A stretch of 64,000 nucleotides of DNA from Streptomyces sp. LBL (lineage in GTDB: Bacteria; Actinomycetota; Actinomycetes; Streptomycetales; Streptomycetaceae). Shown in pieces: positions 1-64,000 of the stretch; position 1 is the stretch's first letter; every line of letters starts with the position of its first letter. Location of the stretch: NCBI RefSeq assembly GCF_029893585.1, contig NZ_JARXYX010000008.1, positions 186,001 through 250,000 of the forward strand, written 5' to 3'. The position numbers and the translations under genes are program-made. Under the pieces are notes generated by a model. It saw only the letters and a list, made by a program, of their open reading frames with translations, did no database searches and was not told the origin of the DNA.

Positions 1-14
1 CTAGCGTCAATGCC

Positions 15-533
15 ATGCACCCGAGCGGACCACTGAGCCCAGCCGGCGACCGCCACTGGCGCGGTAACGCCCGGCTCGCGGCGGGCTGTGCCCTCGCCTT
101 CGGTGCTCTGGCCTTCCTGGTCGACTGGGACGCCGGCACGCTGACCCCACCTCGCGCCCTGCTCTGGCTCGCCCTGTCCATAGCGGTCTTCGCCGTCCTG
201 CTTCCACAGCGCGTCACGGCAGGCCACGGCTGGCTGGTGGTACGCGGCCCACTGCGCCGACGGGCTGTACGGACGGACGCTCTCGTCTCCATACGGCAGT
301 ACGACGGCGTCGGCGCCCAGCTCATACTGCGGGACGCGTACGGCCACCGCCTCGAAGTCGACTCCCGCATCCTGGCCGGCAACCCCTTCCTGTGGCACGA
401 ACTCGACACCGGCGTCCGCCGCTCCCTTGACAAGGGCACCCTTTCCCAAGGCGAAGACGTGGTCCGGCGGCTGGCCGAACGCATCGACGGCGAGACAGCA
501 CAGGCGGTTCTGCGGGCCTCCGGGTTGTCCTAG
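15..533 (+). CDS. Small two-helix membrane protein, PH-like C-terminal half
   Basis: Unrecognised protein of 172 residues. Two hydrophobic segments are visible (about residues 20-36 and 48-64), separated by a short polar loop containing DWDAGT. The soluble C-terminal half (about 70-172) is rich in alternating strands and resembles the bacterial PH-like domains found in actinobacterial membrane proteins; this is inferred from pattern only. The ATG at 15 lacks a visible ribosome site and the frame stays open to the left edge, so the true start may lie outside the window. It is followed convergently by a DUF1707-like gene. No catalytic motif is visible, so no function is proposed. Confidence 0.6.
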   Translation: MHPSGPLSPAGDRHWRGNARLAAGCALAFGALAFLVDWDAGTLTPPRALLWLALSIAVFAVLLPQRVTAGHGWLVVRGPLRRRAVRTDALVSIRQYDGVGAQLILRDAYGHRLEVDSRILAGNPFLWHELDTGVRRSLDKGTLSQGEDVVRRLAERIDGETAQAVLRASGLS

Positions 534-760
534 CCATTGCTGTGACCGCAGAGGTTCGCCGGGTTGGTGGTCTTGGCGGTGAGCACCTGGTGGAGGCGCT
601 CGTCCAGCTCCTCGTGCGAGATGTGCCCTTCGGCGTACGCCACCCGCAGGCGCTGCACGGCCGCGTCGCGGTCGTCCTCGCTGATCAGTGACGACAGGTC
701 TTCCGGCAGAGAGGTCCCCGTCGACCTCGTGGCGCGGCGGGGGCGCTCGTGCAGGACCAT
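530..760 (-). CDS. DUF1707 (SHOCT-like) domain protein, short or truncated
   Basis: The 76-residue product contains the DUF1707 signature: LISEDDRDAAVQRLR followed by AYAEGHISHEELDERLHQVL. In family members this is a short helical module at the N-terminus of membrane or regulatory proteins. Here it ends abruptly after LTAKT with an unrelated tail (NPANLCGHSNG), so the module may have lost a C-terminal partner, or this may be a stand-alone small form. The ATG at 760 lacks a convincing Shine-Dalgarno; an upstream start (to 820) would overlap the divergent KdpD-like gene. Its 3' end touches the stop of the preceding membrane-protein gene. Domain call fairly sure; intactness unsure. Confidence 0.5.
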   Translation of the reverse strand: MVLHERPRRATRSTGTSLPEDLSSLISEDDRDAAVQRLRVAYAEGHISHEELDERLHQVLTAKTTNPANLCGHSNG

Positions 761-806
761 GGAGAGGAGCCCGACGCTCGACGGGCTGGCCCGAAAGGAG
801 CAAAGT

Positions 807-1949
807 GTGCCGCGCGGCACCCTCCGGGTCTACCTCGGGGCGGCGCCCGGAGTGGGCAAGACGTACGACATGCTCGGCGAGGGCCGGCGCCGCGCCGGGC
901 GGGGCACCGATGTGGTCATCGGCTTCGTGGAGGACTACGGCCGTCCCCTGACCCGGCAGATGGCCCAGGACCTGGAGACCGTGCCCCGCAAGACCGTGCT
1001 GTACCGCGGCGCCGCCTTCACCGAGATGGACCTCGACGCCGTCCTCGCCCGCCAACCGAGTGTCGCGCTGGTCGACGAACTCGCGCACACCGACATCCCC
1101 GGCTGCCGCAACGAGAAACGCTGGCAGGACATCGAGGAACTGCTCGACGCCGGCATCGACGTCATTTCCACCGTCAACATCCAGCACCTGGAGTCACTGA
1201 ACGACGTCGTCGAGGAGATCACCGGCATCAGGCAGCGGGAGACCGTACCCGACGAGGTCGTCCGCCGCGCCGACCAGATCGAACTGGTGGACATGTCGGC
1301 CGAAGCCCTGCGCCGGCGGATGACCCACGGCAACATCTACCCGCCGGAGAAGATCGACGCCGCCCTGGCGAACTTCTTCCGCGCGGGTAACCTCACCGCT
1401 CTGCGGGAACTCGCCCTGCTGTGGGCCGCCGACCGCGTCGAGGAAGCCCTCGTGCGGTACCGCAAGGAACAGGGCATCGAGGAACCCTGGGCCACCAGGG
1501 AACGCGTGCTGGTGACCCTCTCCGGCGGTCCGGAGGGCGAAACCCTCATCCGGCGCGGCGAGAGGATCGCCTCGCGAGGAGCGGGCGGCGAACTGCTCGC
1601 CATCCATGTCGTCCGCGGCGACGGGCTGGTCTCCTCCTCCCCGAAGCTCCTGGATCACCAGCGCGCCATGGTGGAGAGCCTCGGCGGCAGTTACCACACG
1701 GCGGTCGGGGATGACCCCGCCCGGGCCGTCGTGGAATTCGCCCGGCAGGCCAACGTCACCCAGATCGTCATCGGCGCCACGCGGCGCAGCCGTATCAAAG
1801 GGCTGTTCAGCCGGGGCGTGGGCACCGCCATCGTGGAAGGCTCCGGCGACGACATCGACGTATACATCGTGACTCACGAGGAAGCCGCGCACGGCCGGTT
1901 CCTGCGCCGCCGGGGTCGCGGACCGCAGGCCCCTGGATCCGCGTCATGA
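807..1949 (+). CDS. KdpD N-terminal sensor plus universal-stress domain, no kinase
   Basis: This 380-residue protein matches only the input half of the potassium sensor kinase KdpD. Residues 1-210 are the KdpD sensor domain, with a P-loop GAAPGVGKT (11-19), VDELAHT (89-95) and the STVNIQHLESLND stretch (121-133). Residues about 232-360 form a Usp-like nucleotide-binding domain ending in GATRRSRIKG. The four transmembrane helices, GAF, HisKA and HATPase domains of full KdpD (about 850-900 residues) are absent, and no kinase sequence follows. The GTG start at 807 is chosen because AAAGGAG lies at 794-800. Short kinase-less KdpD proteins are known in cyanobacteria. No kdpABC or kdpE is nearby, so a potassium or turgor role is inferred only from homology. 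Confidence 0.82.
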   Translation: MPRGTLRVYLGAAPGVGKTYDMLGEGRRRAGRGTDVVIGFVEDYGRPLTRQMAQDLETVPRKTVLYRGAAFTEMDLDAVLARQPSVALVDELAHTDIPGCRNEKRWQDIEELLDAGIDVISTVNIQHLESLNDVVEEITGIRQRETVPDEVVRRADQIELVDMSAEALRRRMTHGNIYPPEKIDAALANFFRAGNLTALRELALLWAADRVEEALVRYRKEQGIEEPWATRERVLVTLSGGPEGETLIRRGERIASRGAGGELLAIHVVRGDGLVSSSPKLLDHQRAMVESLGGSYHTAVGDDPARAVVEFARQANVTQIVIGATRRSRIKGLFSRGVGTAIVEGSGDDIDVYIVTHEEAAHGRFLRRRGRGPQAPGSAS

Positions 1950-2281
1950 CCACCGCGCCGATGCCGTCGGCGACCGGCGCAGCCGGGATGTTGTTGTCCA
2001 CGGGCATGTGGCTGCGGCGGATGACGCCGTCAACCCTGCCACCGCGGGTGCCAACAGCCGCGGCCAGGGCGTCGGTGACCAGGTCAGTGCGCTCTGTGAC
2101 GCGACCCTGGCCGGCCTGAGGCCGCCTCGGCGGGTCGGTTCTACGCCGCCGAGGTACCGGACGCCCACCGCCCCAACTCCGCCCGTGAGATCACGATCAC
2201 CCCGGAGGGAGAGGTCCTCCAGCCCGGCGAGCTGTACCTCGGTCACATCCTCGGAGAGGTCGGCTACGACAGGAGGTTGCC
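1950..2281 (+). other. Gene-poor gap with possible dCTP-deaminase-like scrap
   Basis: No intact gene is supported here. From about 2155 to 2275 one + frame reads HRPNSAREITI then VLQPGELYLGHILGEVGYD. This resembles the LxPGELYLG strand of the dCTP deaminase/dUTPase fold, but it has no start and runs into the next gene in another frame. It is best read as a gene tail left by deletion. The family assignment is tentative. AGGAGG at 2271-2276 is the ribosome site for the gene at 2282. Confidence 0.3.
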
Positions 2282-3109
2282 GTGGAGGGTGGAGATCTGG
2301 AACTGGGCGAGTTGCTGGCCGCTGCGGAAGCGGCCCCGCCCGGTGAGTCCGTCGGCGTCGTGGCACACGACCTGCAGAAGCGGTTCGGTGCCGAGACCGT
2401 GTCCTTCCTGTTCGTCGACCTCATCGGCCAGCGGCTGGTACGCCTCGCCGCGGCCGGCGATGAGCCCGCCGACCCTGGCGAGCCGATCGACCTGCAGGGC
2501 AGCGTCTACGACAGCGTTCTGCAGAGCCAGCGCCAGCGTGTGGAGCCGGACGGCCAGGGCGGACGGCGCGTCATCACGCCGGTCACCAACCGCGGCGACT
2601 GCATCGGCGTCCTGGAGGTGACCCTGCAGTCCGCGGACGACACCGTGCTGCGACAGGTCCGCGACGCGGCCCACGCACTGGCCTACATCATCGTCACGGA
2701 CGGGCGCTTCACCGATCTGTACCACCTGGGCCGGCGCACCACCGAGACCAGCCTGGCCGCGGAGATCCAGCACCAACTCCTACCCTCGGCTCCCTGCTGC
2801 GAGGCCGCCCAGCCCTTCGGTGTGGTGGCATCCGCCCCCTACCGCCTCCAGGAACTGCTCTTGCGTCCCGGGGACCGCCCGGTCCTGCTCACCGACGGCA
2901 TGCAGGAGCGCGGTGCCGCGGCCGTCGACCTGGCCTCGGTCGTTCACGACACCCGCGCGCTGCACCCGCGAGAAGCCGTCCGGAGCCTGACCGCCGCGGT
3001 GCTCGACGCCTGCCACGGCAGCCTCAAGGACGACGCCACGCTCCTCATACTGGACTGGCACAGCAATCGCAGCCGGCCGGCCGAAACCAGACCCGACCCG
3101 CAGCGATGA
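2282..3109 (+). pseudogene. GAF + SpoIIE/PP2C phosphatase with internal deletion
   Basis: The reading frame is open (275 residues) but the protein is incomplete. Residues 1-155 form a GAF-like sensory domain and residues 160-175 carry the start of a PP2C (SpoIIE) domain, AAEIQHQLLPSAPC. The sequence then jumps to the far C-terminal part of the phosphatase (YRLQELLLRPGDRPVLLTDGMQER). The central catalytic core, normally about 130 residues with the metal-binding GD and DxxGHG motifs, is missing, although the frame survived. Compare the intact relative at 3283-4521. The GTG start follows AGGAGG with good spacing. Family role: dephosphorylation of anti-sigma-factor antagonists. This copy should lack phosphatase activity but could still bind a ligand through its GAF part. 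Confidence 0.7.
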
Positions 3110-3117
3110 GCCGCAAC

Positions 3118-3252
3118 GATGCGCAGCCACCCCTGAGCGTGGCTCGCACGCCGGTGGGCGGCCACGAAGACGTTGATCCCAATGGAGTCCATGGAGGTCC
3201 CGCCGCTGAGGTCTGCCACGATCCCGGGCGGCGGCTTGTCTTCCTCGGACAT
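3118..3252 (-). pseudogene. STAS anti-sigma-factor antagonist fragment
   Basis: About 45 codons read as the core of a STAS domain: VADLSGGTSMDSIGINVFV then AAHRRASHAQGWLRI. This is the helix-strand region around the phosphorylatable serine of SpoIIAA-like antagonists (usual form DLSGVxFMDSSGI; here the second serine is isoleucine, MDSIG). The N-terminal strands and the C-terminal half are missing, and the frame becomes unrelated after the motif. It sits just downstream of, and on the same strand as, the SpoIIE-type phosphatase at 3283-4521, the expected partner class. It appears to be the remnant of a phosphatase/antagonist gene pair. Confidence 0.6.
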
Positions 3253-3282
3253 CAGTGCGGCTTGCGCCGCTATGAGCGTGGC

Positions 3283-4521
3283 TTACTCCAGGACGGCGAG
3301 GTGGTCGGCCGCGCCGCCGCGCCACTCGATGAGGAAGAGGGTCGCGTCATCACTGGTCGTCCCGCGTTCCTGTTTCAGGGCGTGGGAGAGCCGGAGTGCT
3401 GTTGCCCGTGGTCCTTCCTCTCTGCGCTCGATGCTGTGGACGCAGGCGATGAGTCGTTCCTCGCCGAACTGCTGCCCGTCCATGCCGCGCTCCTCGGTCA
3501 GGCCGTCGGTGTAGCACAGCACCCGGTCGCCACGCTGGAGTGTGTACTCACTGATCTGGGGTGATGGGCCGCCGAGGCCGACGGGCAGGGTGGTGGGGCC
3601 TCCCAGTTGGCGGACGACCTCGTGGTTGCGGATCAGCAGAGGTGCGGGGTGGCCCGCGTTGACCCATTTCAGGCGGCCGGTGGCGATGTCCAAGTTCATC
3701 ATCTGTGCGGTGACGAAGTGGTCGGGCCCGAACTGTTCGGCGATCGCCTGGTCCATGAACGCGTACTTCTCGGCGAGGCTGATGCCGGCGCGTCTGGCGT
3801 GCCGGTAGGCGCCGACCGCGACGGTCGCCATGGTGGCCGCGTCCAGGCCATGGCCCATCGCGTCAATCACGGCCGCGTGGAGGATGTCGTCGTTGAGTGC
3901 GTAGTCGATACTGTCGCCGGCGATGTCGTAGGCGGGCTCCAGGATGCCGGCCACCTCGACCTGCGGCACGGACATCGACAGCGGCGGCAGCAGAGTCCAC
4001 TGCATCTCAGCGGCCACGCTCATCGGCTCTCGGCGCCGGGCCTGGAAGAACCGGTCCGTATAGGCGTGCTTGGTGACCAGCATGTCGGCGACCAGACCCG
4101 CCAGCCTGCGTAGCAGCCGCCGGTCGTCGTCATCGACGCTGCCCAGCGTAAGAGCCATCACCCCCACCTCGTCGCTGCCGTCCAGCAACGGCAAGTACAT
4201 CCGCATGCCGTCGGTCTGCGGGACCTCGACCGGGGCCATCCGCAGGAAAGCCGTGCCCGCCGCGGAGTCACCGATCTCCTCGGGCTCACCGACCAGCAGT
4301 CCCCTCCCAGGCAGCGGCACCAGGAACTCCTGCCCATAATCCTGCAGGAGGATCGAGACCTCGCGTCCACCGACTCGGGCAACTTCCTCCGCGATCAACG
4401 GAGCGATCAACTGCGGCGGCATCTCGTGCGCCCGGTCCAGCAGCACCCCCAGCAACCGCTCTCCGAATCCTTCCGACCGGTCCACCCTGGCCTTGTCAGG
4501 CTTCCGCTCACCCTCGGCCAC
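3283..4521 (-). CDS. GAF + SpoIIE-type PP2C serine phosphatase
   Basis: Predicted cytosolic Ser/Thr phosphatase of 412 residues. An N-terminal GAF-like sensor occupies about residues 10-165. A SpoIIE/RsbU-type PP2C domain follows (about 175-400) with EMQWTLLPP, the metal-site AGDSIDYA and DAMGHGLDAA, VNAGHPAP, CYTDGLTEERG and a final SDDATLFLIEW. All core acidic residues appear present. Family members dephosphorylate STAS anti-anti-sigma proteins and so release sigma factors under stress. A STAS fragment lies directly downstream on the same strand. The GTG start at 4521 follows GGGGGA with 5-nt spacing; an ATG ten codons upstream (4551) lacks a ribosome site. It is the intact counterpart of the deleted gene at 2282-3109. 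Confidence 0.85.
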   Translation of the reverse strand: MAEGERKPDKARVDRSEGFGERLLGVLLDRAHEMPPQLIAPLIAEEVARVGGREVSILLQDYGQEFLVPLPGRGLLVGEPEEIGDSAAGTAFLRMAPVEVPQTDGMRMYLPLLDGSDEVGVMALTLGSVDDDDRRLLRRLAGLVADMLVTKHAYTDRFFQARRREPMSVAAEMQWTLLPPLSMSVPQVEVAGILEPAYDIAGDSIDYALNDDILHAAVIDAMGHGLDAATMATVAVGAYRHARRAGISLAEKYAFMDQAIAEQFGPDHFVTAQMMNLDIATGRLKWVNAGHPAPLLIRNHEVVRQLGGPTTLPVGLGGPSPQISEYTLQRGDRVLCYTDGLTEERGMDGQQFGEERLIACVHSIERREEGPRATALRLSHALKQERGTTSDDATLFLIEWRGGAADHLAVLE

Positions 4522-5844
4522 AACTGTCCCCCGCCGGCCTGGCCGGCCCATTGCCGATCACCTTCGCGAATCGGCGACGGCCTTCCCGTCCCACAAGCAT
4601 GCACATCGTTCGATCATCACGCACCGGCCACCGCTCACCGCCCACAACCGACGCACGCTCCCGGCGAATCGCTCGAACGGGGCAGGCTGCGACGGAAGTA
4701 AAGCGCGGCAAGTTCCCTCGAGTTCTTCCCGCGTCGGATGAGTGGGCCCTGCGGCCCCGCCCTCGATGAAGGCCCTCGCCCATGCACGATCTGGCCTACT
4801 TTCTGGAAGACACGATGAACCGGCGCCACGAGTACCGAAGCCGTGGCCCACGCCACGGGCATCCGCACACCTCGCCCGCCAGCCCGGTCGCTTCGGCGAG
4901 GTCCGCCGGCAGACGTGCACCAGCGTGCCAGGGGCCGGACCGACTGCGGCACCGCTCCGCCTGCCCAAAAGCAGCGGCCACTTCGAAGGACGCGGAATCC
5001 CGATCGCTTGGGCGATCAAGAGGCGAGGCTGGGCTTCACGGAAGCAGGACGCCGGGAGGCTGCCCGGCAGACGCTCTGCCCGGACCCTCTACCTGGACCA
5101 GACGTCACCATCGGCTCGCCCCCGGCTTCCCCACGCCTTTCCGCAGCCGCCCGGTTGTCGGATTCCGGCCCGTTCGGACCTGTCCGGCGAAGGGCCGGGG
5201 ACTATGCTGGTGAGCGAACGCCCAGGACCCCGGTGGACGCACGGCCTGCTGACCACGATGCCACAGGAGCGGATTCCCGTCCGGACCCGTCGCATCTTCA
5301 AGGAGATCCCTGTCGGGCATCGAGCCTCGGAGCGCGGAACCCCGACGGGTGACCATTCACGTCCTCGTACGCCCCGACCTCGGTCGCACCCCGCCGGGTA
5401 CACAGCCCGGCACATCGAGTTCGGTGCCCGGTAGCGGTCCCGAGAACACCTGAACGGCTGAAACAGAGGTGTCATGCTCCACTCTGCGGCTGTCCATCCG
5501 CCGGCAGGGCTCACGTCCGCTCGCGCCGCTCTCGTCCTACGCCGAGGCGGCTTGGGGTGGCCGGGATGCGACGGAGCGCTCACGCCCGCCGTCGACCGGA
5601 TCACCGGCGCCGGCTGCGCCTTCGCCGGGCTGATGGTTACGGTGCCGCAGCACCGCAACGTGACCCGAGGGTCGAAGGAACCGCTCCTCTCCGAGCGTCA
5701 GGCATCACTCGGTGTCACCATGGCGGGCGGGGCCGACGAACCGATCATGGCCTCCCTGCGCTGCCGGAACCGGAAGGACGTCGGAAACGTCCGCGGACCG
5801 GCCGCCGGTGCCGTGTTCCTGGCGCTGGTACCCCCCTTGATCCG
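4522..5844. other. 1.3-kb stretch without a recognisable gene
   Basis: Several overlapping open frames exist on both strands, as expected at this GC content. None shows a family motif, a credible ribosome site or consistent codon bias, and proline/arginine-rich translations point to non-coding or decayed DNA. The right end presumably carries the promoter of the GAF-ANTAR gene. No repeat or hairpin stood out. Confidence 0.4.
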
Positions 5845-6657
5845 GTGGTCACCGTGATCCCCGGCAGCCGGTCGGCGCGGATCCAGGCTCTCGTGGCCGA
5901 GCAGGCGGCCCTGCGCGGCGCCCGGGTGGGCCTCATCGACGTGTGTACGGCGGCTGTGGCGACGCTGCCGGTCGGCGGGGCCGGGGTGTCCGCGATGTCC
6001 CGCGACCGGGCGAGTCATCCGCTGTGCAGCACCGACTCCGTCAGTCAACAGATGGAAGAACTCCAGCTCGCACTGGGTGAGGGACCGTGCGTGGATGCCT
6101 TCGTCCTCGGCTCCGCGGTCCTCTGCCCCGATCTGTCGGCCGGTGAACTCCGACGGCATTGGACGGTGTTCGCCGACGCGGCCCTGGAAGCCGGGGCCAG
6201 GGCGGTCTTCGCTCTGCCCCTGCAGATCGGGGCCATCAGCCCCGGCGTACTCGACCTTTACTCCGGCAGCTCGGTCGAGCTGGACGCGGACGCGGTTGCC
6301 GACGCGATGGCCTTCGCCGACACAGCCACGTTGCTTCTGCTCGATGCCAGGATCAGTGAGACGGGTGTCCCGTTCGACACCGAAGCGGCCGGCACCGACC
6401 GGCCGGACTCCGCACTCTCCGACGACCTGGGCGGTTACCGGGCCGAGATCGACCAGGCCACCGGCATCCTGGTGGTCCAGCTCGGCGTCGGCGTCGAGGA
6501 AGCATTCATCCGGCTGCGCGCCCACGCGTACGCCCGGGGGACACGCATCTCGGTGGTTGCCGCCGACGTGGTCGCCCATCGGCTCCGCTTCCCCCTGGAG
6601 ATGACACCGTCCGACATCCAACCGCCGGATGCGCGACCTCCCGACGAGGAGCCCTGA
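5845..6657 (+). CDS. GAF-ANTAR regulator
   Basis: About 270 residues. The N-terminal part is a degenerate GAF domain, marked by the QMEELQLALGEGPCVDAF signature typical of actinobacterial GAF-ANTAR proteins, followed by ALEAGARAVFALPLQIG. Residues about 200-250 form an ANTAR RNA-binding domain (IDQATGILVVQLGVGVEEAF then IRLRAHAYA). ANTAR proteins bind tandem stem-loops in nascent RNA and act by antitermination, with GAF sensing a signal. GTG codons at 5845 and 5854 are both possible starts; neither has a strong ribosome site. The next gene, 31 bp downstream, encodes a second GAF-ANTAR protein, so the two are probably cotranscribed. Confidence 0.75.
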   Translation: MVTVIPGSRSARIQALVAEQAALRGARVGLIDVCTAAVATLPVGGAGVSAMSRDRASHPLCSTDSVSQQMEELQLALGEGPCVDAFVLGSAVLCPDLSAGELRRHWTVFADAALEAGARAVFALPLQIGAISPGVLDLYSGSSVELDADAVADAMAFADTATLLLLDARISETGVPFDTEAAGTDRPDSALSDDLGGYRAEIDQATGILVVQLGVGVEEAFIRLRAHAYARGTRISVVAADVVAHRLRFPLEMTPSDIQPPDARPPDEEP

Positions 6658-6688
6658 TGCTCACGCCCCATACACAGAGGTGCGCACG

Positions 6689-7414
6689 ATGAAGGAACAG
6701 CTGATGGCCCGGACGTTCGTCGAGCTGGCGGACAGTCTCGTCGCCGACTTCGACCTCATGGACTTCCTGCGACTGCTCACCGACCGCTGCGTCGATCTGC
6801 TCGACGCGAGTGCGGCGGGCGTCCTGCTCGCCGACCGCGACGGAGTGCTGCGCGTCATGGCCGCCTCCGACGAACGGGTGCGCCTCCTGGAACTCTTCCA
6901 GCTGCAGAACCACGAAGGCCCTTGCCTGGACTGCTTCCACAGCGGAATCGCGGTCTCCGTTCACGACCTGCGCGACGAGGCCGTCCGCTGGCCCCTGTTC
7001 ACCGCCCAGGCCCAGCGCATCGGCTTCACCGCCGTCCAGGCGCTGCCCATGCGCCTGCGCGACGAGGTCGTCGGCGCCCTCAACCTGTTCCACACCACCC
7101 CGGCGCCCATCAGCCCCAGCGCCACCCCCTTCGCACAGGCCCTCGCCGACGTCGCCACCATCAGCCTGCTGCAACAACGCACCACGGAGCGCAGCACCCT
7201 CCTCAACGAACAGCTGCAGACCGCCCTCAACAGCCGCGTCCTGATCGAACAGGCCAAGGGAAAGCTCGCCGAACGCCGCCACACGGACATGGAACGGGCC
7301 TTCACGGCGCTGCGCGCCTACGCCCGCGCCCACAACCGCCGCCTGGCGGACGTCGCCCGCGCCTTCATCGACGAAACCGAACACCTCCCCGGTCTCAGTC
7401 CCGGAAATTCCTGA
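6689..7414 (+). CDS. GAF-ANTAR regulator, second of a tandem pair
   Basis: A 241-residue protein with a clear GAF domain (about 10-160: [52 protein letters not shown]) and a C-terminal ANTAR domain (about 175-235: [40 protein letters not shown]). ATG at 6689 is preceded by AGAGG at 8-nt spacing. Predicted cytosolic antitermination regulator. The phosphoketolase gene starts 26 bp downstream on the same strand, so it may control or be cotranscribed with central carbon metabolism. It is better conserved than its upstream neighbour. Confidence 0.85.
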
Positions 7415-7440
7415 TCAGGTCCCTGCGAGAAGGGTTTGTC

Positions 7441-9861
7441 ATGCCACTCGGCCCCCCTACCGAGACTTCCCTCAACACTCCTGGCATCCCCGACCGCCTC
7501 GACGAGGAGGAGCTCAGCGCTCTGGACGCCCACTGGCGGGCGGCGAACTACCTGGCCGTCGGGCAGATCTACCTCATGTCCAACCCTCTGCTGACCGAGG
7601 CCCTGACACCTGAGCACGTCAAGCCGCGACTGCTCGGGCACTGGGGCACCTCACCGGGGCTGAACCTGGTCCACACCCACCTCAACAGGGTCGTCAAGGC
7701 TCGGAACCTGGACGCGATCTGCGTCTGGGGGCCCGGTCACGGCGGGCCGGCCGTGGTGGCGAACTCCTGGTTGGAGGGCAGCTACACCGAGACCTACCCG
7801 GACATCACGCGGGACGCGGCCGGCATGACCCGCCTCTTCCGGCAGTTCTCCTTCCCAGGCGGCATCCCCAGTCATGTCGCGCCCGAGACCCCCGGATCGA
7901 TCCACGAGGGCGGCGAGCTGGGCTATTCCCTCTCGCACGCCTACGGGGCCGCGTTCGACAGTCCGGGGCTCCTGGTGGCCTGCGTGATCGGGGACGGTGA
8001 GGCCGAGACGGGTCCGCTGGCCGCCTCCTGGCACTCGAACAAGTTCCTCGACCCGGTACGAGACGGTGCCGTCCTGCCGATCCTGCACCTCAACGGCTAC
8101 AAGATCGCCAACCCGACGATTCTGGCCCGGGTACCGGAGCCCGAACTCGACTCCCTGCTCAGGGGATACGGCCACGAGCCCCTCCATGTCACGGGGGACG
8201 ACCCCCGCGCCGTCCACCACGCGATGGCTTACGCCATGGACGAGGCCCTGAACCGTATCGCCGCCTTCCAGCACGCCGCCCGCAACGAAGGCGCCGGTTC
8301 CGCCGTCACCGAACGGCCGCGGTGGCCGGTGATCGTGCTGCGTACGCCCAAGGGCTGGACCGGACCGGCCGAAGTCGACGGCGTCCCGGTGGAGGGCACC
8401 TGGCGAGCGCACCAGGTGCCGCTCCCGACCGTGCGCGAAAACCCGGACCACCTGCGGCAGTTGGAGCGATGGCTGCGCTCCTACCGGCCCGAGGAGCTCT
8501 TCGACGAGCGCGGGCGCCCTCGGGAACAGGTCCTGGCCTGCGTCCCCGACGGCGCGCACCGCCTGGGCGCCAACCCGCACACCAACGGCGGCCTGCTGCT
8601 GCGCGACCTGCCCCTGCCACCCCTGGAGCGGTTCGCCGTCCCGGTCGACAAGCCCGGCGCGACAGCGCACGAGCCGACCCGTGTCCTCGGCGACCTGCTG
8701 GCGCAGGTGATGGCCGACACGGGCGAGCGTCGCGACTTCCGGCTGGTCGGCCCCGACGAGACGGCCTCCAACCGCCTCCAGGCCGTCTACGAGGCGAGCG
8801 GCAAGGCGTGGGAGGCCCAGGTACTGCCCACGGACGAGCACCTGGAGCGCGGCGGCCGGGTGATGGAGATCCTCTCCGAACACACCTGCCAGGGCTGGCT
8901 GGAGGGCTATCTCCTCACCGGCCGGCACGGCCTGTTCTCCTGCTACGAAGCCTTCGTCCACATCGTCGACTCCATGGCGAACCAGCACATCAAGTGGCTG
9001 CGCGTCGCCCGCCGCCTCCCCTGGCGCCGCCCCATCGCCTCCCTCAACTACCTGCTCACCTCACACGTGTGGCGCCAGGACAACAACGGCTTCTCACACC
9101 AGGACCCCGGTTTCGTCGACCACGTGCTCAACAAGTCGCCGGAAGTCGTTCGGGTCTACTGTCCGCCGGACGCCAACACCCTGCTGTGCGTGGCGGATCA
9201 CGTGCTGCGCAGCCGCGACTACGTCAACGTCGTCGTCGCGGGCAAGCAACCCTGCTTCGACTGGCTCGACCTCGACGCCGCCCGCGCGCACTGCGCCCGC
9301 GGCGCCGGGATCTGGGACTGGGCCGGCACCGAGTCCGAGCCCGGCGAGCCCGACGTGGTACTCGCCTGCGCGGGCGACGTGCCCACCCTCGAAGTACTGG
9401 CCGCGGCCTCGCTGCTCCGCCACCACCTGCCCGAACTCGCGGTACGGGTGGTCAACGTCGTCGACATCGCCCGTCTGCTGCCCGCGGAGGAACACCCGCA
9501 CGGGATGCCCGACAGCGAGTACGACGCGCTGTTCACCCCCGACAAACCCGTCGTCTTCGCGTACCACGGCTATCCATGGCTGATCCACCGGCTCGCCTAC
9601 CGCCGCGCCAACCACCCGCACCTGCACGTACGCGGCTACAAGGAGGAGGGCACCACCACGACCCCGTTCGACATGGTCGTCCGCAACGACCTCGACCGGT
9701 ACCGGCTGGTCATGGACGTCATCGACAGGGTGCCCGCTCTCGCGGTCCGCGCGGCTGCGCTGCGGCAGCAGATGGTCGACGTCCGTTACCGCCATCACCA
9801 CTGGATCCGCGCCCATGGGGAGGACCTGCCCGAGGTCGCCGACTGGACCTGGAGTCAGTGA
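7441..9861 (+). CDS. Xylulose-5-P/fructose-6-P phosphoketolase
   Basis: An 806-residue thiamine-diphosphate enzyme that cleaves xylulose 5-phosphate (and often fructose 6-phosphate) with phosphate to acetyl phosphate plus a sugar phosphate; cytosolic. Length is normal (about 790-810). Family features in order: [18 protein letters not shown] (about 67-84), [28 protein letters not shown], the ThDP/Mg site GDGEAETGP (about 183), [20 protein letters not shown], and [16 protein letters not shown] near the end. ATG at 7441 follows GAGAAGGG. It overlaps the following P-type ATPase start by GTGA (9858-9861), so the two are translationally coupled. Confidence 0.95.
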
Positions 9862-11153
9862 CCGGCCGGGCAGCGGAGCTGCGGGTGGGGGAGGCTGCCG
9901 CGGAAGACGCGAAAGCCGTGCTGGCCGCGCTCGCAAGCAGTCCCGAGGGCCTGTCGGGGGGCGCGACGGGTGAGGCGGCCGAGCGGCTCGCGGCCGTCGG
10001 CCCGAACGCCGTACGCACGCACCACGTCCGCGTCCTGGCGGTCCTCGGACGGCAGCTGCGCAGCGCCCTGCTGATCCTGCTGGCGGTGACGGCAGGGGTC
10101 TCGTACTTCTTCGGCGAGCGGACCGGCGCGATCATCATCGCGGGGATCCTGGTGCTGAGCGTGGCGCTGGGATTCGTCAACGAGTACCGGGCGGAGAAGG
10201 CCGCTCAGGCCCTGCACTCGCGGGTGCGGCACACGGCCGTCGTGGTCCGGGGTGGCGCGGCTGCCGAGGTCGATGTGACCGAGCTGGTGCCGGGCGATGT
10301 CGTACGTCTGACGCTGGGGCAGGTGGTGCCCGCGGACCTGCGCCTGCTGGAGTGCACGGCGTTCGCCTGCGACGAGAGCGTCCTCACCGGGGAGTCCGCC
10401 CCCGCCGACAAGGACCCGGAGCCCGTCGCCGCGGGGGCGGCACTGGCCGAGCTGACCTCCTGCGCCCTGATGGGGACGGTGGTGCACGGGGGCAGCGCGA
10501 CCGGAGTGGTCGTCGCCACCGGGGGCCGAGCCGAGTTCGGGCGGATCGCACTGGGGCTGGGAGAACGACAGCCGGAGACCGACTTCCAGGCGGGGCTGCG
10601 CCGCTTTTCCATGCTGCTCCTCAAGGTCGCCGCCGCCCTCACCACCGGCATCTTCGCCGTCAACCTCCTGCTCCACCGGCCGCTGCTCGACGCCCTGCTC
10701 TTCTCGCTGGCCATCGCGGTGGGCATCACCCCGCAGCTGCTGCCCGCCGTGGTGAGCACGAGCCTGGCCACCGGCTCACGGCAGCTGGCGCGGCGCAAGG
10801 TCCTCGTCAAACGGCTGGTGTGCATCGAGGACCTCGGCGACATGGACGTCCTGGTCACCGACAAGACCGGCACGCTCACCGAGGGCCGCATCCATTTCGA
10901 GGCGGCCCTCGACCCGGCCGGCACCCTCTCCGACACGGTGCTGAAGCTCGGCCTGCTGGCCACCGAGGGCGACCTCGACCAGGTCGGCGGGAACGCGCTG
11001 GACGTCGCGCTGTGGCAGGCCACAGAGCACGTCTTCTACGCCCGCGCCGACGCGCGGGCCGCGCATCCGCCGGTACGCCACCGCACCCGCCGGCATCGCA
11101 TCCAACGGCGGGCCGGCCGCTTCAGCCACCCCGGGCCGCTGCGACCCCGGTGA
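9858..11153 (+). pseudogene. Mg2+-importing P-type ATPase, C-terminal half missing
   Basis: The N-terminal half of a P3B (MgtA/MgtB-like) magnesium ATPase. Residues 1-330 contain the cation-ATPase N domain, two membrane hairpins, the actuator motif TGES (about 178-181) and the phosphorylation site DKTGTLTEG (about 335-343). The frame continues to GNALDVALWQAT and then becomes unrelated arginine/histidine-rich sequence before a stop. About half of the usual ~850-900 residues are gone: most of the nucleotide-binding domain, the GDGxND hinge and the last six helices. It cannot transport as it stands. The GTG start at 9858 overlaps the phosphoketolase stop and has CTGGAG upstream. The recognisable part remains in frame, suggesting a recent deletion. 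Confidence 0.8.
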
Positions 11154-11226
11154 CGTACTGTCACCAGGGCCATCAGCGGCACCGCGCAGCACCAAGGCGA
11201 TCCGCGTCACCCCGGCGGCGGAGCGG

Positions 11227-12243
11227 TCAGCCGTTCAGTGACTCCTCGGCGTCCCTCCGGGTAGGCCAGTCGTCCCCCCGCTCCCGGGCCACCTCCGCAC
11301 GGCTGCCGATCCGCTTGCCGCCGGAGCCGACCCGCTCTCCGCTCAGCGAGAAGGCGGGCGCGATGGCCGGTGCCGGGATGGCCGGTGCCGGGATGGCGGG
11401 TTCGGGGATCACGACGGCCGCGGGCGCCGTGGGGTGCCGGGTGCTCCGGTGCGTGACCCGTCCGTCGGACTCGCCGTCGGTTTCCCTGCTCTGGTGGTCG
11501 AAGAAGCGGAGCATCTCCACGGGGAACGGCATCACGAGGGTGCTGTTCTTCTCGGCGGAGACGTCCACCACGGTCTGCAGCAGGCGCAGTTGGAGTGCTC
11601 CGGGGGTGTCGGCCATGGTCGCGGCGGCGTCGGTCAGCCGCTGGGACGCCTGGAACTCTCCGTCGGCGGCGATGACCCGGGCACGGCGTTCCCGCTCGGC
11701 CTCGGCCTGCTTGGACATCGAGCGCATCATCGACTCCGGTAGGGCGATGTCCTTGATCTCCACGCGTTCGATGCGCAGCCCCCAGGGCTCCTCGGTGGGG
11801 GCGTCCATCACCTTCTTGAGTTCCGCGTTGATGTGGTCACGGTCGGAGAGCAGCGTGTCCAGGTCGGCCCTGCCGATGACCGAGCGGAGCGACGTCTGGG
11901 CGATCTGGGAGACGGCGGCAGGATAGTTGCGCACGTTCACCAGGGCCTTGACGGGGTCGATGACCTTGAAGTAGACGACCGCGTCGACGGTGAGCGTCAC
12001 GTTGTCGGCGGTGATGGACCCTTGCGGCGGGATACCGAGGACCTCGGTCTGTACGGACACCTTCCGCATCCGGTCCCCGATCGGCCGGATGACCCGCAGG
12101 CCCGGCCCGCGGATGTCCGGCAGCAGCCGCCCGAAGCGGAACACCACGCCCTTCTCGTACTGCTGGACGTTGCGCAGGCTCAGGGCGAGCAGGACGAGCC
12201 CGGCCACGGCGCACACCACCAGCACGGTGATCAGAACACCCAT
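11227..12243 (-). CDS. SPFH/Band 7 (stomatin-like) membrane protein
   Basis: A 338-residue slipin/stomatin-type protein. One N-terminal membrane helix (residues 3-24) is followed by the Band 7 domain (about 28-230): QYEKGVVFRFGRLLPDIRGPGL, the TEVLGIPPQGSITADNVTLT strand, IAQTSLRSVIGRADLDTLL and ERVEIKDIALPESMMRSM, then an alanine/glutamate-rich coiled segment. The C-terminal tail contains a short proline-rich repeat (three copies of PAPAIPAP-like sequence near 11350-11400) of unknown role. Such proteins scaffold membrane microdomains and protease complexes. ATG at 12243 is the likely start; a GTG three codons upstream is also possible. No NfeD-like partner gene is adjacent. Confidence 0.88.
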   Translation of the reverse strand: MGVLITVLVVCAVAGLVLLALSLRNVQQYEKGVVFRFGRLLPDIRGPGLRVIRPIGDRMRKVSVQTEVLGIPPQGSITADNVTLTVDAVVYFKVIDPVKALVNVRNYPAAVSQIAQTSLRSVIGRADLDTLLSDRDHINAELKKVMDAPTEEPWGLRIERVEIKDIALPESMMRSMSKQAEAERERRARVIAADGEFQASQRLTDAAATMADTPGALQLRLLQTVVDVSAEKNSTLVMPFPVEMLRFFDHQSRETDGESDGRVTHRSTRHPTAPAAVVIPEPAIPAPAIPAPAIAPAFSLSGERVGSGGKRIGSRAEVARERGDDWPTRRDAEESLNG

Positions 12244-12384
12244 GGTTCTCACTTTCCCTACGTCGATGACGGTCCCGGACCCGAGCGGTCCGGGAAGCAC
12301 ACGGCACGGGAGGACCCCGGCCTGTCGTCTGTGATGCGGCCGGGGTCTCGGGCTGCTGTTGAGGCTCTGGTGCGTCGGCCCGGC

Positions 12385-12534
12385 TCAGCCGGGAACTCTG
12401 CGGTGCGGCGCCGGTCGGGTCGGCGCGGGTGACGCCGGTGGCCCGTCGACGAACAGATGGCCCGGGGTCTCGTCCCAGTCGCTCGCGTCGAGGCCCACGC
12501 GGGCGATGGGCCCAGGCGAGCCGTCAGCGCGGCG
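12385..12534 (-). pseudogene. DUF5994 fragment
   Basis: Immediately after the stop of the DUF5994 gene on the same strand, a frameshifted stretch reads LDAALTARLGP, then in the next frame ARVGLDASDWDETPGHLFVDG, stopping at 12385. In actinobacterial DUF5994 proteins the segment after the ELP-motif has the form LxxRLGPIxRVGLDxxxWDExPxxLxVDG, so this looks like the middle of another family member. There is no start and one frameshift. It is probably the remains of a neighbouring paralogue. Confidence 0.5.
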
Positions 12535-12975
12535 TCAAGCGACTGCGACTCCCCACCTCACGCCGTCCTCCACGACGGTGGCCATCCTCTCCATGAGCCG
12601 CCCCGCCTCCGCGTCCGTGGCCGCGGGCGGCACCACCAGCAGGTCCCACCGGCCGCGGCCGGGCGCCAACAGGCAGACGGTGGACGGGGAGTGCTGGATG
12701 GTCGTCCGGTGCAGGCGTACCACCTGGTTGGCGACGAGCAGCCGACCCGGAAACGGGGACCATACGGCCTCGTCCACGAGGACGCTGGTGACCTGTCCCC
12801 AGGCGTGCGGCAGTCCGCCCAGCAACCTGGGCAGTTCGGACGCCAGATCGGGCGAGTGGGGCCACCAGGCGCCGTCGATGCGCCGGGGCATGTGGCCCTG
12901 TGCCGGCTGGGACACCAGACGCAGGCGGACGGCGGACGGCGAGGAGAGCGGAGACGGCGGCGGGGCGATTGTCAT
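12535..12975 (-). CDS. DUF5994 family protein
   Basis: Cytosolic protein of 146 residues with the DUF5994 pattern: DGAWWPHSPDLASELPRLL (about 34-52), GQVTSVLVDEAVWSPFPGRL, IQHSPSTVCLLAPG and GRWDLLVVPPAATDAEAGRLM. The family is widespread in Streptomyces and has no known function. ATG at 12975 has a plausible AAGGAG-like site upstream. The gene sits in a cluster of eroded genes, with a second intact family member at 14622-15176 and a fragment directly downstream. Confidence 0.82.
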   Translation of the reverse strand: MTIAPPPSPLSSPSAVRLRLVSQPAQGHMPRRIDGAWWPHSPDLASELPRLLGGLPHAWGQVTSVLVDEAVWSPFPGRLLVANQVVRLHRTTIQHSPSTVCLLAPGRGRWDLLVVPPAATDAEAGRLMERMATVVEDGVRWGVAVA

Positions 12976-13007
12976 GGGACTCCTTCAGCGGATGCGGTCG
13001 TTCGGGT

Positions 13008-13594
13008 TCACACGCGGCGGGCGGCGATACGGCCCGGGGTGGGCCATCGCACATCCCTGGGCCAGTTGAGGCGTTCGAAGAGGCGGATCGCGGCGGCGTA
13101 CGGGTCGGACCGACCGCGGTCGGCGCGGTGCCGGGCGCAGGTGGGGTCGGCGTGGTGCGGGGAAGGGGGGTGCGGGGAAGGGGCGGTGGCGGCGATGGAT
13201 GGCGAACCAGCCGATCACGTCACCCTGCAAGCTCATCGGCCCGGCCACCGCGACCACGGTGCGCAGCGGCCGTACGGCCTGGTGGCCGCCGTGGGTCAGG
13301 CCGCGGTGGAAGCCGACCGTGAGGCCCAGGCCCGTGACGGTGCAGAGCGCCGCGGCGAGCAGAACATCGAGGGGCTGGATCAGGCGCCCCCACAGCGGCC
13401 GGACGGCCGGACCGAGTGCCAGGAAGCGGGAGGAAGACGATCAACGCCGTGATCGCCGAGGACCGCCGCGCACCGCCGGTGCGCTCGGCACCCGTTCCCT
13501 CGCGCAGGAAGGCGGCCCTCCCGTCGCACTCCGGGGACGGTGGAGTCCCTTCCGGCGGGACGGTGGACGGGGGGCGGAGGATACGGAGGGACAT
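13008..13594 (-). pseudogene. Acyl-CoA (delta-9) desaturase, frameshifted and deleted
   Basis: Three collinear pieces of one fatty-acid desaturase can be joined. From ATG 13594 the first frame gives MSLRILRPP and ends ITALIVFLP near 13435. A one-base shift continues FLALGPAVRPLWGR, then LLAAALCTVTGLGLTVGFHR with the first histidine box (GFHRGLTHGG), and AGPMSLQGDVIGWFAIHRRH (second box) to about 13185. A low-complexity scar follows and the third piece gives the C-terminus DPYAAAIRLFERLNWPRDV then RWPTPGRIAARRV with a stop at 13008. The central ~150 residues, including the last histidine box, are lost. The parent would have been a di-iron membrane desaturase of about 300-330 residues. Confidence 0.75.
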
Positions 13595-13763
13595 GCGCGG
13601 TCCTAGACCTCGGTGACGACAGTGCGGCCGGGGTCTTGGGCTGCGCCTTTGCGACGGTGAGTGCGTACGGCATCGCTGAGAACGGATGCGAGTCGCACGG
13701 GCGGCGGACAGGGGAGCTACACGGGCTTGGACCGGGTGGGACGTGGAGCGGGCGACGGGGCCG

Positions 13764-14063
13764 TCAGGCGGTCTCGCCCCGGTGGGCGCGATCGACGGGC
13801 GGTCTGCTGGAATCGAGCCAGGAGCTGAGCGGACCGGCGGCGAGCGAGGCGTCCAGTGTGAGGTGGAGCCTCGTCCCCGTCCCCGAGGGGCCCGCGGGAT
13901 AGCTGCGCTGCTCGTCGCCGGCGAACAGCAACCGGAGCACGTCCGCGACGCGTCGGGCCGCTTCGGGGTCCGCGGAGACCAGGCGGACCTCCACCCGGCG
14001 GTGCCCACTCGGCTCGTGCGCGGCCTCGGGAAGCGCTGGGCGGTACGGGGCTTCGGATGTCAT
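13764..14063 (-). CDS. Hypothetical protein, ~99 residues
   Basis: Small soluble protein whose core reads VEVRLVSADPEAARRVADVL then RLLFAGDEQRSYPAGP and GTRLHLTLD. The alternating strand-helix-strand pattern with conserved arginines looks like real coding sequence, similar in style to small uncharacterised Streptomyces proteins, but no named family is recognised. ATG at 14063 is chosen over a start 12 codons upstream because the family-like sequence begins there. It is flanked by the desaturase remnant and a gene-poor stretch. Confidence 0.5.
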   Translation of the reverse strand: MTSEAPYRPALPEAAHEPSGHRRVEVRLVSADPEAARRVADVLRLLFAGDEQRSYPAGPSGTGTRLHLTLDASLAAGPLSSWLDSSRPPVDRAHRGETA

Positions 14064-14621
14064 GGGGCGGAACCTGGCCCGGACCTGAGCGGCCCGCATC
14101 TCACGTGCGCCGAGGACGAGACCGGCTCGGACACCGGCGTACGAGGTGCCCTCGACGTTGTCAGCCTACTCCTGCCGCTCGGGACAGCCGCTCCGGCGCA
14201 GCTGAGTAATGTGCGGTGGCCGCCGAGCCACCGGCCGGCGCCCGACGCCGGGGTGACGGGTCCGTCGGTCATGAACTGCTCCCAGGACGACGAAGTGACT
14301 CCGCTGCCAGTCACACCGTTCGCCTTGCCGTCTGTCGTGTGGCACCCCGTGAAGTGCCGCGGAGACAGACCGGCTGCGACGACGCAGGCGGGCGGCCCCT
14401 GGCGCTCGGCTCGTGCAGCGGGCCCCTCTGATCACCCACGACGGCCCATGGTTCTTGTCGGCCCACTGCTGCCGGTACGACGGCCACCACGGCGAGTTGG
14501 CAGAGGAGTAGGCTTCAGAGACCGAGGGCATTTCGCACACCGGCTTCCACGCCGGGTCGTCCTCGGCGAGAGATGAAAACCGGGCCGTGCCACCGGGGCG
14601 GCCCGGAGACGGGTCTCCATC
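14064..14621. other. Gene-poor stretch between divergent genes
   Basis: No gene is supported. On the minus strand around 14440-14580 a frame reads SSLAEDDPAWKPVCEMPSVS then SPWWPSYRQQWADKNHGPS, which looks less random than its surroundings, but it has no clear start, ribosome site or family. It may be another gene remnant. The DUF5994 gene at 14622 presumably has its promoter in the right part. Confidence 0.35.
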
Positions 14622-15176
14622 ATGACCGCGACCTTCGAAGCAACTCTGCCGCGGCCCGCACCCGTAGCCGTAGTAGCACCTCCCGCCCGTCTCGTGCTGA
14701 AGACGGACGGCCCCTCCCGTGGACTCCTGGACGGCGCCTGGTGGCCGCGCTCGCGCGACCTGCTGCGCGAACTGCCCGCACTGACCGATGCGCTGGACCC
14801 CGTGTGGGGCCGCATCACCCGGATCGCCGTCAACCCCGAGCACTGGCCGGTCATCCCGCGCAAAGTGCCCGTCAACGGCCATGTCGTGAAGGTCGGCTGG
14901 TTCACGCCGGAGATCGACCCGCACAAGCTGCTGCTGCTCTCCTATGGCACCGGCCGCTGGGATCTGCTCGTCATCCCGCCCGAAACCGGGGCGGAGTCGG
15001 CGGGCCGCCTGATGGCGGCCGCATCCGACTACGACGCCCCGCCGCTGACCGCGAGTGCGCTCATCGCCGCGGACCGAGCCGGGCACGCAGTATCCACGGC
15101 CGTCCGACCAGTCGATCCGGACGAGGCTCCCAGGTGGGCGAGCAGTGGGCCGGTGACGGAGCGAGCGCCCTCGTAG
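14622..15176 (+). CDS. DUF5994 family protein with scrambled C-terminus
   Basis: 184 residues. The DUF5994 core is intact: LDGAWWPRSRDLLRELPALT (about 36-55), VWGRITRIAVNPEHWPVIPR, GWFTPEIDPHKLLLLSYG, GRWDLLVIPPETGAESAGRLM and SDYDAPPLTASALI (to about 147). The last ~35 residues (DRAGHAVSTAVRPVDPDEAP) read against the antisense of an MFS-transporter N-terminus on the other strand. A deletion therefore seems to have fused the 3' ends of two convergent genes, giving this gene a foreign tail. ATG at 14622 sits in a weak ribosome context. Confidence 0.78.
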   Translation: MTATFEATLPRPAPVAVVAPPARLVLKTDGPSRGLLDGAWWPRSRDLLRELPALTDALDPVWGRITRIAVNPEHWPVIPRKVPVNGHVVKVGWFTPEIDPHKLLLLSYGTGRWDLLVIPPETGAESAGRLMAAASDYDAPPLTASALIAADRAGHAVSTAVRPVDPDEAPRWASSGPVTERAPS

Positions 15177-15295
15177 ACGAAGTCCATCAGCAGACTGACG
15201 CCCCCGAACACCAACACGAACCGCCACGCCGAGAGCCCCCGGACAGGTCCGTCCGACGGTTCGGGCGTGGCAGACGTGGTGCGGGCGGGCTTCAC
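15124..15295 (-). pseudogene. MFS transporter N-terminal fragment
   Basis: From GTG 15295, preceded by a strong GGGGAGGAGG site, the frame reads LSAWRFVLVFGGVSLLMDFV then YEGARSVTGPLLAHLGAS. This is the first transmembrane helix and following loop of a major-facilitator transporter of the type with an LMDFVYEGARSVTGP signature. Homology stops after about 57 residues, where the sequence runs into the end of the convergent DUF5994 gene. The remaining ~350 residues and eleven helices are missing. Confidence 0.62.
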
Positions 15296-15493
15296 GACCT
15301 CCTCCCCAGGGTGTCGCGTGCCCGGCAGGCCGGACATGGCCTCGTGAACATCGGCCCACCTCCTGGTGGCGCTTTCATCCTCGCCGGACGAATCCGGCAG
15401 GCGCATCCTCTCTCGCCACGTCGTAGCGGTCACGTGCTGAGGTGGCGCAGGAACTCTGCCGTGCCTGCCGGACGAGCGTGGCGCCGTTCGCGC

Positions 15494-15733
15494 TCAGTCG
15501 GCCCGCTCGGTGGCCCGGTCGTAGTCGCCCGTCTGCGGCGGCAGGGCCGCAGACGGGGCGAGGCTGCGGCGCTCCTGAGCGTGGGCGTAACCCGTCAGAC
15601 CGACCAGTACGGCCAACAGCACGGCCGACGAACCCGCCGCAGCGAGGTCGAGACCGCCCTTCGCGACCGGCTTGGTCAGGAAGTCGCCGGCTGTCGCGCC
15701 GAGCGGGCGGGTCAGCACGGTGTGAAAGGGCTC
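15494..15733 (-). pseudogene. COG4705 membrane protein, C-terminal fragment
   Basis: The last ~75 residues of a second COG4705-type protein: HTVLTRPLGATAGDFLTKP, GGLDLAAAGSSAVLLAVLVG and a polar tail ending at 15494. They parallel the C-terminus of the intact neighbour (YILTRPLGASIGDYLSQP, then a GGLGFGT segment and final helix). No start or N-terminal helices belong to this frame, so this is the 3' remnant of a tandem paralogue. Confidence 0.62.
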
Positions 15734-15846
15734 CCGTCGCCACGTGACGGGCGCCCTGCGACACACGGGCCGACCACGGAGGCCGACCGTGGTGTCCGAC
15801 CTTGTCGGTGATCGCCTGCACGCTTCCTGAACGCCTTCCGAACCGT

Positions 15847-16686
15847 TCAGGCCGCCTGCCGCGTCACGCGCGCAGGGTCCGCCACGTCCTTGCGGGTCAC
15901 CATCAGGTACACCACCAGGCCGAGGATGACCGCCAGGAAGATCACACTGGTGACGACGGTGCCGAACCCGAGGCCGCCGTCGCCGGTCGGCTGGGAGAGG
16001 TAGTCGCCGATCGAGGCGCCGAGCGGGCGGGTGAGGATGTAGGCGATCCAGAAGCTCCAGACCGCGTCCAGGCCCAGCGCGAAGTGCGCGATCGCCACGG
16101 CGGCGATGGCCAGCGCGAACAGGACCGCAGCCAGCCAGTAGCCCAGGTCCATGCGCTCGGACACCAGATCGCCGCCCGCCGTTCCGAGGGCGAAGGTGAA
16201 CAGTACGGCCAGCCAGTAGTACGCCTCGCGGCTGGTGGTGTCGATGCTGTGGATGGAGAGGGTGCGCTCGCGCCGGTACCAGACGACGAACACGACGGCG
16301 AGAAGGACGGCGAACACGCTGGTGGTCGTCTCCAGCGGTACGCCCATGTTGTCGGTGAGGTTGTCGCTGATCAGCGTGCCGACGACGCTGATCAGGGCGA
16401 CGGCGAGCCAGTACACGCCCGCGCGGTAGGCGGTCGTACGGAACTGCACGACCAGGACGACCGCGAGCAGCGCGCTCATCAGGACCGACACGCCCGTCAG
16501 GCCCAGGCCGGCCTTCTCGTTGAGCAGGTCGGCCGCGGTCTCGCCGACCGTCGTGCACAGCACCTTGATGATCCAGAAATAGGCGGTGACCTCGGGGACC
16601 TTGTTCCAGCGCAGACGGTGGGAGGGACGCGCAGAGGCACTCGTGCCCGGTTCGGCCTCAGGAGTCTCGGAGAGTTCGTAGGTCAT
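15847..16686 (-). CDS. COG4705/DUF347-type multi-helix membrane protein
   Basis: Integral membrane protein of 279 residues with about eight helices arranged as repeated DUF347-like units: VTAYFWIIKVLCTTVGETAA, VYWLAVALISVVGTLISDNL, AYYWLAVLFTFALGTAGGDL and WIAYILTRPLGASIGDYLSQ. Each unit has a TxGE/TxSD/TxGGD/RPLGAS-type motif. Proteins of this family are found in many soil bacteria; a transport role is suspected but not established. ATG at 16686 has a weak ribosome site. A C-terminal fragment of a paralogue lies directly downstream, and another possible C-terminal scrap is at 26461. Confidence 0.82.
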   Translation of the reverse strand: MTYELSETPEAEPGTSASARPSHRLRWNKVPEVTAYFWIIKVLCTTVGETAADLLNEKAGLGLTGVSVLMSALLAVVLVVQFRTTAYRAGVYWLAVALISVVGTLISDNLTDNMGVPLETTTSVFAVLLAVVFVVWYRRERTLSIHSIDTTSREAYYWLAVLFTFALGTAGGDLVSERMDLGYWLAAVLFALAIAAVAIAHFALGLDAVWSFWIAYILTRPLGASIGDYLSQPTGDGGLGFGTVVTSVIFLAVILGLVVYLMVTRKDVADPARVTRQAA

Positions 16687-16778
16687 GGGGCCAGACGGTG
16701 CCAGCGGTTACCTGAACGCATCCTGACTGCCGCGCGGCTTTCCCGGCATGCCGGGTGCGGCCTGATCACGATGGGCCC

Positions 16779-17822
16779 ATGCACATCCGCGCCGCGTCCT
16801 GGCTGCGGCACCGGCTCGGCCGTGCCGTGGTTCTCGCCTACGTACTCGCCCTGTTCCTGCCCGGCCCCGGCCTGTGGCTGCGGCGCCCCCATCCCTTACC
16901 GCTGACGCCGACGCACCTGACGCTGCACACCGCACCGCTCCTGCTGTCCCTGGTGCTGTTCTCGGCAGGGCTCCAGGTCCCCGTCCGCGCGCTGGGCCGC
17001 CTGCTGCGACGGCCGAAGGCGCTGCTCGCCGGGCTCGTGCTGCACCTCGCGATCCCGCTGGCGGTCGTGCCGCTCGTCGCGTTCCTGCTGCGGCGCACCC
17101 CTGACACCGACGGCGGCAGCGGACTGCTCACCGCGATGATCCTCGTCGTGGCGATGCCCGTCGCCGCCGGGGCCACCGTGTGGACCGACAAGGGCGACGG
17201 CGACCAGCCGACGATGGTGGGCCTCGTCCTGGCCTCCACCCTCCTCAGCCCGCTCACCACCCCCTTGCTGCTGCAGACCCTGGCGCCGCTGCTCAGCGGC
17301 GGTTACGCACAGACCCTCGCCGCCACCGGCCGGCTGGCCGAGGGCGGTTTCGCCCTCACCGCCGTGGTCCTTCCCTGTGCGGCGGGCCTCCTGGGCGCGC
17401 TCGTCCTGCCCGCGCGCCTGCTGCACCGCCTCCAGCTGACGGTGACGCCCCTGGCCCTGACCGGCTCGCTGCTGCTGACCTACGTCAACGCCAGCGGCGC
17501 CCTCGGCTCCGTCCTCATGAGGCCCCGCCCGCTGCTGTTCGCCGCCGCCCTGGCCGTGGCGGCCCTGGTCTGCCTGCTCTCCTTCGCCCTCGGCCGGGCC
17601 GCCGCCCTCGTCCTGCGACTTGAGGCGGGCACCGCCTCGTCGCTGACTCTCGCCTGCGGCATGAACAACAGCAGCGCCAGCGCGGTGCTGATCACCGCGT
17701 CCCTGCCCGACAAACCCCACCTGCTGCTGCCGGTCCTCGCCTACGGCCTGCTTCAGAAGACCGCCGCGAGCCGCATCGTCACCCGCCTCCGGCACGGCCC
17801 CGCTCCCAGCGCAGGCCCCTGA
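16779..17822 (+). CDS. Bile acid:sodium symporter (BASS) family transporter
   Basis: Predicted inner-membrane protein of 347 residues with nine or ten helices. Family-like features are the first helical bundle (LLLSLVLFSAGLQVPVRAL), the MPVAAGATVWTDKGDGD segment, VVLPCAAGLLGALVLPARLL and a crossover with SLTLACGMNNSSASAVLI, matching the conserved GMxNxxLA-type core region of BASS proteins. Substrate unknown; family members move organic anions with sodium. ATG at 16779 is a conservative choice; GTG at 16755 is possible, and neither has a good ribosome site. Divergent from the COG4705 gene with under 100 bp between them. Confidence 0.8.
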   Translation: MHIRAASWLRHRLGRAVVLAYVLALFLPGPGLWLRRPHPLPLTPTHLTLHTAPLLLSLVLFSAGLQVPVRALGRLLRRPKALLAGLVLHLAIPLAVVPLVAFLLRRTPDTDGGSGLLTAMILVVAMPVAAGATVWTDKGDGDQPTMVGLVLASTLLSPLTTPLLLQTLAPLLSGGYAQTLAATGRLAEGGFALTAVVLPCAAGLLGALVLPARLLHRLQLTVTPLALTGSLLLTYVNASGALGSVLMRPRPLLFAAALAVAALVCLLSFALGRAAALVLRLEAGTASSLTLACGMNNSSASAVLITASLPDKPHLLLPVLAYGLLQKTAASRIVTRLRHGPAPSAGP

Positions 17823-17916
17823 ACCATGCTCAGCCGCCGCCCGCCGGGCCGGCCTCCTCCTGACGTCCAGAGTGGGGATGAGGCTGTCGGCTGGCAGACC
17901 AGACGAGTCGGCCGGT

Positions 17917-18105
17917 CTCCGAGGCGCTCGGCGTGGTCGGCGCGGCGGGGCCGGCCGACCGCCTGCCCGACGAGATCTCCGGCGGTCAGGCCCAGCGGGT
18001 GGCCGTGGCCCGCGTGCTGGCGCAGGCGCCGCGGCTGATCCTCGCGGACGAGCCCACCGGCCGCCTCGACCACGCCACCGGGGCCCGGGTCCTGGCCGTC
18101 CCTGA
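17917..18105 (+). pseudogene. ABC transporter ATPase fragment (LolD/MacB type)
   Basis: About 60 codons encode the signature and Walker B region of an ABC ATPase: [40 protein letters not shown] and [20 protein letters not shown]. The Walker A half and the D/H-loop end are missing, and the frame then becomes unrelated. The ADEPTGRLD form is typical of the LolD/MacB efflux subfamily. Clear remnant of a deleted gene. Confidence 0.72.
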
Positions 18106-18414
18106 CCGTGCGCCAACCCCTCTCGGTCTGCCGCCGCCTCCACAGCCGCGTGACAGCCGGGTCCGGTCCCACCAGCTCGTGTGGTCCGGGCCCTGCAGAC
18201 AAGGCGGCCACAGGATCGGCGCCTGTCCCGGACACATCCCGGGGCACGACGCGGCCGGCGTCGTTCAGCAGACCGGGCTGGCTTCACCGAGACCTCCGAC
18301 ATCTTCACTGCGGCGGCGGCTACGGCTGGGCCGCGGACACCGCTGTTGGCGATTCCCCGAGTCAACACAGAGGTGCGGCTCGTCCGGTGCGGCACGCGCC
18401 AACGCAGGTTCGAG
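18106..18414. other. No gene recognised
   Basis: Sequence between the ABC-ATPase remnant and the HxlR gene. Open frames on both strands give no motif. It may contain the transcription terminator of the HxlR gene but no clear hairpin with a T-run was seen. Confidence 0.35.
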
Positions 18415-18792
18415 TCAGCCGATGGAGGAGATGCCGCCCTCGCGGGCGTCGAGCAGCTCGTCCCAGTGCTCGGTCGCCCATCGGCACGCGGCGGCCAGCG
18501 GCTCCAGCGTGCTGCGGCCCAGCGGTGTCAGCGCGTACTCCACCCGCAGTTTCGGGTCGGCGTGCACGGTGCGTGACACGAACCCGTTCCGCTCCAAGCC
18601 GCGGAGCGACTGGGTGAGCGTCTTCGGGGTGACGCGGCCCAGTGGCACGCGGAGTTCGGAGTATCTGCGCGGGCCGTCTTCCAGGCACCGGAGGACCAGG
18701 GGTGCCCATTTGTCACCGAAGCGGAAAGGCAGCAGCGAGGACGGGCACAGCTCGTCGAACAAGTCGGGTGGCAGCGGTGGCCGTTGCGTCAT
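18415..18792 (-). CDS. HxlR-family winged-helix regulator
   Basis: A 125-residue HxlR-type DNA-binding protein: [20 protein letters not shown] (about 22-41), [20 protein letters not shown] with the recognition helix, [19 protein letters not shown] and [16 protein letters not shown]. The cysteine at 16 corresponds to the redox- or electrophile-sensing cysteine of several HxlR proteins. It is divergent from an interrupted NADP-dependent oxidoreductase gene, the classic target arrangement. A perfect 8-bp dyad (18819-18847) lies just upstream of its start. ATG at 18792 is preceded by GGGAG. Confidence 0.88.
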
Positions 18793-18818
18793 GGAGGGTC
18801 TCCCGTCTCCGGTCTTGG

Positions 18819-18847
18819 TATCCAGATGGTGACCGACCTTCTGGATA
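18819..18847. promoter_or_regulatory. Likely HxlR operator dyad
   Basis: Perfect inverted repeat TATCCAGA-N13-TCTGGATA in the divergent intergenic region, centred about 41 bp upstream of the HxlR start codon. Its size and location fit an autoregulatory dimer site. Binding is inferred. Confidence 0.6.
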
Positions 18848-19062
18848 TCTTCCGGAGCATCGGCTCAACGGCAGGTATTCCGACGACGGGCAGGATCGTG
18901 GTTTTCGGGGCGGGTGGCCGCCCGCCTGCTCGACAACCTCACCGATCCGCACCCGTCCTCCTCTGGCCGGAAGGCAGCCGGCGTGCCGATTTGCACCTCA
19001 TCAGAGTAACGGGCGTCGAATGAACACCATTATTTCGACCCATAAAGGTAAGGCAGGACATT

Positions 19063-20148
19063 ATGCGTGCAGCCCGCTTCCATCCGTGATCTTGCGTGGG
19101 AATCCCGGCCTTCAGGCCGGGCGGGAAACGCATCCTGATTGGCGGAGCCGCGAAGCGGCGTAGTACGCTGCGGGTCTGCCTCGGCAGCGGTCAGGGCTTG
19201 ACCGTCACGAGACTTCTCGGAGTCGAGTGAGAAGCCCCTTCGTTCACGAAGGGGAGGAGTCACGAATACGGCGGAGTGGAGAGCCTGGTGATCGAGCAGG
19301 CCCCCGAGCCCCACCCCGGACTTGGTGAGATCCGTGTCCGCGTCGCGGCGGCCAGCGTCAATCCCATCGACTGGAAGCTGCGCGCCGGCGACCTGCGCCA
19401 ACTGCTTCCCCTGGAGCTGCCCGCCATTCCCGGGCGCGACGCCGCCGGCGTGGTCGACGAAGTCGGTGACGGAGTGCAGGGGGTGAGCATCGGCGACCGC
19501 GTCTTCGGGCTGGGCGGTGTCACCGGCGCAACCGCAGAGCTGGTCATCCTCTCGGCCTGGGCCCACTCCCCCGACACGTGGAACGATGAGCAGGCCGCGG
19601 GCGCCGGTCTCGCGTCCGTGACCGCGATGCGTGGCCTGAACGCGCTCGGCTCCCTCGCGGGGCGCACCCTTCTCGTCGAAGGCGCCGCCGGAGGTGTGGG
19701 CAGCGCGGCAGTCGAGATCGCTGTGGCACAAGGTGCCACCGTGATCGGGACAGCCAGCGAACGCAACCACGAGTTCCTCACCTCTCTCGGCGCCGTTCCC
19801 ACCACCTACGGCCCCGGCCTCGCGCAGCGCCTCTCCGCTCTCGCTCCGCACGGCGTCGACATCGCGCTCGACACCGCGGCCTCCGGATCCCTGGACGACC
19901 TCGTCGCGATCACGGGCGACCCGACGCGCGTCGCGACGGTCGCCGACCACGTAGGCGGGCAGCGTCTGGGCACGCATGTGGTCAACGCGGAGAACGACTC
20001 CACCCTCCTGTCCGCGGCCGCGGAACTGGGTCGGCAAGGCCGCTACACACCCCGTATCGAACAGACCTACCCCCTGGAGCGGATCGCCGACGCCCACGCG
20101 CACGCCGAGCGCGGACGCACACGCGGAAAGATGGTGATCTGCATCTGA
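19063..20148 (+). pseudogene. NADP-dependent quinone-oxidoreductase-like gene, split by insertion
   Basis: A zinc-independent MDR/quinone reductase gene interrupted after codon 7. Codons 1-7 (19063-19083, MRAARFH) follow an AAGGCAGGA site. After a ~180-bp insert the gene resumes as EYGGVESLVIEQAPEPHPG, which rebuilds the normal MRAxxFxEYGG N-terminus. Downstream (19276-20148) the enzyme is intact: VRVAAASVNPIDWKLRAGDL, IPGRDAAGVVDEVGDGV, the NADP-binding LLVEGAAGGVGSAAVEIA, and a C-terminal ERGRTRGKMVI typical of the family. Translation might restart at GTG 19276, since the insert ends with GGGGAGGAG, but spacing (16 nt) is poor. Divergent HxlR gene suggests an electrophile or quinone response. 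Confidence 0.8.
19084..19263 (+). mobile_element. IS200/IS605-type non-autonomous element (MITE/PATE)
   Basis: A ~180-bp insert with no open frame, bounded by the two halves of the oxidoreductase gene. Near the left end is a perfect hairpin, CCCGGCC-TTCA-GGCCGGG (about 19104-19121). Near the right end is CCCCTTCGTTCACGAAGGGG followed by AGGAGTCAC. Subterminal hairpins without terminal inverted repeats or target duplication are the hallmark of IS200/IS605 elements, and the ending GGGGAGGAGTCAC resembles right ends of actinobacterial tnpB-bearing members. No tnpA or tnpB is present. Whether the right-end transcript resembles an omega-RNA scaffold is inference. Edges are uncertain by a few bases because CAT and CAC both restore histidine. 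Confidence 0.72.
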
Positions 20149-20172
20149 AGCGGGGGCATGGCACAGATGCGC

Positions 20173-20203
20173 CAGCCCACCAAGCGATGATCTTGGCGGG
20201 CTG
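20173..20203. terminator. Bidirectional hairpin between convergent genes
   Basis: CAGCCCACCAAG, a 7-nt loop, then CTTGGCGGGCTG: a 12-bp stem with one G-T or A-G mismatch, lying between the stops of the oxidoreductase (20148) and the response regulator (20233). Likely terminates both; there is no T-run, as usual in Streptomyces. Confidence 0.65.
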
Positions 20204-20232
20204 ACGCTGCCGTGCGCGCCTGCGGCGGATGC

Positions 20233-20922
20233 TCAGTGCACGATCCGGTAGCGGTGTTCGGGACGGCCGGTGGTTCCGTAGCGGAGTTCGAGCCGGACCA
20301 TGCCCTCCCGTACGAGGTAGGAGAGGTACCGCTGGGCCGTGGCGCGGGAGACGCCGGTGAGTTCGGCGGCCTGGGCCGCGGAGAGGGCGTCCTGGGCGCT
20401 GCGCAGGACCTGGTGCAGGAGGGCGAGGGTCGGCGCGGAGTGGCCCTTGGCCGGGACCCGGGGGACCGCCGGTGGCCGGGCAGCGCTGAAGAGGGCGTCC
20501 ACGTCGGCCTGGTCGGTGCGCGGGGCCAGGCCGAGGGCGTCCACGCGGTGCTGGAGTTCGCGGTAGGCGGTGAGCCGCTCGGCCAGGTCGGCGGCGCCGA
20601 ACGGCTTGACCAGGTAGCCCACGGCGCCGAGCTTCATGGCGGTCCGTACCGAGGTGATGTCGCGGTCGGCGGTGATCATGATCGCGTCGGGGCGGGCGCC
20701 GCCCTCGTCTCCGCTGAGCTGTCGCAGCACGTCGAGTCCGCTGCCGTCCGGCAGGAAGACGTCGAGCAGCAGCAGATCGGGGTGGAGGGTGCGCACGGCG
20801 TCCAGCGTCTCGGCCACGGTCGCCGCCCGGCCGACCACCTCGAAGCCCTCGACGCGGGAGGCGTAGTCGCAGTGGATGTGGCTGATGTGGAAGTCGTCGT
20901 CCACCACCAGGATCCGGATCAT
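20233..20922 (-). CDS. CitB/DcuR-like response regulator
   Basis: 229 residues. Receiver domain (1-120): ILVVDDDFHISHIH, phosphoacceptor in LLLLDVFLPDGSGLD (about residue 53), ITADRDITSVRTAMKLGAVG and YLVKPF. The C-terminal winged-helix (about 165-229: SAAQAAELTGVSRATAQRYL, YRIVH) is of the CitB/DpiA/DcuR type. It regulates transcription with its partner kinase; the gene overlaps the kinase stop by four bases (ATGA, 20919-20922). The likely target is the divergent ABC importer at 22830. Convergent to the split oxidoreductase gene. Confidence 0.92.
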   Translation of the reverse strand: MIRILVVDDDFHISHIHCDYASRVEGFEVVGRAATVAETLDAVRTLHPDLLLLDVFLPDGSGLDVLRQLSGDEGGARPDAIMITADRDITSVRTAMKLGAVGYLVKPFGAADLAERLTAYRELQHRVDALGLAPRTDQADVDALFSAARPPAVPRVPAKGHSAPTLALLHQVLRSAQDALSAAQAAELTGVSRATAQRYLSYLVREGMVRLELRYGTTGRPEHRYRIVH

Positions 20923-22583
20923 CCGCGGTCGCCTCCTGTCGGTGAGGCCGTCGTGAACTGTGCGTCTCGCGGTACGGGGGCTCCGTCCGGCAGCGGAAGC
21001 GCGACGGTGAAGACCGCGCCCGGCCCCTCACTGACCGCGATCGTGCCGCCGTGCCGCTGGGCCAGCCGGTGGACGAGCGCCAGCCCCAGCCCGCGCCGGG
21101 CGGTGCCCCGGTCGGGCCGGGTCGACCAGCCGTCCTCGAAGATCGACTCGGCAACGCCCGGCGGAATCCCCAAGCCGCTGTCCGCGACCCGCACCATCAC
21201 CTGGTCGACAGCCTCGATCAGCGAGAGCTCGACCTCGCGGCCGCCCGCCGGGGGCGGTCCGCCGGCCGCGGCGTCGATCGCGTTGTCCAGCAGGTTGCCG
21301 ACGATGGTCAGCAGTCGGCGCAGATGCGGCGGGTCCTCGCCGAGCGCGGAGTCGTCGCTGAGCACCACCTTCACCCCGCGTTCCGCGGCCACCGTCGTCT
21401 TGGCGACGATCAGCCCCACGAGCAGCGCGTTGCCGATCCGTTCGCGTACGGACTCGGTCAGCGCCTGGTCGGCGCCGGCCGACTCGACGGCGTACTCGTA
21501 GGCGGCGTCGTGGTCGCCGATGTCCAGCAGCCCGGCCACGGTGTGCATGCGGTTGGTGAACTCGTGCTGCTGGGCGCGCAGGGCGTCGGTCAGCCCGCGC
21601 ACCGAGTCCAGTTCACGCAGCAGCCCGATCAGCTCGGTGCGGTCGCGTACGGTGACCACCGCGCCCAGTTCACGGCCGTGCAGTGTCACCGGCATCCGAT
21701 TGACGACCAGGCAGTGGTCGTCGGTCAGCACGCTGAGGTCGGTGCCGGGCAGGGTGCCGTCGAGGGCGCGGCGCAGCCGCCCGTCGGGCAGCACCTCGTC
21801 GAGCCTGCTGCCGAGGGCCGTGCCGAGGCCGAGCAGGTCGCGGGCCTCGTCGTTGACCACGGTGATCCGGCCGTCGGGAGCGAAGGCGATCACGCCCTCC
21901 CGGATCCCGTGGAGCATGGCCTCGCGGTCCTGGAGCAGTCCGGCGATCTCCTCCAGTTCCAGCCCGAAGGTCGACCGTTTCAGCCGCCTGGCCAGCAGGA
22001 ACGCCGCCGCCGAGCCGAGTGCGACGGCGATCGCGCTGTACAGGCCGAAGGTGGGCAGCTCCCGCCACAGCTCACCGAGCACATCGTGTTCCGGGATGCC
22101 GGCCGACACCTCGCCGACCAGCGCGCCCGTGGGTCCGTACAGCGGAGCCTTTCCATTGGCGGACCGACCGGTCGCACCCTGGTCGGAGCCCACGTGCGGG
22201 CGGCCGTCCAGCACCGCGATGGGGTCGCCCACCGGCTCTCCGATCAGTGCCGGGTCGGGGTGCGAGTGGCGGATGCCGTGCAGGTCGATCACGACCACGT
22301 ACGAGGCTCCCGATGCCTTCCGGATCCGTTGGGCGACGGTCTGCACGATGTCGCCGCCACCGCCGTACTCCATGGTCTGCCGGATCTGCGGCTCGGCGGC
22401 CGTGGTCTGGGCGATGTCCAGTGCCCGCTGCTCGTAGGCACGGTCGATCTCGGTCCGCTGGGCGAACGCGAACAGTACGAAGCCGATGGCCCCGGTCAGG
22501 GTCAGGATGACCAGCTGGTTGGCCAGGATCCGCGCGGAGAGCCTCCCCTTCCCGCCGCGGCCGATCCGGGTACGGATGGGCAT
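20919..22583 (-). CDS. CitA/DcuS-like sensor histidine kinase
   Basis: A 554-residue membrane kinase. Helix 1 (about 20-42) and helix 2 (about 185-205) flank an extracytoplasmic PAS/Cache (CitA-type) domain with YVVVIDLHGIRHSHPDPALI, whose RHSHP motif is a ligand-site signature of the citrate/dicarboxylate family. A cytoplasmic PAS (GIREGVIAFAPDGRITVVND) precedes the H-box QQHEFTNRMHTVAGLL and HATPase motifs LLDNAIDAA, DSGLGIPP and RRGLGLALV. ATG at 22583 is chosen because helix 1 follows directly and GAAGG lies upstream; longer forms add unconvincing sequence. Predicted ligand: a carboxylate, but pairing with an NMT1-type importer makes this uncertain. Confidence 0.92.
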   Translation of the reverse strand: MPIRTRIGRGGKGRLSARILANQLVILTLTGAIGFVLFAFAQRTEIDRAYEQRALDIAQTTAAEPQIRQTMEYGGGGDIVQTVAQRIRKASGASYVVVIDLHGIRHSHPDPALIGEPVGDPIAVLDGRPHVGSDQGATGRSANGKAPLYGPTGALVGEVSAGIPEHDVLGELWRELPTFGLYSAIAVALGSAAAFLLARRLKRSTFGLELEEIAGLLQDREAMLHGIREGVIAFAPDGRITVVNDEARDLLGLGTALGSRLDEVLPDGRLRRALDGTLPGTDLSVLTDDHCLVVNRMPVTLHGRELGAVVTVRDRTELIGLLRELDSVRGLTDALRAQQHEFTNRMHTVAGLLDIGDHDAAYEYAVESAGADQALTESVRERIGNALLVGLIVAKTTVAAERGVKVVLSDDSALGEDPPHLRRLLTIVGNLLDNAIDAAAGGPPPAGGREVELSLIEAVDQVMVRVADSGLGIPPGVAESIFEDGWSTRPDRGTARRGLGLALVHRLAQRHGGTIAVSEGPGAVFTVALPLPDGAPVPRDAQFTTASPTGGDRG

Positions 22584-22829
22584 CACAGGTGCCTTCGCCC
22601 TTGTCGTGCTGCCGGGCCCGGCCCGTTCGCCGTACCCGTGGTGGCGTGATTGTGTCCCACCGAGGACATTCTGCCCAGCCCCCGACGTGCTGAGCAGAAC
22701 GCGCAGAACCCCCGTTAACACGACTAACGCGCGATACGTCTGAAACAGCGACGTAATACCTGGCGGCCTTTAGCGTCTGCCTTCCTCGACCTCCGAGGAC
22801 CTCCGAGGTAAGGAAGGAGACGGCCTCGA

Positions 22830-23690
22830 ATGGCTTCGCGAAACGATGTGGCGACGAGCCCCGTCGCCGAGAAGATCGGCCGGGACAGTGCGCGAGTCGA
22901 GATTTCAGGACTCACCAAACGGTTTCTGACTCCTGCGGGTGAGGTGTTCACCGCGCTGGAGGACGTCTCCTTCACGGTGGAGCCGGGCCAGTTCTGCGCG
23001 GTGGTGGGCCCTACCGGCTGCGGCAAGTCGACGACGCTGAGCATGGTGTCCGGGCTCGACCGGCCCAGCGAAGGCTCGGTCAAGGTCGGCGGCCGAGAAG
23101 TGGACGGCGTCACCGACGGCGTCAGCTTCATGTTCCAGACCGACGCGCTGCTGCCCTGGAAGAGCGTCCTCGGCAACGTGCTGATGGGCCCGGTCTTCCG
23201 CGGCGTCCCCCAGCAGCAGGCGCAGGCTTCGGCGCGCGACTGGCTGCGCCGCGTGGGCCTGACGGGGTTCGAGGATCGTTACCCCCACCAGCTCTCCGGC
23301 GGGATGCGAAAGCGCGTGGCGATGGCCGCGGCGCTGATCAACGAGCCCAAGATCCTGATCATGGACGAGCCGTTCGGCGCTCTGGACGTGCAGACCAAGG
23401 CGATCATGTCGACCGAGCTGCTCGGGCTGTGGGAGCAGATCCGTCCCTCGGTCATCTTCATCACCCACGATCTCGACGAGGCCGTGGCGCTCGCCGACCG
23501 GGTGGTCGTCATGACGTCCAGCCCCGGCTCGATCAAGGCGGTCTTCGACATCGACCTGCCGCGCCCGCGCGGAGCGGTCCAGGAGATCCGCTTCCAGCCC
23601 CGCTTCATCGAACTTCAGCACCTGATCTGGGACTCGCTGCGCGAGGAGGTGGAGCGCGCCTACGCCCGCACCGCAGGAGGTACGGCATGA
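22830..23690 (+). CDS. SsuB/TauB-type ABC importer ATPase
   Basis: 286 residues. Walker A GPTGCGKSTT (about 68-77), Q-loop MFQTDALLPW, signature LSGGMRKRVAMAAAL, Walker B ILIMDEPFGALD and H-loop FITHDLDEAVALADRVVVM. The FGALD form and the paired SsuC-like permease place it in the nitrate/sulfonate/taurine/thiamine-precursor importer group. ATG at 22830 has AGGAAGGAG upstream. It overlaps the permease start by ATGA (23687-23690). First gene of a three-gene importer operon divergent from the two-component system. Confidence 0.94.
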   Translation: MASRNDVATSPVAEKIGRDSARVEISGLTKRFLTPAGEVFTALEDVSFTVEPGQFCAVVGPTGCGKSTTLSMVSGLDRPSEGSVKVGGREVDGVTDGVSFMFQTDALLPWKSVLGNVLMGPVFRGVPQQQAQASARDWLRRVGLTGFEDRYPHQLSGGMRKRVAMAAALINEPKILIMDEPFGALDVQTKAIMSTELLGLWEQIRPSVIFITHDLDEAVALADRVVVMTSSPGSIKAVFDIDLPRPRGAVQEIRFQPRFIELQHLIWDSLREEVERAYARTAGGTA

Positions 23691-24565
23691 GCACGACGTC
23701 CGCGGTTTCCGCCGGCCTGGCCAAGGGCGGCGCACCGTCCGCGGCCGCGGACGCCGCCAAGCGCGCCTCCCGGCGACGCACCGCGCAGGTGTGGGCGGCC
23801 CGCGTCGGCCTCGCGGCCTTCGTCCTGGGCGGCTGGCAGGCGTTCACCACCTGGGGAATCGTCGACCCGTTCTTCTTCGGGCAGCCGTCCGGCATCGCCA
23901 AGCGGCTGGTCGACCTCTTCCAGCACGGCACCGAGTTCGGGTCCTTCTACTCCAACATCTGGACCACGATCCAGGAGGCGCTCGCCGGCTTCGCCCTCGG
24001 GGCCGTCACCGGGGTGGTCTTCGGTGTCACGCTCGGCCAGAGCCGCTTCCTCGCCGACGTGCTCGGCCCCTACATCAAGATGGTCAACGCGATCCCGCGT
24101 ATCGTCCTCGGCTCGATCTTCATCGTCGCTTTCGGCATCGGCGTGCTGCCGAAGATCCTGCTCGCCGCGGTGCTGGTGTTCTTCATCGTCTTCTTCAACG
24201 CCTTCCAGGGCGTGCGTGAGGTCGACCGCAACATCCTCGCCAACGCCAAGGTGCTCGGCGCCTCGCAGCTGCAGATCACCCGGCACGTCATCGTGCCGTC
24301 CGCGCTCACCTGGATCATCGCCAGCCTGCACAGCGCCTTCGGCTTCGCCGTCGTCGGCGCCCTGGTCGGCGAGGTACTGGGCGCGCAGAGCGGCCTCGGC
24401 CTGGTCATCAAGACCGCGCAGAACAACTTCGACCCCGACGGCGTGTTCGCGACGATGCTCGTCATCTCGGTCATCGTGCTCGGCGCCGAGTGGCTGATCG
24501 GCAAGCTCGAACACCGGCTGCTGTCCTGGCGCCCACCGGCGCCGTCTGAGGCCAACTCCCTCTGA
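23687..24565 (+). CDS. SsuC/TauC-type ABC importer permease
   Basis: 292 residues with about six helices. A hydrophobic first helix (about 42-60: VGLAAFVLGGWQAFTTWGIV) follows a basic N-terminal tail. The binding-protein-dependent permease domain includes the coupling loop, here NAFQGVREVDRNILANAKVL followed by GASQLQITRHVIVPSALTWI, matching the EAA motif of the BPD_transp_1 family. ATG at 23687 overlaps the ATPase stop and follows GCAGGAGG. Forms the membrane channel with the ATPase at 22830 and takes substrate from the lipoprotein at 24625. Confidence 0.94.
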   Translation: MSTTSAVSAGLAKGGAPSAAADAAKRASRRRTAQVWAARVGLAAFVLGGWQAFTTWGIVDPFFFGQPSGIAKRLVDLFQHGTEFGSFYSNIWTTIQEALAGFALGAVTGVVFGVTLGQSRFLADVLGPYIKMVNAIPRIVLGSIFIVAFGIGVLPKILLAAVLVFFIVFFNAFQGVREVDRNILANAKVLGASQLQITRHVIVPSALTWIIASLHSAFGFAVVGALVGEVLGAQSGLGLVIKTAQNNFDPDGVFATMLVISVIVLGAEWLIGKLEHRLLSWRPPAPSEANSL

Positions 24566-24624
24566 CGCCCCCGCACTTCCCTCAATGTCATCGCAGAACC
24601 CTCAGCAAAGGAATGTGGTCAGCC

Positions 24625-25713
24625 ATGTCCAGACGACCCGCCGCCGTCGCCGCGTCCGTCCTCACCGTCCTCGCCCTCGGCGCGGTCAGCGCCTGTTCCG
24701 GCAACTCGTCCGCCTCGACCGGCGGTTCGGGTTCCGTACCGACCGTAAAGCTCATGGCCGGCGGCCTCGACAAGCAGATCTACCTGCCGTACCAGCTCGC
24801 CCAGCAGCTCGGTCTCTACAAGAAGTACGGCGTCGACGTCCAGCTGAGCACCGAGCAGGACGGCGGTGTCGGCGCCGAGGAAGCCATGGCATCGGGGCAG
24901 GTAGACATGGCGGGCGCCTGGTACAACCACACGATCGAGTTCCAGGCGAAGGGCAAGGCGGTCGAGGACGTCGTCCAGCTCTCGGGCGCGCCGGGCGAGC
25001 GCGAGATGTGCACCACGAAGTCGGGCGTCCACTCGGGCGCCGACTTCAAGGGCAAGACCCTCGGCGTCACCGACCTGGGTTCGGGCACCGACACCCTCAC
25101 CCAGTTCCTGGCCGCCAAGAAGGGCGTCAAGACCGGCCAGTTCCACCGGATCGGGGTCGGTGCGGGCTCCACCGCCATCGCCGCGCTGCAGAAGGGCAAG
25201 GTCGACTGCGTGATGACGACGCAGCCGACGGTGGCCGCGATCCAGAAGAAGGGCGTCGGCACCTCCGCCGTCGACCTGGCCACCACCTCCGGCGCCACGG
25301 CGGCGATGGGCGGCGCCTATCCCGCGGCCAGTGTGCTCGCCCGCACCGACTGGGTGAACTCGCACAAGGCCACCGTGCAGAAGGTCGTCGACGCGCTGGT
25401 CGCCACCATGCACTGGATCAACACGCACAGCGCGGCCGACATCGCGAACAAGTTGCCCGCGTCGTACGTGTCGAACCAGTTGGTGACCAAGGCCGACTAC
25501 ATATCGGCCCTGACCGAGGACAAGGGCCAGTTCCTCCCCGACGGCCTGATGCCGGCCGGCGGCCCGAAGACCTCTCTGGCGACTGAGCAGCTGGTCGGCA
25601 ACGTGAAGTCGTCGGTGGACCTCAGCAAGACGTTCACCAACGACTTCGCCATCCAGGCCAACAAGACCGAGGGCTTCAAGACCACCACGACCCCGGCGGG
25701 GCCGAACGGCTGA
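24625..25713 (+). CDS. NMT1-type substrate-binding lipoprotein
   Basis: 362 residues. A lipoprotein signal is clear: SRRPAAVAASVLTVLALGAV then the lipobox VSAC (about residue 24). The mature protein is a two-domain NMT1/SsuA-type binder: VKLMAGGLDKQIYLPYQLAQ, LGLYKKYGVDVQL, EEAMASGQVDMAG, FKGKTLGVTDLGSGTD and KGKVDCVMTTQPTVAA. Family ligands include sulfonates, taurine, nitrate and pyrimidine precursors; none can be fixed here. ATG at 24625 is chosen because AAAGGA at 24607-24612 is too close to an ATG at 24613 and the shorter protein has a canonical signal peptide. Third gene of the importer operon. Confidence 0.93.
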   Translation: MSRRPAAVAASVLTVLALGAVSACSGNSSASTGGSGSVPTVKLMAGGLDKQIYLPYQLAQQLGLYKKYGVDVQLSTEQDGGVGAEEAMASGQVDMAGAWYNHTIEFQAKGKAVEDVVQLSGAPGEREMCTTKSGVHSGADFKGKTLGVTDLGSGTDTLTQFLAAKKGVKTGQFHRIGVGAGSTAIAALQKGKVDCVMTTQPTVAAIQKKGVGTSAVDLATTSGATAAMGGAYPAASVLARTDWVNSHKATVQKVVDALVATMHWINTHSAADIANKLPASYVSNQLVTKADYISALTEDKGQFLPDGLMPAGGPKTSLATEQLVGNVKSSVDLSKTFTNDFAIQANKTEGFKTTTTPAGPNG

Positions 25714-25837
25714 GCTGCACCGCTCATGTCCGGGGCCGTCCAGGTGACAGTCAACGGCCGGGCCACACGCGCAGATCGCGGTCTGCGATGCCGACCGGGA
25801 CGTTCAGGTTGCGGACCCCGTCGGCGCCCGGCCTCGA

Positions 25838-26221
25838 TCACAGGACGGAGCGGCGGGCGAGCAGCGCCAGCACCAGCAGGCCGGGGAGCAGCGGCAGCCA
25901 GGCCGTCAGCAGGCGGTAACCGAAGACCGCCGACAGGGCCGCGGCCGGGGGCGCTCCGGCAGCGGTGAGCGTCAGCACGAGCGCGGCGTCGAGCGAGCCC
26001 AGGCCGCCCGGGGTGGGCAGCAGTGCGGCGGCACCGCTGGCAAGGAGGTAGGCCAGCAGGACATGACCGGCGGGCACGGTCACGTCCAGCGCCCTGACCA
26101 CGGCAACCAGTACGGCGGCGTGCAGCAGGGCGAAGCCGAGGGACCCACCCCACAGGGCGCGCCCTGGACCGCCTGCGCCCCGCGTCGCCCAGATCCGGAA
26201 GCGGTCGTACGCGCTCTGCTC
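25838..26221 (-). pseudogene. UPF0104/YbhN-like membrane protein, C-terminal fragment
   Basis: The last four or so helices of a lysylphosphatidylglycerol-synthase-TM-region (UPF0104) protein: RALWGGSLGFALLHAAVLVA, VVRALDVTVPAGHVLLAYLL, LLPTPGGLGSLDAALVLTL with the PxPGGLGxxE-type loop (here D), and a final LLTAWLPLLPGLLVLALL helix ending at 25838. A stop lies upstream in frame and the normal ~200 N-terminal residues are absent, so the gene is truncated at its 5' end. A short GTG-initiated product is possible but unlikely to work. Confidence 0.6.
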
Positions 26222-26460
26222 GCGCGGGCAGCGCTCACGGCCGGACGCCGGGAGCCGTCACGCGCACTTGGTTTCACCGACCGCGCGGTCACCCGCCGGT
26301 CCGGGGCGAGGCCAGGAGCAGTACGACGGCCAGCGCGAAGCGGACCAGTGCGGTGCCGGCGCGGTCGCCGACCACCGTGGCCGCTTGTTCGTCGGCCCAG
26401 CGTTCCACGACAGCCTGTCTGCCGGGTGACTGCGGCGCCGCTCGGCGCTTGTCGGCGTAT

Positions 26461-26571
26461 CACTGTGCGATGTCGCGCTGGACGTCCTTACGGGAGGTGG
26501 CCAGGTAGCCGACGAAGCCGAGGATGGCCACCGTCCAGGACACCGTGACCGGCCCCAGGCCCAGGTCGAGT
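26461..26571 (-). pseudogene. Possible COG4705-type C-terminal helix fragment
   Basis: A minus frame reads LDLGLGPVTVSWTVAILGFV then GYLATSRKDVQRDIAQ and stop. The final helix followed by T-x-x-K/R-K-D-V resembles the end of COG4705 proteins, such as VYLMVTRKDV in the gene at 15847. Only one helix is left, so the assignment is tentative. Confidence 0.4.
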
Positions 26572-26915
26572 ACTTGAAGTCTCCCGACGTGCCCCTCGTG
26601 GCCCAGAGGAACCGAACCACATCACCATGCGACCCTCCCGGGTCAGAGGTGCACCAGGGAACGGAGAAGAATGCCGTTGATGTCGGCGCAGCATCACTTG
26701 GCCTTGTTCACGAACTGATCAGGGCTTTCCATCTGAGCAAGAGAGAGGAGGTCGACTTCGCCGTGTCCAAGTGCGGCGCGACTACCCGGTCGGCGGTCTT
26801 GCAGCCGTTCCGGTGGCAACATCAATCAGATGGGACAACCATAGTGGTGTAGCTGCTCATCAGGCGCTATGCGCAGGATGAGTGACCAGGGAAAACCAGC
26901 GCCCCCGGAGCATCC
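26572..26915. other. No gene recognised; edge of accessory patch
   Basis: No supported gene. From about 26640 rightward base composition becomes visibly less GC-rich than the rest of the window, and this continues to about 27800. A GGAG site at its right end serves the small gene at 26916. Confidence 0.4.
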
Positions 26916-27236
26916 ATGAAGATTAAGGCCAAGATCGGACCAACTCACGACACCGCTTTTTTCGACGACCTTCAGGCGGTGTTCGACAGGCATCCGGATG
27001 TCGCAAAGAACTACTCCGTCCGGCATATCGGTAGGGTAGTTGACTTCATGAAAGTCGACTTCGGTCGCCAGGTTGCGATGTCGAACGTTCAGGATGGTGA
27101 GATCGTCACCAAGTTCGTCGACCGGATTCCCGATCCCATTCCTGACATGCCCACCGACCTGGGGTGCTGTGCGTGGAAGTTGACCGCTCATGAGTGGAGA
27201 TGCGTCGAGTACTGCATTATGGCACCTCCCGAGTAG
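26916..27236 (+). CDS. Small orphan protein, 106 residues
   Basis: Unrecognised protein that starts MKIKAKIGPTHDTAFFDDLQ and contains GRVVDFMKVDFGRQVAMSNV, a run of PIPDMPTD and a cysteine-rich end (GCCAWKLTAHEWRCVEYC). Four cysteines in the last 25 residues could bind metal or form disulfides. The ATG has GGAG five bases upstream. Base and codon use are less GC-biased than neighbours, suggesting foreign origin. No homologue can be named. Confidence 0.6.
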   Translation: MKIKAKIGPTHDTAFFDDLQAVFDRHPDVAKNYSVRHIGRVVDFMKVDFGRQVAMSNVQDGEIVTKFVDRIPDPIPDMPTDLGCCAWKLTAHEWRCVEYCIMAPPE

Positions 27237-27494
27237 CGCGCGGAAGCCAACGGATCCAGGCCGAGGACGTTGCGATGGCGGCGAAGCGCGATCAATACAG
27301 CTAGAGCCCAATTGGCGGGCCTTGCTTGATCGACGGGGCGGGCGACATCCACACATGGGTGTATTGGATGCGCCTCGACCCCTCTCTGAGGACAGCATGA
27401 ACCTCATGCACCACCACCTCTCGGCGCGGTCAAGGAACAATACCGAATGTGCTACGCGTCGGAGGGTGCGGCCTGCACACACAAGGGAGTCAAC

Positions 27495-27803
27495 ATGTCA
27501 TTGCCAGTGGGTAGCCGTTGGACCATCAAGCGAGGGTCCGTAGGGACCGAGACCATCGAGATTGTCGATAGTCAAGGCGAGAGCTTCACTGCGAAATACG
27601 TCAGCACCACAGACCGAAGCAAGTTCTCGGGTGAAGTGTGTGTTCGACAACAAGAAGTCATCAGCATCAAGCAAAACAACGTCGGGCCAAAGTACGTCGC
27701 ATTCCATAGTGGGCTGCGAGAAGCTTCAGATGGCGGTCGCTACACGGGGACCTGGTACGACGTGGCAGGGAACAAGGGCGACTTCAGCCTGGTCAAGCAG
27801 TAG
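27495..27803 (+). CDS. Small orphan beta-rich protein, 102 residues
   Basis: Unrecognised protein: MSLPVGSRWTIKRGSVGTET, IEIVDSQGESFTAKYV, EVCVRQQEVISIKQNN and GRYTGTWYDVAGNKGDFSLV. The alternating polar/hydrophobic strands and the GxYTGTWYDVAGNxGDF end suggest a small beta-barrel. ATG at 27495 follows AAGGGAG with ideal spacing. Like the gene at 26916 it has relaxed GC bias and may be of foreign origin. Function unknown. Confidence 0.65.
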   Translation: MSLPVGSRWTIKRGSVGTETIEIVDSQGESFTAKYVSTTDRSKFSGEVCVRQQEVISIKQNNVGPKYVAFHSGLREASDGGRYTGTWYDVAGNKGDFSLVKQ

Positions 27804-27814
27804 CACGCACAACG

Positions 27815-28190
27815 GCTCTTGTTCCTCTCACTGCGACACGTCCGGCACTGCCGGAACCCTCGGGGGTCCCAGGTACGTGTTCAGCGGCGTGTACTCGTGA
27901 CCGTGTCGGCAGTGGGTCCTGCGGGCGCGTGCCCTGTCCGCATCCCGGCCTCGAAGAGCTTCCTCCCTCGTCACGGCTTCCAGGTGACGCGGGTTGCGGC
28001 ATCGAGTGTGGTTCGATCCCCGTGGCTCGGCGTGACTCATCTGAAAGTCTTCCGGGATCTCCCCAACCAGCAGCTTGAACACCACACGGTGAACACGTTC
28101 TGTCTTCCCCTGGCAGGCGACGGTGCGGTAGCCGGACGAGCCCTCCCCCTGACGGCTGGTCGGGCAGCCAGTGGATCAGCTCGGCGGACT
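27815..28190 (-). pseudogene. HNH endonuclease, multiply frameshifted
   Basis: An HNH nuclease of the phage/mobile type can be rebuilt from pieces in different minus frames. About 28190-28095 gives HWLPDQPS, then after a shift SSGYRTVACQGKTERVHR. About 28085-27850 gives VFKLLVGEIPEDFQ, RCRNPRHLEAVTREEALRG and RARRTHCRHGHEYTPLNTY. A last shift gives DPRGFRQCRTCRSER near 27830. These match the usual order GYxR...HRVxYELLVGxIPEG...HLCxNxxCxNPxHLEAVT...HCxxGHxYxxxNT...CRxCR. At least three frameshifts and a damaged first histidine motif (MSHAEP) mark it as dead. Confidence 0.65.
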
Positions 28191-28208
28191 CTCCGGTAAC
28201 GTCAGAAT

Positions 28209-29894
28209 ATGAGTCATCCCCATCCTGAACTGAAAGCCGCCCCTCCCCTGCCTGAAGGAGGGCTGAGGGTCACCGCCCTGGGCGGTCTGGGTGAGATCGG
28301 CCGCAACATGACCGTCTTCGAGCATGCCGGCAAGCTGCTCATCGTCGACTGCGGCGTGCTGTTCCCCGAAGAGACCCAGCCCGGCGTGGACGTGATCCTG
28401 CCGGACTTCACCTCGATCCGTGATCGCCTGGACGACATCGTGGCGGTGGTCCTCACCCACGGCCACGAGGACCACATCGGTGCCGTGCCGTATCTGCTGC
28501 GAGAGCGCTCCGACATCCCTGTCGTGGGCTCGAAGCTCACACTGGCGTTCCTGGAGGCCAAGCTCAAAGAGCACGGAATCCGGCCGCGCACAGTGCGGGT
28601 ACGTGAGGGCGACCGGCGCGCCTTCGGCCCCTTCGACTGCGAATTCGTGGCGGTCAACCACTCCATCCCCGACAGCCTCGCGGTCGCGATCCGCACCAGG
28701 GCCGGGCTGGTGCTGCACACTGGCGACTTCAAGATGGACCAGTTCCCGCTGGACGACCGCATCACCGACCTGCGCGCCTTCGCCCGCCTCGGCGAGGAAG
28801 GCGTCGATCTCTTCCTCACCGACTCCACCAACGCCGAGGTCCCTGGCTTCACCACCTCCGAGCGCGACCTGAACCCGGCGATCGAGCAGGTGATGCGTAC
28901 CGCCCCGCGCCGGGTGATCGTCTCCAGTTTCGCCAGCCATGTGCACCGCATCCAGCAGGTCCTGGACGCCGCGCACCAGCACGGCCGCAAGGTCGCCTTC
29001 GTGGGCCGCTCCATGGTTCGCAACATGGGCATCGCCCGCGACCTCGGATACCTGAAGGTTCCCAGCGGCCTGGTCGTGAGTACCAAGGAACTGGAGAAAC
29101 TGGCGGACCACAAGATCACCCTGGTGTGCACCGGATCCCAGGGCGAGCCGATGGCGGCTCTGTCCCGGATGGCCACTCGCGACCACGTGATCCGCATCGG
29201 CAAGGGCGACACCGTCCTGCTCGCCAGCTCGCTGATCCCCGGCAACGAGAACGCCATCTACCGGGTGATCAACGGGCTGACCCGGTGGGGTGCCCATGTC
29301 GTCCACAAGGGCAACGCCAAGGTGCACGTCTCCGGGCACGCGAGCGCAGGTGAACTCGTGTACTGCTACAACATCGTCAAGCCCCGCAATGTCATGCCCG
29401 TACACGGCGAATGGCGGCACCTGCGGGCCAACGCCGACCTGGCCATCCGTACGGGGGTCGACCCCGAGCGGGTGGTCATCGCCGAGGACGGCGTCGTCGT
29501 CGACCTCGTGGACGGGCGTGCGTCGATCACCGGCAAGGTGCCCGCGGGCAACGTCTATGTGGACGGCATGGAGGTCGGCGGCGCCACCGAGGCGTCCCTG
29601 AAGGATCGCGTCACCCTCGCGGAGGAAGGCGTGGTCACCGTGGTGGCGATCGTCGATGCCGACACGGGCTCCCTTGCCGAGGCTCCCGACTTCCTGGCCC
29701 GCGGGTTCGTCCACGACGACACCACCTTCGAACCGGTCATCCCTGTCATCGAGAAGACTCTGGCGACCGCGGCCCAGGAGGGCGTCGGCGACGCACGCCA
29801 GCTGGAACAGCTCATCGCGCGCGCCGTGGCGAACTGGGCCTTCCGCACCCACCGCCGCAGGCCCCTCATCATCCCCGTCATCATCGACGCCTGA
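28209..29894 (+). CDS. rnj: Ribonuclease J
   Basis: A 561-residue RNase J of normal length: metallo-beta-lactamase fold with LTHGHEDHIGAVPYLL (about 81-96), HTGDFKMDQ, the beta-CASP domain (VASFASHVHR-like: VIVSSFASHVHRIQQVLDAA, FVGRSMVRNMGIA, CTGSQGEPMAALSRMA), VSGHASAGEL and MPVHGEWRHLRANADLA, and a C-terminal domain ending RRPLIIPVIIDA. It combines endo- and 5'-3' exonuclease activity in RNA decay and processing. The genomic setting beside an orphan rpoA and small accessory genes, and not beside dapA as is usual for the housekeeping gene in Streptomyces, suggests a second copy; this is inference. ATG at 28209 has no clear ribosome site and may be leaderless. Confidence 0.93.
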   Translation: MSHPHPELKAAPPLPEGGLRVTALGGLGEIGRNMTVFEHAGKLLIVDCGVLFPEETQPGVDVILPDFTSIRDRLDDIVAVVLTHGHEDHIGAVPYLLRERSDIPVVGSKLTLAFLEAKLKEHGIRPRTVRVREGDRRAFGPFDCEFVAVNHSIPDSLAVAIRTRAGLVLHTGDFKMDQFPLDDRITDLRAFARLGEEGVDLFLTDSTNAEVPGFTTSERDLNPAIEQVMRTAPRRVIVSSFASHVHRIQQVLDAAHQHGRKVAFVGRSMVRNMGIARDLGYLKVPSGLVVSTKELEKLADHKITLVCTGSQGEPMAALSRMATRDHVIRIGKGDTVLLASSLIPGNENAIYRVINGLTRWGAHVVHKGNAKVHVSGHASAGELVYCYNIVKPRNVMPVHGEWRHLRANADLAIRTGVDPERVVIAEDGVVVDLVDGRASITGKVPAGNVYVDGMEVGGATEASLKDRVTLAEEGVVTVVAIVDADTGSLAEAPDFLARGFVHDDTTFEPVIPVIEKTLATAAQEGVGDARQLEQLIARAVANWAFRTHRRRPLIIPVIIDA

Positions 29895-30147
29895 CCGGCC
29901 GGGCTCCGGCTTCACCATCCCCGGTGCGACCTCGGTCAGGAGCCCGTCTCGAAGGACGAAGTACGAGGTCAGGCCATCGGGGACGAGCATCGAAGCTCAT
30001 CCCGTGAGGCGGTCGAGGTTGCGGTGGCCGTGCACCACGAAGAAGTACGGCGCGGCCATCGGAGACCGTATCGCCGGTATCGCCCGTACCCTTCGTGGTG
30101 ACTACGGCGTCACATAGCGGGCGCCAAACCTCTGGAGGCAACACCCC

Positions 30148-31167
30148 GTGCTGATTGCTCAGCGTCCATCCCTGACCGAAGAGGTCGTCGACGAGTTCCG
30201 CTCCCGGTTCGTGATCGAGCCGCTGGAGCCGGGCTTCGGCTACACCCTCGGTAACTCCCTGCGTCGTACGCTCCTCTCCTCGATCCCGGGTGCGGCGGTC
30301 ACGTCCATCCGCATCGACGGCGTTCTGCACGAGTTCACCACCGTGCCGGGCGTCAAGGAGGACGTCACCGACCTGATCCTCAACATCAAGCAGCTGGTCG
30401 TCTCCTCGGAGCAGGACGAGCCGGTCGTGATGTACCTGCGCAAGCAGGGCCCGGGTCTGGTCACCGCCGCCGACATCGCGCCCCCGGCCGGTGTCGAGGT
30501 GCACAACCCCGACCTCGTCCTCGCCACGCTCAACGGCAAGGGCAAACTGGAGATGGAGCTCACGGTCGAGCGTGGCCGTGGTTACGTCTCCGCCGTGCAG
30601 AACAAGCAGGTGGGCCAGGAGATCGGTCGTATCCCGGTCGACTCCATCTACTCGCCGGTTCTCAAGGTCACGTACAAGGTCGAGGCCACCCGTGTCGAGC
30701 AGCGCACCGACTTCGACAAGCTGATCGTCGACGTCGAGACCAAGCAGGCCATGCGTCCGCGTGACGCCATGGCGTCGGCCGGTAAGACCCTGGTCGAGCT
30801 GTTCGGTCTGGCTCGTGAGCTGAACATCGACGCCGAGGGCATCGACATGGGCCCGTCCCCGACGGACACCGCGCTGGCCGCCGACCTGGTACTGCCGATC
30901 GAGGATCTCGACCTCACCGTTCGGTCGTACAACTGTCTGAAGCGCGAGGGCGTCCACTCGGTGGGTGAGCTCGTGGCCCGCTCCGAGGCCGACCTCCTCG
31001 ACATTCGCAACTTCGGTGCGAAGTCGATCGACGAGGTCAAGGCGAAGCTGGCCGGCATGGGCCTGGGCCTCAAGGACAGCCCGCCCGGATTCGACCCGAC
31101 GACTGTCGCCGCCTTCGACGCGGACGGCGACGCGGATGCCGGTTTTGTGGAGACCGAGCAGTACTGA
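30148..31167 (+). CDS. rpoA: RNA polymerase alpha subunit, outside ribosomal context
   Basis: A full-length 339-residue alpha subunit: [20 protein letters not shown], the assembly motif [23 protein letters not shown] to about 230, a linker ([13 protein letters not shown]) and an intact alpha-CTD (about 245-315) with [20 protein letters not shown] and [15 protein letters not shown]. The GTG start follows TGGAGG. The normal rpoA lies between rpsD/rpsK and rplQ; none of these flank this gene, so it is probably a duplicate. Compared from memory with canonical Streptomyces RpoA, the NTD looks almost identical while the linker, CTD and acidic tail carry conservative changes ([18 protein letters not shown]). 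It could assemble into polymerase and alter CTD-promoter or activator contacts. Confidence 0.95.
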
Positions 31168-31200
31168 ACACCGCGCTGGGCCGGTCATGTAGACACTTCG

Positions 31201-31240
31201 CGTACAGGGACAGAAGAACTTCCACACTGGTCCCTGTACG
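31201..31240. terminator. Perfect 11-bp inverted repeat after rpoA
   Basis: CGTACAGGGAC and GTCCCTGTACG, 18 nt apart, beginning 34 bp after the rpoA stop. It could be the terminator of the rpoA transcript. The long loop and lack of a T-run leave open a protein-binding site. Confidence 0.5.
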
Positions 31241-31318
31241 CCAAGCGCCTCCGCGCAGGAGCCGGCCGCCACGCTCGGCTCGGCTCCTGCCGCGGTCGCA
31301 CGCCCTCAGCGCAACGAC

Positions 31319-31360
31319 ACCGAGCCCAGTGCACCGAGCCCAGTGCACCGGGCCCAGTGC
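31319..31360. repeat. Three tandem 14-bp units
   Basis: Unit accgagcccagtgc, three copies (the third has ggg for gag), directly adjacent. Non-coding by all signs. Role unknown; may be replication slippage. Confidence 0.7.
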
Positions 31361-31843
31361 GCCTGACGGTGGTGCGCCTCGTTCCGCACCCGAACCGTCC
31401 GGGTGATCCGGCTACGCGCCGACGCCACCGACACCGGCTACGGCCTCGCCGCGGTCACCACCGGCCTCCCCCTGGTCACCACCGGCCTCACCACCCCGTC
31501 GCGCGGCTGATCGCCCGCTGCGCGCGCGGCAGGCGATCGAGGTGACCTTCTCCGGAGGCCCTGCGCCGCGGCGAGGGCCCGCCCCGGCGCAAGCCCCGCG
31601 GCGGTCCGCCCCCCCCCCTGCGGTCCGCCCGGGATCGGCCAAGCCGGGAATCGCACCCGGACCGGAGAATCGCACCCGCACCGCCGTCGAGCGCACCACC
31701 GTGCCCTCCGGCCGGTGCTTCACCAGGTTGGGCCACGCCACGGTCGGGACCTTGGACGGAGCAGTGCCAGGGCCTCCTGGCGTTTTCGCTTCTAATCTTG
31801 GAACAGCACAGCGACGCTCGGTTCCGACTCAGACAGGCAGGAC
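31361..31843. other. Non-coding stretch before the PAS-PP2C gene
   Basis: No supported gene. It contains a C-rich run near 31611-31619 and, on the minus strand near 31636-31672, two copies of GGGTGCGATTC. One sits in a short GC stem that looks like a tRNA T-arm, but no D-arm, anticodon arm or acceptor can be built. The right end must hold the promoter of the gene at 31844. Confidence 0.4.
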
Positions 31844-33073
31844 ATGAGGAAACCGCAGATCGACTACGCCGCGGTCTTCCGGGCCCTTCCCGGCATGGTG
31901 GCGCTGCTCACCCCCGACCTGGTGTACGCCGACGCCAACGACGACTTCGTACGGCTGTCCGGGCGCACCCGCGAGCAGTTGCTGGGCCGCTACATCTTCG
32001 ACGTCTTCCCCGAGAACCCGAACGACCCGGCCGCGGCCGGTATGCGGGAGACCGAGGCGTCGATGCTCCGTACGGTGGCCACCGGCGAGCGCGACACGAT
32101 GGCGCTGCTGCGTTACGACATCGAGGATCCCCAGCGGCCCGGCGTGTGGCAGGAGCACTACTGGAGCCCGGTGAACGCGCCCGTCCTCGGTTCCGACGGG
32201 CGGGTGGCGCTGGTCGCGCACCGGGTGGAGGAGGTCACCGAACTCATCCGCGCCTTCGGCGGGCCGGGCGGCGACAGCCGGTCCCGGGTGCTGGAGGCCG
32301 AGCTGTACACCCGCGCACGGGAACTGCAGGAGGTCAACGAACGTCTGCGCCGGGCGCACGCCCGCGAACGCGAGGTCGCCCTGGCCCTGCAGGCGGCGAT
32401 GCTGCCCGCGCCGGGCCCGTCGGGGCAGCACGCGGCAGCCGTGCGGTACCGGCCCGCCGTCGGCGCGCTGAACGTGTGCGGCGACTGGTACGACCTGGCC
32501 GACCTGCCCGGCGGGAATCTCGCGGTCGCCGTCGGCGACGTCGTCGGACACGGTCTCGCCGCCGCCGGCGTCATGGGGCAGCTGCGCAGCGCGCTGAGCG
32601 CGGCCTGCCGCGTCGCCGACGGCCCCGCCCAGGCCCTGGAGGCCCTCGGCCTGTACGCCCGCTCCGTCGACGGCGCCGAATCGACCACCGCCGTGACGAC
32701 CTTCATCGACCGGGACGACCACAGCGTCACCTACAGCAGCGCCGGCCACCCTCCCCCGGCCCTGCTGCACCCCGACGGCACCGTCACCTTCCTCGACCAG
32801 GCCACCGACCCCCCGCTCGCGGCCCGCCCCGAACACCTCCCCCGCCCCCAGGCCCGCACGCCCTACGCCGAGGGTTCCACCCTCGTCCTGTACACCGACG
32901 GCCTGATCGAACGCCGTACCGAGGACATCGACACCGGCCTGGGCCGTCTCGCCGACTCCCTCACCCGGCACCGGCAGTCCGACCCCGAGACCCTGGCCGA
33001 CGCCCTCCTGGCCGATCTTCTTCCCGCCACCGGCAACAGCGACGACACCGTCCTGATCGCCGTCCGGCTCTGA
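31844..33073 (+). CDS. PAS + SpoIIE-type PP2C serine phosphatase
   Basis: 409 residues, soluble. A PAS domain (about 8-135: ALPGMVALLTPDLVYADAND, EQLLGRYIFDVFPENP) is joined by a coiled linker (AELYTRARELQEVNERLRRA) to a SpoIIE/RsbU PP2C domain (about 180-409) with ALQAAMLPAPGPSGQ, VCGDWYDLADLPGG, GDVVGHGLAAAGVMGQLR, SSAGHPPPALLHPDG, LYTDGLIERR and NSDDTVLIAVRL. All metal-binding aspartates are visible. Family role: signal-dependent dephosphorylation of STAS antagonists in sigma-factor partner switching. ATG at 31844 has AGGCAGGA upstream. No kinase or antagonist gene is adjacent. Confidence 0.9.
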   Translation: MRKPQIDYAAVFRALPGMVALLTPDLVYADANDDFVRLSGRTREQLLGRYIFDVFPENPNDPAAAGMRETEASMLRTVATGERDTMALLRYDIEDPQRPGVWQEHYWSPVNAPVLGSDGRVALVAHRVEEVTELIRAFGGPGGDSRSRVLEAELYTRARELQEVNERLRRAHAREREVALALQAAMLPAPGPSGQHAAAVRYRPAVGALNVCGDWYDLADLPGGNLAVAVGDVVGHGLAAAGVMGQLRSALSAACRVADGPAQALEALGLYARSVDGAESTTAVTTFIDRDDHSVTYSSAGHPPPALLHPDGTVTFLDQATDPPLAARPEHLPRPQARTPYAEGSTLVLYTDGLIERRTEDIDTGLGRLADSLTRHRQSDPETLADALLADLLPATGNSDDTVLIAVRL

Positions 33074-33271
33074 CCCGGTCCTCAGCCGACAGCCGGGTCG
33101 ATCCTCGGCCACGAGTCCGTCGGCGAAGTGAGGGAAGCGGTGCTACTCGGCCGTGACGACGGCGTCCACCGGTTCGCACCCCGGTGCCTTCGCGGTCAGG
33201 AGGATCTCGCCTGCGCATGTGGGGCGCAGTACCGCCGGCGCGCGTCCGTCGTCCCTGAGTGCGCCCGGTGC

Positions 33272-35605
33272 TCACAGGCCGGTCAGTGCGCCGACCGGGT
33301 CCAGGTCAGGGGTGCCGCGGGGCCACCAGTCGTCGTGGGCGGGCTCGGACTCGTAGGCGTACCAGAGGCCGTCGCGGCCGAGGCGGAGCTGGACGTGGCC
33401 GCGGGGGTGGGTGAGATGGTTGTGCCAGGGCCGGAAGGCGGGGAGGTCGGCGGCGAGAAGGAGGGGGCGGGCACGGTCGAAGCGGCCGGCCGGTGGGTCC
33501 CAGGGCTCCTCCAGGACGCTCAGTCCTTCCAGGCCGCCCTGTCTCCAGGCGGCGACCGCACGCGCCAGGTCGCCCGGGGCTCGGCCGGTGGCGGAGGTGA
33601 GTGAGGAGTAGAGGGCGCGGGTACCGGCGGTGAGGCCCGAACCGGGGCGGGCCGCGGCGAGCCGTACCGCGTCCTGCCACAGGGTCAGTTCGCCGACCGG
33701 GTCACGGCCGGTGGCCAGCAGGGCGTGGGCGCGGGTCGCCGCGTCGGTCGCCAGCTGGTCCAGGGCGAAGGGGTCCGGGCCACCCGCGGTCGCGGGGTAC
33801 ACCGGGGGCTGTTCCGGATGCCGGGGCGTCGGCAACGGTGCAGGGAGGGGCGGGAGTTGGCGGGGCTTGAGGGCATCCGTGGCCCGTACGCCGGGCAGGG
33901 GTGCCGGGCCCCGTTCCTGGGCGGCGCGGGCCGCGCGGGCGGCACTGAGTCGGGACAGGGCGCCGAGCAACTCGTGTTCGCCGCGACCGCGCAGCAGGAG
34001 CAGGACGAACGGGTCGGCGTCCAGCAGACGTGCGGTCTGGTAGCAGAGGGCGGCGGCGTGCTTGCAGGGGTGGCCGGAGTCGGGACAGCTGCACCGGGGG
34101 TCGAGGTCGCCCGGACCCGGCAGCAACGGCACGCCGGAGTCGGCCAGCGTGTGGGGCATCTCCCGGTCGAGCAACGCGGCGATGTCAGCGGGCCGTTCGG
34201 CTGCGCTGTGCAGGAAGCGGTCCCAGTCGGCGTCGTCGAGCGTGCGCAGCCGGACCTGGACACGGTACGGCCGGGGGCGGCTCCCCTGCACATAGGCGAG
34301 GACGAGACCCGGCGTCACGGTGATGGCGTCCACGTGTCCCTGCTCCGCATACCCACGACCACGCACGAGCCGCTGGGTGTCCAGCGTGCCCTCCTCCAAC
34401 GCGGCGACCCAGGCGTTCCCCCACCAGGTCTCGGCGAACCCGCCCCCGCCGGACGGCAGGGCCGGGAACGCGGGGAAGGTACGGCGGAGCTCACCGTCAC
34501 GTGCGGGGGCGGCCATGGAGCGGGGGTGGCGGGGTGGAGCGGGCGTGGAGGGTGCGGTGCCGTGGGGCCAGGGCGGTGGAGTTGGGGTGACCGGCGGGAG
34601 GGTCGCGGACGGGAATCCGGGGCCGACGTGTGCTGGAGGGGGCAGCGGGGAGCCGGGATCTGCGGGCGCCGAAGACGACAGCCGGGAACCAGGATCAGCA
34701 GACACCGAAGACGACAGCCGGGAACCAGGATCAGCAGGCACCGAAGACGACAGCCGGGAACCGGGATCAGCAGGCGCCGAAGACGACAGCGGGGAGCCCA
34801 GATCGGCCGCCACCGGGGGTGAGAGCCGCGAGCCAGGGCCGGCGGGCGCCGAAGGAGGCAGCCGGAAGTCGAGGTCGGCGGGCGCCGAGCCCGAGGTCGA
34901 CGGGCGGGTGGCCGTACGCGCCGTTGACAGGGCTGAGGCGGGCCTGGTGTCGGCGGCGCCGACGTCCTCCGGGGTCGTCGCAGGAGTCGGCGTTCCGGTG
35001 AGGGGGCCGGGACCCTCGTGCCGCTCACCGTGCTCGTCGCCGGGGTCCCCCTCCGGCGTGACCGCCATGTCAGGCATCCGGAAGGCGTCGGCCACGTCGG
35101 CCAACAGCGCCCGCAGGTCACGCGCCCGCACAGACGCGTCCGGACGGACCGCCGCCGGGCCGCGCTCCCGGCTCGTGGCGGCGGTTCGCCCGGGTCGCCG
35201 AAGGGCCTCACCCCGAGGTGCACCACCGCCCTCGGGCGGCATGGCGTCGCCGTGAGCCTGGCGGGCCTCGCTGCGCGCCGCACGCAACGCCTCGCGCGCG
35301 ACATCCGCGGGGCGCGCTTCCTGGCGCCGGGACCTTTCGCCCTCACTTTCAAGAGCCTCGGGAGCCTCGGCGCGGGACTTCGCGGCATCTTCGGTACGGT
35401 CCGTCGCGGCACCTCCGGGACGGGCCGGCGCGTCGTCGCCGGTGCCTTTCGCCCTGGGCTGGTCCTCGGCCCGTCCGAACGGCGCCCTCAGCCCGTCGGC
35501 GTCCGTCGTCTTCTCCCGGTCGGCTTTCTCCCGGTCCGCTTTCTCGCGCGCCTCCCGCGCCTCCCGCAGGGCCCGGCGGGCCGCGTCGGCGGGGCGGGCC
35601 GTCAT
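33272..35605 (-). CDS. SWIM zinc-finger protein, partner of SNF2 helicase
   Basis: 777 residues. The N-terminal ~170 are highly charged (KADREKADREK repeats). Residues about 250-400 are a low-complexity linker containing a tandem 12-residue repeat. The conserved part begins near RRTFPAFPA and contains AETWWGNAWVAALEEGTLDT, ITVTPGLVLAYVQGSRPRPY and the SWIM finger CSCPDSGHPCKHAAALCY (CxC-n-CxH). SWIM proteins of this type are encoded with RapA/SNF2-like ATPases and are thought to bind nucleic acid or protein for them. ATG at 35605 overlaps the helicase stop (ATGA) and has GGAGGAC upstream, so the two are translationally coupled. Confidence 0.9.
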   Translation of the reverse strand: MTARPADAARRALREAREAREKADREKADREKTTDADGLRAPFGRAEDQPRAKGTGDDAPARPGGAATDRTEDAAKSRAEAPEALESEGERSRRQEARPADVAREALRAARSEARQAHGDAMPPEGGGAPRGEALRRPGRTAATSRERGPAAVRPDASVRARDLRALLADVADAFRMPDMAVTPEGDPGDEHGERHEGPGPLTGTPTPATTPEDVGAADTRPASALSTARTATRPSTSGSAPADLDFRLPPSAPAGPGSRLSPPVAADLGSPLSSSAPADPGSRLSSSVPADPGSRLSSSVSADPGSRLSSSAPADPGSPLPPPAHVGPGFPSATLPPVTPTPPPWPHGTAPSTPAPPRHPRSMAAPARDGELRRTFPAFPALPSGGGGFAETWWGNAWVAALEEGTLDTQRLVRGRGYAEQGHVDAITVTPGLVLAYVQGSRPRPYRVQVRLRTLDDADWDRFLHSAAERPADIAALLDREMPHTLADSGVPLLPGPGDLDPRCSCPDSGHPCKHAAALCYQTARLLDADPFVLLLLRGRGEHELLGALSRLSAARAARAAQERGPAPLPGVRATDALKPRQLPPLPAPLPTPRHPEQPPVYPATAGGPDPFALDQLATDAATRAHALLATGRDPVGELTLWQDAVRLAAARPGSGLTAGTRALYSSLTSATGRAPGDLARAVAAWRQGGLEGLSVLEEPWDPPAGRFDRARPLLLAADLPAFRPWHNHLTHPRGHVQLRLGRDGLWYAYESEPAHDDWWPRGTPDLDPVGALTGL
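34660..34860. repeat. 36-bp tandem repeat inside the SWIM gene
   Basis: About five in-frame copies of a 36-bp unit (12 residues, SSS-x-P/S-ADPGSRL) with a degenerate edge on each side. The central copies differ by only one or two bases, pointing to recent slippage. It lengthens the disordered linker of the SWIM protein, so copy number probably varies between strains. Confidence 0.85.
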
Positions 35606-38427
35606 GATGTCCTCCGGAGGGAGACCAGGTCGGACAGGTCGCGGTCCGTCAGTTCTGTGAGGGCCGACTCGCCGGAGCCGAGGATCGCGTCGGCGAGGGC
35701 TCGCTTGGATTCCAACATCTCCGCGATACGGTCCTCGACCGTGCCCTCCGTGATGAGGCGGTGGACCTGGACCGGCTGGGTCTGGCCGATGCGGTAGGCG
35801 CGGTCGGTGGCCTGTTCCTCGACGGCCGGGTTCCACCAGCGGTCGAAGTGGACGACGTGTCCCGCGCGGGTGAGGTTCAGGCCCGTGCCGGCCGCCTTGA
35901 GCGACAGCACCAGGACCGGGGTCGCCCCGTCCTGGAAGCGGTCCACCATCCGTTCCCGCTCTGCTATCGGCGTGCCGCCGTGCAAGAGGTCCACCGGGAC
36001 CGCGCGGGCGGCCAGATGGGAGGCGATCAGGCGGGCCATCCCGACGTACTGCGTGAAGACGAGCGCCGAGTTGTCCTCGGCCAGCAGGGTGTCCAGCAGT
36101 TCGTCGAGGAGGAGGAGCTTCCCGGAGCGGGCGGCGAGCCTGTCGCCGGCCGTCACCGGGACCTCCTCTTTCAGATACAGCGCGGGGTGGTCGCAGATCT
36201 GCTTCAGCGCTCCCAGCAGCTTCAGCACGAGACCCCTGCGGCCGATCCCCTCGGCGGTCTCGATCGCCAGCATCGACTCACGCACCACCGCCTCATAGAG
36301 CGCCGCTTGTTCGCGGGTGAGCGGGACCGGGTGATCCGTCTCCGTCTTGGGCAGCAGTTCGGGCACGATGCCGGGGTCGGACTTCTTGCGGCGCAGCAGG
36401 AAGGGGCGCACCAGTCGGGCGAGCCGGACGGCCGCCTCCTCGTCCTCACCGTTCTCCACCGCGCGCGCGTGCCGGGCGCGGAAGGACCTCAGGGGGCCGA
36501 GGAGCCCCGGTGTCGTCCAGTCCAGCAGCGCCCAGAGCTCGGAGAGATTGTTCTCGACCGGGGTGCCGGTCACGGCAACGCGGGCCGGCGACGGGATCGT
36601 ACGCAGCGCCTTCGCGGTCGCCGAGTACGGGTTCTTCACGTGCTGTGCCTCGTCGGCGACGACCATGCCCCAGCGCTGCTCGGCCAGCCGCGGTGCCGCC
36701 GACCGCATCGTGCCGTACGTCGTGAGGACGAAGCCGCCGTCGAGGTCGTCCAGGGTGCGCTCGGGGCCGTGGAAGCGGCGGACGGGGACGCCGGGCGCGA
36801 ACCGGGTGATCTCCCGCTGCCAGTTGCCGAGGAGGGAGGCCGGGCAGACCACGAGAGTCGGCTCCCGGCGGGCCCGGCGCAGGTGCAGGGCGATGACGGT
36901 GATCGTCTTGCCGAGACCCATGTCGTCGGCGAGGCAGCCGCCGAGGCCGAGGGAGGTCATGAGGTCGAGCCAGGCCAGACCGCGGAGCTGGTAGTCGCGG
37001 AGGGTGGCCCGCAGGCCGGCGGGCGGCTCGGCGGGCCGCAGTCCGGCCGTGAGGCGGTCCCGGAGGGCGGCCAGGGCGCCGGCCGGTACCGCCTCGACCG
37101 TCTCGCCGTCGACCTCCGCGGTGCCGGTGAGCGCGACGGAGAGCGCGTCGACCGGGTCGAGCAGACCCAGTTCGCGCTTACGGGCCTTGCGGACGAGAGC
37201 CGGGTCGACCAGCACCCACTGGTCCCGGAGACGGACCACGGGGCGGTGGGCCTCGGCGAGCGCGTCCATCTCGGCCTCGCTGAGCGGGTCCCCGCCGAGC
37301 GCCAGCTGCCAGCGGAACTGGAGCAGTTCCTCGCTCTCGAAGAAGCCGGTGCCGTCGGTCGCCGAGCCCGGCGCGGGCCGGACCACCGCGGTCGCGCTGA
37401 GGTCCTGGGCGAGGTCCCGGGGCCAGTGCACGGCGACCCCGGCCGCGGCGAGCCGGGTCGCGGCGGCCCCGAGCAGATCGCCCAACTCCTCGTCGGACAG
37501 GGCCAGTACGTCGGGCACGTCCTGCTCGGAGAGCTGGTCGAGCGGTGGCCAGACCCGGGCCGCGCGCCGCACCGCGAGAGCGGCGTCCACCCGCGCGCGG
37601 GGACCGAAGGCCGTGTCCGCCGCGCCCGCCCACAGGGCCGCCGCGTCCGTGATGAGCGTGGGGTCGGCGAGGCTGTGCACCTGGACGATCGCCGCGCCCG
37701 CGCTGCGGGCCCCTACGCCCGAGTCGTCGAAGAGGTCGTACGCCGACAGGTCGAGGCGGAGCGAGATCCGCACGCCCGCGTCCATCCCGGCGGCGACCTC
37801 CGCGGCCCAGTCCTGGGCGTCGGGCAGACGCTGGGGCTGGCGGGCGGCGAAGGGCCTGCCGGAGGCGTACGGCGCGGCGGGGGTGCGGGGCAGGGTGTCC
37901 GCGACCGCGTCCAGGAACGAGCGCATCAGCGCTTCCGGTTCGGGCAGGCGGATCGGGCCCGGGCCGGACAGCGGGACCGCGTGTCCCTCGTACGGCAGGG
38001 CGGCGGCGACCGCGCGCAGGTGGGCGATGTCGTCCGGGTCGAGGGGGCCGGCCCGCCAGGCGTCGTGGCCGGTGGCTGTCAGGCCGGGGAGCAGGCGGCC
38101 GCGGGCGATGAGCCGCAGCGCGTGCAGCGCGGCCGCGCCCCAGCAGGCGGTGGCGGGGTGGGCGGCGGGGTCACGCCGGGCGCGGACGAGCAGGGGCAGG
38201 GCCTCGCCGACGGGCAGCGACAGCGCCGGGGCGGTCCTGCGACGTACTCCGGCACCGTGCCACCGTACGACGGTGATCTCGCCGGGGGCGGCGGGCACCT
38301 CGGCGTCCTCGGGGTCCCAGAAGGCGACGCGGCCCTCGCGGGGCAGGGGCGCGGGCAGGAAGACGGCGGCGAGCCGGAGGGGGACGCTCTCCCCCGCACG
38401 CCCGGCCATCGATGCCGTGTCGCTCAT
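35602..38427 (-). CDS. SNF2/RapA-type DEAD-like helicase
   Basis: 941 residues. The N-terminal ~430 are variable. The SNF2 core follows: LRDYQLRGLAWLDLMTSLGL, Walker A DDMGLGKT, VVCPASLLGNWQREI, DEAQHVKNP, VTGTPVENNLSELWALLDW, then helicase C motifs LVFTQYVGMARLIASHL and LSLKAAGTGLNLTRAGHVVH and FDRWWNPAVEEQATDRAYRI. A nucleic-acid-dependent ATPase that remodels protein-DNA or polymerase complexes. ATG at 38427 (GGCAGGA upstream) is preferred; a longer form adds non-conserved sequence. Coupled to the SWIM gene by a 4-bp overlap. Confidence 0.94.
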   Translation of the reverse strand: MSDTASMAGRAGESVPLRLAAVFLPAPLPREGRVAFWDPEDAEVPAAPGEITVVRWHGAGVRRRTAPALSLPVGEALPLLVRARRDPAAHPATACWGAAALHALRLIARGRLLPGLTATGHDAWRAGPLDPDDIAHLRAVAAALPYEGHAVPLSGPGPIRLPEPEALMRSFLDAVADTLPRTPAAPYASGRPFAARQPQRLPDAQDWAAEVAAGMDAGVRISLRLDLSAYDLFDDSGVGARSAGAAIVQVHSLADPTLITDAAALWAGAADTAFGPRARVDAALAVRRAARVWPPLDQLSEQDVPDVLALSDEELGDLLGAAATRLAAAGVAVHWPRDLAQDLSATAVVRPAPGSATDGTGFFESEELLQFRWQLALGGDPLSEAEMDALAEAHRPVVRLRDQWVLVDPALVRKARKRELGLLDPVDALSVALTGTAEVDGETVEAVPAGALAALRDRLTAGLRPAEPPAGLRATLRDYQLRGLAWLDLMTSLGLGGCLADDMGLGKTITVIALHLRRARREPTLVVCPASLLGNWQREITRFAPGVPVRRFHGPERTLDDLDGGFVLTTYGTMRSAAPRLAEQRWGMVVADEAQHVKNPYSATAKALRTIPSPARVAVTGTPVENNLSELWALLDWTTPGLLGPLRSFRARHARAVENGEDEEAAVRLARLVRPFLLRRKKSDPGIVPELLPKTETDHPVPLTREQAALYEAVVRESMLAIETAEGIGRRGLVLKLLGALKQICDHPALYLKEEVPVTAGDRLAARSGKLLLLDELLDTLLAEDNSALVFTQYVGMARLIASHLAARAVPVDLLHGGTPIAERERMVDRFQDGATPVLVLSLKAAGTGLNLTRAGHVVHFDRWWNPAVEEQATDRAYRIGQTQPVQVHRLITEGTVEDRIAEMLESKRALADAILGSGESALTELTDRDLSDLVSLRRTS

Positions 38428-38524
38428 ACGTCCTGCCACCTCCCGCCCGTGTGTCGGATCAGTCGTCTTCGACTCTACGGGCGGGGTCTGACAATCGGCC
38501 CCGGCGACCGGCCGGAGCCCCTCG

Positions 38525-39109
38525 TCACGGAACGGCGCGCGAGACGACGTACACCATGGGGGACGCCGGGTCGGACAGGTTGACGACGATGTCCTGGGTG
38601 GGGGCCGGGTTCTTCTGCCGGTGGACGAAGCCGGACCATGGGCCGGGGCCCTTGAAGGACCAGCCGGTGATGTGCTGGTCACGGGCGCCGATGGTGATGT
38701 CGTCCTGCTTGAGCTGGCCCCGGTTGACGCCCATGCCCGTGAGGAAGGCGTCCAGGCCCGCGTCAGACGTGCGGAACTGGATGTACAGGCGGCTGGTCTT
38801 CCAGTTGTTGGTCTCGTAGTACGCGACCCGGTCCGCCGGGTGCGGGACCGGGATCTGGTACAGCCGGCGCTGGACCTTGGAGGGCCAGCCCGCGGTGAGG
38901 CCGGTCGCCGAGTACTTCGCCTCCTTGACCTTGCCGCTGTCGCGGCTCTGGTTGGCCGAGATCACCAGGTAGCCGGCCGGGACGCCGATCAGGAGGACGA
39001 TGATGCTCAGCGTCAGCGCCCGGCGGCGGATCTTGTGCCGGCGGTCCTCGGCCGGCCCGGTCTGACCGGCCGGGTACGACGCGGTCTGGTGAGGGAGCGA
39101 AGCGGTCAC
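38525..39109 (-). CDS. Single-pass membrane protein of unknown function
   Basis: 194 residues. A cytoplasmic N-terminus with basic residues (RRHKIRRRA) is followed by one helix (about 31-50: LTLSIIVLLIGVPAGYLVIS) and an extracytoplasmic domain containing VAYYETNNWKTSRLYIQFRT and DDITIGARDQHITGWSFKGP. No named family is recognised, but the pattern is of a conserved Streptomyces surface protein. The GTG start at 39109 overlaps the ROK kinase stop (GTGA, 39106-39109), so it is the downstream gene of that operon. Function unknown. Confidence 0.75.
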   Translation of the reverse strand: MTASLPHQTASYPAGQTGPAEDRRHKIRRRALTLSIIVLLIGVPAGYLVISANQSRDSGKVKEAKYSATGLTAGWPSKVQRRLYQIPVPHPADRVAYYETNNWKTSRLYIQFRTSDAGLDAFLTGMGVNRGQLKQDDITIGARDQHITGWSFKGPGPWSGFVHRQKNPAPTQDIVVNLSDPASPMVYVVSRAVP

Positions 39110-40254
39110 GCGGACCCCTCGGACGTACGGCGGGCCTCCGCGTACCGCTCGTAGCGCTCGTACCGCTCGACCCGGCGGCGGTTGGCACGCCGGAAGCGGC
39201 GGGCGACCAGCCGGGCGAGGTCGGCGGCGCCGACCATGCCGGCCTCGGGGCCCAGCTGGGCACGGGCGATACGGGCTTCGGGGCGGTAGCCGCGACCGGT
39301 GAGCTGCCGCTTGAACGCGTCCCGCGCGGGGCCGATCAGCAGGTCGTCGGCGGCCGAGACACCGCCGCCGATCACGAAGCAGGACGGGTCGAGCGCGGCG
39401 GCCAGATTGGCGATGCCGACGCCGAGCCACTGCCCGATGTCCTGGAGCAGCTCGATGCACATGGCGTCGCCCTCACGGGCCAGTTGGGTGATGATCGGGC
39501 CGGTGATCTCGGCGATGTTGCCCTTGACGTGCTCGATGATGCCGTACGCCACCGGGGAGTCGGCCGCGGCCAGTTCGCGGGCCTCCCTGACCAGCGCGTT
39601 GCCGGAGCTGTACTGCTCCCAGCAGCCGCGGTTGCCGCACGGGCAGCGGTGGCCGCCGGGCACGACCTGCATGTGGCCGAACTCCCCCGCGACGCCGTAC
39701 TTGCCGCGCTTGACCTGGCCGTCCTCCAGGATCGCGCCGCCGATTCCGGTGCCGAGCGTGATCATGACGAGGTGGTCCTCGCCGCGGCCGGCGCCGAACC
39801 GCCATTCCGCCCACGCGGCGGTGTTGGCGTCGTTGTCGACGAGGACGGGAACCGCGAGACGGCCGGCGATGCGGTCGCGCAGGGGCTCGTTGCGCCAGGA
39901 CAGGTGAGGCGCGAAGAGCACCCGGTTGCGGTCGGCGTCGACCCAGCCGGCCGCGCCGATGCCGACGGCGTGCACGTCGTGCCGGTCGGACAGGTCCAGG
40001 ACCAGCTCGCAGATGGTGTCCTCGACGACCTTGGGGCTCTTGGACTTGTCCGGGGTCTCCGTGCGGAGCATCTCCAGGATGTTGCCGTCGGCGTCGACGA
40101 CACCCGCCATCACCTTCGTGCCGCCGATGTCGATGCCGACAGTCGGCACGCGGGGCGCCGTCAGGTGCGAACGACGCTCCCTTGTACCGACGGTGCGCAG
40201 CGCTGTGGCGCGGCGGGAGCCGATGGGGGCGCTGAAGTTGCCGTAGGTGCTCAT
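39106..40254 (-). CDS. ROK-family sugar kinase (glucokinase-like)
   Basis: 382 residues. ATP site VGIDIGGTKVMAGVVDADG (about 38-56), sugar-binding VLVDNDANTAAWAEWRFGAG, LGTGIGGAI, and the zinc motif HRCPCGNRGCWEQYSSG (CxCGxxGCxE) all fit ROK kinases that phosphorylate glucose or related hexoses. The absence of an N-terminal winged helix excludes a ROK repressor. The C-terminal tail (RRVERYERYERYAEARR) is an unusual short RYE repeat. ATG at 40254 is well placed before the conserved part. Downstream it overlaps a membrane protein gene. Confidence 0.92.
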   Translation of the reverse strand: MSTYGNFSAPIGSRRATALRTVGTRERRSHLTAPRVPTVGIDIGGTKVMAGVVDADGNILEMLRTETPDKSKSPKVVEDTICELVLDLSDRHDVHAVGIGAAGWVDADRNRVLFAPHLSWRNEPLRDRIAGRLAVPVLVDNDANTAAWAEWRFGAGRGEDHLVMITLGTGIGGAILEDGQVKRGKYGVAGEFGHMQVVPGGHRCPCGNRGCWEQYSSGNALVREARELAAADSPVAYGIIEHVKGNIAEITGPIITQLAREGDAMCIELLQDIGQWLGVGIANLAAALDPSCFVIGGGVSAADDLLIGPARDAFKRQLTGRGYRPEARIARAQLGPEAGMVGAADLARLVARRFRRANRRRVERYERYERYAEARRTSEGSA

Positions 40255-40420
40255 CGGGCCCGATTCTGCCGCACGTTCACGCTGTGTGCTGCATGGGGGA
40301 AGAATGGGGCGGTTCCTGCCGATTTCCGAGCGCGGTGCGGGTGCGAGGGCGGGGCCCCGGCGGGCCCACGCGGCGGAGAAAACAGTCCCGCGCCTCGCGA
40401 ACCCGCTGCGGCTCATGCCA

Positions 40421-40520
40421 TCGAATGCCAGTGAATAGCAGCGAATGGCAGCGAATGGCAGCGAATGGCAGCGAATGGCAGGAGAAAGCAATGGATAGCA
40501 ATGGACAGCAGTGGACAACA
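40421..40520. repeat. Ten tandem 10-bp units
   Basis: A 100-bp array in register: four identical central units gcgaatggca (40441-40480), flanked by related units such as tcgaatgcca, gtgaatagca, atggatagca and atggacagca. It lies in the 378-bp gap between the ROK kinase start and the GntR stop, which otherwise shows no gene. The 10-bp period matches one helical turn, so similar bases face the same side of DNA. Confidence 0.85.
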
Positions 40521-40632
40521 AGAGATCGCCCGACCGTTTCCGCCCTCCAGGGTACGGTGGTCATTTTGTCCTGACATTGCGACGAACCCGGTGTACAGAA
40601 CGGGCTTCGTCAGGACCGTACGAGGGCGATGC

Positions 40633-41397
40633 TCATGGCCGGACGAGCAGCTGGAACTCGAAGGAGTAGCGGGTCGGCCGGTAGGTGTGGGTGCCGAACT
40701 CGACCGCGCGGCCGGTGTCGTCGAAGGTGGTGCGCTGCATGGTGAGCAGCGGGGCGCCCGCCTCCTCGCCGAGCCGCTCGGCCTCGGCGGCGGTGGCCGC
40801 GCGGGCGCCGATGGACTGGCGGGCGCTGTGCAGGGTGATCCCCGCGGCCCGCATCATGCGGTAGAGGCCGGTCGCCTCCAGTTGCCCGGTGTCCAGGTCG
40901 AGCAGGTCGGGCGGCAGGTAGTTGCACAGGTACGCCATCGGCTCGCCGTGCGCGAGGCGCAGCCGTTCCACCTGGTGTACGTCGCTGTCCTCGGCCAGGC
41001 CGAGGGCGCCCGCGATCTCGGCGGGCGCGGGGACGACCGTATTGACGAGGACTTTTGTCGCGGGGCGCTGACCGGCCGCCTCCAGGTCGTCGAAGAGGCT
41101 GCTGAGTTCCAGCGGCCGCTTGACCTGGCTGTGCACGACCTGGGTGCCGACGCCCCGGCGGCGCACGAGAAGGCCCTTGTCGACGAGCGACTGGATGGCC
41201 TGGCGCACGGTGGGCCGCGACAGGCCGAGCCGCGCGGCAAGCTCGATCTCGTTGCCCAGCAGGCTGCCGGGGGTGAGCGCTCCGTGCTCGATCGCGGCCT
41301 CCAGTTGCTGGGACAGTTGGAAGTACAAAGGCACGGGGCTGCTGCGATCCACACGGAGATCGAGCGGCACGGTCGGGACCACCTCTGGTTTCGGCAC
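40633..41397 (-). CDS. GntR/HutC-family repressor
   Basis: 254 residues. The winged helix (about 10-80) contains SPVPLYFQLSQQLEAAIEHG, ELAARLGLSRPTVRQAIQSL and VDKGLLVRRRGVGTQVV. The effector domain is of the UTRA/HutC type: VHQVERLRLAHGEPMAYLCN, IGARAATAAEAERLGE and VEFGTHTYRPTRYSFEF, usually a sugar-phosphate or amino-acid-derivative sensor. GTG at 41397 starts the conserved protein. It is divergent from a Gfo/Idh/MocA dehydrogenase gene across ~100 bp holding a perfect 10-bp palindrome, so it probably represses that gene and itself. Confidence 0.9.
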   Translation of the reverse strand: MPKPEVVPTVPLDLRVDRSSPVPLYFQLSQQLEAAIEHGALTPGSLLGNEIELAARLGLSRPTVRQAIQSLVDKGLLVRRRGVGTQVVHSQVKRPLELSSLFDDLEAAGQRPATKVLVNTVVPAPAEIAGALGLAEDSDVHQVERLRLAHGEPMAYLCNYLPPDLLDLDTGQLEATGLYRMMRAAGITLHSARQSIGARAATAAEAERLGEEAGAPLLTMQRTTFDDTGRAVEFGTHTYRPTRYSFEFQLLVRP

Positions 41398-41448
41398 GGG
41401 GCCGAGCGTAGCTCCGTGCGTTGTTGACGGGAAGTTGTGTAGTTCGGT

Positions 41449-41458
41449 TGTCCGGACA
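41449..41458. promoter_or_regulatory. Candidate GntR operator palindrome
   Basis: TGTCCGGACA, perfectly palindromic, in the 103-bp space between the divergent GntR and dehydrogenase starts. GntR-family sites often have the form GT-N-AC; this one is plausible by position only. Confidence 0.45.
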
Positions 41459-41500
41459 TGCGCATTGACATCGTGGCGACTCCGCACGCAGTTTGTTCCC

Positions 41501-42523
41501 ATGCGCATCGGAGTCATCGGTACAGGCCGCATCGGGGCCATTCACGCGAACACACTCAGCCGGCACCGGGAGGTCGGCTCCCTGATCCTCACGGACGCCG
41601 ACCCGGCGCGGGCCCAGGAGCTCGCGCACCGTCTGGGCGAGACGGCGGCGCCGGGGGTGGACGAGATCTTCCACTGGGGCGTGGACGCCGTGGTGATCAC
41701 GACGTCGACGTCGGCGCACGCCGAACTGATCGGTCGGGCAGCGCGCTCGGGGCTTCCCGTGTTCTGCGAGAAGCCGATCGCCCTCGATCTGGCGGGCACG
41801 TTAGAGGCGATCGGCGAGGTCGAGGCGGCCGGAACGATCCTGCAGATGGGGTTCCAGCGCCGCTTCGACCCGGGCTACGCGGGGGCGCGCGAGGCGGTGC
41901 GCTCGGGGCGGCTCGGACGGCTGCACACCGTGCGGGCACTGACCTCCGACCAGACGCCGCCGCCGGCGGCGTATCTGCCGGTGTCCGGCGGGCTCTTTCG
42001 GGACACCCTGATCCACGACTTCGACATCCTGCGCTGGGTGACCGGGCGCGAGGTGGTCGACGTGTGTGCGGCCGGGTCCGACGCGGGTGGGGCGATGTTC
42101 CGGCAGGCGGGCGACGTCGACACGGGCGCGGCGCTGCTCACTTTGGACGACGGCACGCTGGCCACGACCACGGCGACGCGCCTGAACGGGGCGGGGTACG
42201 ACGTGCGCATGGAGCTGGCCGGGGAGCTGGACCAGATCGTGGTGGGCCTGGACGACCGGACGCCGATCGCGTCCACCGAGCCGACGGGGCCGCCGGCCGC
42301 GGACAAGCCGTGGACGGGGTTCCTGGAGCGGTTCGGGCCCGCCTACGAGGCCGAACTGTGCGCGTTCGTGGACGTCGTACGGGGGGCGCTGGCCAATCCG
42401 TGCGACGGACGGGAGGCCTTGCAGGCACTGCGGATCGCCGAGGCCTGTGAGATGTCGCGACGCGAGCGCAGGACCGTGGGGGTGGCGGAGACCCAGGGCA
42501 GTATGTGGCCGTTGGTGGGCTGA
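41501..42523 (+). CDS. Gfo/Idh/MocA dehydrogenase (inositol-dehydrogenase-like)
   Basis: 340 residues. Rossmann fold MRIGVIGTGRIGAIHANTLS (1-20), VITTSTSAHAELIGRAA, the catalytic-lysine motif FCEKPIALDL, MGFQRRFDPGYAGAREAV and RDTLIHDFDILRWVTGREV with the HDFD histidine/aspartate typical of inositol 2-dehydrogenase. Predicted to oxidise a cyclitol or sugar with NAD(P). ATG at 41501 is the only good start, though the ribosome site is weak. Regulated probably by the divergent GntR. No other iol genes are in the window, so the exact substrate is open. Confidence 0.88.
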   Translation: MRIGVIGTGRIGAIHANTLSRHREVGSLILTDADPARAQELAHRLGETAAPGVDEIFHWGVDAVVITTSTSAHAELIGRAARSGLPVFCEKPIALDLAGTLEAIGEVEAAGTILQMGFQRRFDPGYAGAREAVRSGRLGRLHTVRALTSDQTPPPAAYLPVSGGLFRDTLIHDFDILRWVTGREVVDVCAAGSDAGGAMFRQAGDVDTGAALLTLDDGTLATTTATRLNGAGYDVRMELAGELDQIVVGLDDRTPIASTEPTGPPAADKPWTGFLERFGPAYEAELCAFVDVVRGALANPCDGREALQALRIAEACEMSRRERRTVGVAETQGSMWPLVG

Positions 42524-42545
42524 GCGAGACCCTCCCGGGCGGACG

Positions 42546-42596
42546 AACGGCAAGGCGTGCGCTTCGATCCATGTCGACGGCGGCTCCACCACCTGA
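42546..42596 (+). pseudogene. SDR C-terminal tail fragment
   Basis: Seventeen codons read NGKACASIHVDGGSTT and stop. I-x-VDGG-x-T is the standard C-terminus of short-chain dehydrogenases, but there is no upstream coding sequence in frame. It is probably the last scrap of a deleted gene downstream of the dehydrogenase. Confidence 0.4.
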
Positions 42597-42692
42597 CCCG
42601 CGTCGGACGTGCCTCGCCCCGCGGCTGATGTCCGTGGGGGCTGCGGGCCGAGAGCCCTTCCCCCATGAAGCAGGGTGCTGGAGGCTCGGCTC

Positions 42693-43301
42693 CTAGTACG
42701 AGCCGTACTCCGGACGCCCGGCCTGCTCGTACGACTGGATGGAGACGCCCGCTGCCGTGACCCGGCCGCCCGCGTGCCGGAAGGCGGTCGGTACGGCGCC
42801 CTCCGTGAGCAGGCGGCGGCCGGCGCCCAGCACGACCGGGAAGGTCATCAGGTGCAGGGTGTCGAGCAGGTCGAGGGCCAGCAGGGAGCGGACGAGGGCC
42901 CCGCTGCCGTGCACCTGGAGTTCGCCGTCGGTGCGCTCCTTGAGGGCCGTGACCTCGTTGGCGAGGTCGCCGCCGATCACGGTGGTGCCGGACCAGGAAG
43001 GGTCGGTGAGGGTGCCCGAGACGACGTACTTCGGCAGGGCGTTCAGCTTCGTGGCGATGGGGTCGGACGGGTCGGTCATCTTCGGCCAGTAGGAAGCGAA
43101 GATGTCGTACGTACGACGGCCGAGGAGGAAGGCGCCGACGCCGTCGAAGACCTCGGTGACGAACCTGCCGAAGTCCTCGTCGCCGTACGGGACGCTCCAG
43201 CCGCCCTGGTCGAAGCCGCCACTGGGGTCCTCCTGGGGGCCGCCGGGGGCCTGGTAGACGCCGTCGAGGGTGACGAACATGGTGGAGACGAGCTTGCCCA
43301 T
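42693..43301 (-). CDS. RibD-C/DHFR-like reductase family protein
   Basis: 202 residues with the dihydrofolate-reductase-like RibD C-terminal fold: MGKLVSTMFVTLDGVYQAPG (1-20), GAFLLGRRTYDIFASYWPKM, PKYVVSGTLTDPSWSGTTVI, LQVHGSGALVRSLLALDLLD and LMTFPVVLGAGRRLL. These proteins are widespread stand-alone relatives of riboflavin reductase; NADPH binding is likely, substrate unknown. ATG at 43301 follows AGAGAAGG. It is convergent with the dehydrogenase and lies downstream of the allantoin genes on the same strand, with a ~210-bp gap, so it is probably independent of them. Confidence 0.88.
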   Translation of the reverse strand: MGKLVSTMFVTLDGVYQAPGGPQEDPSGGFDQGGWSVPYGDEDFGRFVTEVFDGVGAFLLGRRTYDIFASYWPKMTDPSDPIATKLNALPKYVVSGTLTDPSWSGTTVIGGDLANEVTALKERTDGELQVHGSGALVRSLLALDLLDTLHLMTFPVVLGAGRRLLTEGAVPTAFRHAGGRVTAAGVSIQSYEQAGRPEYGSY

Positions 43302-43512
43302 GGGTGCCTTCTCTCTGCGGTGGGGTCTGTCTGCGGTGGGGTCTGTTGTCATCAGGGCAGACCCCACCGGCACCCGCAACTCATCGGTCGGCGGTCGGAC
43401 CTCGGCCGGCGTGAGGGGAGTACGGTCCGGCGGCCGGGGCCCGCTGGTCACCCGTGACCGACGACGTCGTCACCCGCCCTGGGCCTTCTTCCGGGGAGAA
43501 GCCCGCCCGGTG

Positions 43513-44664
43513 TCAGCCGCCCAGCCTCTGATGGCGTGCGGTCAGGGTCGACCCGCCGGCCTCCGTCAGGGAGCCGAACAACCGCAGCCGGGAGATGCCG
43601 CCGTCCGGATAGATGTCCACGCGCGCGTGCGTGGCGACGGACGGGGTCGGGAGGACGAAGCGGTGGTTGGTGTCGGGCTGGAGGCCGGTGCGGGGGACGA
43701 TCTCCGTCCAGTCGCCGTCCTCGCCGCTTTCGCCGCTTCCGCTGCCCTCGCCGCCCCCGCCGTCCTTCACCGAGACCGACGCCCAGCCCGCACTGTTGCC
43801 CTTGAGGTACGCCGTGTCGATCTCCAGCGCGCGGATCCGGGACTGGGCGACCAGGCGGTAGCGGATCCAGTCGTGGCCCTGGTCACGGCGGCGGCGCGTC
43901 TCCCAGCCGTCGCCCATCGTGCGGGAGCGGCCGGGCTGGATGGTGTTGGTGGCCGGGGAGTAGAAGAGGTTCGACGCGTCCTCGACCTGGCCGCCGTTCT
44001 CCAGGGCGACCACGTCGAAGGTGCCGAGGATCTCCAGCCACCTCGGGTCGGGTACGACCTCGCCGTACACGCGCAGACGCGCGATGCCGCCGTCGGGGTG
44101 CTGGTTGACGCGCAGGTGGGTGAAGCGCTGGTCGACCGACACGGCGAAGCCGTTCGCCGCGTGGCCGCCGACCGGCGTACGCGGCACCAGCGTCGTCCAC
44201 TGCACATCGTCCCCCAGCAGTTCCTGGGGGGACGGGGAGCCCGGCACCGACGTGCCCTCGACCGACACCGCCTGGGGGTAGTTGCCGCGGAAGTGGGCCG
44301 TGTCCACGACGATGCCCCGGATCACGCCCGGCGTGCCGAGGCGGACCAGCGCCCAGTCGTGGTCCTCGGCCGTCGGCCAGGGGTGGTCGGCCCGGGCGCC
44401 CCGGCGGCGCCGCGTCTCCCAGCCGTCCATGATCTTGCCCTTGTGCCCGAAGTGCTCGGGGTCGAACTCGGCGGGGCCGGGCAGCAGCAGATTCTCACGC
44501 TGGGCGAAGAACTCGTCGTTGGCGGCGATGACTGCGGCGCCGAGCTGCCGGCCGGCGAGGTCGACGTACCGCGTGAAGGGGAAGGCGGCGGTGCGGTAGT
44601 CCGCGTACGGGTCGCCGCCTCCGTAGGGATGCGCGTCGCCGGTGAAACTCTCCATCGCCGTCAC
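43513..44664 (-). CDS. alc: Allantoicase
   Basis: 383 residues, two tandem allantoicase repeats. Repeat 1: NDEFFAQRENLLLPGPAEFD, KIMDGWETRRRRG, HDWALVRLGTPGVIRGIVVD, FRGNYPQ. Repeat 2: SNLFYSPATNTIQPGRSRTM, GDGWETRRRRDQGHDWIRYR, TAYLKGNSAG. It hydrolyses allantoate to ureidoglycolate and urea. The GTG at 44664 is preferred as the family-like MTAxESFTGDA begins there; ATG 44655 is possible. A glycine/serine-rich insert (GGGGEGSGSGESGEDG) near residue 330 is unusual. It lies 59 bp downstream of allantoinase in the same direction. Confidence 0.94.
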   Translation of the reverse strand: MTAMESFTGDAHPYGGGDPYADYRTAAFPFTRYVDLAGRQLGAAVIAANDEFFAQRENLLLPGPAEFDPEHFGHKGKIMDGWETRRRRGARADHPWPTAEDHDWALVRLGTPGVIRGIVVDTAHFRGNYPQAVSVEGTSVPGSPSPQELLGDDVQWTTLVPRTPVGGHAANGFAVSVDQRFTHLRVNQHPDGGIARLRVYGEVVPDPRWLEILGTFDVVALENGGQVEDASNLFYSPATNTIQPGRSRTMGDGWETRRRRDQGHDWIRYRLVAQSRIRALEIDTAYLKGNSAGWASVSVKDGGGGEGSGSGESGEDGDWTEIVPRTGLQPDTNHRFVLPTPSVATHARVDIYPDGGISRLRLFGSLTEAGGSTLTARHQRLGG

Positions 44665-44723
44665 GGGGATCAGGCCTGCCTTTCGGACTCGGCCGCCGCG
44701 GGGCGGAGCGAGCCGGAGCGGAG

Positions 44724-46061
44724 TCAGAGGGCGCGGCCGAGCAGCCGCCCCTTCGGTTCGGCGAACTCGCCGTCCGCGACGACGCGTTCGCCGCGCAGCC
44801 AGGTGGACTTCACCACGCCGTACAGGGTCTTGCCGGCGTACGCCGTGACGCGGTTGCGGTGCTGGAGGGCCGCCGGGTCCACGGTGAACGTCTCGTCGGG
44901 GGCGAGCACCGCGAAGTCGGCGTCGCGGCCCGCCTCGATGGCGCCTTTTCGGGCGAGGCCCACCAGGGCGGCCGTACGGGCGGACATCCAGCGGACCACG
45001 TCCTCCAGGCCGTGCCCTCGCTTGCGCGCCTCGGTCCACACCGCGGACAGGCTCAGCTGCAGGCCTGAGATGCCACCCCAGGCCGTCGCGAAGTCGTCCG
45101 TCTTCAGGTCCGCGGTCGACGGCGAGTGGTCGGTGACCACGCAGTCGATCGTGCCGTCCGCCAGGGCCTGCCACAGCAGGTCCTGGTTCGCGGACTCGCG
45201 GATCGGCGGGCAGCACTTGAACTCGCTGGCGCCGTCGGGGACTTCCTCGGCGGTGAGGGTGAGGTAGTGCGGGCAGGTCTCGACCGTGACGCGGACGCCC
45301 TCTGCCTTGGCGGCGGCGATCAGCGGCAGCGCGTCGGACGAGGACAGGTGGAGGATGTGCACGCGCGCGTGGAGGCGTTTCGCCTGCGCGATGAGCTGGG
45401 CGATCGCCGTGTCCTCCGCGTCGCGCGGGCGGGAGGCCAGGAAGTCGGCGTACTTGGGGCCGCCGTGCTGCGGGGCGGCCGCCAGGTGGTGCGGGTCCTC
45501 GGCGTGCACGATCAGCAGGCCGCCGAAGGACGCGATCTCCGCGAGGGACCGGGCGAGTCGGTCGTGGTCGAGGTGGGGGAACTCATCCACGCCGGAGGGC
45601 GACAGGAACGCCTTGAAGCCGAAGACGCCGGCCTCGTGCAGCGGGCGCAGGTCCTTGAGGTTGTCGGGCAGGGCGCCGCCCCAGAAGCCGACGTCGATGT
45701 GCGCCTTGTCGGCGGCGACCTTCTTCTTGGTACGGAGGTTCTCGACCGTCGTCGTCGGCGGGAGGGAGTTGAGCGGCATGTCGACGAGGGTGGTGATGCC
45801 ACCGGCGGCCGCGGCGCGGGTGGCGGTCCAGAAGCCCTCCCACTCGGTGCGGCCGGGGTCGTTGACGTGCACGTGGGTGTCGACCAGCCCGGGCAGCAGG
45901 ACGTCGTCGCCGAAGTCCTCCAGCCGAGCGCCCGACGGCACCCCGGCGTCGTACGGAAGGACGGCCACGATCGTCCCGGCGGTGATGGCGACCGAGGCCC
46001 CGCGCATCCCCTCCGGGGTGATGACGCGCGTGGAGCGCAGGACCAGTTCCACGTCGGACAC
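44724..46061 (-). CDS. allB: Allantoinase
   Basis: 445 residues, cyclic amidohydrolase family. Metal ligands: [17 protein letters not shown] (about 61), carboxylated lysine in [10 protein letters not shown] (about 148), [19 protein letters not shown] and VVTDHSPS. It opens allantoin to allantoate, the substrate of the next gene. GTG at 46061 starts the family-like protein. Two TTCC-N7-GGAA dyads and an extra palindrome lie in the upstream region shared with the divergent IclR-family gene. Confidence 0.95.
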
Positions 46062-46132
46062 CTGGGGCCCCTCTCTGCCGCCGTTTGCTGCTGCTTCTGC
46101 AGCTTCCGCTGCTTCCGTTTATTTCCGTTTAC

Positions 46133-46147
46133 TTCCACGTAACGGAA
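46133..46147. promoter_or_regulatory. AllR-type operator candidate 1
   Basis: TTCCACGTAACGGAA, 72 bp upstream of the allantoinase start. Same TTCC-N7-GGAA design and spacing as sites at 46240 and 48494; TTCCAC is shared by all three. Immediately followed by TTCAAC-N5-GTTGAA (46148-46164), a second perfect inverted repeat. Confidence 0.6.
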
Positions 46148-46239
46148 TTCAACGTTCTGTTGAAGGAGTCTTCACTCCCGTTCTCGCGCCGTCAAGAGGA
46201 CACGTCCCCCACGCCTTTCAGCGCCTCCACTCTGGACGT

Positions 46240-46254
46240 TTCCACCAGATGGAA
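46240..46254. promoter_or_regulatory. AllR-type operator candidate 2
   Basis: TTCCACCAGATGGAA, 100 bp upstream of the IclR-family gene and in the divergent region with allantoinase. Half-sites extend to TTCCA/TGGAA. It fits autoregulation. Confidence 0.6.
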
Positions 46255-46353
46255 TGAGAGTTCCGGCACCCAGAACGTAGCTGAGCAGCAGGGAGTCGAC
46301 CGACTGGCGGGTAGGCTTCTGCCCTTCCCGCCAGCGCCGAAAGGAACGCGCCC

Positions 46354-47148
46354 GTGCCGACGTCCAGCGCCAGCACCACCGACTCCGCGAAGTCCGCCAG
46401 CGGCGGAGTCCAGTCCCTCGAGCGCGCCTTCGATCTGCTGGAGCGGATGGCGGACGCGGGCGGTGTGGTGGGACTGAGCGAGCTGTCCGCGAGCAGCGGG
46501 CTGCCGCTGCCGACCATCCACCGCCTGATGCGCACCCTCGTGGCCTGCGGTTACGTCCGCCAGCAGACCAACCGCCGCTATGCGCTCGGCCCGCGCCTGA
46601 TCCGCCTGGGCGAGTCCGCCTCCCGCCTGCTCGGCACCTGGGCCCGGCCCTACCTCGCCCGCCTGGTCGAGGAGACCGGCGAGACGGCGAACATGGCGCT
46701 GCTGGACGGGGACGAGATCGTCTACGTGGCGCAGGTGCCGTCCAAGCACTCGATGCGGATGTTCACCGAGGTGGGCCGCCGGGTGCTGCCGCACTCCACC
46801 GGCGTCGGCAAGGTCCTGCTCGCCGACACCCCGGACGGCGAGGTGCGCGCGCTGCTGGCCCGCACCGGGATGCCGGCCGCGACGGAGAAGACGATCACCA
46901 CACCGGAGGGTTTCCTCGCGGCGCTGGAGGACGTACGCCGTCAGGGCTACGCGGTCGACGACAACGAGCAGGAGATCGGCGTCCGCTGTCTCGCCGTGTC
47001 CGTCCCCGACTCCCCCACCGCGGCGGCCATCTCGATCTCGGGCCCGGCCGGCCGGGTCACGGAGGCGGCCACGGAGACGATCGTGCCGGTGCTCCAGCAG
47101 GTGGCGGTGGAACTGTCCCAGGCGCTGGCGAGCCAGAACCCGGCCTGA
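46354..47148 (+). CDS. allR: IclR-family regulator of allantoin genes
   Basis: 264 residues. The winged helix (about 17-80): VQSLERAFDLLERMADAGGV, LSELSASSGLPLPTIHRLMR, GYVRQQTNRRYALG. The IclR effector domain: ETANMALLDGDEIVYVAQVP, VLPHSTGVGKVLLADTP, AVDDNEQEIGVRCLAVSVPD and AAAISISGPAGRVTE. Divergent from allantoinase and sharing an operator-like dyad with it and with the malate synthase promoter, as expected of an AllR-type repressor sensing allantoin or glyoxylate products. GTG at 46354 follows AAAGGAAC. The name is by context; effector not proven. Confidence 0.85.
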   Translation: MPTSSASTTDSAKSASGGVQSLERAFDLLERMADAGGVVGLSELSASSGLPLPTIHRLMRTLVACGYVRQQTNRRYALGPRLIRLGESASRLLGTWARPYLARLVEETGETANMALLDGDEIVYVAQVPSKHSMRMFTEVGRRVLPHSTGVGKVLLADTPDGEVRALLARTGMPAATEKTITTPEGFLAALEDVRRQGYAVDDNEQEIGVRCLAVSVPDSPTAAAISISGPAGRVTEAATETIVPVLQQVAVELSQALASQNPA

Positions 47149-47246
47149 CGGCCCACCGCGCCGGCCCGGCCGGAAATCGACGGGACCGGCGCGACTCGCT
47201 GGAGCCCTTCTTCGGGCGGGCCCCAGAGCGAGGTCCTGGCCTTGTC

Positions 47247-47573
47247 CTAGCCGCGCCCGCGCAGCGGTTCCCCGAACAGGTCCACCGCGTCGCGTACGTT
47301 CGCCAGGCCCCGCGACAGCGCGCTGACGGATCCGATCGCCGCGGCGATCACCAGCAGCGAGCTGCGCAGCCGAGGAACCTCGGGGGCACCGCCGGCCGTC
47401 ATCGCGGCGAGGGCGGCGAGTTCGTCCTCCGCGACCCCGCGGTCGGGGAACTCGGCGGGATGCGCGGCGAGTTCGCGGCGCAGCCGGGACACCGCGGTCC
47501 GCAGTTCCACCACCCTGGGGTCCTCGTCACTGCCCGCCACCGGCCTTTGCCCCAAGCTCCGCAACACAGCCAT
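47247..47573 (-). CDS. DUF5955 family protein
   Basis: About 108 residues, soluble with one hydrophobic C-terminal stretch. Pattern: SDEDPRVVELRTAVSRLRRE, LAAHPAEFPDRGVAEDELAA, VPRLRSSLLVIAAAIGSVSA and a NVRDAVDLFGEP end. It matches the small actinobacterial DUF5955 family of unknown role; the helical N-terminus is probably coiled. ATG 47573 or GTG 47567 could start it; AAGGGGG upstream fits the GTG better. Convergent with the IclR gene. Confidence 0.7.
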   Translation of the reverse strand: MAVLRSLGQRPVAGSDEDPRVVELRTAVSRLRRELAAHPAEFPDRGVAEDELAALAAMTAGGAPEVPRLRSSLLVIAAAIGSVSALSRGLANVRDAVDLFGEPLRGRG

Positions 47574-47757
47574 CCCCCTTGCACGCCGTTGTACGCCCGC
47601 ACGTTCTTCGTCCCGCCGAGCGCTCCTCGTGGGCGCTGCTCGGCGCTGACGGACGCGGGTCAGTAAACGCCACCCGACAGCGGGTGCGCCACCGCCTTGA
47701 CCGAAATTCAGCCCTACGAAACCCGGCGCCCACCCGGGCGTCAGGTATGCAGGACGC

Positions 47758-48357
47758 ATGACGGAGAACGAACAGCGCACGGCCGGGCTGCTTCTCGCGG
47801 CGGGCGGCGGACGGCGGCTCGGCGGACGCCCCAAGGCGCTCCTGCCGCACCGGGGGCGACCCCTCGTCGAGTACGCGGCCGACGTGCTGCGCGCGGCCGG
47901 CTGCACCCGCGTCCACGTGGTCCTCGGGGCCGCCGCCGACCGCGTACGGGAGCAGGCGGAGCTCGGTGACTGCGTGCTCGTCGAAAACCCCGACTGGGCC
48001 GACGGCATGGGCTCGTCGCTGCGGGCCGGGCTCGACTCGCTCGCCGGGACGGGGGCGCGGGCCGCGCTGGTCTCGCTCGTCGACCAGCCCGGCATCGGGG
48101 CGGAGGCGGCGGCCCGGGTGCTCGCCGCCGGGCGGGACGAGACGTCGCTGGTCTCGGCCGCCTACGACGGTGTGCGCGGGCATCCCGTCCTGCTCGGCGC
48201 CGCGCACTGGGCGGGCATCGCCGCGACGGCGACCGGCGATCGGGGGGCACGCGCCTATCTGAAGGCACACGACGAGGCACTCACGCTCGTCGAGTGCGGG
48301 GACGTGGCCCAGCCGTACGACATCGACACGGCGGCGGACCTGGCGCGCCTTGAGTGA
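47758..48357 (+). CDS. MocA/MobA-like nucleotidyltransferase
   Basis: 199 residues of the MobA-like NTP-transferase family: GLLLAAGGGRRLGGRPKALL (about 10-29, the nucleotide-binding LAAGxGxRxGxxK motif), GCTRVHVVLGAAADRVREQA, NPDWADGMGSSLRAGLDSLA, LVDQPGIG and DGVRGHPVLLG. Members cytidylate the molybdopterin cofactor for xanthine-dehydrogenase-type enzymes, which fits a purine-degradation neighbourhood. ATG at 47758 follows GCAGGAC. Its last codons begin a degenerate ~36-bp tandem repeat that runs past the stop. Confidence 0.85.
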   Translation: MTENEQRTAGLLLAAGGGRRLGGRPKALLPHRGRPLVEYAADVLRAAGCTRVHVVLGAAADRVREQAELGDCVLVENPDWADGMGSSLRAGLDSLAGTGARAALVSLVDQPGIGAEAAARVLAAGRDETSLVSAAYDGVRGHPVLLGAAHWAGIAATATGDRGARAYLKAHDEALTLVECGDVAQPYDIDTAADLARLE

Positions 48358-48455
48358 GTGCGGTGGACCCGCGACCTGGCGCGCCGTGAGGAGTGTGATG
48401 GACCCGCGACTGGCACCTTGAGGAGTGCCGTGGCACCGAGCGCCGCCATTGTGGC
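48345..48455. repeat. Three degenerate ~36-bp tandem units over a gene end
   Basis: The unit begins with the last codons of the nucleotidyltransferase gene (acctggcgcgcc) and runs to tggacccgcg; it is repeated twice more with decay. Only the first copy is coding. Compare repeats at 50244 and 60297 that also start at a gene end. Confidence 0.6.
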
Positions 48456-48493
48456 TCGACTCGGAGAATCCCGACATCAACAAAACATTGAAC

Positions 48494-48508
48494 TTCCACC
48501 ATAAGGAA
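48494..48508. promoter_or_regulatory. AllR-type operator candidate 3
   Basis: TTCCACCATAAGGAA, about 103 bp upstream of the malate synthase start. Same design as the two dyads in the allantoinase/IclR region, and lying in a locally AT-rich promoter-like stretch. Confidence 0.6.
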
Positions 48509-48611
48509 ACTAGTATCCACTAACCAGAACGCCCTCGTCGCCGCGGGCGCCGACCGCCTACCCGGGCCGACCGGCACCCGGTGCCAAGCTCGCTGAAGGA
48601 AGTGACAGCTC

Positions 48612-50246
48612 ATGTCCGCACCAGCGCCGTCCTCGCTGGCCATCGTCGACGCCGAACCCCTGCCGCGGCAGGAGGAGGTCCTCACCGGGGCGGCCCTCGC
48701 CTTCGTGGCCGAGCTGCACCGCCGGTTCACACCCCGGCGTGACGAGCTCCTCGCCCGCCGTGCCGAGCGCCGCGCCGAGATCGCCCGCACTTCCAGGCTC
48801 GACTTCCTGCCGGAGACGGCCGCGATCCGCGCGGACGACTCCTGGAAGGTGGCTCCCTCCCCCGCGGCCCTGAACGACCGCCGGGTCGAGATCACCGGCC
48901 CCACCGACCGCAAGATGGCCGTCAACGCCCTCAACTCGGGCGCCCGGGTCTGGCTCGCCGACTTCGAGGACGCCTCCGCCCCGACCTGGGAGAACGTGGT
49001 CCTCGGCCAGATCAACCTCGTGGACGCCTACACCCGCGCCATCGACTTCACGGACCCGGGGAGCGGCAAGTCGTACGCCCTGCGCCCGAACGAGGAGCTG
49101 GCGACCGTCGTCATGCGCCCCCGCGGCTGGCACCTCGGCGAGCGGCACCTCGTCGACGCCGGCGGCACTCCCGTCCCGGGCGCCCTCGTCGACTTCGGCC
49201 TGTACTTCTTCCACAACGCCCAGCGCCTGCTCGACCTCGGCAAGGGCCCGTACTTCTACCTGCCCAAGACGGAGTCGCACCTGGAGGCCCGCCTCTGGAA
49301 CGACGTGTTCGTCTTCGCGCAGGACTACGTCGGCATTCCGCAGGGCACCGTGCGGGCCACCGTCCTCATCGAGACGATCACGGCCGCGTACGAGATGGAG
49401 GAGATTCTCTACGAACTCCGCGATCACGCCTCGGGGTTGAACGCCGGCCGCTGGGACTACCTGTTCTCCATCGTCAAGAACTTCCGTGACGGCGGCCCGA
49501 AGTTCGTGCTGCCGGACCGCAACGCGGTGACGATGACGGCCCCGTTCATGCGTGCGTACACCGAACTCCTCGTCCGCACCTGCCACCGGCGCGGCGCGCA
49601 CGCGATCGGCGGTATGGCCGCGTTCATCCCCTCACGCCGGGACGCCGAGGTGAACAAGGTCGCCTTCGAGAAAGTGCGCGCCGACAAGGACCGCGAGGCG
49701 AACGACGGTTTCGACGGCTCCTGGGTCGCCCACCCCGACCTGGTCCCGATCGCCATGGAGTCCTTCGACCAGGTGCTCGGCGACCGGCCGAACCAGAAGG
49801 ACCGCCTCCGCGAGGACGTCGACGTCAAGGCGGCCGACCTCATCGCCGTCGACTCCCTCAAGGCGAAGCCGACGTACAACGGCCTGGTCAACGCCGTCCA
49901 GGTGGGCATCCGTTACATCGAGGCCTGGCTGCGGGGCATGGGCGCGGTCGCCATCTTCAACCTGATGGAGGACGCGGCGACCGCCGAGATCTCCCGCTCG
50001 CAGATCTGGCAGTGGATCAACGCGGGCGTCGAGTTCGAGCACGACGGGAAGACGGTGCGGGCCACCCCGGAACTGGCCCGCCGGATCGCCGCCGAGGAGC
50101 TCCGGAGCATCCGCGCGGAACTCGGCGAGGAGGCCTTCGCGGCCGGCCACTGGCAGCAGGCACACGACCTGCTCCTGGAGGTCTCGCTCGACGAGGACTA
50201 CGCGGACTTCCTGACGCTGCCGGCGTACGAGCAGCTCAAGGGCTGA
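48612..50246 (+). CDS. aceB: Malate synthase (A type)
   Basis: 544 residues, normal for malate synthase A. Conserved: [117 protein letters not shown] and [17 protein letters not shown]. It condenses glyoxylate with acetyl-CoA to malate; beside allantoin genes it most likely disposes of glyoxylate from allantoin breakdown. ATG at 48612 follows GAAGGAAG. A TTCC-N7-GGAA dyad lies in its promoter region. Its stop begins a tandem duplication. Confidence 0.96.
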
Positions 50247-50318
50247 ACTCAGGCGGGCGGATCCGAAGCGGTTGACGGGCTGAACTCACACGGGCGGGTC
50301 CGAAGCAGCTGAAGAGCC
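50241..50318. repeat. Two ~37-bp tandem copies at the aceB stop
   Basis: Copy 1 starts with gggctgaactca, which includes the aceB stop codon, and ends near gcggttgac. Copy 2 repeats gggctgaactca and continues with a similar cggg...tccgaagcagctga end. Non-coding after the stop. Confidence 0.65.
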
Positions 50319-50323
50319 GGCGC

Positions 50324-50638
50324 TCACCCCGCGGGTGTGTCCGAGTGGCCCAGGGGCTTCCCCGGGGCCACCCGGTCGCGTACCGCCTGCTTCACGGCCG
50401 TCGGCTCCGGGAAGCCCTGCTCACGGCGGTCCCAGACGACCTCGTCGTTCACGCGGACGACGAAGACGCCGCCCGTGCCCGGCTTCAGGGACAGCTCCGT
50501 GAGCTCCGTCTCGAAGGTCGTCAGCAGTTCCTGGGCCAGCCACGCGGCGCGCGGCAGCCAGCGGCACCGGGTGCAGTACTCGATCTCGACCCGCTGGACA
50601 TCCGGCTCGCCCCGCTGAACATCCCGCTGAGCTGTCAT
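50324..50638 (-). CDS. SelT/SelW/SelH (Rdx) family thioredoxin-like protein
   Basis: 104 residues. VEIEYCTRCRWLPRAAWLAQ (about 17-36) carries the CxxC redox motif CTRC; then FETELTELSLKPGTGGVFVV, RVNDEVVWDRREQGFPEP and VKQAVRDRVAP complete the Rdx fold. The C-terminal cysteine of the motif is an ordinary cysteine, not selenocysteine. A small thiol-disulfide protein of unknown partner. Its ATG overlaps the HipA-like gene stop by four bases (50635-50638), so the two are coupled. Confidence 0.88.
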   Translation of the reverse strand: MTAQRDVQRGEPDVQRVEIEYCTRCRWLPRAAWLAQELLTTFETELTELSLKPGTGGVFVVRVNDEVVWDRREQGFPEPTAVKQAVRDRVAPGKPLGHSDTPAG

Positions 50639-51549
50639 CGCAGGTGCACCGACCCGTCCTGTTCCACCGACGGTCTGCCGTGCAGGTCGGGGACCCGCTT
50701 GAGCCAGTCCGGGCGGCTCTGCTGTGTCCTCGCCGCGCGCAGGGCCTCCTCGGCGGCGAGTTCCTCCCGGGCGGGGAAGTTCGTGGGGATCCAGGCGGCG
50801 GAGGCCCCCGCGCGCGCGTGGAGGTAGTCCACGTACGCCGTGCGGACGTCGTCCGGGGTCGCGAAGCCCTCCTCGGCGGCCAGCCACGCGTCCGGGACCT
50901 CGGCCGTGATCGCCCGCAGCAGCTCCCGCGTGACCTTGGGCGCCAGCTCCGCGTCGGCGGCCCGCACGTCGGGCGCGTAGTGACCGAGGGCGTGGTGGCG
51001 GAAGTCGTACGCCTTCCCCGGGTCGGAGGCGTCCCAGCGGTGATGGAAGACGAGGGCGGCGCCGTGGTCGATCAGCCACAGACGTGGGGTCGCGATACCG
51101 AAGGTCGGCCAGACCATGAGGTTGGAGCTGTGCACCGTACGGTCGACGTTGACGGTCAGGGCGTCGAGCCAGACGATCCGGCCCGCCTCCAGCGGGTCGA
51201 CCGGGAACGCCTTGGCGACCTCCGGGGTGAAGTCCTTCGCGCCCGGCAGGTAGTCCATGCCGAGGTTGAGGCCCGCGCTCGCGCCGTGAAGTTCCCGCAC
51301 CTCCTGGAGAGGCTCGCTGTCGGCGATCACCGGGTCGAAGTGCACCAGGACCAGTTCGGGGAAGCGCAGCCCCAGAGCCCGGGCCAGCTCGCCCACGATC
51401 ACCTCCGCGACCAGCGCCTTCCTGCCCTGCGCGGAGCCGGTGAACTTCACGACGTACGTCCCCAGGTCGTCGGCCTCGACGATTCCGGGGACGGAACCAC
51501 CGGAGCGCAGGGGTGCGATGTAACGGGTTGCGACGACCCCTCTCAGCAT
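50635..51549 (-). CDS. HipA-like kinase family protein
   Basis: 304 residues of the HipA-like family conserved in Streptomyces. N-terminal ATP-binding segment: ATRYIAPLRSGGSVPGIVEA, YVVKFTGSAQGRKALVAEVI with the catalytic-type lysine, LGLRFPELVLVHFDP. Active-site region: LDALTVNVDRTVHSSNLMVW (equivalent to DRHxxN) and LWLIDHGAALVFHHRW (Mg-binding D). HipA proper is a Glu-tRNA-synthetase kinase toxin; no HipB antitoxin is adjacent here, so it is probably not a toxin-antitoxin pair. Coupled to a SelT/SelW-like gene. A decayed copy of its N-terminus lies at 54993. Confidence 0.85.
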   Translation of the reverse strand: MLRGVVATRYIAPLRSGGSVPGIVEADDLGTYVVKFTGSAQGRKALVAEVIVGELARALGLRFPELVLVHFDPVIADSEPLQEVRELHGASAGLNLGMDYLPGAKDFTPEVAKAFPVDPLEAGRIVWLDALTVNVDRTVHSSNLMVWPTFGIATPRLWLIDHGAALVFHHRWDASDPGKAYDFRHHALGHYAPDVRAADAELAPKVTRELLRAITAEVPDAWLAAEEGFATPDDVRTAYVDYLHARAGASAAWIPTNFPAREELAAEEALRAARTQQSRPDWLKRVPDLHGRPSVEQDGSVHLR

Positions 51550-51743
51550 TTTCTCAAGCCACCTACCCCTTCAACCTTGCAATCCACGGCCGCCTCCGGA
51601 GGTATCGAACCGCGGGAGGTGCCCGTCGCCGGCCCTGAGGAGAATCCGGGGAGTTTCGACTGTCGCTCGTCCGCCACGCCAATTGCCCGGCTCCCGGCGG
51701 CAGAGGGGAAAGGGCTCACTGACGGGCAGGGCTGCACTCGGCT

Positions 51744-52136
51744 CTACGAACTCGCATCACGTCCGCTCTCCTCCTGTGACGCATCGTATCCAGGCAAAGA
51801 AGGCCATCGCACGGTCAGCACTACAGACTCGTCCTCCGCGGCCCAGGAGTGATCCACTCCCTGGCCCCAGACGACATAGTCGCCTTGTTCTTCCAGTAGC
51901 ACGCTACGACCGGGAAACTCCATACGGAAGCGACCTGTGATGAGGACCAGGAGAGCTGTACGCACTTCGCCCTTCACCCACTGCGCGCGCTGTTCGCCAC
52001 GTGGGTGGACGCCCCATTTGACCTCCACGGCGTGGCTGTGGCGAGGGCCACCGCGTTCCTTGAAGTGCCCGAGCAGCCATCCCCGGTCCAGTGCCGCGTC
52101 CTTGCCTGCATTGCCCACGTACACGCCGTCTTCCAT
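51744..52136 (-). CDS. Cupin-like small protein
   Basis: 130 residues: VEVKWGVHPRGEQRAQWVKG, EVRTALLVLITGRFRMEFPG, SVLLEEQGDYVVWGQGVDHS and WAAEDESVVLTVRWPS. Beta-rich with a D-H-S-W end strand, as in single-domain cupins often annotated as signal-peptidase-I-like in Streptomyces. Metal ligands are not obvious. ATG at 52136 is the natural start, with a small upstream gap to the glycosyltransferase gene on the same strand. Function unknown. Confidence 0.7.
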   Translation of the reverse strand: MEDGVYVGNAGKDAALDRGWLLGHFKERGGPRHSHAVEVKWGVHPRGEQRAQWVKGEVRTALLVLITGRFRMEFPGRSVLLEEQGDYVVWGQGVDHSWAAEDESVVLTVRWPSLPGYDASQEESGRDASS

Positions 52137-52306
52137 GCGCCCGAACGCTAGCAGTCGGCTACCACGTCAGTCACAGCACGATCGGCCCTTCCGAAAACAG
52201 GGCGCCAGGCAAGTGACTCCTCCTCCTCATGGATGAAGGAGCTTCTCGCCATGCCGGGTTGGCGTCACGACGGCCCGGCCCGGCCGGCGGGCCGGGCCGG
52301 TCTCAC

Positions 52307-53512
52307 TCACCGGAGGGCGTCGAGAAGCAGGTTCGCGGCCACCGACGCTCCGTCGGTGCGGAGCTTGCCGCCCAGAGCCTTTGCCCGTGCCCGGGTCTCG
52401 GGTGCCAGGGCCGTCTTGAACGCGACGTTCAGGGACTCGATGGTCGGAGTCGGACTGTCGAGTGCCGCGCCGATATCCAGGTCTGCCACCCGGCCGGCCC
52501 AGTACGGGTTGTCCGCCAGCTGGAGAGGTACCACCACTTGCGGCGCGCCCGCCCGGGCGGCCGTCAAGGTCGTGCCCGCGCCACCGTGGTGTACCACGGC
52601 GGCCACCCTGCCGAACAGACGCTGGTGGTTGACCTCACCGATGGCGAAGCAGTCGTCCCGGTCGTCGACCGGTTCCAGGTCCGCCCAGCCGCGGGAGACG
52701 AGCACGCGGTGGCCCTGTGCGCGGATCGCCTCGATGGCTCTGCGGCCGATGTCCGGCGACGGGCGCATGCTGCCGAAGCCCACGTAGACCGGTGGCGCGC
52801 CCGCGTCCAGGAACGTCACCAATTCGGCCGGGAGCGGGCGTTCGTTCGCCAGGCTCCATGCACCGGTCTGTGTCACGTCGAGGCCCGGGGTCTTTCGCCA
52901 CGGTCCCAGGACCGGGTCCGCCGCCAGCCACGGCCGGTCGGTGAAGACGTGGTCGCGGACGTTGTCCACGGGTGGCAGACCGATCGATGCCCGGTGGCCG
53001 TTGAGCGACTCGCCGAATTGCGCGTTCACATGGTGGGCGTCCAGCTCCCACAGCGTCCGGTTGTCGTTCACCTCCGGCTCCGGCCAGCCCGGCCGCGGTG
53101 GCGGCGCATGGTGCGGCGACGGGAGGTTGACCGCCGAGTAGCTCGCGTACACGTAGTGGATGCCCGCAGCCTCGGCCACAGAGCGCGCGGCAATCTGCGC
53201 CAGGCCGGCCGCCACCAGCGCGTCACATCCGTCGGCCGCTGTAGGGAAGATGTCGAATTGCGCGTCAACCAAGTCGTTCCGGTATCGGGACAGGTCCGCC
53301 GCGGACGGCAGAGTCGTCCCGCGCATCAACTCCCGCACCGGTGGCCCGACCGGCACCAGTTGCACCCCGAGACCTGCCAGCCGCTCCGCGAACTCCTCGT
53401 CGGGCGGGGCGCACATCCGGACCTCCACGCCGAGCGCCCGTAGTCGCACCGCGAGTGCCACCAGTGGTTCGACATCGCCACGTGTCCCGTATGTGGATAA
53501 CAGCACCCGCAT
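52307..53512 (-). CDS. GT1-family (MGT/GtfB-like) glycosyltransferase
   Basis: 401 residues, GT-B fold. N-terminal MRVLLSTYGTRGDVEPLVAL (1-20), acceptor domain with VYASYSAVNLPSPHHAPPPR, and the nucleotide-sugar end: PPVYVGFGSMRPSPDIGRRA, RVLVSRGWADLEPVDDRDD, AVVHHGGAGTTLTAARAGAP and QVVVPLQLADNPYWAGRVAD (the HxGxGT...P...DQ/N-type motif). It transfers a sugar from a nucleotide donor to a small lipophilic acceptor, as in antibiotic glycosylation. ATG at 53512 follows AGAGGA. It could belong to the neighbouring natural-product cluster but is separated from it by debris. Confidence 0.9.
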   Translation of the reverse strand: MRVLLSTYGTRGDVEPLVALAVRLRALGVEVRMCAPPDEEFAERLAGLGVQLVPVGPPVRELMRGTTLPSAADLSRYRNDLVDAQFDIFPTAADGCDALVAAGLAQIAARSVAEAAGIHYVYASYSAVNLPSPHHAPPPRPGWPEPEVNDNRTLWELDAHHVNAQFGESLNGHRASIGLPPVDNVRDHVFTDRPWLAADPVLGPWRKTPGLDVTQTGAWSLANERPLPAELVTFLDAGAPPVYVGFGSMRPSPDIGRRAIEAIRAQGHRVLVSRGWADLEPVDDRDDCFAIGEVNHQRLFGRVAAVVHHGGAGTTLTAARAGAPQVVVPLQLADNPYWAGRVADLDIGAALDSPTPTIESLNVAFKTALAPETRARAKALGGKLRTDGASVAANLLLDALR

Positions 53513-53689
53513 TCTGCGTCCTCTTTCGTTCGGTCTTCCTCTACGTTGCGGCCTTTGCCCGGGCCACACTTCGAGGGGTCCTCGTTGACTGCGACGCGTC
53601 GGCCGTAGCGGGTGCGCGGCAGCAGTGTACGTCGCGTGGTCCTGAACGCGGCGGTGGTCCCCGAACACCAAGGTGCCGGTGGCCCACGC

Positions 53690-53830
53690 ACGCCGTTGCC
53701 TTCGCCCAGGTGGATGCGCAGGTGAGCGCCGTCGCACCGGAGTTGGACGCAGTCGACACCGGACAGGTCCCGCTCCTGGAGCGCCGTGAGGTGGTCGGTC
53801 CGCTGCCTGGTCCGGTGGCGGCCGGTGCGG
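53690..53830 (-). mobile_element. IS256/Mutator transposase fragment
   Basis: A minus frame reads DHLTALQERDLSGVDCVQLR then CDGAHLRIHLGEGNGV, matching the IS256-family stretch W/L-x-x-RDLSGVDYVYLWxDGxHLxVRL that contains the first catalytic aspartate (DG). There is no start and no further transposase domain, so this is a dead remnant between the glycosyltransferase and the minisatellite. Confidence 0.6.
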
Positions 53831-53867
53831 ACCGGGCAGCGGCCCGGTCTCGTCCCTCTCGTGGGCC

Positions 53868-54045
53868 AACTCGGCGATCTCATAGACCGACTCGGCGATC
53901 TCATGGGCCACCTCGGCGATCTCATAGACCGACTCGGCGATCTCATGGGCCACCTCGGCGATCTCATAGGCCGACTCGGCGATCTCATAGGCCAACTCGG
54001 CGATCTCATGGCCCACCTCGGCGATCTCATGGCCCACCTCGGCGA
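53868..54045. repeat. 21-bp minisatellite, about nine copies
   Basis: Core ctcggcgatctcat followed by a 7-bp variable spacer (agaccga, gggccac, aggccga, ggcccac), repeated about nine times. Because 21 bp is seven codons, both strands stay open: the plus strand gives LGDLIDR/LGDLMGH heptads, the minus strand EIAEVAH/EIAESVY heptads. Neither has a good start and ribosome site. A heptad-repeat coiled-coil peptide is possible but unproven. Confidence 0.85.
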
Positions 54046-54267
54046 TTCAGATGCCGACCTCCGCCTCCGTGGGCAGCGGCGAGCATCCATCGGGCCCCTC
54101 TCGGACGTTCTCGTCGATCAACGCCCTCTCGCCTGGAGCCGTCCTCAGTGACTACGGTGAGCGCCAGCGAGCCTTCCAGGCCGACGGTGCGGCGTCGGCC
54201 TGGGGCCGCCCGTACCCGGCGAGGCGCGCACGGTTCCCGATCGTCAACACAACCTGAGAGCCACTCA

Positions 54268-54972
54268 ATGCATAGTTCGTCCGTGCCCTTCCCCGATGTC
54301 TCGATCGTCTTGCCCTGCGCCGGATTCGGAACGCGCTTCGGGGCGCCCTACTCGAAGGAGCTGCACTGTCTGGCTCCTGGGGTCACTGTGCTGGACCGCA
54401 GCCTGGAAGCCGTTGTCGAACTGGCCAAAAGCGGACTCAACGTGCGCCTGGTCGTCGTATTCGGGACACACAAGCTGGACACGGTGAGTTATCTCGCGCG
54501 CTACGCCGGGATTTTTCACATGGTCTTCGTCTACCAGGACCAGTCGCTTGAACCGGGTCTTGACGGCGCGATCCGGTCTGCCCTGCCGATGACGCAAGGG
54601 GCGGTGGCCCTTGTCCTGCCCGACATCGTTGTCTCCGGCGCGGGCAGTGCCGGCAGTCTTCTCGCCGCCTTGCGACAGACAGGGGTGGCGGGTTGGAGCG
54701 TAGTGGCCGCCGAAGAGCGGGATCCCGACACGCTGCAGCAGATGGGCGCGCTGGCCTTGGTCGAGGAGGGCGGCGTCGTGACCGTCAGGGCGGCCGCCGA
54801 CAAGCCGGCGGATCCTTCGGGCTTCAACGCGTTCTGGGGCATGGTCGCAGTCACCGAGGAAGAAGCACACCGGTTACCTGACGTGGTCAGCAAAGGGGCG
54901 GACAGCCCACTGGTCGGTGCGGTCGCTCTCATGGTGGAGGAAATCGTCAACTACAACACCGCCGCAGGCTGA
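54268..54972 (+). CDS. NDP-sugar-pyrophosphorylase-like nucleotidyltransferase
   Basis: 234 residues: VSIVLPCAGFGTRFGAPYSK (about 11-30) is the nucleotidyltransferase GxGxRxxP/K-type start, followed by GVTVLDRSLEAVVELAKSGL, LVVVFGTHKLDTVSYLARYA, GAVALVLPDIVVSGAG (the D of the metal site) and ADKPADPSGFNAFWGMVAV. It resembles the glucose-1-phosphate thymidylyl/uridylyl group but lacks the long C-terminal acyltransferase or dimer domain. It may activate a sugar for the glycosyltransferase at 52307. ATG at 54268 has only a weak GAGAG upstream. Confidence 0.78.
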   Translation: MHSSSVPFPDVSIVLPCAGFGTRFGAPYSKELHCLAPGVTVLDRSLEAVVELAKSGLNVRLVVVFGTHKLDTVSYLARYAGIFHMVFVYQDQSLEPGLDGAIRSALPMTQGAVALVLPDIVVSGAGSAGSLLAALRQTGVAGWSVVAAEERDPDTLQQMGALALVEEGGVVTVRAAADKPADPSGFNAFWGMVAVTEEEAHRLPDVVSKGADSPLVGAVALMVEEIVNYNTAAG

Positions 54973-54992
54973 CTCCCCCAGGCGCCGAAGAG

Positions 54993-55075
54993 CTGTATCG
55001 CACCCCTGCGGTCGGGCGGCTCCGTCCGCGGAGTCGTCGAGGCCGACGACTCCGGGGACGTACGTCGTGGAGTCG
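54993..55075 (+). pseudogene. HipA-like N-terminal scrap
   Basis: About 80 bp read IAPLRSGGSVRGVVEADD and, after a one-base shift, GTYVVE. This matches residues ~10-36 of the HipA-like protein at 50635 (IAPLRSGGSVPGIVEADDLG, TYVVKF), on the opposite strand and 3.5 kb away. Sequence identity at DNA level is high, so it is a copy of that gene or of a close relative. No start or continuation exists. Confidence 0.7.
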
Positions 55076-55207
55076 CCCCCCCCAGGGGCACTTGCTCCCG
55101 GCCTCCGGTATGTCGTGAGCACAGTAACCGAGCGTGACAGCCGACGGAGAGTGTCCGGGCCGTCGTGCCGACGTCACGACGGACTCCCCCGCTTCATGGG
55201 TGATGTG

Positions 55208-56050
55208 TCAGCAGGCGTCGACCAGTTGCTGCTCGATGGCGTCGACGGTGTCGAGGAGGACACGTGCGACGCTGCGCAGATCCCTGGTGTTCACGGTGTC
55301 GCCCACCACGACCGCGGCGACCGGGCCGGCCTTCCCGAGCCGGACCGGGGCGGCCAGTTCGACCAGGTCGGGGATGCACTCACTTCTGGCGTAGGACAGT
55401 CCGGTCCGCCGGATCCGCTCGAACTCGCGCCGCATCGCGTCCGTTCTGGCGCGGGTCATGACCGTGTCGGACGTCGCCGTGTCGAAGAAGTCCGCCGGGT
55501 TCCGCTGGGACATCGCGAGCAGGAGCTTGCCCGCCGCGGAGCGGTGCGCCGGGACCGGCTGCCGCAACGCCATCGCGAGCCGGACGTGCTCCTGCCCGTA
55601 GAGGGTCCCGACATGCTGGACCTTCGTCCCCGCCAGCGTGCCGAGGCTGACGATCCTGTTGGTGAGCTGGAACAGTTCGAGCAGGAAGGGGGTGACCGGG
55701 TAACTGAGCCGTTGCACCCCGGCGGGACCGCTCGTGGCCGCCAGCCGGGACAGATACGTGCCGAGTTCGTAGGATTTCGACTCTCTCCGGACAGCGAGAC
55801 CGATGTCGGTGAGGGCCTGCATCAGACGGTGCAGCGTCGATTTGGGCAGGTTCACCAGACGTGACAGCTCCGACAAGGTCAGTGGCCGCGAGGCCTCGGC
55901 CAGTGCCTCGAGTACGGCGAGTGCCTTGCGTAACGGACCTCCTATGGTTCCGGATGCAGCCGTCTTCACCACCATGCCGGCGGTTGCCCCCGGGCGCGGC
56001 GCCTGAGGATGTCGTTCACCGTCCACCGTGATGCTCCCGTCGCCGAGCAC
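55208..56050 (-). CDS. IclR-family regulator at the terpenoid cluster edge
   Basis: Up to 280 residues. The winged helix begins about residue 38: [60 protein letters not shown]. The effector domain: [60 protein letters not shown] and [14 protein letters not shown]. Start uncertain: GTG 56050, GTG 56026 (GGGAGC upstream) or ATG 55975. It is divergent from ispH across ~270 bp that contain a four-copy GGCACGGTG repeat, so it may control the isoprenoid operon. It is not closely similar to the allantoin regulator at 46354. Confidence 0.82.
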
Positions 56051-56159
56051 ACACCAACTGGTCCATGCCTACCTGCGCCCGGAGGGTGAACTCAACACCG
56101 GCTGAGGTTGCTGTCCCGACGGTGCTTGCGGTTGGGCCCTTTTGGCGGCCGAGGTGTCT

Positions 56160-56262
56160 GCTTTGGCGGGCACGGTGTCGAGGTCGACAGGCACGGTGCC
56201 GACTTTGGCGCGGGCACGGTGCCGGCGTCGACAGGCACGGTGCCGGCGTCGGAGCAACGACC
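56160..56262. repeat. Four GGCACGGTG repeats upstream of ispH
   Basis: Near-palindromic GGCACGGTGCCG (arms GGCAC/GTGCC) occurs four times within ~90 bp (first copy ends GTG-TCG), separated by variants of a GACAGG/GTCGAC spacer. The whole lies between the divergent IclR and ispH genes, 60-160 bp upstream of ispH. It looks like a multi-site operator, or tandem duplication. Confidence 0.6.
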
Positions 56263-56322
56263 GTTCCGGAAAGTGGAAACGGCCGTAGAGCGGACGACCT
56301 TGCCCTCCGTACTGTCCTGACC

Positions 56323-57324
56323 ATGGCTGATGTGAGCTCGTACGAGCATACGGGGGACGGCGTCGAACGCCGTGTCCTGCTGGCTGGGCCTCGTTCCTTC
56401 TGCGCAGGTGTCGAGAGAGCCATCGAGATCGTGGAGCGGGCTCTGGAACAACGGGGCGCCCCGGTCTATGTCCGGAAGCAAATCGTGCACAACGTCACCG
56501 TCGTCGACGATCTCGCGGGGCGAGGCGCGGTCTTCGTCGAGGAGTTGGACGAGGTGCCCGACCGTGCGACGGTGGTCTTCTCCGCGCACGGGGTCTCCCC
56601 CGCCGTGCGGCAGGAGGCGGACCGTCGCGGCCTCGACGTCATCGACGGAACCTGCCCGCTGGTTGCCAAGGTCCATGCCGAGGCACGCCGCTTCGCGGCC
56701 CGCGGCGACACCGTCGTGCTCGTCGGCCACGCCGGGCACGAGGAGGTCGAGGGCACCCTCGGGGAGGCACCGGAGTCGATGGTGCTGGTCTCGACGCCCG
56801 ACGAGGCCCGCGAGCTGTCAACCGCCGTCGGGGGACAGGTCTCCTACCTCACCCAGACCACTCTCGCCGTCGACGAGACCGCGGAGGTCGTCGGAGCGCT
56901 GAAGGAGAAGTTCCCGCTGCTGCAGGAGCCACCGTCCGACGACATCTGCTACGCCACCACCAACCGGCAGGCCGCACTCAAGGCGATCGTCGCGGAGTCC
57001 GATCTCGTCCTGGTCATCGGCTCGGAGAACTCATCCAACTCGGTCCGTCTGGTGGAGCTCGCGCACCGCGAGGGCACCCGCGCCGAGTTGATCGACCGGG
57101 CCGGCGACATCCGGCCGGAGTGGCTGGCGGGAGTGCGCACCGTCGGGCTCACGGCCGGCGCTTCCGCACCGCCCGCCCTGGTCACGGAGGTCGTGACCAG
57201 GTTGGGCGCATTCGGTCCGGTCCGCGTCGAGGAACGCGAGATCGCCCGCGAGACCGTGCGTTTCGACCTTCCCTCGCCCGTACGCGGTGATACGCGACGG
57301 ACGGCGGACGGCCGTTCCAGCTGA
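56323..57324 (+). CDS. ispH: 4-hydroxy-3-methylbut-2-enyl diphosphate reductase
   Basis: 333 residues, last enzyme of the MEP pathway, producing IPP and DMAPP from HMBPP with a [4Fe-4S] cluster. The three cluster cysteines are visible: [10 protein letters not shown] (C27), GTCPLV (C111), [10 protein letters not shown] (C209). Other signatures: [51 protein letters not shown] and GLTAGASAP with the catalytic glutamate-region motifs present. ATG at 56323 starts the protein. Followed 12 bp later by dxs and then ispG, forming a MEP operon separate from the housekeeping set. Confidence 0.95.
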
Positions 57325-57336
57325 GCGAGGAGAAAC

Positions 57337-59151
57337 GTGTCACCGACTGTGCTCGGCCGGGTCACCGGTCCCCAGGAGCTCAAGAAACTGCGTCCGGACG
57401 AGTTGCCCACGCTGGCGCGCGAGATCAGGGAGTTCCTGGTCGACAAGGTCTGCGCCACCGGCGGGCATCTCGGCCCGAACCTCGGCGTGGTCGAACTGAC
57501 CATCGCGCTGCACCGCGTCTTCGACTCGCCGACGGACCGCATCGTGTTCGACACCGGACACCAGACCTACGTCCACAAGATCCTCACCGGCCGGCAATCC
57601 GCCTTCGACACGCTCCGCGCGGCGGGCGGGCTGGCCGGCTACCCGCAGCGTGCGGAGTCCCCGCACGACCTCGTGGAGAACTCGCACGCCTCCACGGCAC
57701 TGTCCTACGCGGACGGCCTGGCCAAGGCACAGCGACTGCTCGGCGAGGACCACCGCCGCGTGGTCGCGGTCATCGGAGACGGCGCCCTGACCGGCGGCAT
57801 GGCCTGGGAGGCCATGAACAACCTCGGCGGCGGCGAGCAGCCGGTGGTGGTGGTCCTCAACGACAACGGCCGCTCCTACGACCCCACGGTCGGCGGGCTG
57901 GCCGAGCATCTGGCCGCACTGCGCGCCGGCAAATCCCGGGGCCCGAATCTGTTCGAGACCATCGGCTTCGCCTATCTCGGTCCGGTGGACGGGCACGACA
58001 TCGCCGCCGTCGAGTTGGCCTGCCGCCTCGCGACGCGGCTGGACCAGCCGGTCGTCATCCACTGCGTCACCGAGAAGGGCCGCGGTTACGCCCTGGCCGA
58101 GAACGACGAGGCCGACCGCATGCACGGTATCGGGGTCATCGACCCCGGAACGGGCCGGTCGCGGGGCGGCTCCAAGCCCAGCTGGACCGGTGTGTTCGGT
58201 GAGGCGCTGGAGCGGATCGCCGCCGAGCGGCCCGATGTCGTCGCGCTGACCGCCGCGATGCTGCAACCCGTCGGCCTGCACGGGTTCTCCCAGCGGTTCC
58301 CGGACCGGGTCTTCGACGTGGGCATCGCCGAGCAGCACGCGGTCACCAGTGCCGCGGGGCTGGCCACGGGCGGCCTGCACCCGGTGGTCTGTCTCTACGC
58401 CACCTTCCTCAACCGCGCCGTCGACCAGATCATGATGGACGTGGCCCTGCACGGTCTGCCGGTGACGTTCGTCCTGGACCGTGCGGGAGTCACCGGTCCC
58501 GACGGGCCCAGCCACCACGGCATGTGGGATCTCGCCCTGCTGGGCACGGTGCCGGGAATGCGTGTCGCGTCGCCGCGCGACACCGTCCGGCTCGCCGAAC
58601 TGCTGGGCGAGGCGTTGTCCACCCACGACGGCCCCACCGCGCTGCGGTTCCCGAAGGGCGGCACCGGTCCGGAGATCCCCACCCTCACGCGCATGGAGGG
58701 CATGGACATCCTCCACCGCACCAGGTACGGGCCGCTCGACGTCCTGCTGGTCTCCGCCGGGGTCCTCGCGGCCCCCGCCCTGCGCGCGGCGGAGCTGTTG
58801 GCCGAGGAGGGCATCGGGGTGACCGTCGTCGACCCGCGCTGGGTGCTGCCGGTCAATCCCGCCCTGGTCCACCTGGCGTCCCGCCACCAGCTCGCGGTCT
58901 CCGTCGAGGACGGGCTGCGTACCGGGGGCGTGGGCATGGCGCTGGCACAGGCCTGCTCCGAGGCCCGGGTCCGCACCCCGGTGCACGCTCTGGGACTGCC
59001 CCGGGAGTTCCTGAACCACGGTGAACGTTCGGCCGTCCTCGCCGACCACGGTCTCACCGCGCAGTCCATCGCCGAGTCCGTACTCGCCCTGCGCGGCGCC
59101 GAGGCGACAGCACACACACCCGCATCCGTTTGGGAAAGGACACCGCGGTGA
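57337..59151 (+). CDS. dxs: 1-deoxy-D-xylulose-5-phosphate synthase
   Basis: 604 residues, thiamine-diphosphate enzyme that joins pyruvate and glyceraldehyde 3-phosphate: first and flux-controlling step of the MEP pathway. Motifs: [36 protein letters not shown], the ThDP site [18 protein letters not shown] (about 148-165), [49 protein letters not shown] and [11 protein letters not shown]. Slightly shorter than usual (about 620-650), but complete. GTG at 57337 follows GAGGAG. The stop overlaps the ispG start (GTGA, 59148-59151). Confidence 0.96.
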
Positions 59152-60299
59152 CCCAGGTCGCACTCGGTATGCCCGCTCTGCCCCCTGCAACGCTCGCCGA
59201 ACGCCGGCGCACCCGTCAGTTGCAGGTGGGATCGGTCGGGGTGGGCAGTGACCATCCGGTCTCGGTGCAGTCGATGACCACGACCGTCACGGCCGACATC
59301 GACGCCACCTTGCAGCAGATCGCCGAACTCACCGCCGCCGGCTGTGACATCGTCCGCGTCGCCTGCCCGAGCGCCGATGACGCCGAGGCGCTGTCGGCGA
59401 TCGCCGCGAAGTCCAAGATCCCGGTCATCGCCGACATCCACTTCCAGCCGAAGTACGTGTTCGCGGCCATCGAGGCCGGGTGCGCCGCGGTGCGCGTCAA
59501 TCCGGGCAACATCAAGAAGTTCGACGACAAGGTGGGCGAGATCGCCCGTGCGGCCAAGGATCACGGCACCCCGATCCGGATCGGGGTGAACGCGGGGTCG
59601 CTGGACCAGCGCCTGATGCGGAAGTACGGCAAGGCCACGCCGGAGGCGCTGGCCGAGTCGGCGCTGTGGGAGGCTTCGCTCTTCGCCGAGCACGACTTCC
59701 ATGACCTGAAGATCTCGGTCAAGCACAACGATCCCGTGATCATGATCCGTGCCTACGAGATCCTCGCCGAGCGCTGCGACTACCCGTTGCACCTGGGCGT
59801 CACCGAGGCGGGGCCGGCGTTCCAGGGCACCATCAAGTCCGCCGTCGCGTTCGGAGCGCTGCTGCGCCAGGGCATCGGCGACACCATCCGGGTGTCCCTC
59901 TCGGCCCCGCCGGTGGAGGAGGCCAAGGTCGGCACGCAGATCCTGCAGTCGCTGAACCTGCGCCCCCGCAAGCTGGAGATCGTTTCCTGCCCCTCCTGCG
60001 GTCGGGCCCAGGTGGATGTCTACAAGCTCGCCGACGAGGTCACCGCGGGACTGGAGGGCATGGAGGTGCCGTTGCGGGTCGCCGTGATGGGGTGTGTGGT
60101 CAACGGCCCCGGGGAAGCACGCGAGGCCGACCTCGGTGTGGCGTCCGGCAACGGCAAGGGGCAGATCTTCGTCAAGGGGGAGGTCGTCAAGACCGTTCCC
60201 GAGCACCGGATCGTGGAGACCCTCATCGAGGAGGCCCTGATCCTCGCCGAGGGGATGGATCCGGTCGAGTCAGGCGCCGTCACGGTCGTCGCCGGCTGA
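59148..60299 (+). CDS. ispG: 4-hydroxy-3-methylbut-2-enyl diphosphate synthase
   Basis: 383 residues. Converts MEcPP to HMBPP, the substrate of IspH. TIM-barrel part: [72 protein letters not shown] and [18 protein letters not shown]. Iron-sulfur domain: [19 protein letters not shown] and [19 protein letters not shown] with the CxxC plus C ligands. GTG at 59148 follows AAAGGA and overlaps the dxs stop; a TTG further upstream is unlikely. Last gene of the MEP operon; its stop codon starts a duplicated 24-bp hairpin unit. Confidence 0.96.
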
Positions 60300-60344
60300 A
60301 TGAGGGATTCCCCCTGGGGGTGAATGAGGGATTCCCCCTGGGGG
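60297..60344 (+). terminator. Duplicated 24-bp hairpin unit after ispG
   Basis: Two identical adjacent 24-bp units, each beginning TGAATGAGGGATT and ending with the self-complementary CCCCCTGGGGG. The first unit starts with the ispG stop codon. Each can form a short stem, and the pair can cross-pair into a longer one, so a terminator function is plausible. Unusual as an exact duplication. Confidence 0.6.
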
Positions 60345-60745
60345 AACAAGAACGTCCCGCTCACCCGGCTCCCCGAAAGTCGGCCACAGTATGGTTCTTA
60401 CATCGGTTTTCCGACTGTCACGGACCATATCAGGCCACTCTCGGGGAGCTTTGACGTGTTGGCACAATGCGGCCCAACGTCGGACATCCACAAAATACCG
60501 GCTGAACAACAAGTAACCGCGATTCAACGCCAGGATCTCGCCCATCGCCCAGGGATGCGCAGCACGATCACCTGCCCGGGCCCGCCCTGCGACCGGCCTG
60601 TTCGGTCGCGTCCCCACCTCCGGACGCGCTGAGCGGACGATACCGCGCAAAACCGCGACCCGGCTCAGGAATTACCACGATGGACGCCTGGCATTTCGAC
60701 GAAATGCCTCGGCGAACAGGCTGCCCAGTTTCTGGAGGTTTCGCT
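60345..60745. other. 400-bp upstream region of the LuxR-type gene
   Basis: No gene supported. Less GC-rich than the surroundings, especially about 60390-60540, as expected of a regulatory region. No clear -35/-10 pair could be fixed with 16-18 bp spacing. A good ribosome site (TGGAGG) lies at the right end. Confidence 0.4.
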
Positions 60746-61387
60746 ATGACCGTCAACACTGAGATACGTACGATAAAGGCCCTGGTGCGTGCTCCGGATC
60801 CGCTGACGCAATCGGCTATCAGCGGTCACCTCGGTTCCACGGCCCACATCGAGGTCGTCTCGGAGCAACGCCCGGGCCCGGTTGACGTCGCCGTGGTCGT
60901 CGCGGACCGGATGACCGTGGAAGTGACCTCGTTATTACGCAAGATCAAGAACAACCTTCGCGTGCCGGTGGTGCTGATCCCGTCCGAGATCGACCGGTCC
61001 GACCTGTTCATCGCGGTGGAATGCAATGTGGTCGCGGTGCTGCCGCGGGTCGCCGCCACCAGTCACCGCATCGAGGAGGCGGTGCAGACGGCCGCGGCCG
61101 GCGGTGGCGTACTCCCCGCCAACCTGCTCGGCGAGCTGCTTCGTCAGATCGAGCGGATGCAGCGCGAGGTGCTGTCGCCGCACGGCCTGCACATGTCCGG
61201 GCTGACCCCCCGGGAGATCGATGTCCTGCGGCTGATGTCGGAAGGCCTGGACACCGCCGAGATCGCCGACCAGATGTGCCTGTCGGAACGGGCGGTCAAA
61301 CGCGTCATTTTCGGGGTCACCCAGCGTCTGAACCTGCGTAACCGGCCCCACGCGGTGGCGTACGCGTTACGCAGCGGCGTCATCTGA
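60746..61387 (+). CDS. LuxR/NarL-type regulator with atypical receiver
   Basis: 213 residues. The C-terminal LuxR helix-turn-helix is clear: MSGLTPREIDVLRLMSEGLD (about 149-168), TAEIADQMCLSERAVKRVIF and GVTQRLNLRNRPHAVAYALR. The N-terminal domain has receiver-like strand order (EIRTIKALVRAPDPLTQSAI, DVAVVVADRMTVE, VPVVLIPSEIDRSDLFIA) but lacks an obvious phosphoacceptor aspartate at the usual strand end, so it may be a phosphorylation-independent pathway regulator. ATG at 60746 follows TCTGGAGG. Its 3' end overlaps the convergent cyclase gene by 21 bp. Likely activator of the cluster. Confidence 0.88.
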   Translation: MTVNTEIRTIKALVRAPDPLTQSAISGHLGSTAHIEVVSEQRPGPVDVAVVVADRMTVEVTSLLRKIKNNLRVPVVLIPSEIDRSDLFIAVECNVVAVLPRVAATSHRIEEAVQTAAAGGGVLPANLLGELLRQIERMQREVLSPHGLHMSGLTPREIDVLRLMSEGLDTAEIADQMCLSERAVKRVIFGVTQRLNLRNRPHAVAYALRSGVI

Positions 61388-62173
61388 CCGGGCGCCGACG
61401 CCCAGCGCCGGCCCGGTACCGGCCCCCGCCACACCCGATCCCGTCAACGTCCCGGGGACGGCCGCCGACGCACGCAAGGTCCACAGCGGTCGTCCCTCCC
61501 GGCGCATCGCCCTGCGCAGCATCACCGCATAGGTGATGTCCAGGGCGACGTAGGTCGGCACCAGCACCTGGAGCAGGTGGTGGGACGGGTAGACGACGAC
61601 AGCGGTCGCACCGGCGAAGAGGGATCCCACGAGCTTGGCGACGGCGATGTGCATGGACTGTCCCGCACTGGACCCGCGCCGCTTGAGCATCAGCAGGAAC
61701 GCGGCGCTCAGCGGCACCTGGATGATCATCCCGGTGTACATCCCGTCGCGGTCGTGGAACTCGTTCGCACCCACGACGACAAGCAGCGACGCCCAGACCA
61801 GCACGCCGACGAACGTCCACCGGAAGACCCGCGGCGACAGACCGGGGTAGTCACGCGGCCCGAGCCGCAGCGCCTGATACAGCAGGACGGCGTCGAACAG
61901 GAACCAGAGGAAGTTGATCTGCCGCTGCGTCGGCGTCTGCTCCAGCACGAAGGTCAGGCTGAACTCCCACGCGAAGTCCACCGCCACCAGGTAGGCGGGG
62001 ATCCCCACCCGCCGGTCCACGGTGGCCTGCCGGATGGCCAGCACGTAGGTCACGACCCAGCCGATCACGGTCGGCCCGGCGACCGCCGCGAAGAGTCCGT
62101 CCGATACGTCGGCCGCCCCCACCGAGACCGGTGCGACCTGCGACATCGGGATGAGGAAGGGGGGCAGCCACAT
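61367..62173 (-). CDS. Pyr4/paspaline-synthase-like membrane terpene cyclase
   Basis: 268 residues with about seven helices and no signal peptide. The layout resembles the membrane-bound class of terpene cyclases first known from fungi (Pyr4, PaxB, AtmB) and found in some Streptomyces indole-terpenoid clusters. An acidic residue sits in YLVAVDFAWEFSLTF (E70), corresponding to the catalytic glutamate of the AWEF-type motif, and a second in VALDITYAVMLRRAM (D212), near the position of the second catalytic acid. These enzymes protonate an epoxide or olefin of a prenylated substrate and cyclise it. ATG at 62173 follows GAAGGA. Family assignment rests on pattern and neighbours (dedicated MEP genes, oxygenases); a search should confirm it. 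Confidence 0.7.
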   Translation of the reverse strand: MWLPPFLIPMSQVAPVSVGAADVSDGLFAAVAGPTVIGWVVTYVLAIRQATVDRRVGIPAYLVAVDFAWEFSLTFVLEQTPTQRQINFLWFLFDAVLLYQALRLGPRDYPGLSPRVFRWTFVGVLVWASLLVVVGANEFHDRDGMYTGMIIQVPLSAAFLLMLKRRGSSAGQSMHIAVAKLVGSLFAGATAVVVYPSHHLLQVLVPTYVALDITYAVMLRRAMRREGRPLWTLRASAAVPGTLTGSGVAGAGTGPALGVGARSDDAAA

Positions 62174-62224
62174 GTGGGGAATCCTTCGTGGGCGAGGCAG
62201 GAGAGGACCGAGGGACCGACGAGC

Positions 62225-62248
62225 GGGTGGGTGGGTGGGTGGGTGGGT
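62225..62248 (+). repeat. (GGGT)6 microsatellite between operon genes
   Basis: Six GGGT units exactly up to the stop codon of the flavin monooxygenase gene (TGA on the minus strand at 62248-62250), within the ~75-bp gap before the cyclase gene. The plus strand could form a G-quadruplex. Copy number is likely variable. Confidence 0.85.
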
Positions 62249-63441
62249 CAGAGACTGGGCACGACGAGGTCCAGACCGAAGAACGAACCGCCGTACAGTT
62301 CCTGACCGATGCGGGGGTTGAGCATGGCGTGGCGAGCGGCCGTGTTGGCGTCCCGCCAGTACTGCTGCAACGGGTTCGACTCGGCGAAGGCGGCCGCCCC
62401 GTGGGCCCACATCAGCTCGTCGAGTGCGACGGTGACCAGGTTGACCGCCTGGCCGGCGTCACCACGGATACGGCGGAGTTCGCTCTCCGGAAGCCCGGTG
62501 GCCTCGTAGGCGGCTTCGTCGATGGCATCGGCGGCCCGGTTCACGTGCAGCTCGGCCGCGTCGATCGTCAGGGCCGTCTTCCCCAGTGCGGACACGAAGG
62601 TCTGTGAGTCGGGCTGGCTCTTGTAGCCGCTGGGCGCGATGCCCCTGCCCGGTGCCTTGTCGACGACGAAGGCGAGCGCGGCCTGGCCGATGCCGATCAC
62701 CACGGAGGCGCAGACGACGGCCATGGCCGCTATCGCGGCGGTCCGGAACAGCGGCGGCAGCGTGACGTCGGTGGTGTTCTCCCGCCCCCGCTGCACCTCG
62801 GCCGCGATCACCCGGTGTTCCGGCACGAACGCCTCCCGGAGCACGACGGTGTGGCTGCCGGTGGCGCGCATGCCGACGGTGTGCCAGGTGTCCTCGATCG
62901 TCAGGTCCGCGGCGGGCACCAGCACGGAGAGCCCTCCTACGACCTCCCCTTCCAGGGTGACTTCTCTCGCGACCAGGATCGTCCAGTCGTCGTGCAGGAT
63001 TCCGGTGGCGTACGGCCAGGTCCCGGTGAGCAGATAACCGCCCTCGGTACGCACCGCGGTGCCGGTGGCCGCGAAGACCGAAGCCAGCTTGACGCCGGGG
63101 TTGTCCCCGAACACCTCGTCCCTGGCGGTCTGCGAGAACTTCGCGGCCAGCAGGTTCGACCCGTTGATGTTGTTGACCACCCACGAGGTGGACGGGCAGT
63201 AGTGGGACAGGGCCTTGGCGACCTCGCTCAGGGTGCGGACGTCGGTCTCCAGTCCGCCGTAGGCACTCGCGGTCCAGAGCCTGCTCACCTGCGAATCGTC
63301 GATCGCCCGCACGGTGTCGTCGGGCAGCCTCCGTTCGCGCTCCCCCTCGGCGGCGCCCTCCGCGAAGATCGGCCCGAACTTGTGGACTCTGCCCACCAGT
63401 TCGGCTCGAAGGTGCAGAAGATCCGTTCGCTTGTTCGTCAT
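62248..63441 (-). CDS. Group D flavin monooxygenase (acyl-CoA dehydrogenase fold)
   Basis: 397 residues with an acyl-CoA-dehydrogenase-like fold: RRLPDDTVRAIDDSQVSRLW (about 36-55), STSWVVNNINGSNLLAAKFS, GGYLLTGTWPYATGILHDDW, VPAADLTIEDTWHTVGMRAT, GSHTVVLREAFVPEHRVIAA and a C-terminal helical bundle (LDELMWAHGAAAFAESNPLQ, YWRDANTAARHAMLNP). The GTG/ATG start gives the family N-terminus. The form with GTWPYATGI and no catalytic glutamate for dehydrogenation is that of two-component hydroxylases such as HsaA, HpaB-like and indole-terpenoid flavoenzymes (XiaF type). A flavin reductase must be encoded elsewhere. ATG 63441, coupled (2-bp gap) to the epoxide-hydrolase-like gene upstream. Confidence 0.85.
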   Translation of the reverse strand: MTNKRTDLLHLRAELVGRVHKFGPIFAEGAAEGERERRLPDDTVRAIDDSQVSRLWTASAYGGLETDVRTLSEVAKALSHYCPSTSWVVNNINGSNLLAAKFSQTARDEVFGDNPGVKLASVFAATGTAVRTEGGYLLTGTWPYATGILHDDWTILVAREVTLEGEVVGGLSVLVPAADLTIEDTWHTVGMRATGSHTVVLREAFVPEHRVIAAEVQRGRENTTDVTLPPLFRTAAIAAMAVVCASVVIGIGQAALAFVVDKAPGRGIAPSGYKSQPDSQTFVSALGKTALTIDAAELHVNRAADAIDEAAYEATGLPESELRRIRGDAGQAVNLVTVALDELMWAHGAAAFAESNPLQQYWRDANTAARHAMLNPRIGQELYGGSFFGLDLVVPSL

Positions 63442-63443
63442 GG

Positions 63444-63833
63444 TCACCAGTCCGGGCGCTCGGAAATGAGGTGGGTGTGGTCGAAGTAGTCCCGCCAGGC
63501 GCTGATCCGTCCCGCCCGCAGCTCGAACGCCGCCATCACCTTCAGGTTCAGCGCGATCGGGGTGCCGTCGACACGGAACATGTTCTCGACCCGCTCGACC
63601 AGGACGGTGTCCGCGGCCGTGGCCATATGCCGGAACCTGACCTCCAGTCGCGCGAAGTCGGCCGGCAGCAGTGCGAAGATCTCCTGCTTGCCCCGGCACA
63701 CCGGGGATCCGGGGTTCTCCCACACGCAGTCGTCGGTCAGGAAGCTGTCCACGGTCTTCCTGACGTCGGCCGGGGTCGGCCCCATCCCCGTCAGGAAGTC
63801 GCGGACGACACGCTCGGCGTCGGTGGAGGTCAT
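63444..63833 (-). CDS. Limonene-1,2-epoxide-hydrolase/SnoaL-like protein
   Basis: 129 residues, NTF2-like fold: AERVVRDFLTGMGPTPADVR, FLTDDCVWENPGSPVCRGKQ, VERVENMFRVDGTPIALNLK and VMAAFELRAGRISAWRDYFD. The final W-R-D-Y-F-D and the R/D pair (ERVENMF, FELRAGRI, RDYFD) match limonene-epoxide-hydrolase catalytic D-R-D arrangement. It probably opens or cyclises an epoxide made by one of the flavoenzymes. ATG at 63833 follows GGGAGC, only 2 bp after the stop of the FAD hydroxylase gene, so the genes are translationally coupled. Confidence 0.88.
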   Translation of the reverse strand: MTSTDAERVVRDFLTGMGPTPADVRKTVDSFLTDDCVWENPGSPVCRGKQEIFALLPADFARLEVRFRHMATAADTVLVERVENMFRVDGTPIALNLKVMAAFELRAGRISAWRDYFDHTHLISERPDW

Positions 63834-63835
63834 GC

Positions 63836-64000
63836 TCAGCTCCCGGTGGTCGTCACGTCGGAGTGGCCGAGGATCCGTCGGAACGCCGCGCCGAGTTCCC
63901 GGTCGATGTGCGGGCCCGCCTGGACGCTGCGCCAGGCGACGTGCTGATCCGGCCGGACCAGAAGGGCGCCGTCGTCGTCGATCCCCCGCACGGCGGCCCA
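63836..64000 (-). CDS. Class A FAD hydroxylase, C-terminal end only
   Basis: The last 54 residues of a gene that runs past the right edge: ALLVRPDQHVAWRSVQAG with the LVRPDQHVAWR signature that ends PheA/TfdB-type FAD-dependent aromatic hydroxylases, then a polar tail. It is the upstream gene of the coupled run hydroxylase - epoxide hydrolase - group D monooxygenase - cyclase. Its substrate is unknown; aromatic or polyketide hydroxylases of this kind often act in natural-product tailoring. Confidence 0.85.
   Translation of the reverse strand, partial: WAAVRGIDDDGALLVRPDQHVAWRSVQAGPHIDRELGAAFRRILGHSDVTTTGS

Follow-up and report, generated by a model that had tools for sequence, protein, structure and literature searches.

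A 180-bp IS200/IS605-type insertion in a Streptomyces oxidoreductase gene carries a predicted TnpB-type guide-RNA module

We analysed a 64,000-nucleotide stretch of DNA from Streptomyces sp. LBL (the window, to which all positions refer), in which a gene for a zinc-binding oxidoreductase is interrupted by a 180-bp insert at 19084-19263, directly 3' of a CCAT at 19080-19083. Up to the junction the gene reads ATG CGT GCA GCC CGC TTC CAT (19063-19083), placing the insert after the seventh codon; the insert starts CCGTGATC and ends GAGGAGTCAC, and the gene resumes with GAA TAC GGC GGA from 19264. The present frame encodes MRAARFHP and meets a stop one codon into the insert, whereas an ortholog-like N-terminus is obtained when MRAARFH (19063-19083) continues as EYGG at 19264. 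No transposase frame was found within the 180 bp. A sequence-only reading made earlier had proposed a split gene holding an insert of about 180 bp without an open frame; both points held, with the length fixed at exactly 180 bp. The features of the interrupted gene are as follows.

19063-19083, plus strand: first seven oxidoreductase codons (MRAARFH), now followed by Pro and a stop (sequence, ortholog comparison)
19080-19083, plus strand: target tetranucleotide CCAT, kept left of the element; predicted TnpA target (33/37 elements) and putative TnpB target-adjacent motif (TAM)
19084-19263, plus strand: 180-bp non-autonomous IS200/IS605-type element (PATE/MITE), by 29/29 empty fetched orthologs and six own-genome copies
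19264-20148, plus strand: the remaining, otherwise undamaged oxidoreductase frame (Pfam ADH_N, ADH_zinc_N, ADH_zinc_N_2)

A search with the downstream gene matched 63 of 392 genus genomes at E<=1e-60 (own genome included; at most two candidates were scored per genome, so copy numbers are lower bounds), and 30 oxidoreductase loci were fetched, namely that of the window and 29 others (L126-L154). The insertion was seen in the window alone. All 29 other loci showed an empty site with both flanks contiguous, the junction being CGCTTCCAT/GAATACGGCGG in nine, CGGTTCCAC/GAATACGGCGG in seven and a variant in 13. These contiguous flanks indicate an exact insertion without target duplication, as the sequence-only reading had held, and they bear out its statement that codons up to 19083 joined to those from 19264 give the family N-terminus. 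Furthermore, the remaining frame is 97% identical in DNA to its closest orthologs, and the intactness of the gene apart from the insert suggests that the event was recent. A contrary reading, that the insert is conserved promoter or coding sequence of the oxidoreductase, can be set aside as practically disproved, as no supporting point was found for it, the insert occurs in 0/29 of the fetched orthologs from other genomes, and six copies lie at unrelated sites of one genome.

At 19276, downstream of the element's GGGGAGGAG, the window has GTG after the insert where most fetched orthologs have GCG (GGCGGAGTGG versus GGCGGAGCGG). Orthologs L138 and L146 also have GTG, and the codon could be either a new start codon or an ordinary polymorphism.

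We then compared the insert with the rest of its own genome (G000, 95 contigs). Six full-length copies were found, the window one included; those at C11 and C42 are 98% and 97% identical to the window copy, and those at C14, C17 and C36 80%. These copies show that the insert is not a chance sequence, and all six have CCAT on the left flank and the terminus GGAGGAGTCAC. An isolated left end lies at C37. A complete IS605 was found at C30, with its left end after CCAT and its right end GGAGGAGTCAC; its tnpA, on the minus strand, matches Pfam Y1_Tnp at E 9e-42 (HUH Y1 transposase) and is divergent from a plus-strand tnpB with OrfB_IS605 and TNB domains. The right terminus of C30 is GAGTCAC, as in the window element, and a 30-nt segment, GGGAATCCCGGCCTTCAGGCCGGGCGGGAA, is common to both left ends. 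The C30 TnpA is a candidate for moving the insert in trans; 5' of the common hairpin, however, the two left ends diverge, so that C30 may not be the actual mover. Three further IS605s of the same genome with divergent tnpA/tnpB (C3, C10, C49) have different ends by inspection.

Besides C30 (L009), complete IS605s with divergent tnpA/tnpB were found in other genus genomes at L105, L108, L112, L113, L115 and L124, with like ends and with TnpA/TnpB 77-84% identical to those of C30. The right end of the window element is 70-75% identical over 77 nt to three autonomous right ends, and is alignable with the remaining ones over the last 38 nt only (79-92%). The window element thus resembles the C30-type IS605s in its CCAT target, GAGTCAC terminus and homologous ends, but differs from them in having neither tnpA nor tnpB and a right end of a diverged lineage. 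Of the 37 elements scored, 33 have CCAT directly before the left end (18/22 mobile elements and 15/15 other left ends; the left core could not be located in 4/26 mobile elements, which were left unscored), compared with 1.5% of background positions. Folded as DNA, the left subterminal hairpin had a z of -1.92 (7/200 shuffles as good) and the right one a z of -3.27 (0/200), in agreement with the two hairpins of the sequence-only reading. By analogy with IS608, GTGG and GTGA are candidate guide sequences; when folded as DNA, the window copy shows the pairing of GTGA with TCAC and C30 does not.

19096-19099, plus strand: GTGG, candidate left guide sequence, pairing with CCAT by three Watson-Crick pairs and one G-T (by inspection)
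19104-19121, plus strand: left-end hairpin CCCGGCC-TTCA-GGCCGGG (DNA fold; same hairpin in the C30 IS605)
19227-19230, plus strand: GTGA, candidate right guide sequence for TCAC, with which it pairs when folded as DNA
19235-19254, plus strand: right-end hairpin CCCCTTCG-TTCA-CGAAGGGG (P4; RNA alignment, DNA fold)
19260-19263, plus strand: right terminus TCAC, end of element and scaffold (copies, empty sites)

Subterminal imperfect palindromes without terminal inverted repeats, insertion 3' of a fixed short target without duplication, and a related autonomous element encoding an HUH Y1 transposase are all features of the IS200/IS605 family; a length too short for a transposase together with dispersed similar copies is a feature of PATEs and MITEs. 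Judged by its ends and copies, the insert is a non-autonomous, palindrome-ended IS200/IS605 element (PATE/MITE). The family assignment of the sequence-only reading is thereby supported, and the genome search that it had advised returned five more copies and the complete C30 element, with related complete IS605s in other genomes. Neither outcome that it had named as refuting came about: the relatives examined have an empty site in place of conserved sequence, and elements with related ends do occur.

A 188-bp query matched 49 of 392 genus genomes at E<=1e-8 (own included; with at most two candidates scored per genome, copy numbers are lower bounds), and 4/61 of a mixed sample of relatives, all four from the same genus; many of the relatives' assemblies are drafts. 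Plasmid records gave 12 matches, all from Streptomyces, and phage records gave none. In the plasmid NZ_CP109170.1, a nearly complete copy (83.6% identity over 97% of the query) starts at the initiation codon of a gene whose product is annotated as a Tat-pathway protein.

A conserved RNA structure, whose stems show compensating changes, was recognised in the right 109 bp of the insert. We searched named genomes for an exact 20-mer of this half and found it in 94 stretches, mostly Streptomyces, of which 80 were fetched. We set aside L190, L199, L206, L209, L211 and L222, where the rest of the module is absent; L157 and L234 failed the extraction rule, L192 lay too near the locus end, L160 (a tandem duplication in P2) was omitted, and exact repeats were merged. 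The alignment (A3) comprises 82 modules; diverged RNAs are under-represented in it, as it derives from an exact-match search. A four-stem structure accounts for A3 with 92.2% paired cells and 186 double-changed cells, compared with a shuffled mean of 51.6 (sd 6.3) and 18-41 in slid versions. The evidence from covariation resides in P3 and P4, by a shuffle comparison that ignores phylogeny. Among the 25 aligned elements bearing a left end, P3 alone showed 22 double changes against a shuffled mean of 4.3 and maximum of 9.

19155-19263, plus strand: predicted omega-RNA module, 117.2 bits with covariance model R1 (the window sequence belongs to the R1 training set)
19164-19169, plus strand: promoter-like -10 hexamer TACGCT (TAnnnT near this place in 60/84 loci)
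19176-19187, plus strand: RNA stem P1, CUGC-CUCG-GCAG (hardly varies; 41% paired in the pruA class described below)
19188-19204, plus strand: RNA stem P2, CGGUC-AGGGCUU-GACCG (invariant, partly by search pattern)
19206-19229, plus strand: RNA stem P3, CAC/GTG then GACT/AGTC (strong covariation, 6/7 pairs with double changes)
19264-19279, plus strand: predicted guide GAATACGGCGGAGTGG, the gene's own codons (putative guide role)

P2 and its loop are conserved by construction, since the training sequences were chosen by an exact 20-mer inside P2. A candidate pseudoknot, possible in 91% of cells, would join the loop GGGCUU to AAGCCC (19232-19237); as it is nearly invariant, with zero double changes, covariation lends it no support. 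Folded by itself to minimum energy, the RNA of the window copy lacks P3 and is only modestly stable (z -1.79). An Rfam scan of the insert gave nothing at the gathering threshold; the best weak match, HgcC (20.5 bits versus a gathering threshold of 50, E 0.049), is full-length and spans 19172-19269, possibly a distant relation to omega-RNA or chance. No literature linking HgcC with IS1341 or tnpB was found among the matches listed.

We built the covariance model R1 from A3, which includes no tnpB element of the C30 kind, and applied it to tnpB loci; its E-values are rough. R1 found the tnpB 3' end and right end in 25/25 C30-type loci tried, at E 2.1e-12 or better, and the tnpB 3' end in 7/7 loci of a TnpB clade 67-70% identical to C30, at E 1.7e-6 to 1.3e-11. 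The differently ended IS605s L047 and L048 gave no match, and L046 only a weak off-place one (E 0.0016); in this tally of 36 rows, L046 and the second matches in L302 and L009 are uncounted, and L063, a right-end relic, stands outside the 25. In a 150-genome sample, 57 genomes had an R1 match at E<=0.01 (own included). The matches at tnpB 3' ends indicate that the RNA is homologous to TnpB omega-RNA, and by this homology the right half of the insert is a predicted TnpB omega-RNA scaffold, and a complete one. The sequence-only reading had suspected the relic of such a scaffold; this was right but understated, as the scaffold is complete, covarying and preceded by a promoter-like element.

Several related sequences were observed in passing. 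At 52213-52323 on the minus strand, the window holds a second right end of the autonomous C30 type with an omega-RNA module (R1 47.3 bits, E 4.9e-13). The stretch read has no left end, tnpA or tnpB, and this right end is a relic downstream of another gene. In the 67-70% clade (L295-L302), the 3' end of tnpB bears this RNA structure too. The clade, whose TnpB is full-length, was considered as a domesticated partner and rejected, being another IS605 with a distantly related tnpA on the same strand in 6/7 loci (L299 and L300 are one locus, giving seven distinct loci, and L296 has no visible tnpA). Long TnpB-like frames of 660-790 codons stop to stop occur in the own genome (L038-L043; C2 twice, C16, C29, C5 and C46), with a C-terminal zinc ribbon and D/E/D-like motifs; they are much longer than C30 TnpB, and five of them look like close paralogs. 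In Streptomyces sp. NBC_01669 (G433, the genome of L191), C30 TnpB has fifty matches, several of which are interrupted by a single internal TGA or fall into two parts.

A TAnnnT motif, sought from 36 to 12 nt before GCGGTC, was present in 60/84 loci (shuffled mean 11.0, maximum 20; 0/84 in a control window further upstream), and its first base nearly always lay 23-27 nt ahead of that sequence. It occurred in 39/43 loci without a left end, 19/25 with a left end and 2/16 with a decayed left end, and is thus missing in 6/25 left-end-bearing elements and in 14/16 decayed-left-end loci.

At the other end of the module, the predicted guide begins at 19264, so that it reads into the EYGG codons, as the sequence-only reading had said of it. 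Its first 13 nt are present at the empty site in 16/29 orthologs, in eight of these directly after CCAT; all 16 nt were found at the empty site in 0/29, base 14 being the usual difference. We infer that, with CCAT standing directly before the guide sequence, a TnpB could cleave sites lacking the insert and thereby keep the element in the genome. In the own genome, CAT plus the first 11 guide bases with up to two mismatches occurs at 75 sites, versus 34 for the reversed pattern. At C2:224616 and C45:5202 of G000, CCAT is followed by the first 11 guide bases with one mismatch at base 4; these sites are possible off-targets or chance.

We therefore favour, at a probability of roughly 0.7, a non-autonomous IS200/IS605 element with its own guide-RNA gene, a passenger for both movement and retention. 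A C30-type TnpA in the same cell would excise and insert the element as a single strand via the end hairpins. The promoter-like sequence would drive transcription of the scaffold and about 16 nt of flanking DNA, and a C30-type TnpB acting in trans would use this RNA to cut the chromosome copy that lacks the insert (CCAT then GAATACGGCGG), whereupon repair would restore the element. In other Streptomyces the RNA half has outlived the left end and may do another job.

The last step of this scheme concerns chromosomal sites in other Streptomyces where the same RNA occurs with its left end lost or decayed. Left-end scores for 88 RNA loci were >=43 in 28, 24-35 in 16 and <=22 in 44 (shuffled maximum 22). 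Fourteen of the 16 middle-scoring loci, which are also 14 of the 16 decayed-left-end loci above, share the sequence upstream of one gene start (class 1: L160, L174, L180, L181, L184, L186, L189, L200, L202, L204, L212, L216, L220, L229). The translation at L180 reads as what we take to be pruA, and here the element begins right at the start codon; the decayed left end of this apparent fossil may now serve as gene leader and ribosome-binding site. In our own explanation, insertion at start codons spares the gene because CCAT is the complement of ATGG. A second site (class 2: L169, L177, L183, L191, L198, L207, L234) lies beside what is presumably a CIRCE-like element, and a third is shared by L157, L176, L203, L213, L215, L218, L221 and L232 (class 3) and lies beside tRNAs, as judged by L213, the one class-3 locus scanned; Rfam on six stand-alone-RNA loci gave three tRNAs at gathering, all in L213, and nothing else. 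In L161 (class 4) the RNA has cbiQ on one side and an ABC-transporter gene on the other, and in L173 (class 6) it lies at the guaA end. Single cases are L097, at an Aconitase_C (leuD-like) gene, and L103, between PrmC-like and Sua5-like genes. In L085, L173 and L196 the RNA copy follows guaA directly, and CGAGTGGGA, the end of the gene, appears again just past the RNA, which gives the impression that insertion was followed by restoration of the coding end.

Taken together, the 57 aligned loci with left-end scores <43 showed 88 double changes in P3 and 58 in P4 (shuffled maxima 42 and 29), much of which could predate fixation. Within classes, P3 had nine double changes in class 3 (shuffled maximum 8) and five in class 2 (maximum 5); class 1 had one against a shuffled mean of 1.3, and so shows no within-class covariation. 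In successive 8-nt bins past the right end, identity was 85/96/52/40/41% in class 1 (12 sequences from 14 loci), 78/79/36/22/23% in class 2 (6 of 7 loci) and 100/87/36/38/44% in class 3 (7 of 8 loci), compared with 31/29/30/28/32% in 26 left-end-bearing elements. The first 13-16 nt past the right end are thus conserved at fixed loci, as would be expected of guides, and random in copies with a left end. We do not claim these conserved 16-nt stretches as guides, because the same stretches fold with the sequence that follows: the 3' flanks of the three classes gave mean z values of -1.06, -1.83 and -1.62, versus -0.11 for left-end-bearing copies, and class 1 shows AACTCCTT, anti-Shine-Dalgarno-like, in a loop. 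Exact searches for a second genomic target beside CCAT for the guide-like stretches of classes 1 and 3 found none: class 3 gave seven matches in 7/8 genomes, each the RNA's own locus, and class 1 gave 11 matches in 9/11 genomes, nine own and two elsewhere without CCAT.

No match to a TnpA/TnpB query set (which included some wrong own-genome TnpB frames) was found in L155-L234 at E<=1e-8. At genome level, 34/37 genomes searched match C30 TnpB at E<=1e-20, several of them distantly, and 8/9 genomes with low C30-TnpB scores have PF07282 (TnpB). The class-1 genome G429, whose assembly may be incomplete, has no PF07282 match at E<=0.01, which argues against TnpB as a universal partner. For the fixed loci, a guide role and a TnpB-free regulatory role are both possible.

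We accordingly weighed the alternative that the RNA belongs to a family of host regulators, which the element either carries or gave rise to and which no longer needs TnpB. The window copy would be the mobile form of this family, and the family would act by riboregulation or as a terminator-like 3' structure. The sites shared across species (the pruA start codon, the CIRCE-like element, the guaA end and others), the folding 3' flanks with the class-1 loop, and G429 all speak in its favour. The scaffold is nevertheless homologous to the tnpB 3' end, TnpB matches are present in nearly all the genomes surveyed above, and the 3' sequence of the mobile window copy is arbitrary flank. On balance this explanation seems unlikely.

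A broader proposal, which we offer tentatively and at less than even odds, is that stand-alone TnpB-type guide-RNA genes with their own promoters are widespread in Streptomyces, spread by short IS605 passengers and acting in trans with a TnpB encoded elsewhere. Several would have become fixed (pruA, CIRCE-like, tRNAs, cbiQ-ABC, guaA), would keep a guide-like 3' sequence of 13-16 conserved nt, and would have taken on a new host function that depends only in part on TnpB. The pruA class weakens this proposal, having neither a -10 in the usual place nor covariation of its own.

Ends-only IS605 derivatives (PATEs) are known from PMC3119063, and a single one in Halanaerobium from PMC7290912. The insert might accordingly be such a passenger, its hairpins moved by TnpA and its RNA part a dead relic of a tnpB 3' end. 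The right end overlaps the scaffold, so that part of the conservation (P4) serves transposition, and the pruA class lacks P3 covariation of its own. P3, however, lies away from the end hairpin, yet its compensating changes in left-end-bearing elements exceed every shuffle (22 versus at most 9); some P3 compensation also appears within classes 2 and 3, and the -10-like motif recurs. A dead RNA half is, in our judgement, improbable. The favoured reading, a passenger with its own guide-RNA gene, can be set beside several known systems.

Stand-alone omega-RNAs that act in trans and are encoded away from the nuclease accompany IscB in Ktedonobacter, and TldR regulators count as domesticated relatives. 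Meers and colleagues reportedly described omega-RNA-only PATEs in Geobacillus in 2023. These cases differ from ours in nuclease, host or type of locus. In the literature searched, PMC12558985 and PMC10711439 included, no report was found of guide-RNA-bearing PATEs or stand-alone TnpB RNAs in Streptomyces.

Among the PATEs of Haloquadratum (PMC3119063), some arose by core deletion of IS605-type elements, and one, HqIRS71, retains part of the C-terminal coding region. The window element resembles them in having near-terminal palindromes and no transposase gene, terminal inverted repeats or target duplication. Unlike PATEs as that source describes them, it has a complete, covarying scaffold that also exists apart from the element, and a guide RNA or promoter is absent from the PATE descriptions given there. 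Nety et al. 2023 (PMC10278001) found a hairpin near the 3' end in almost all TnpB scaffolds surveyed. The window scaffold, like the omega-RNA/reRNA of that source, ends at the right end with a subterminal hairpin near its 3' end, has its predicted guide outside the element, and would share a target-adjacent motif with TnpA. In the TnpB systems of PMC10278001 and of Karvelis et al. 2021 (PMC8612924), however, the omega-RNA/reRNA is processed from tnpB mRNA, whereas the window RNA is preceded by a promoter-like element and has no tnpB.

Should the RNA act in trans, the smallest members of this transposon family would parasitise two proteins at once, using another element's transposase for moving and its RNA-guided nuclease for retention. 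The loci without a left end would then mark natural stages in the passage of a mobile guide RNA to a host RNA. The predicted target can be read off from each mobile copy, which makes the idea directly testable, and Streptomyces is an easily manipulated, antibiotic-producing genus.
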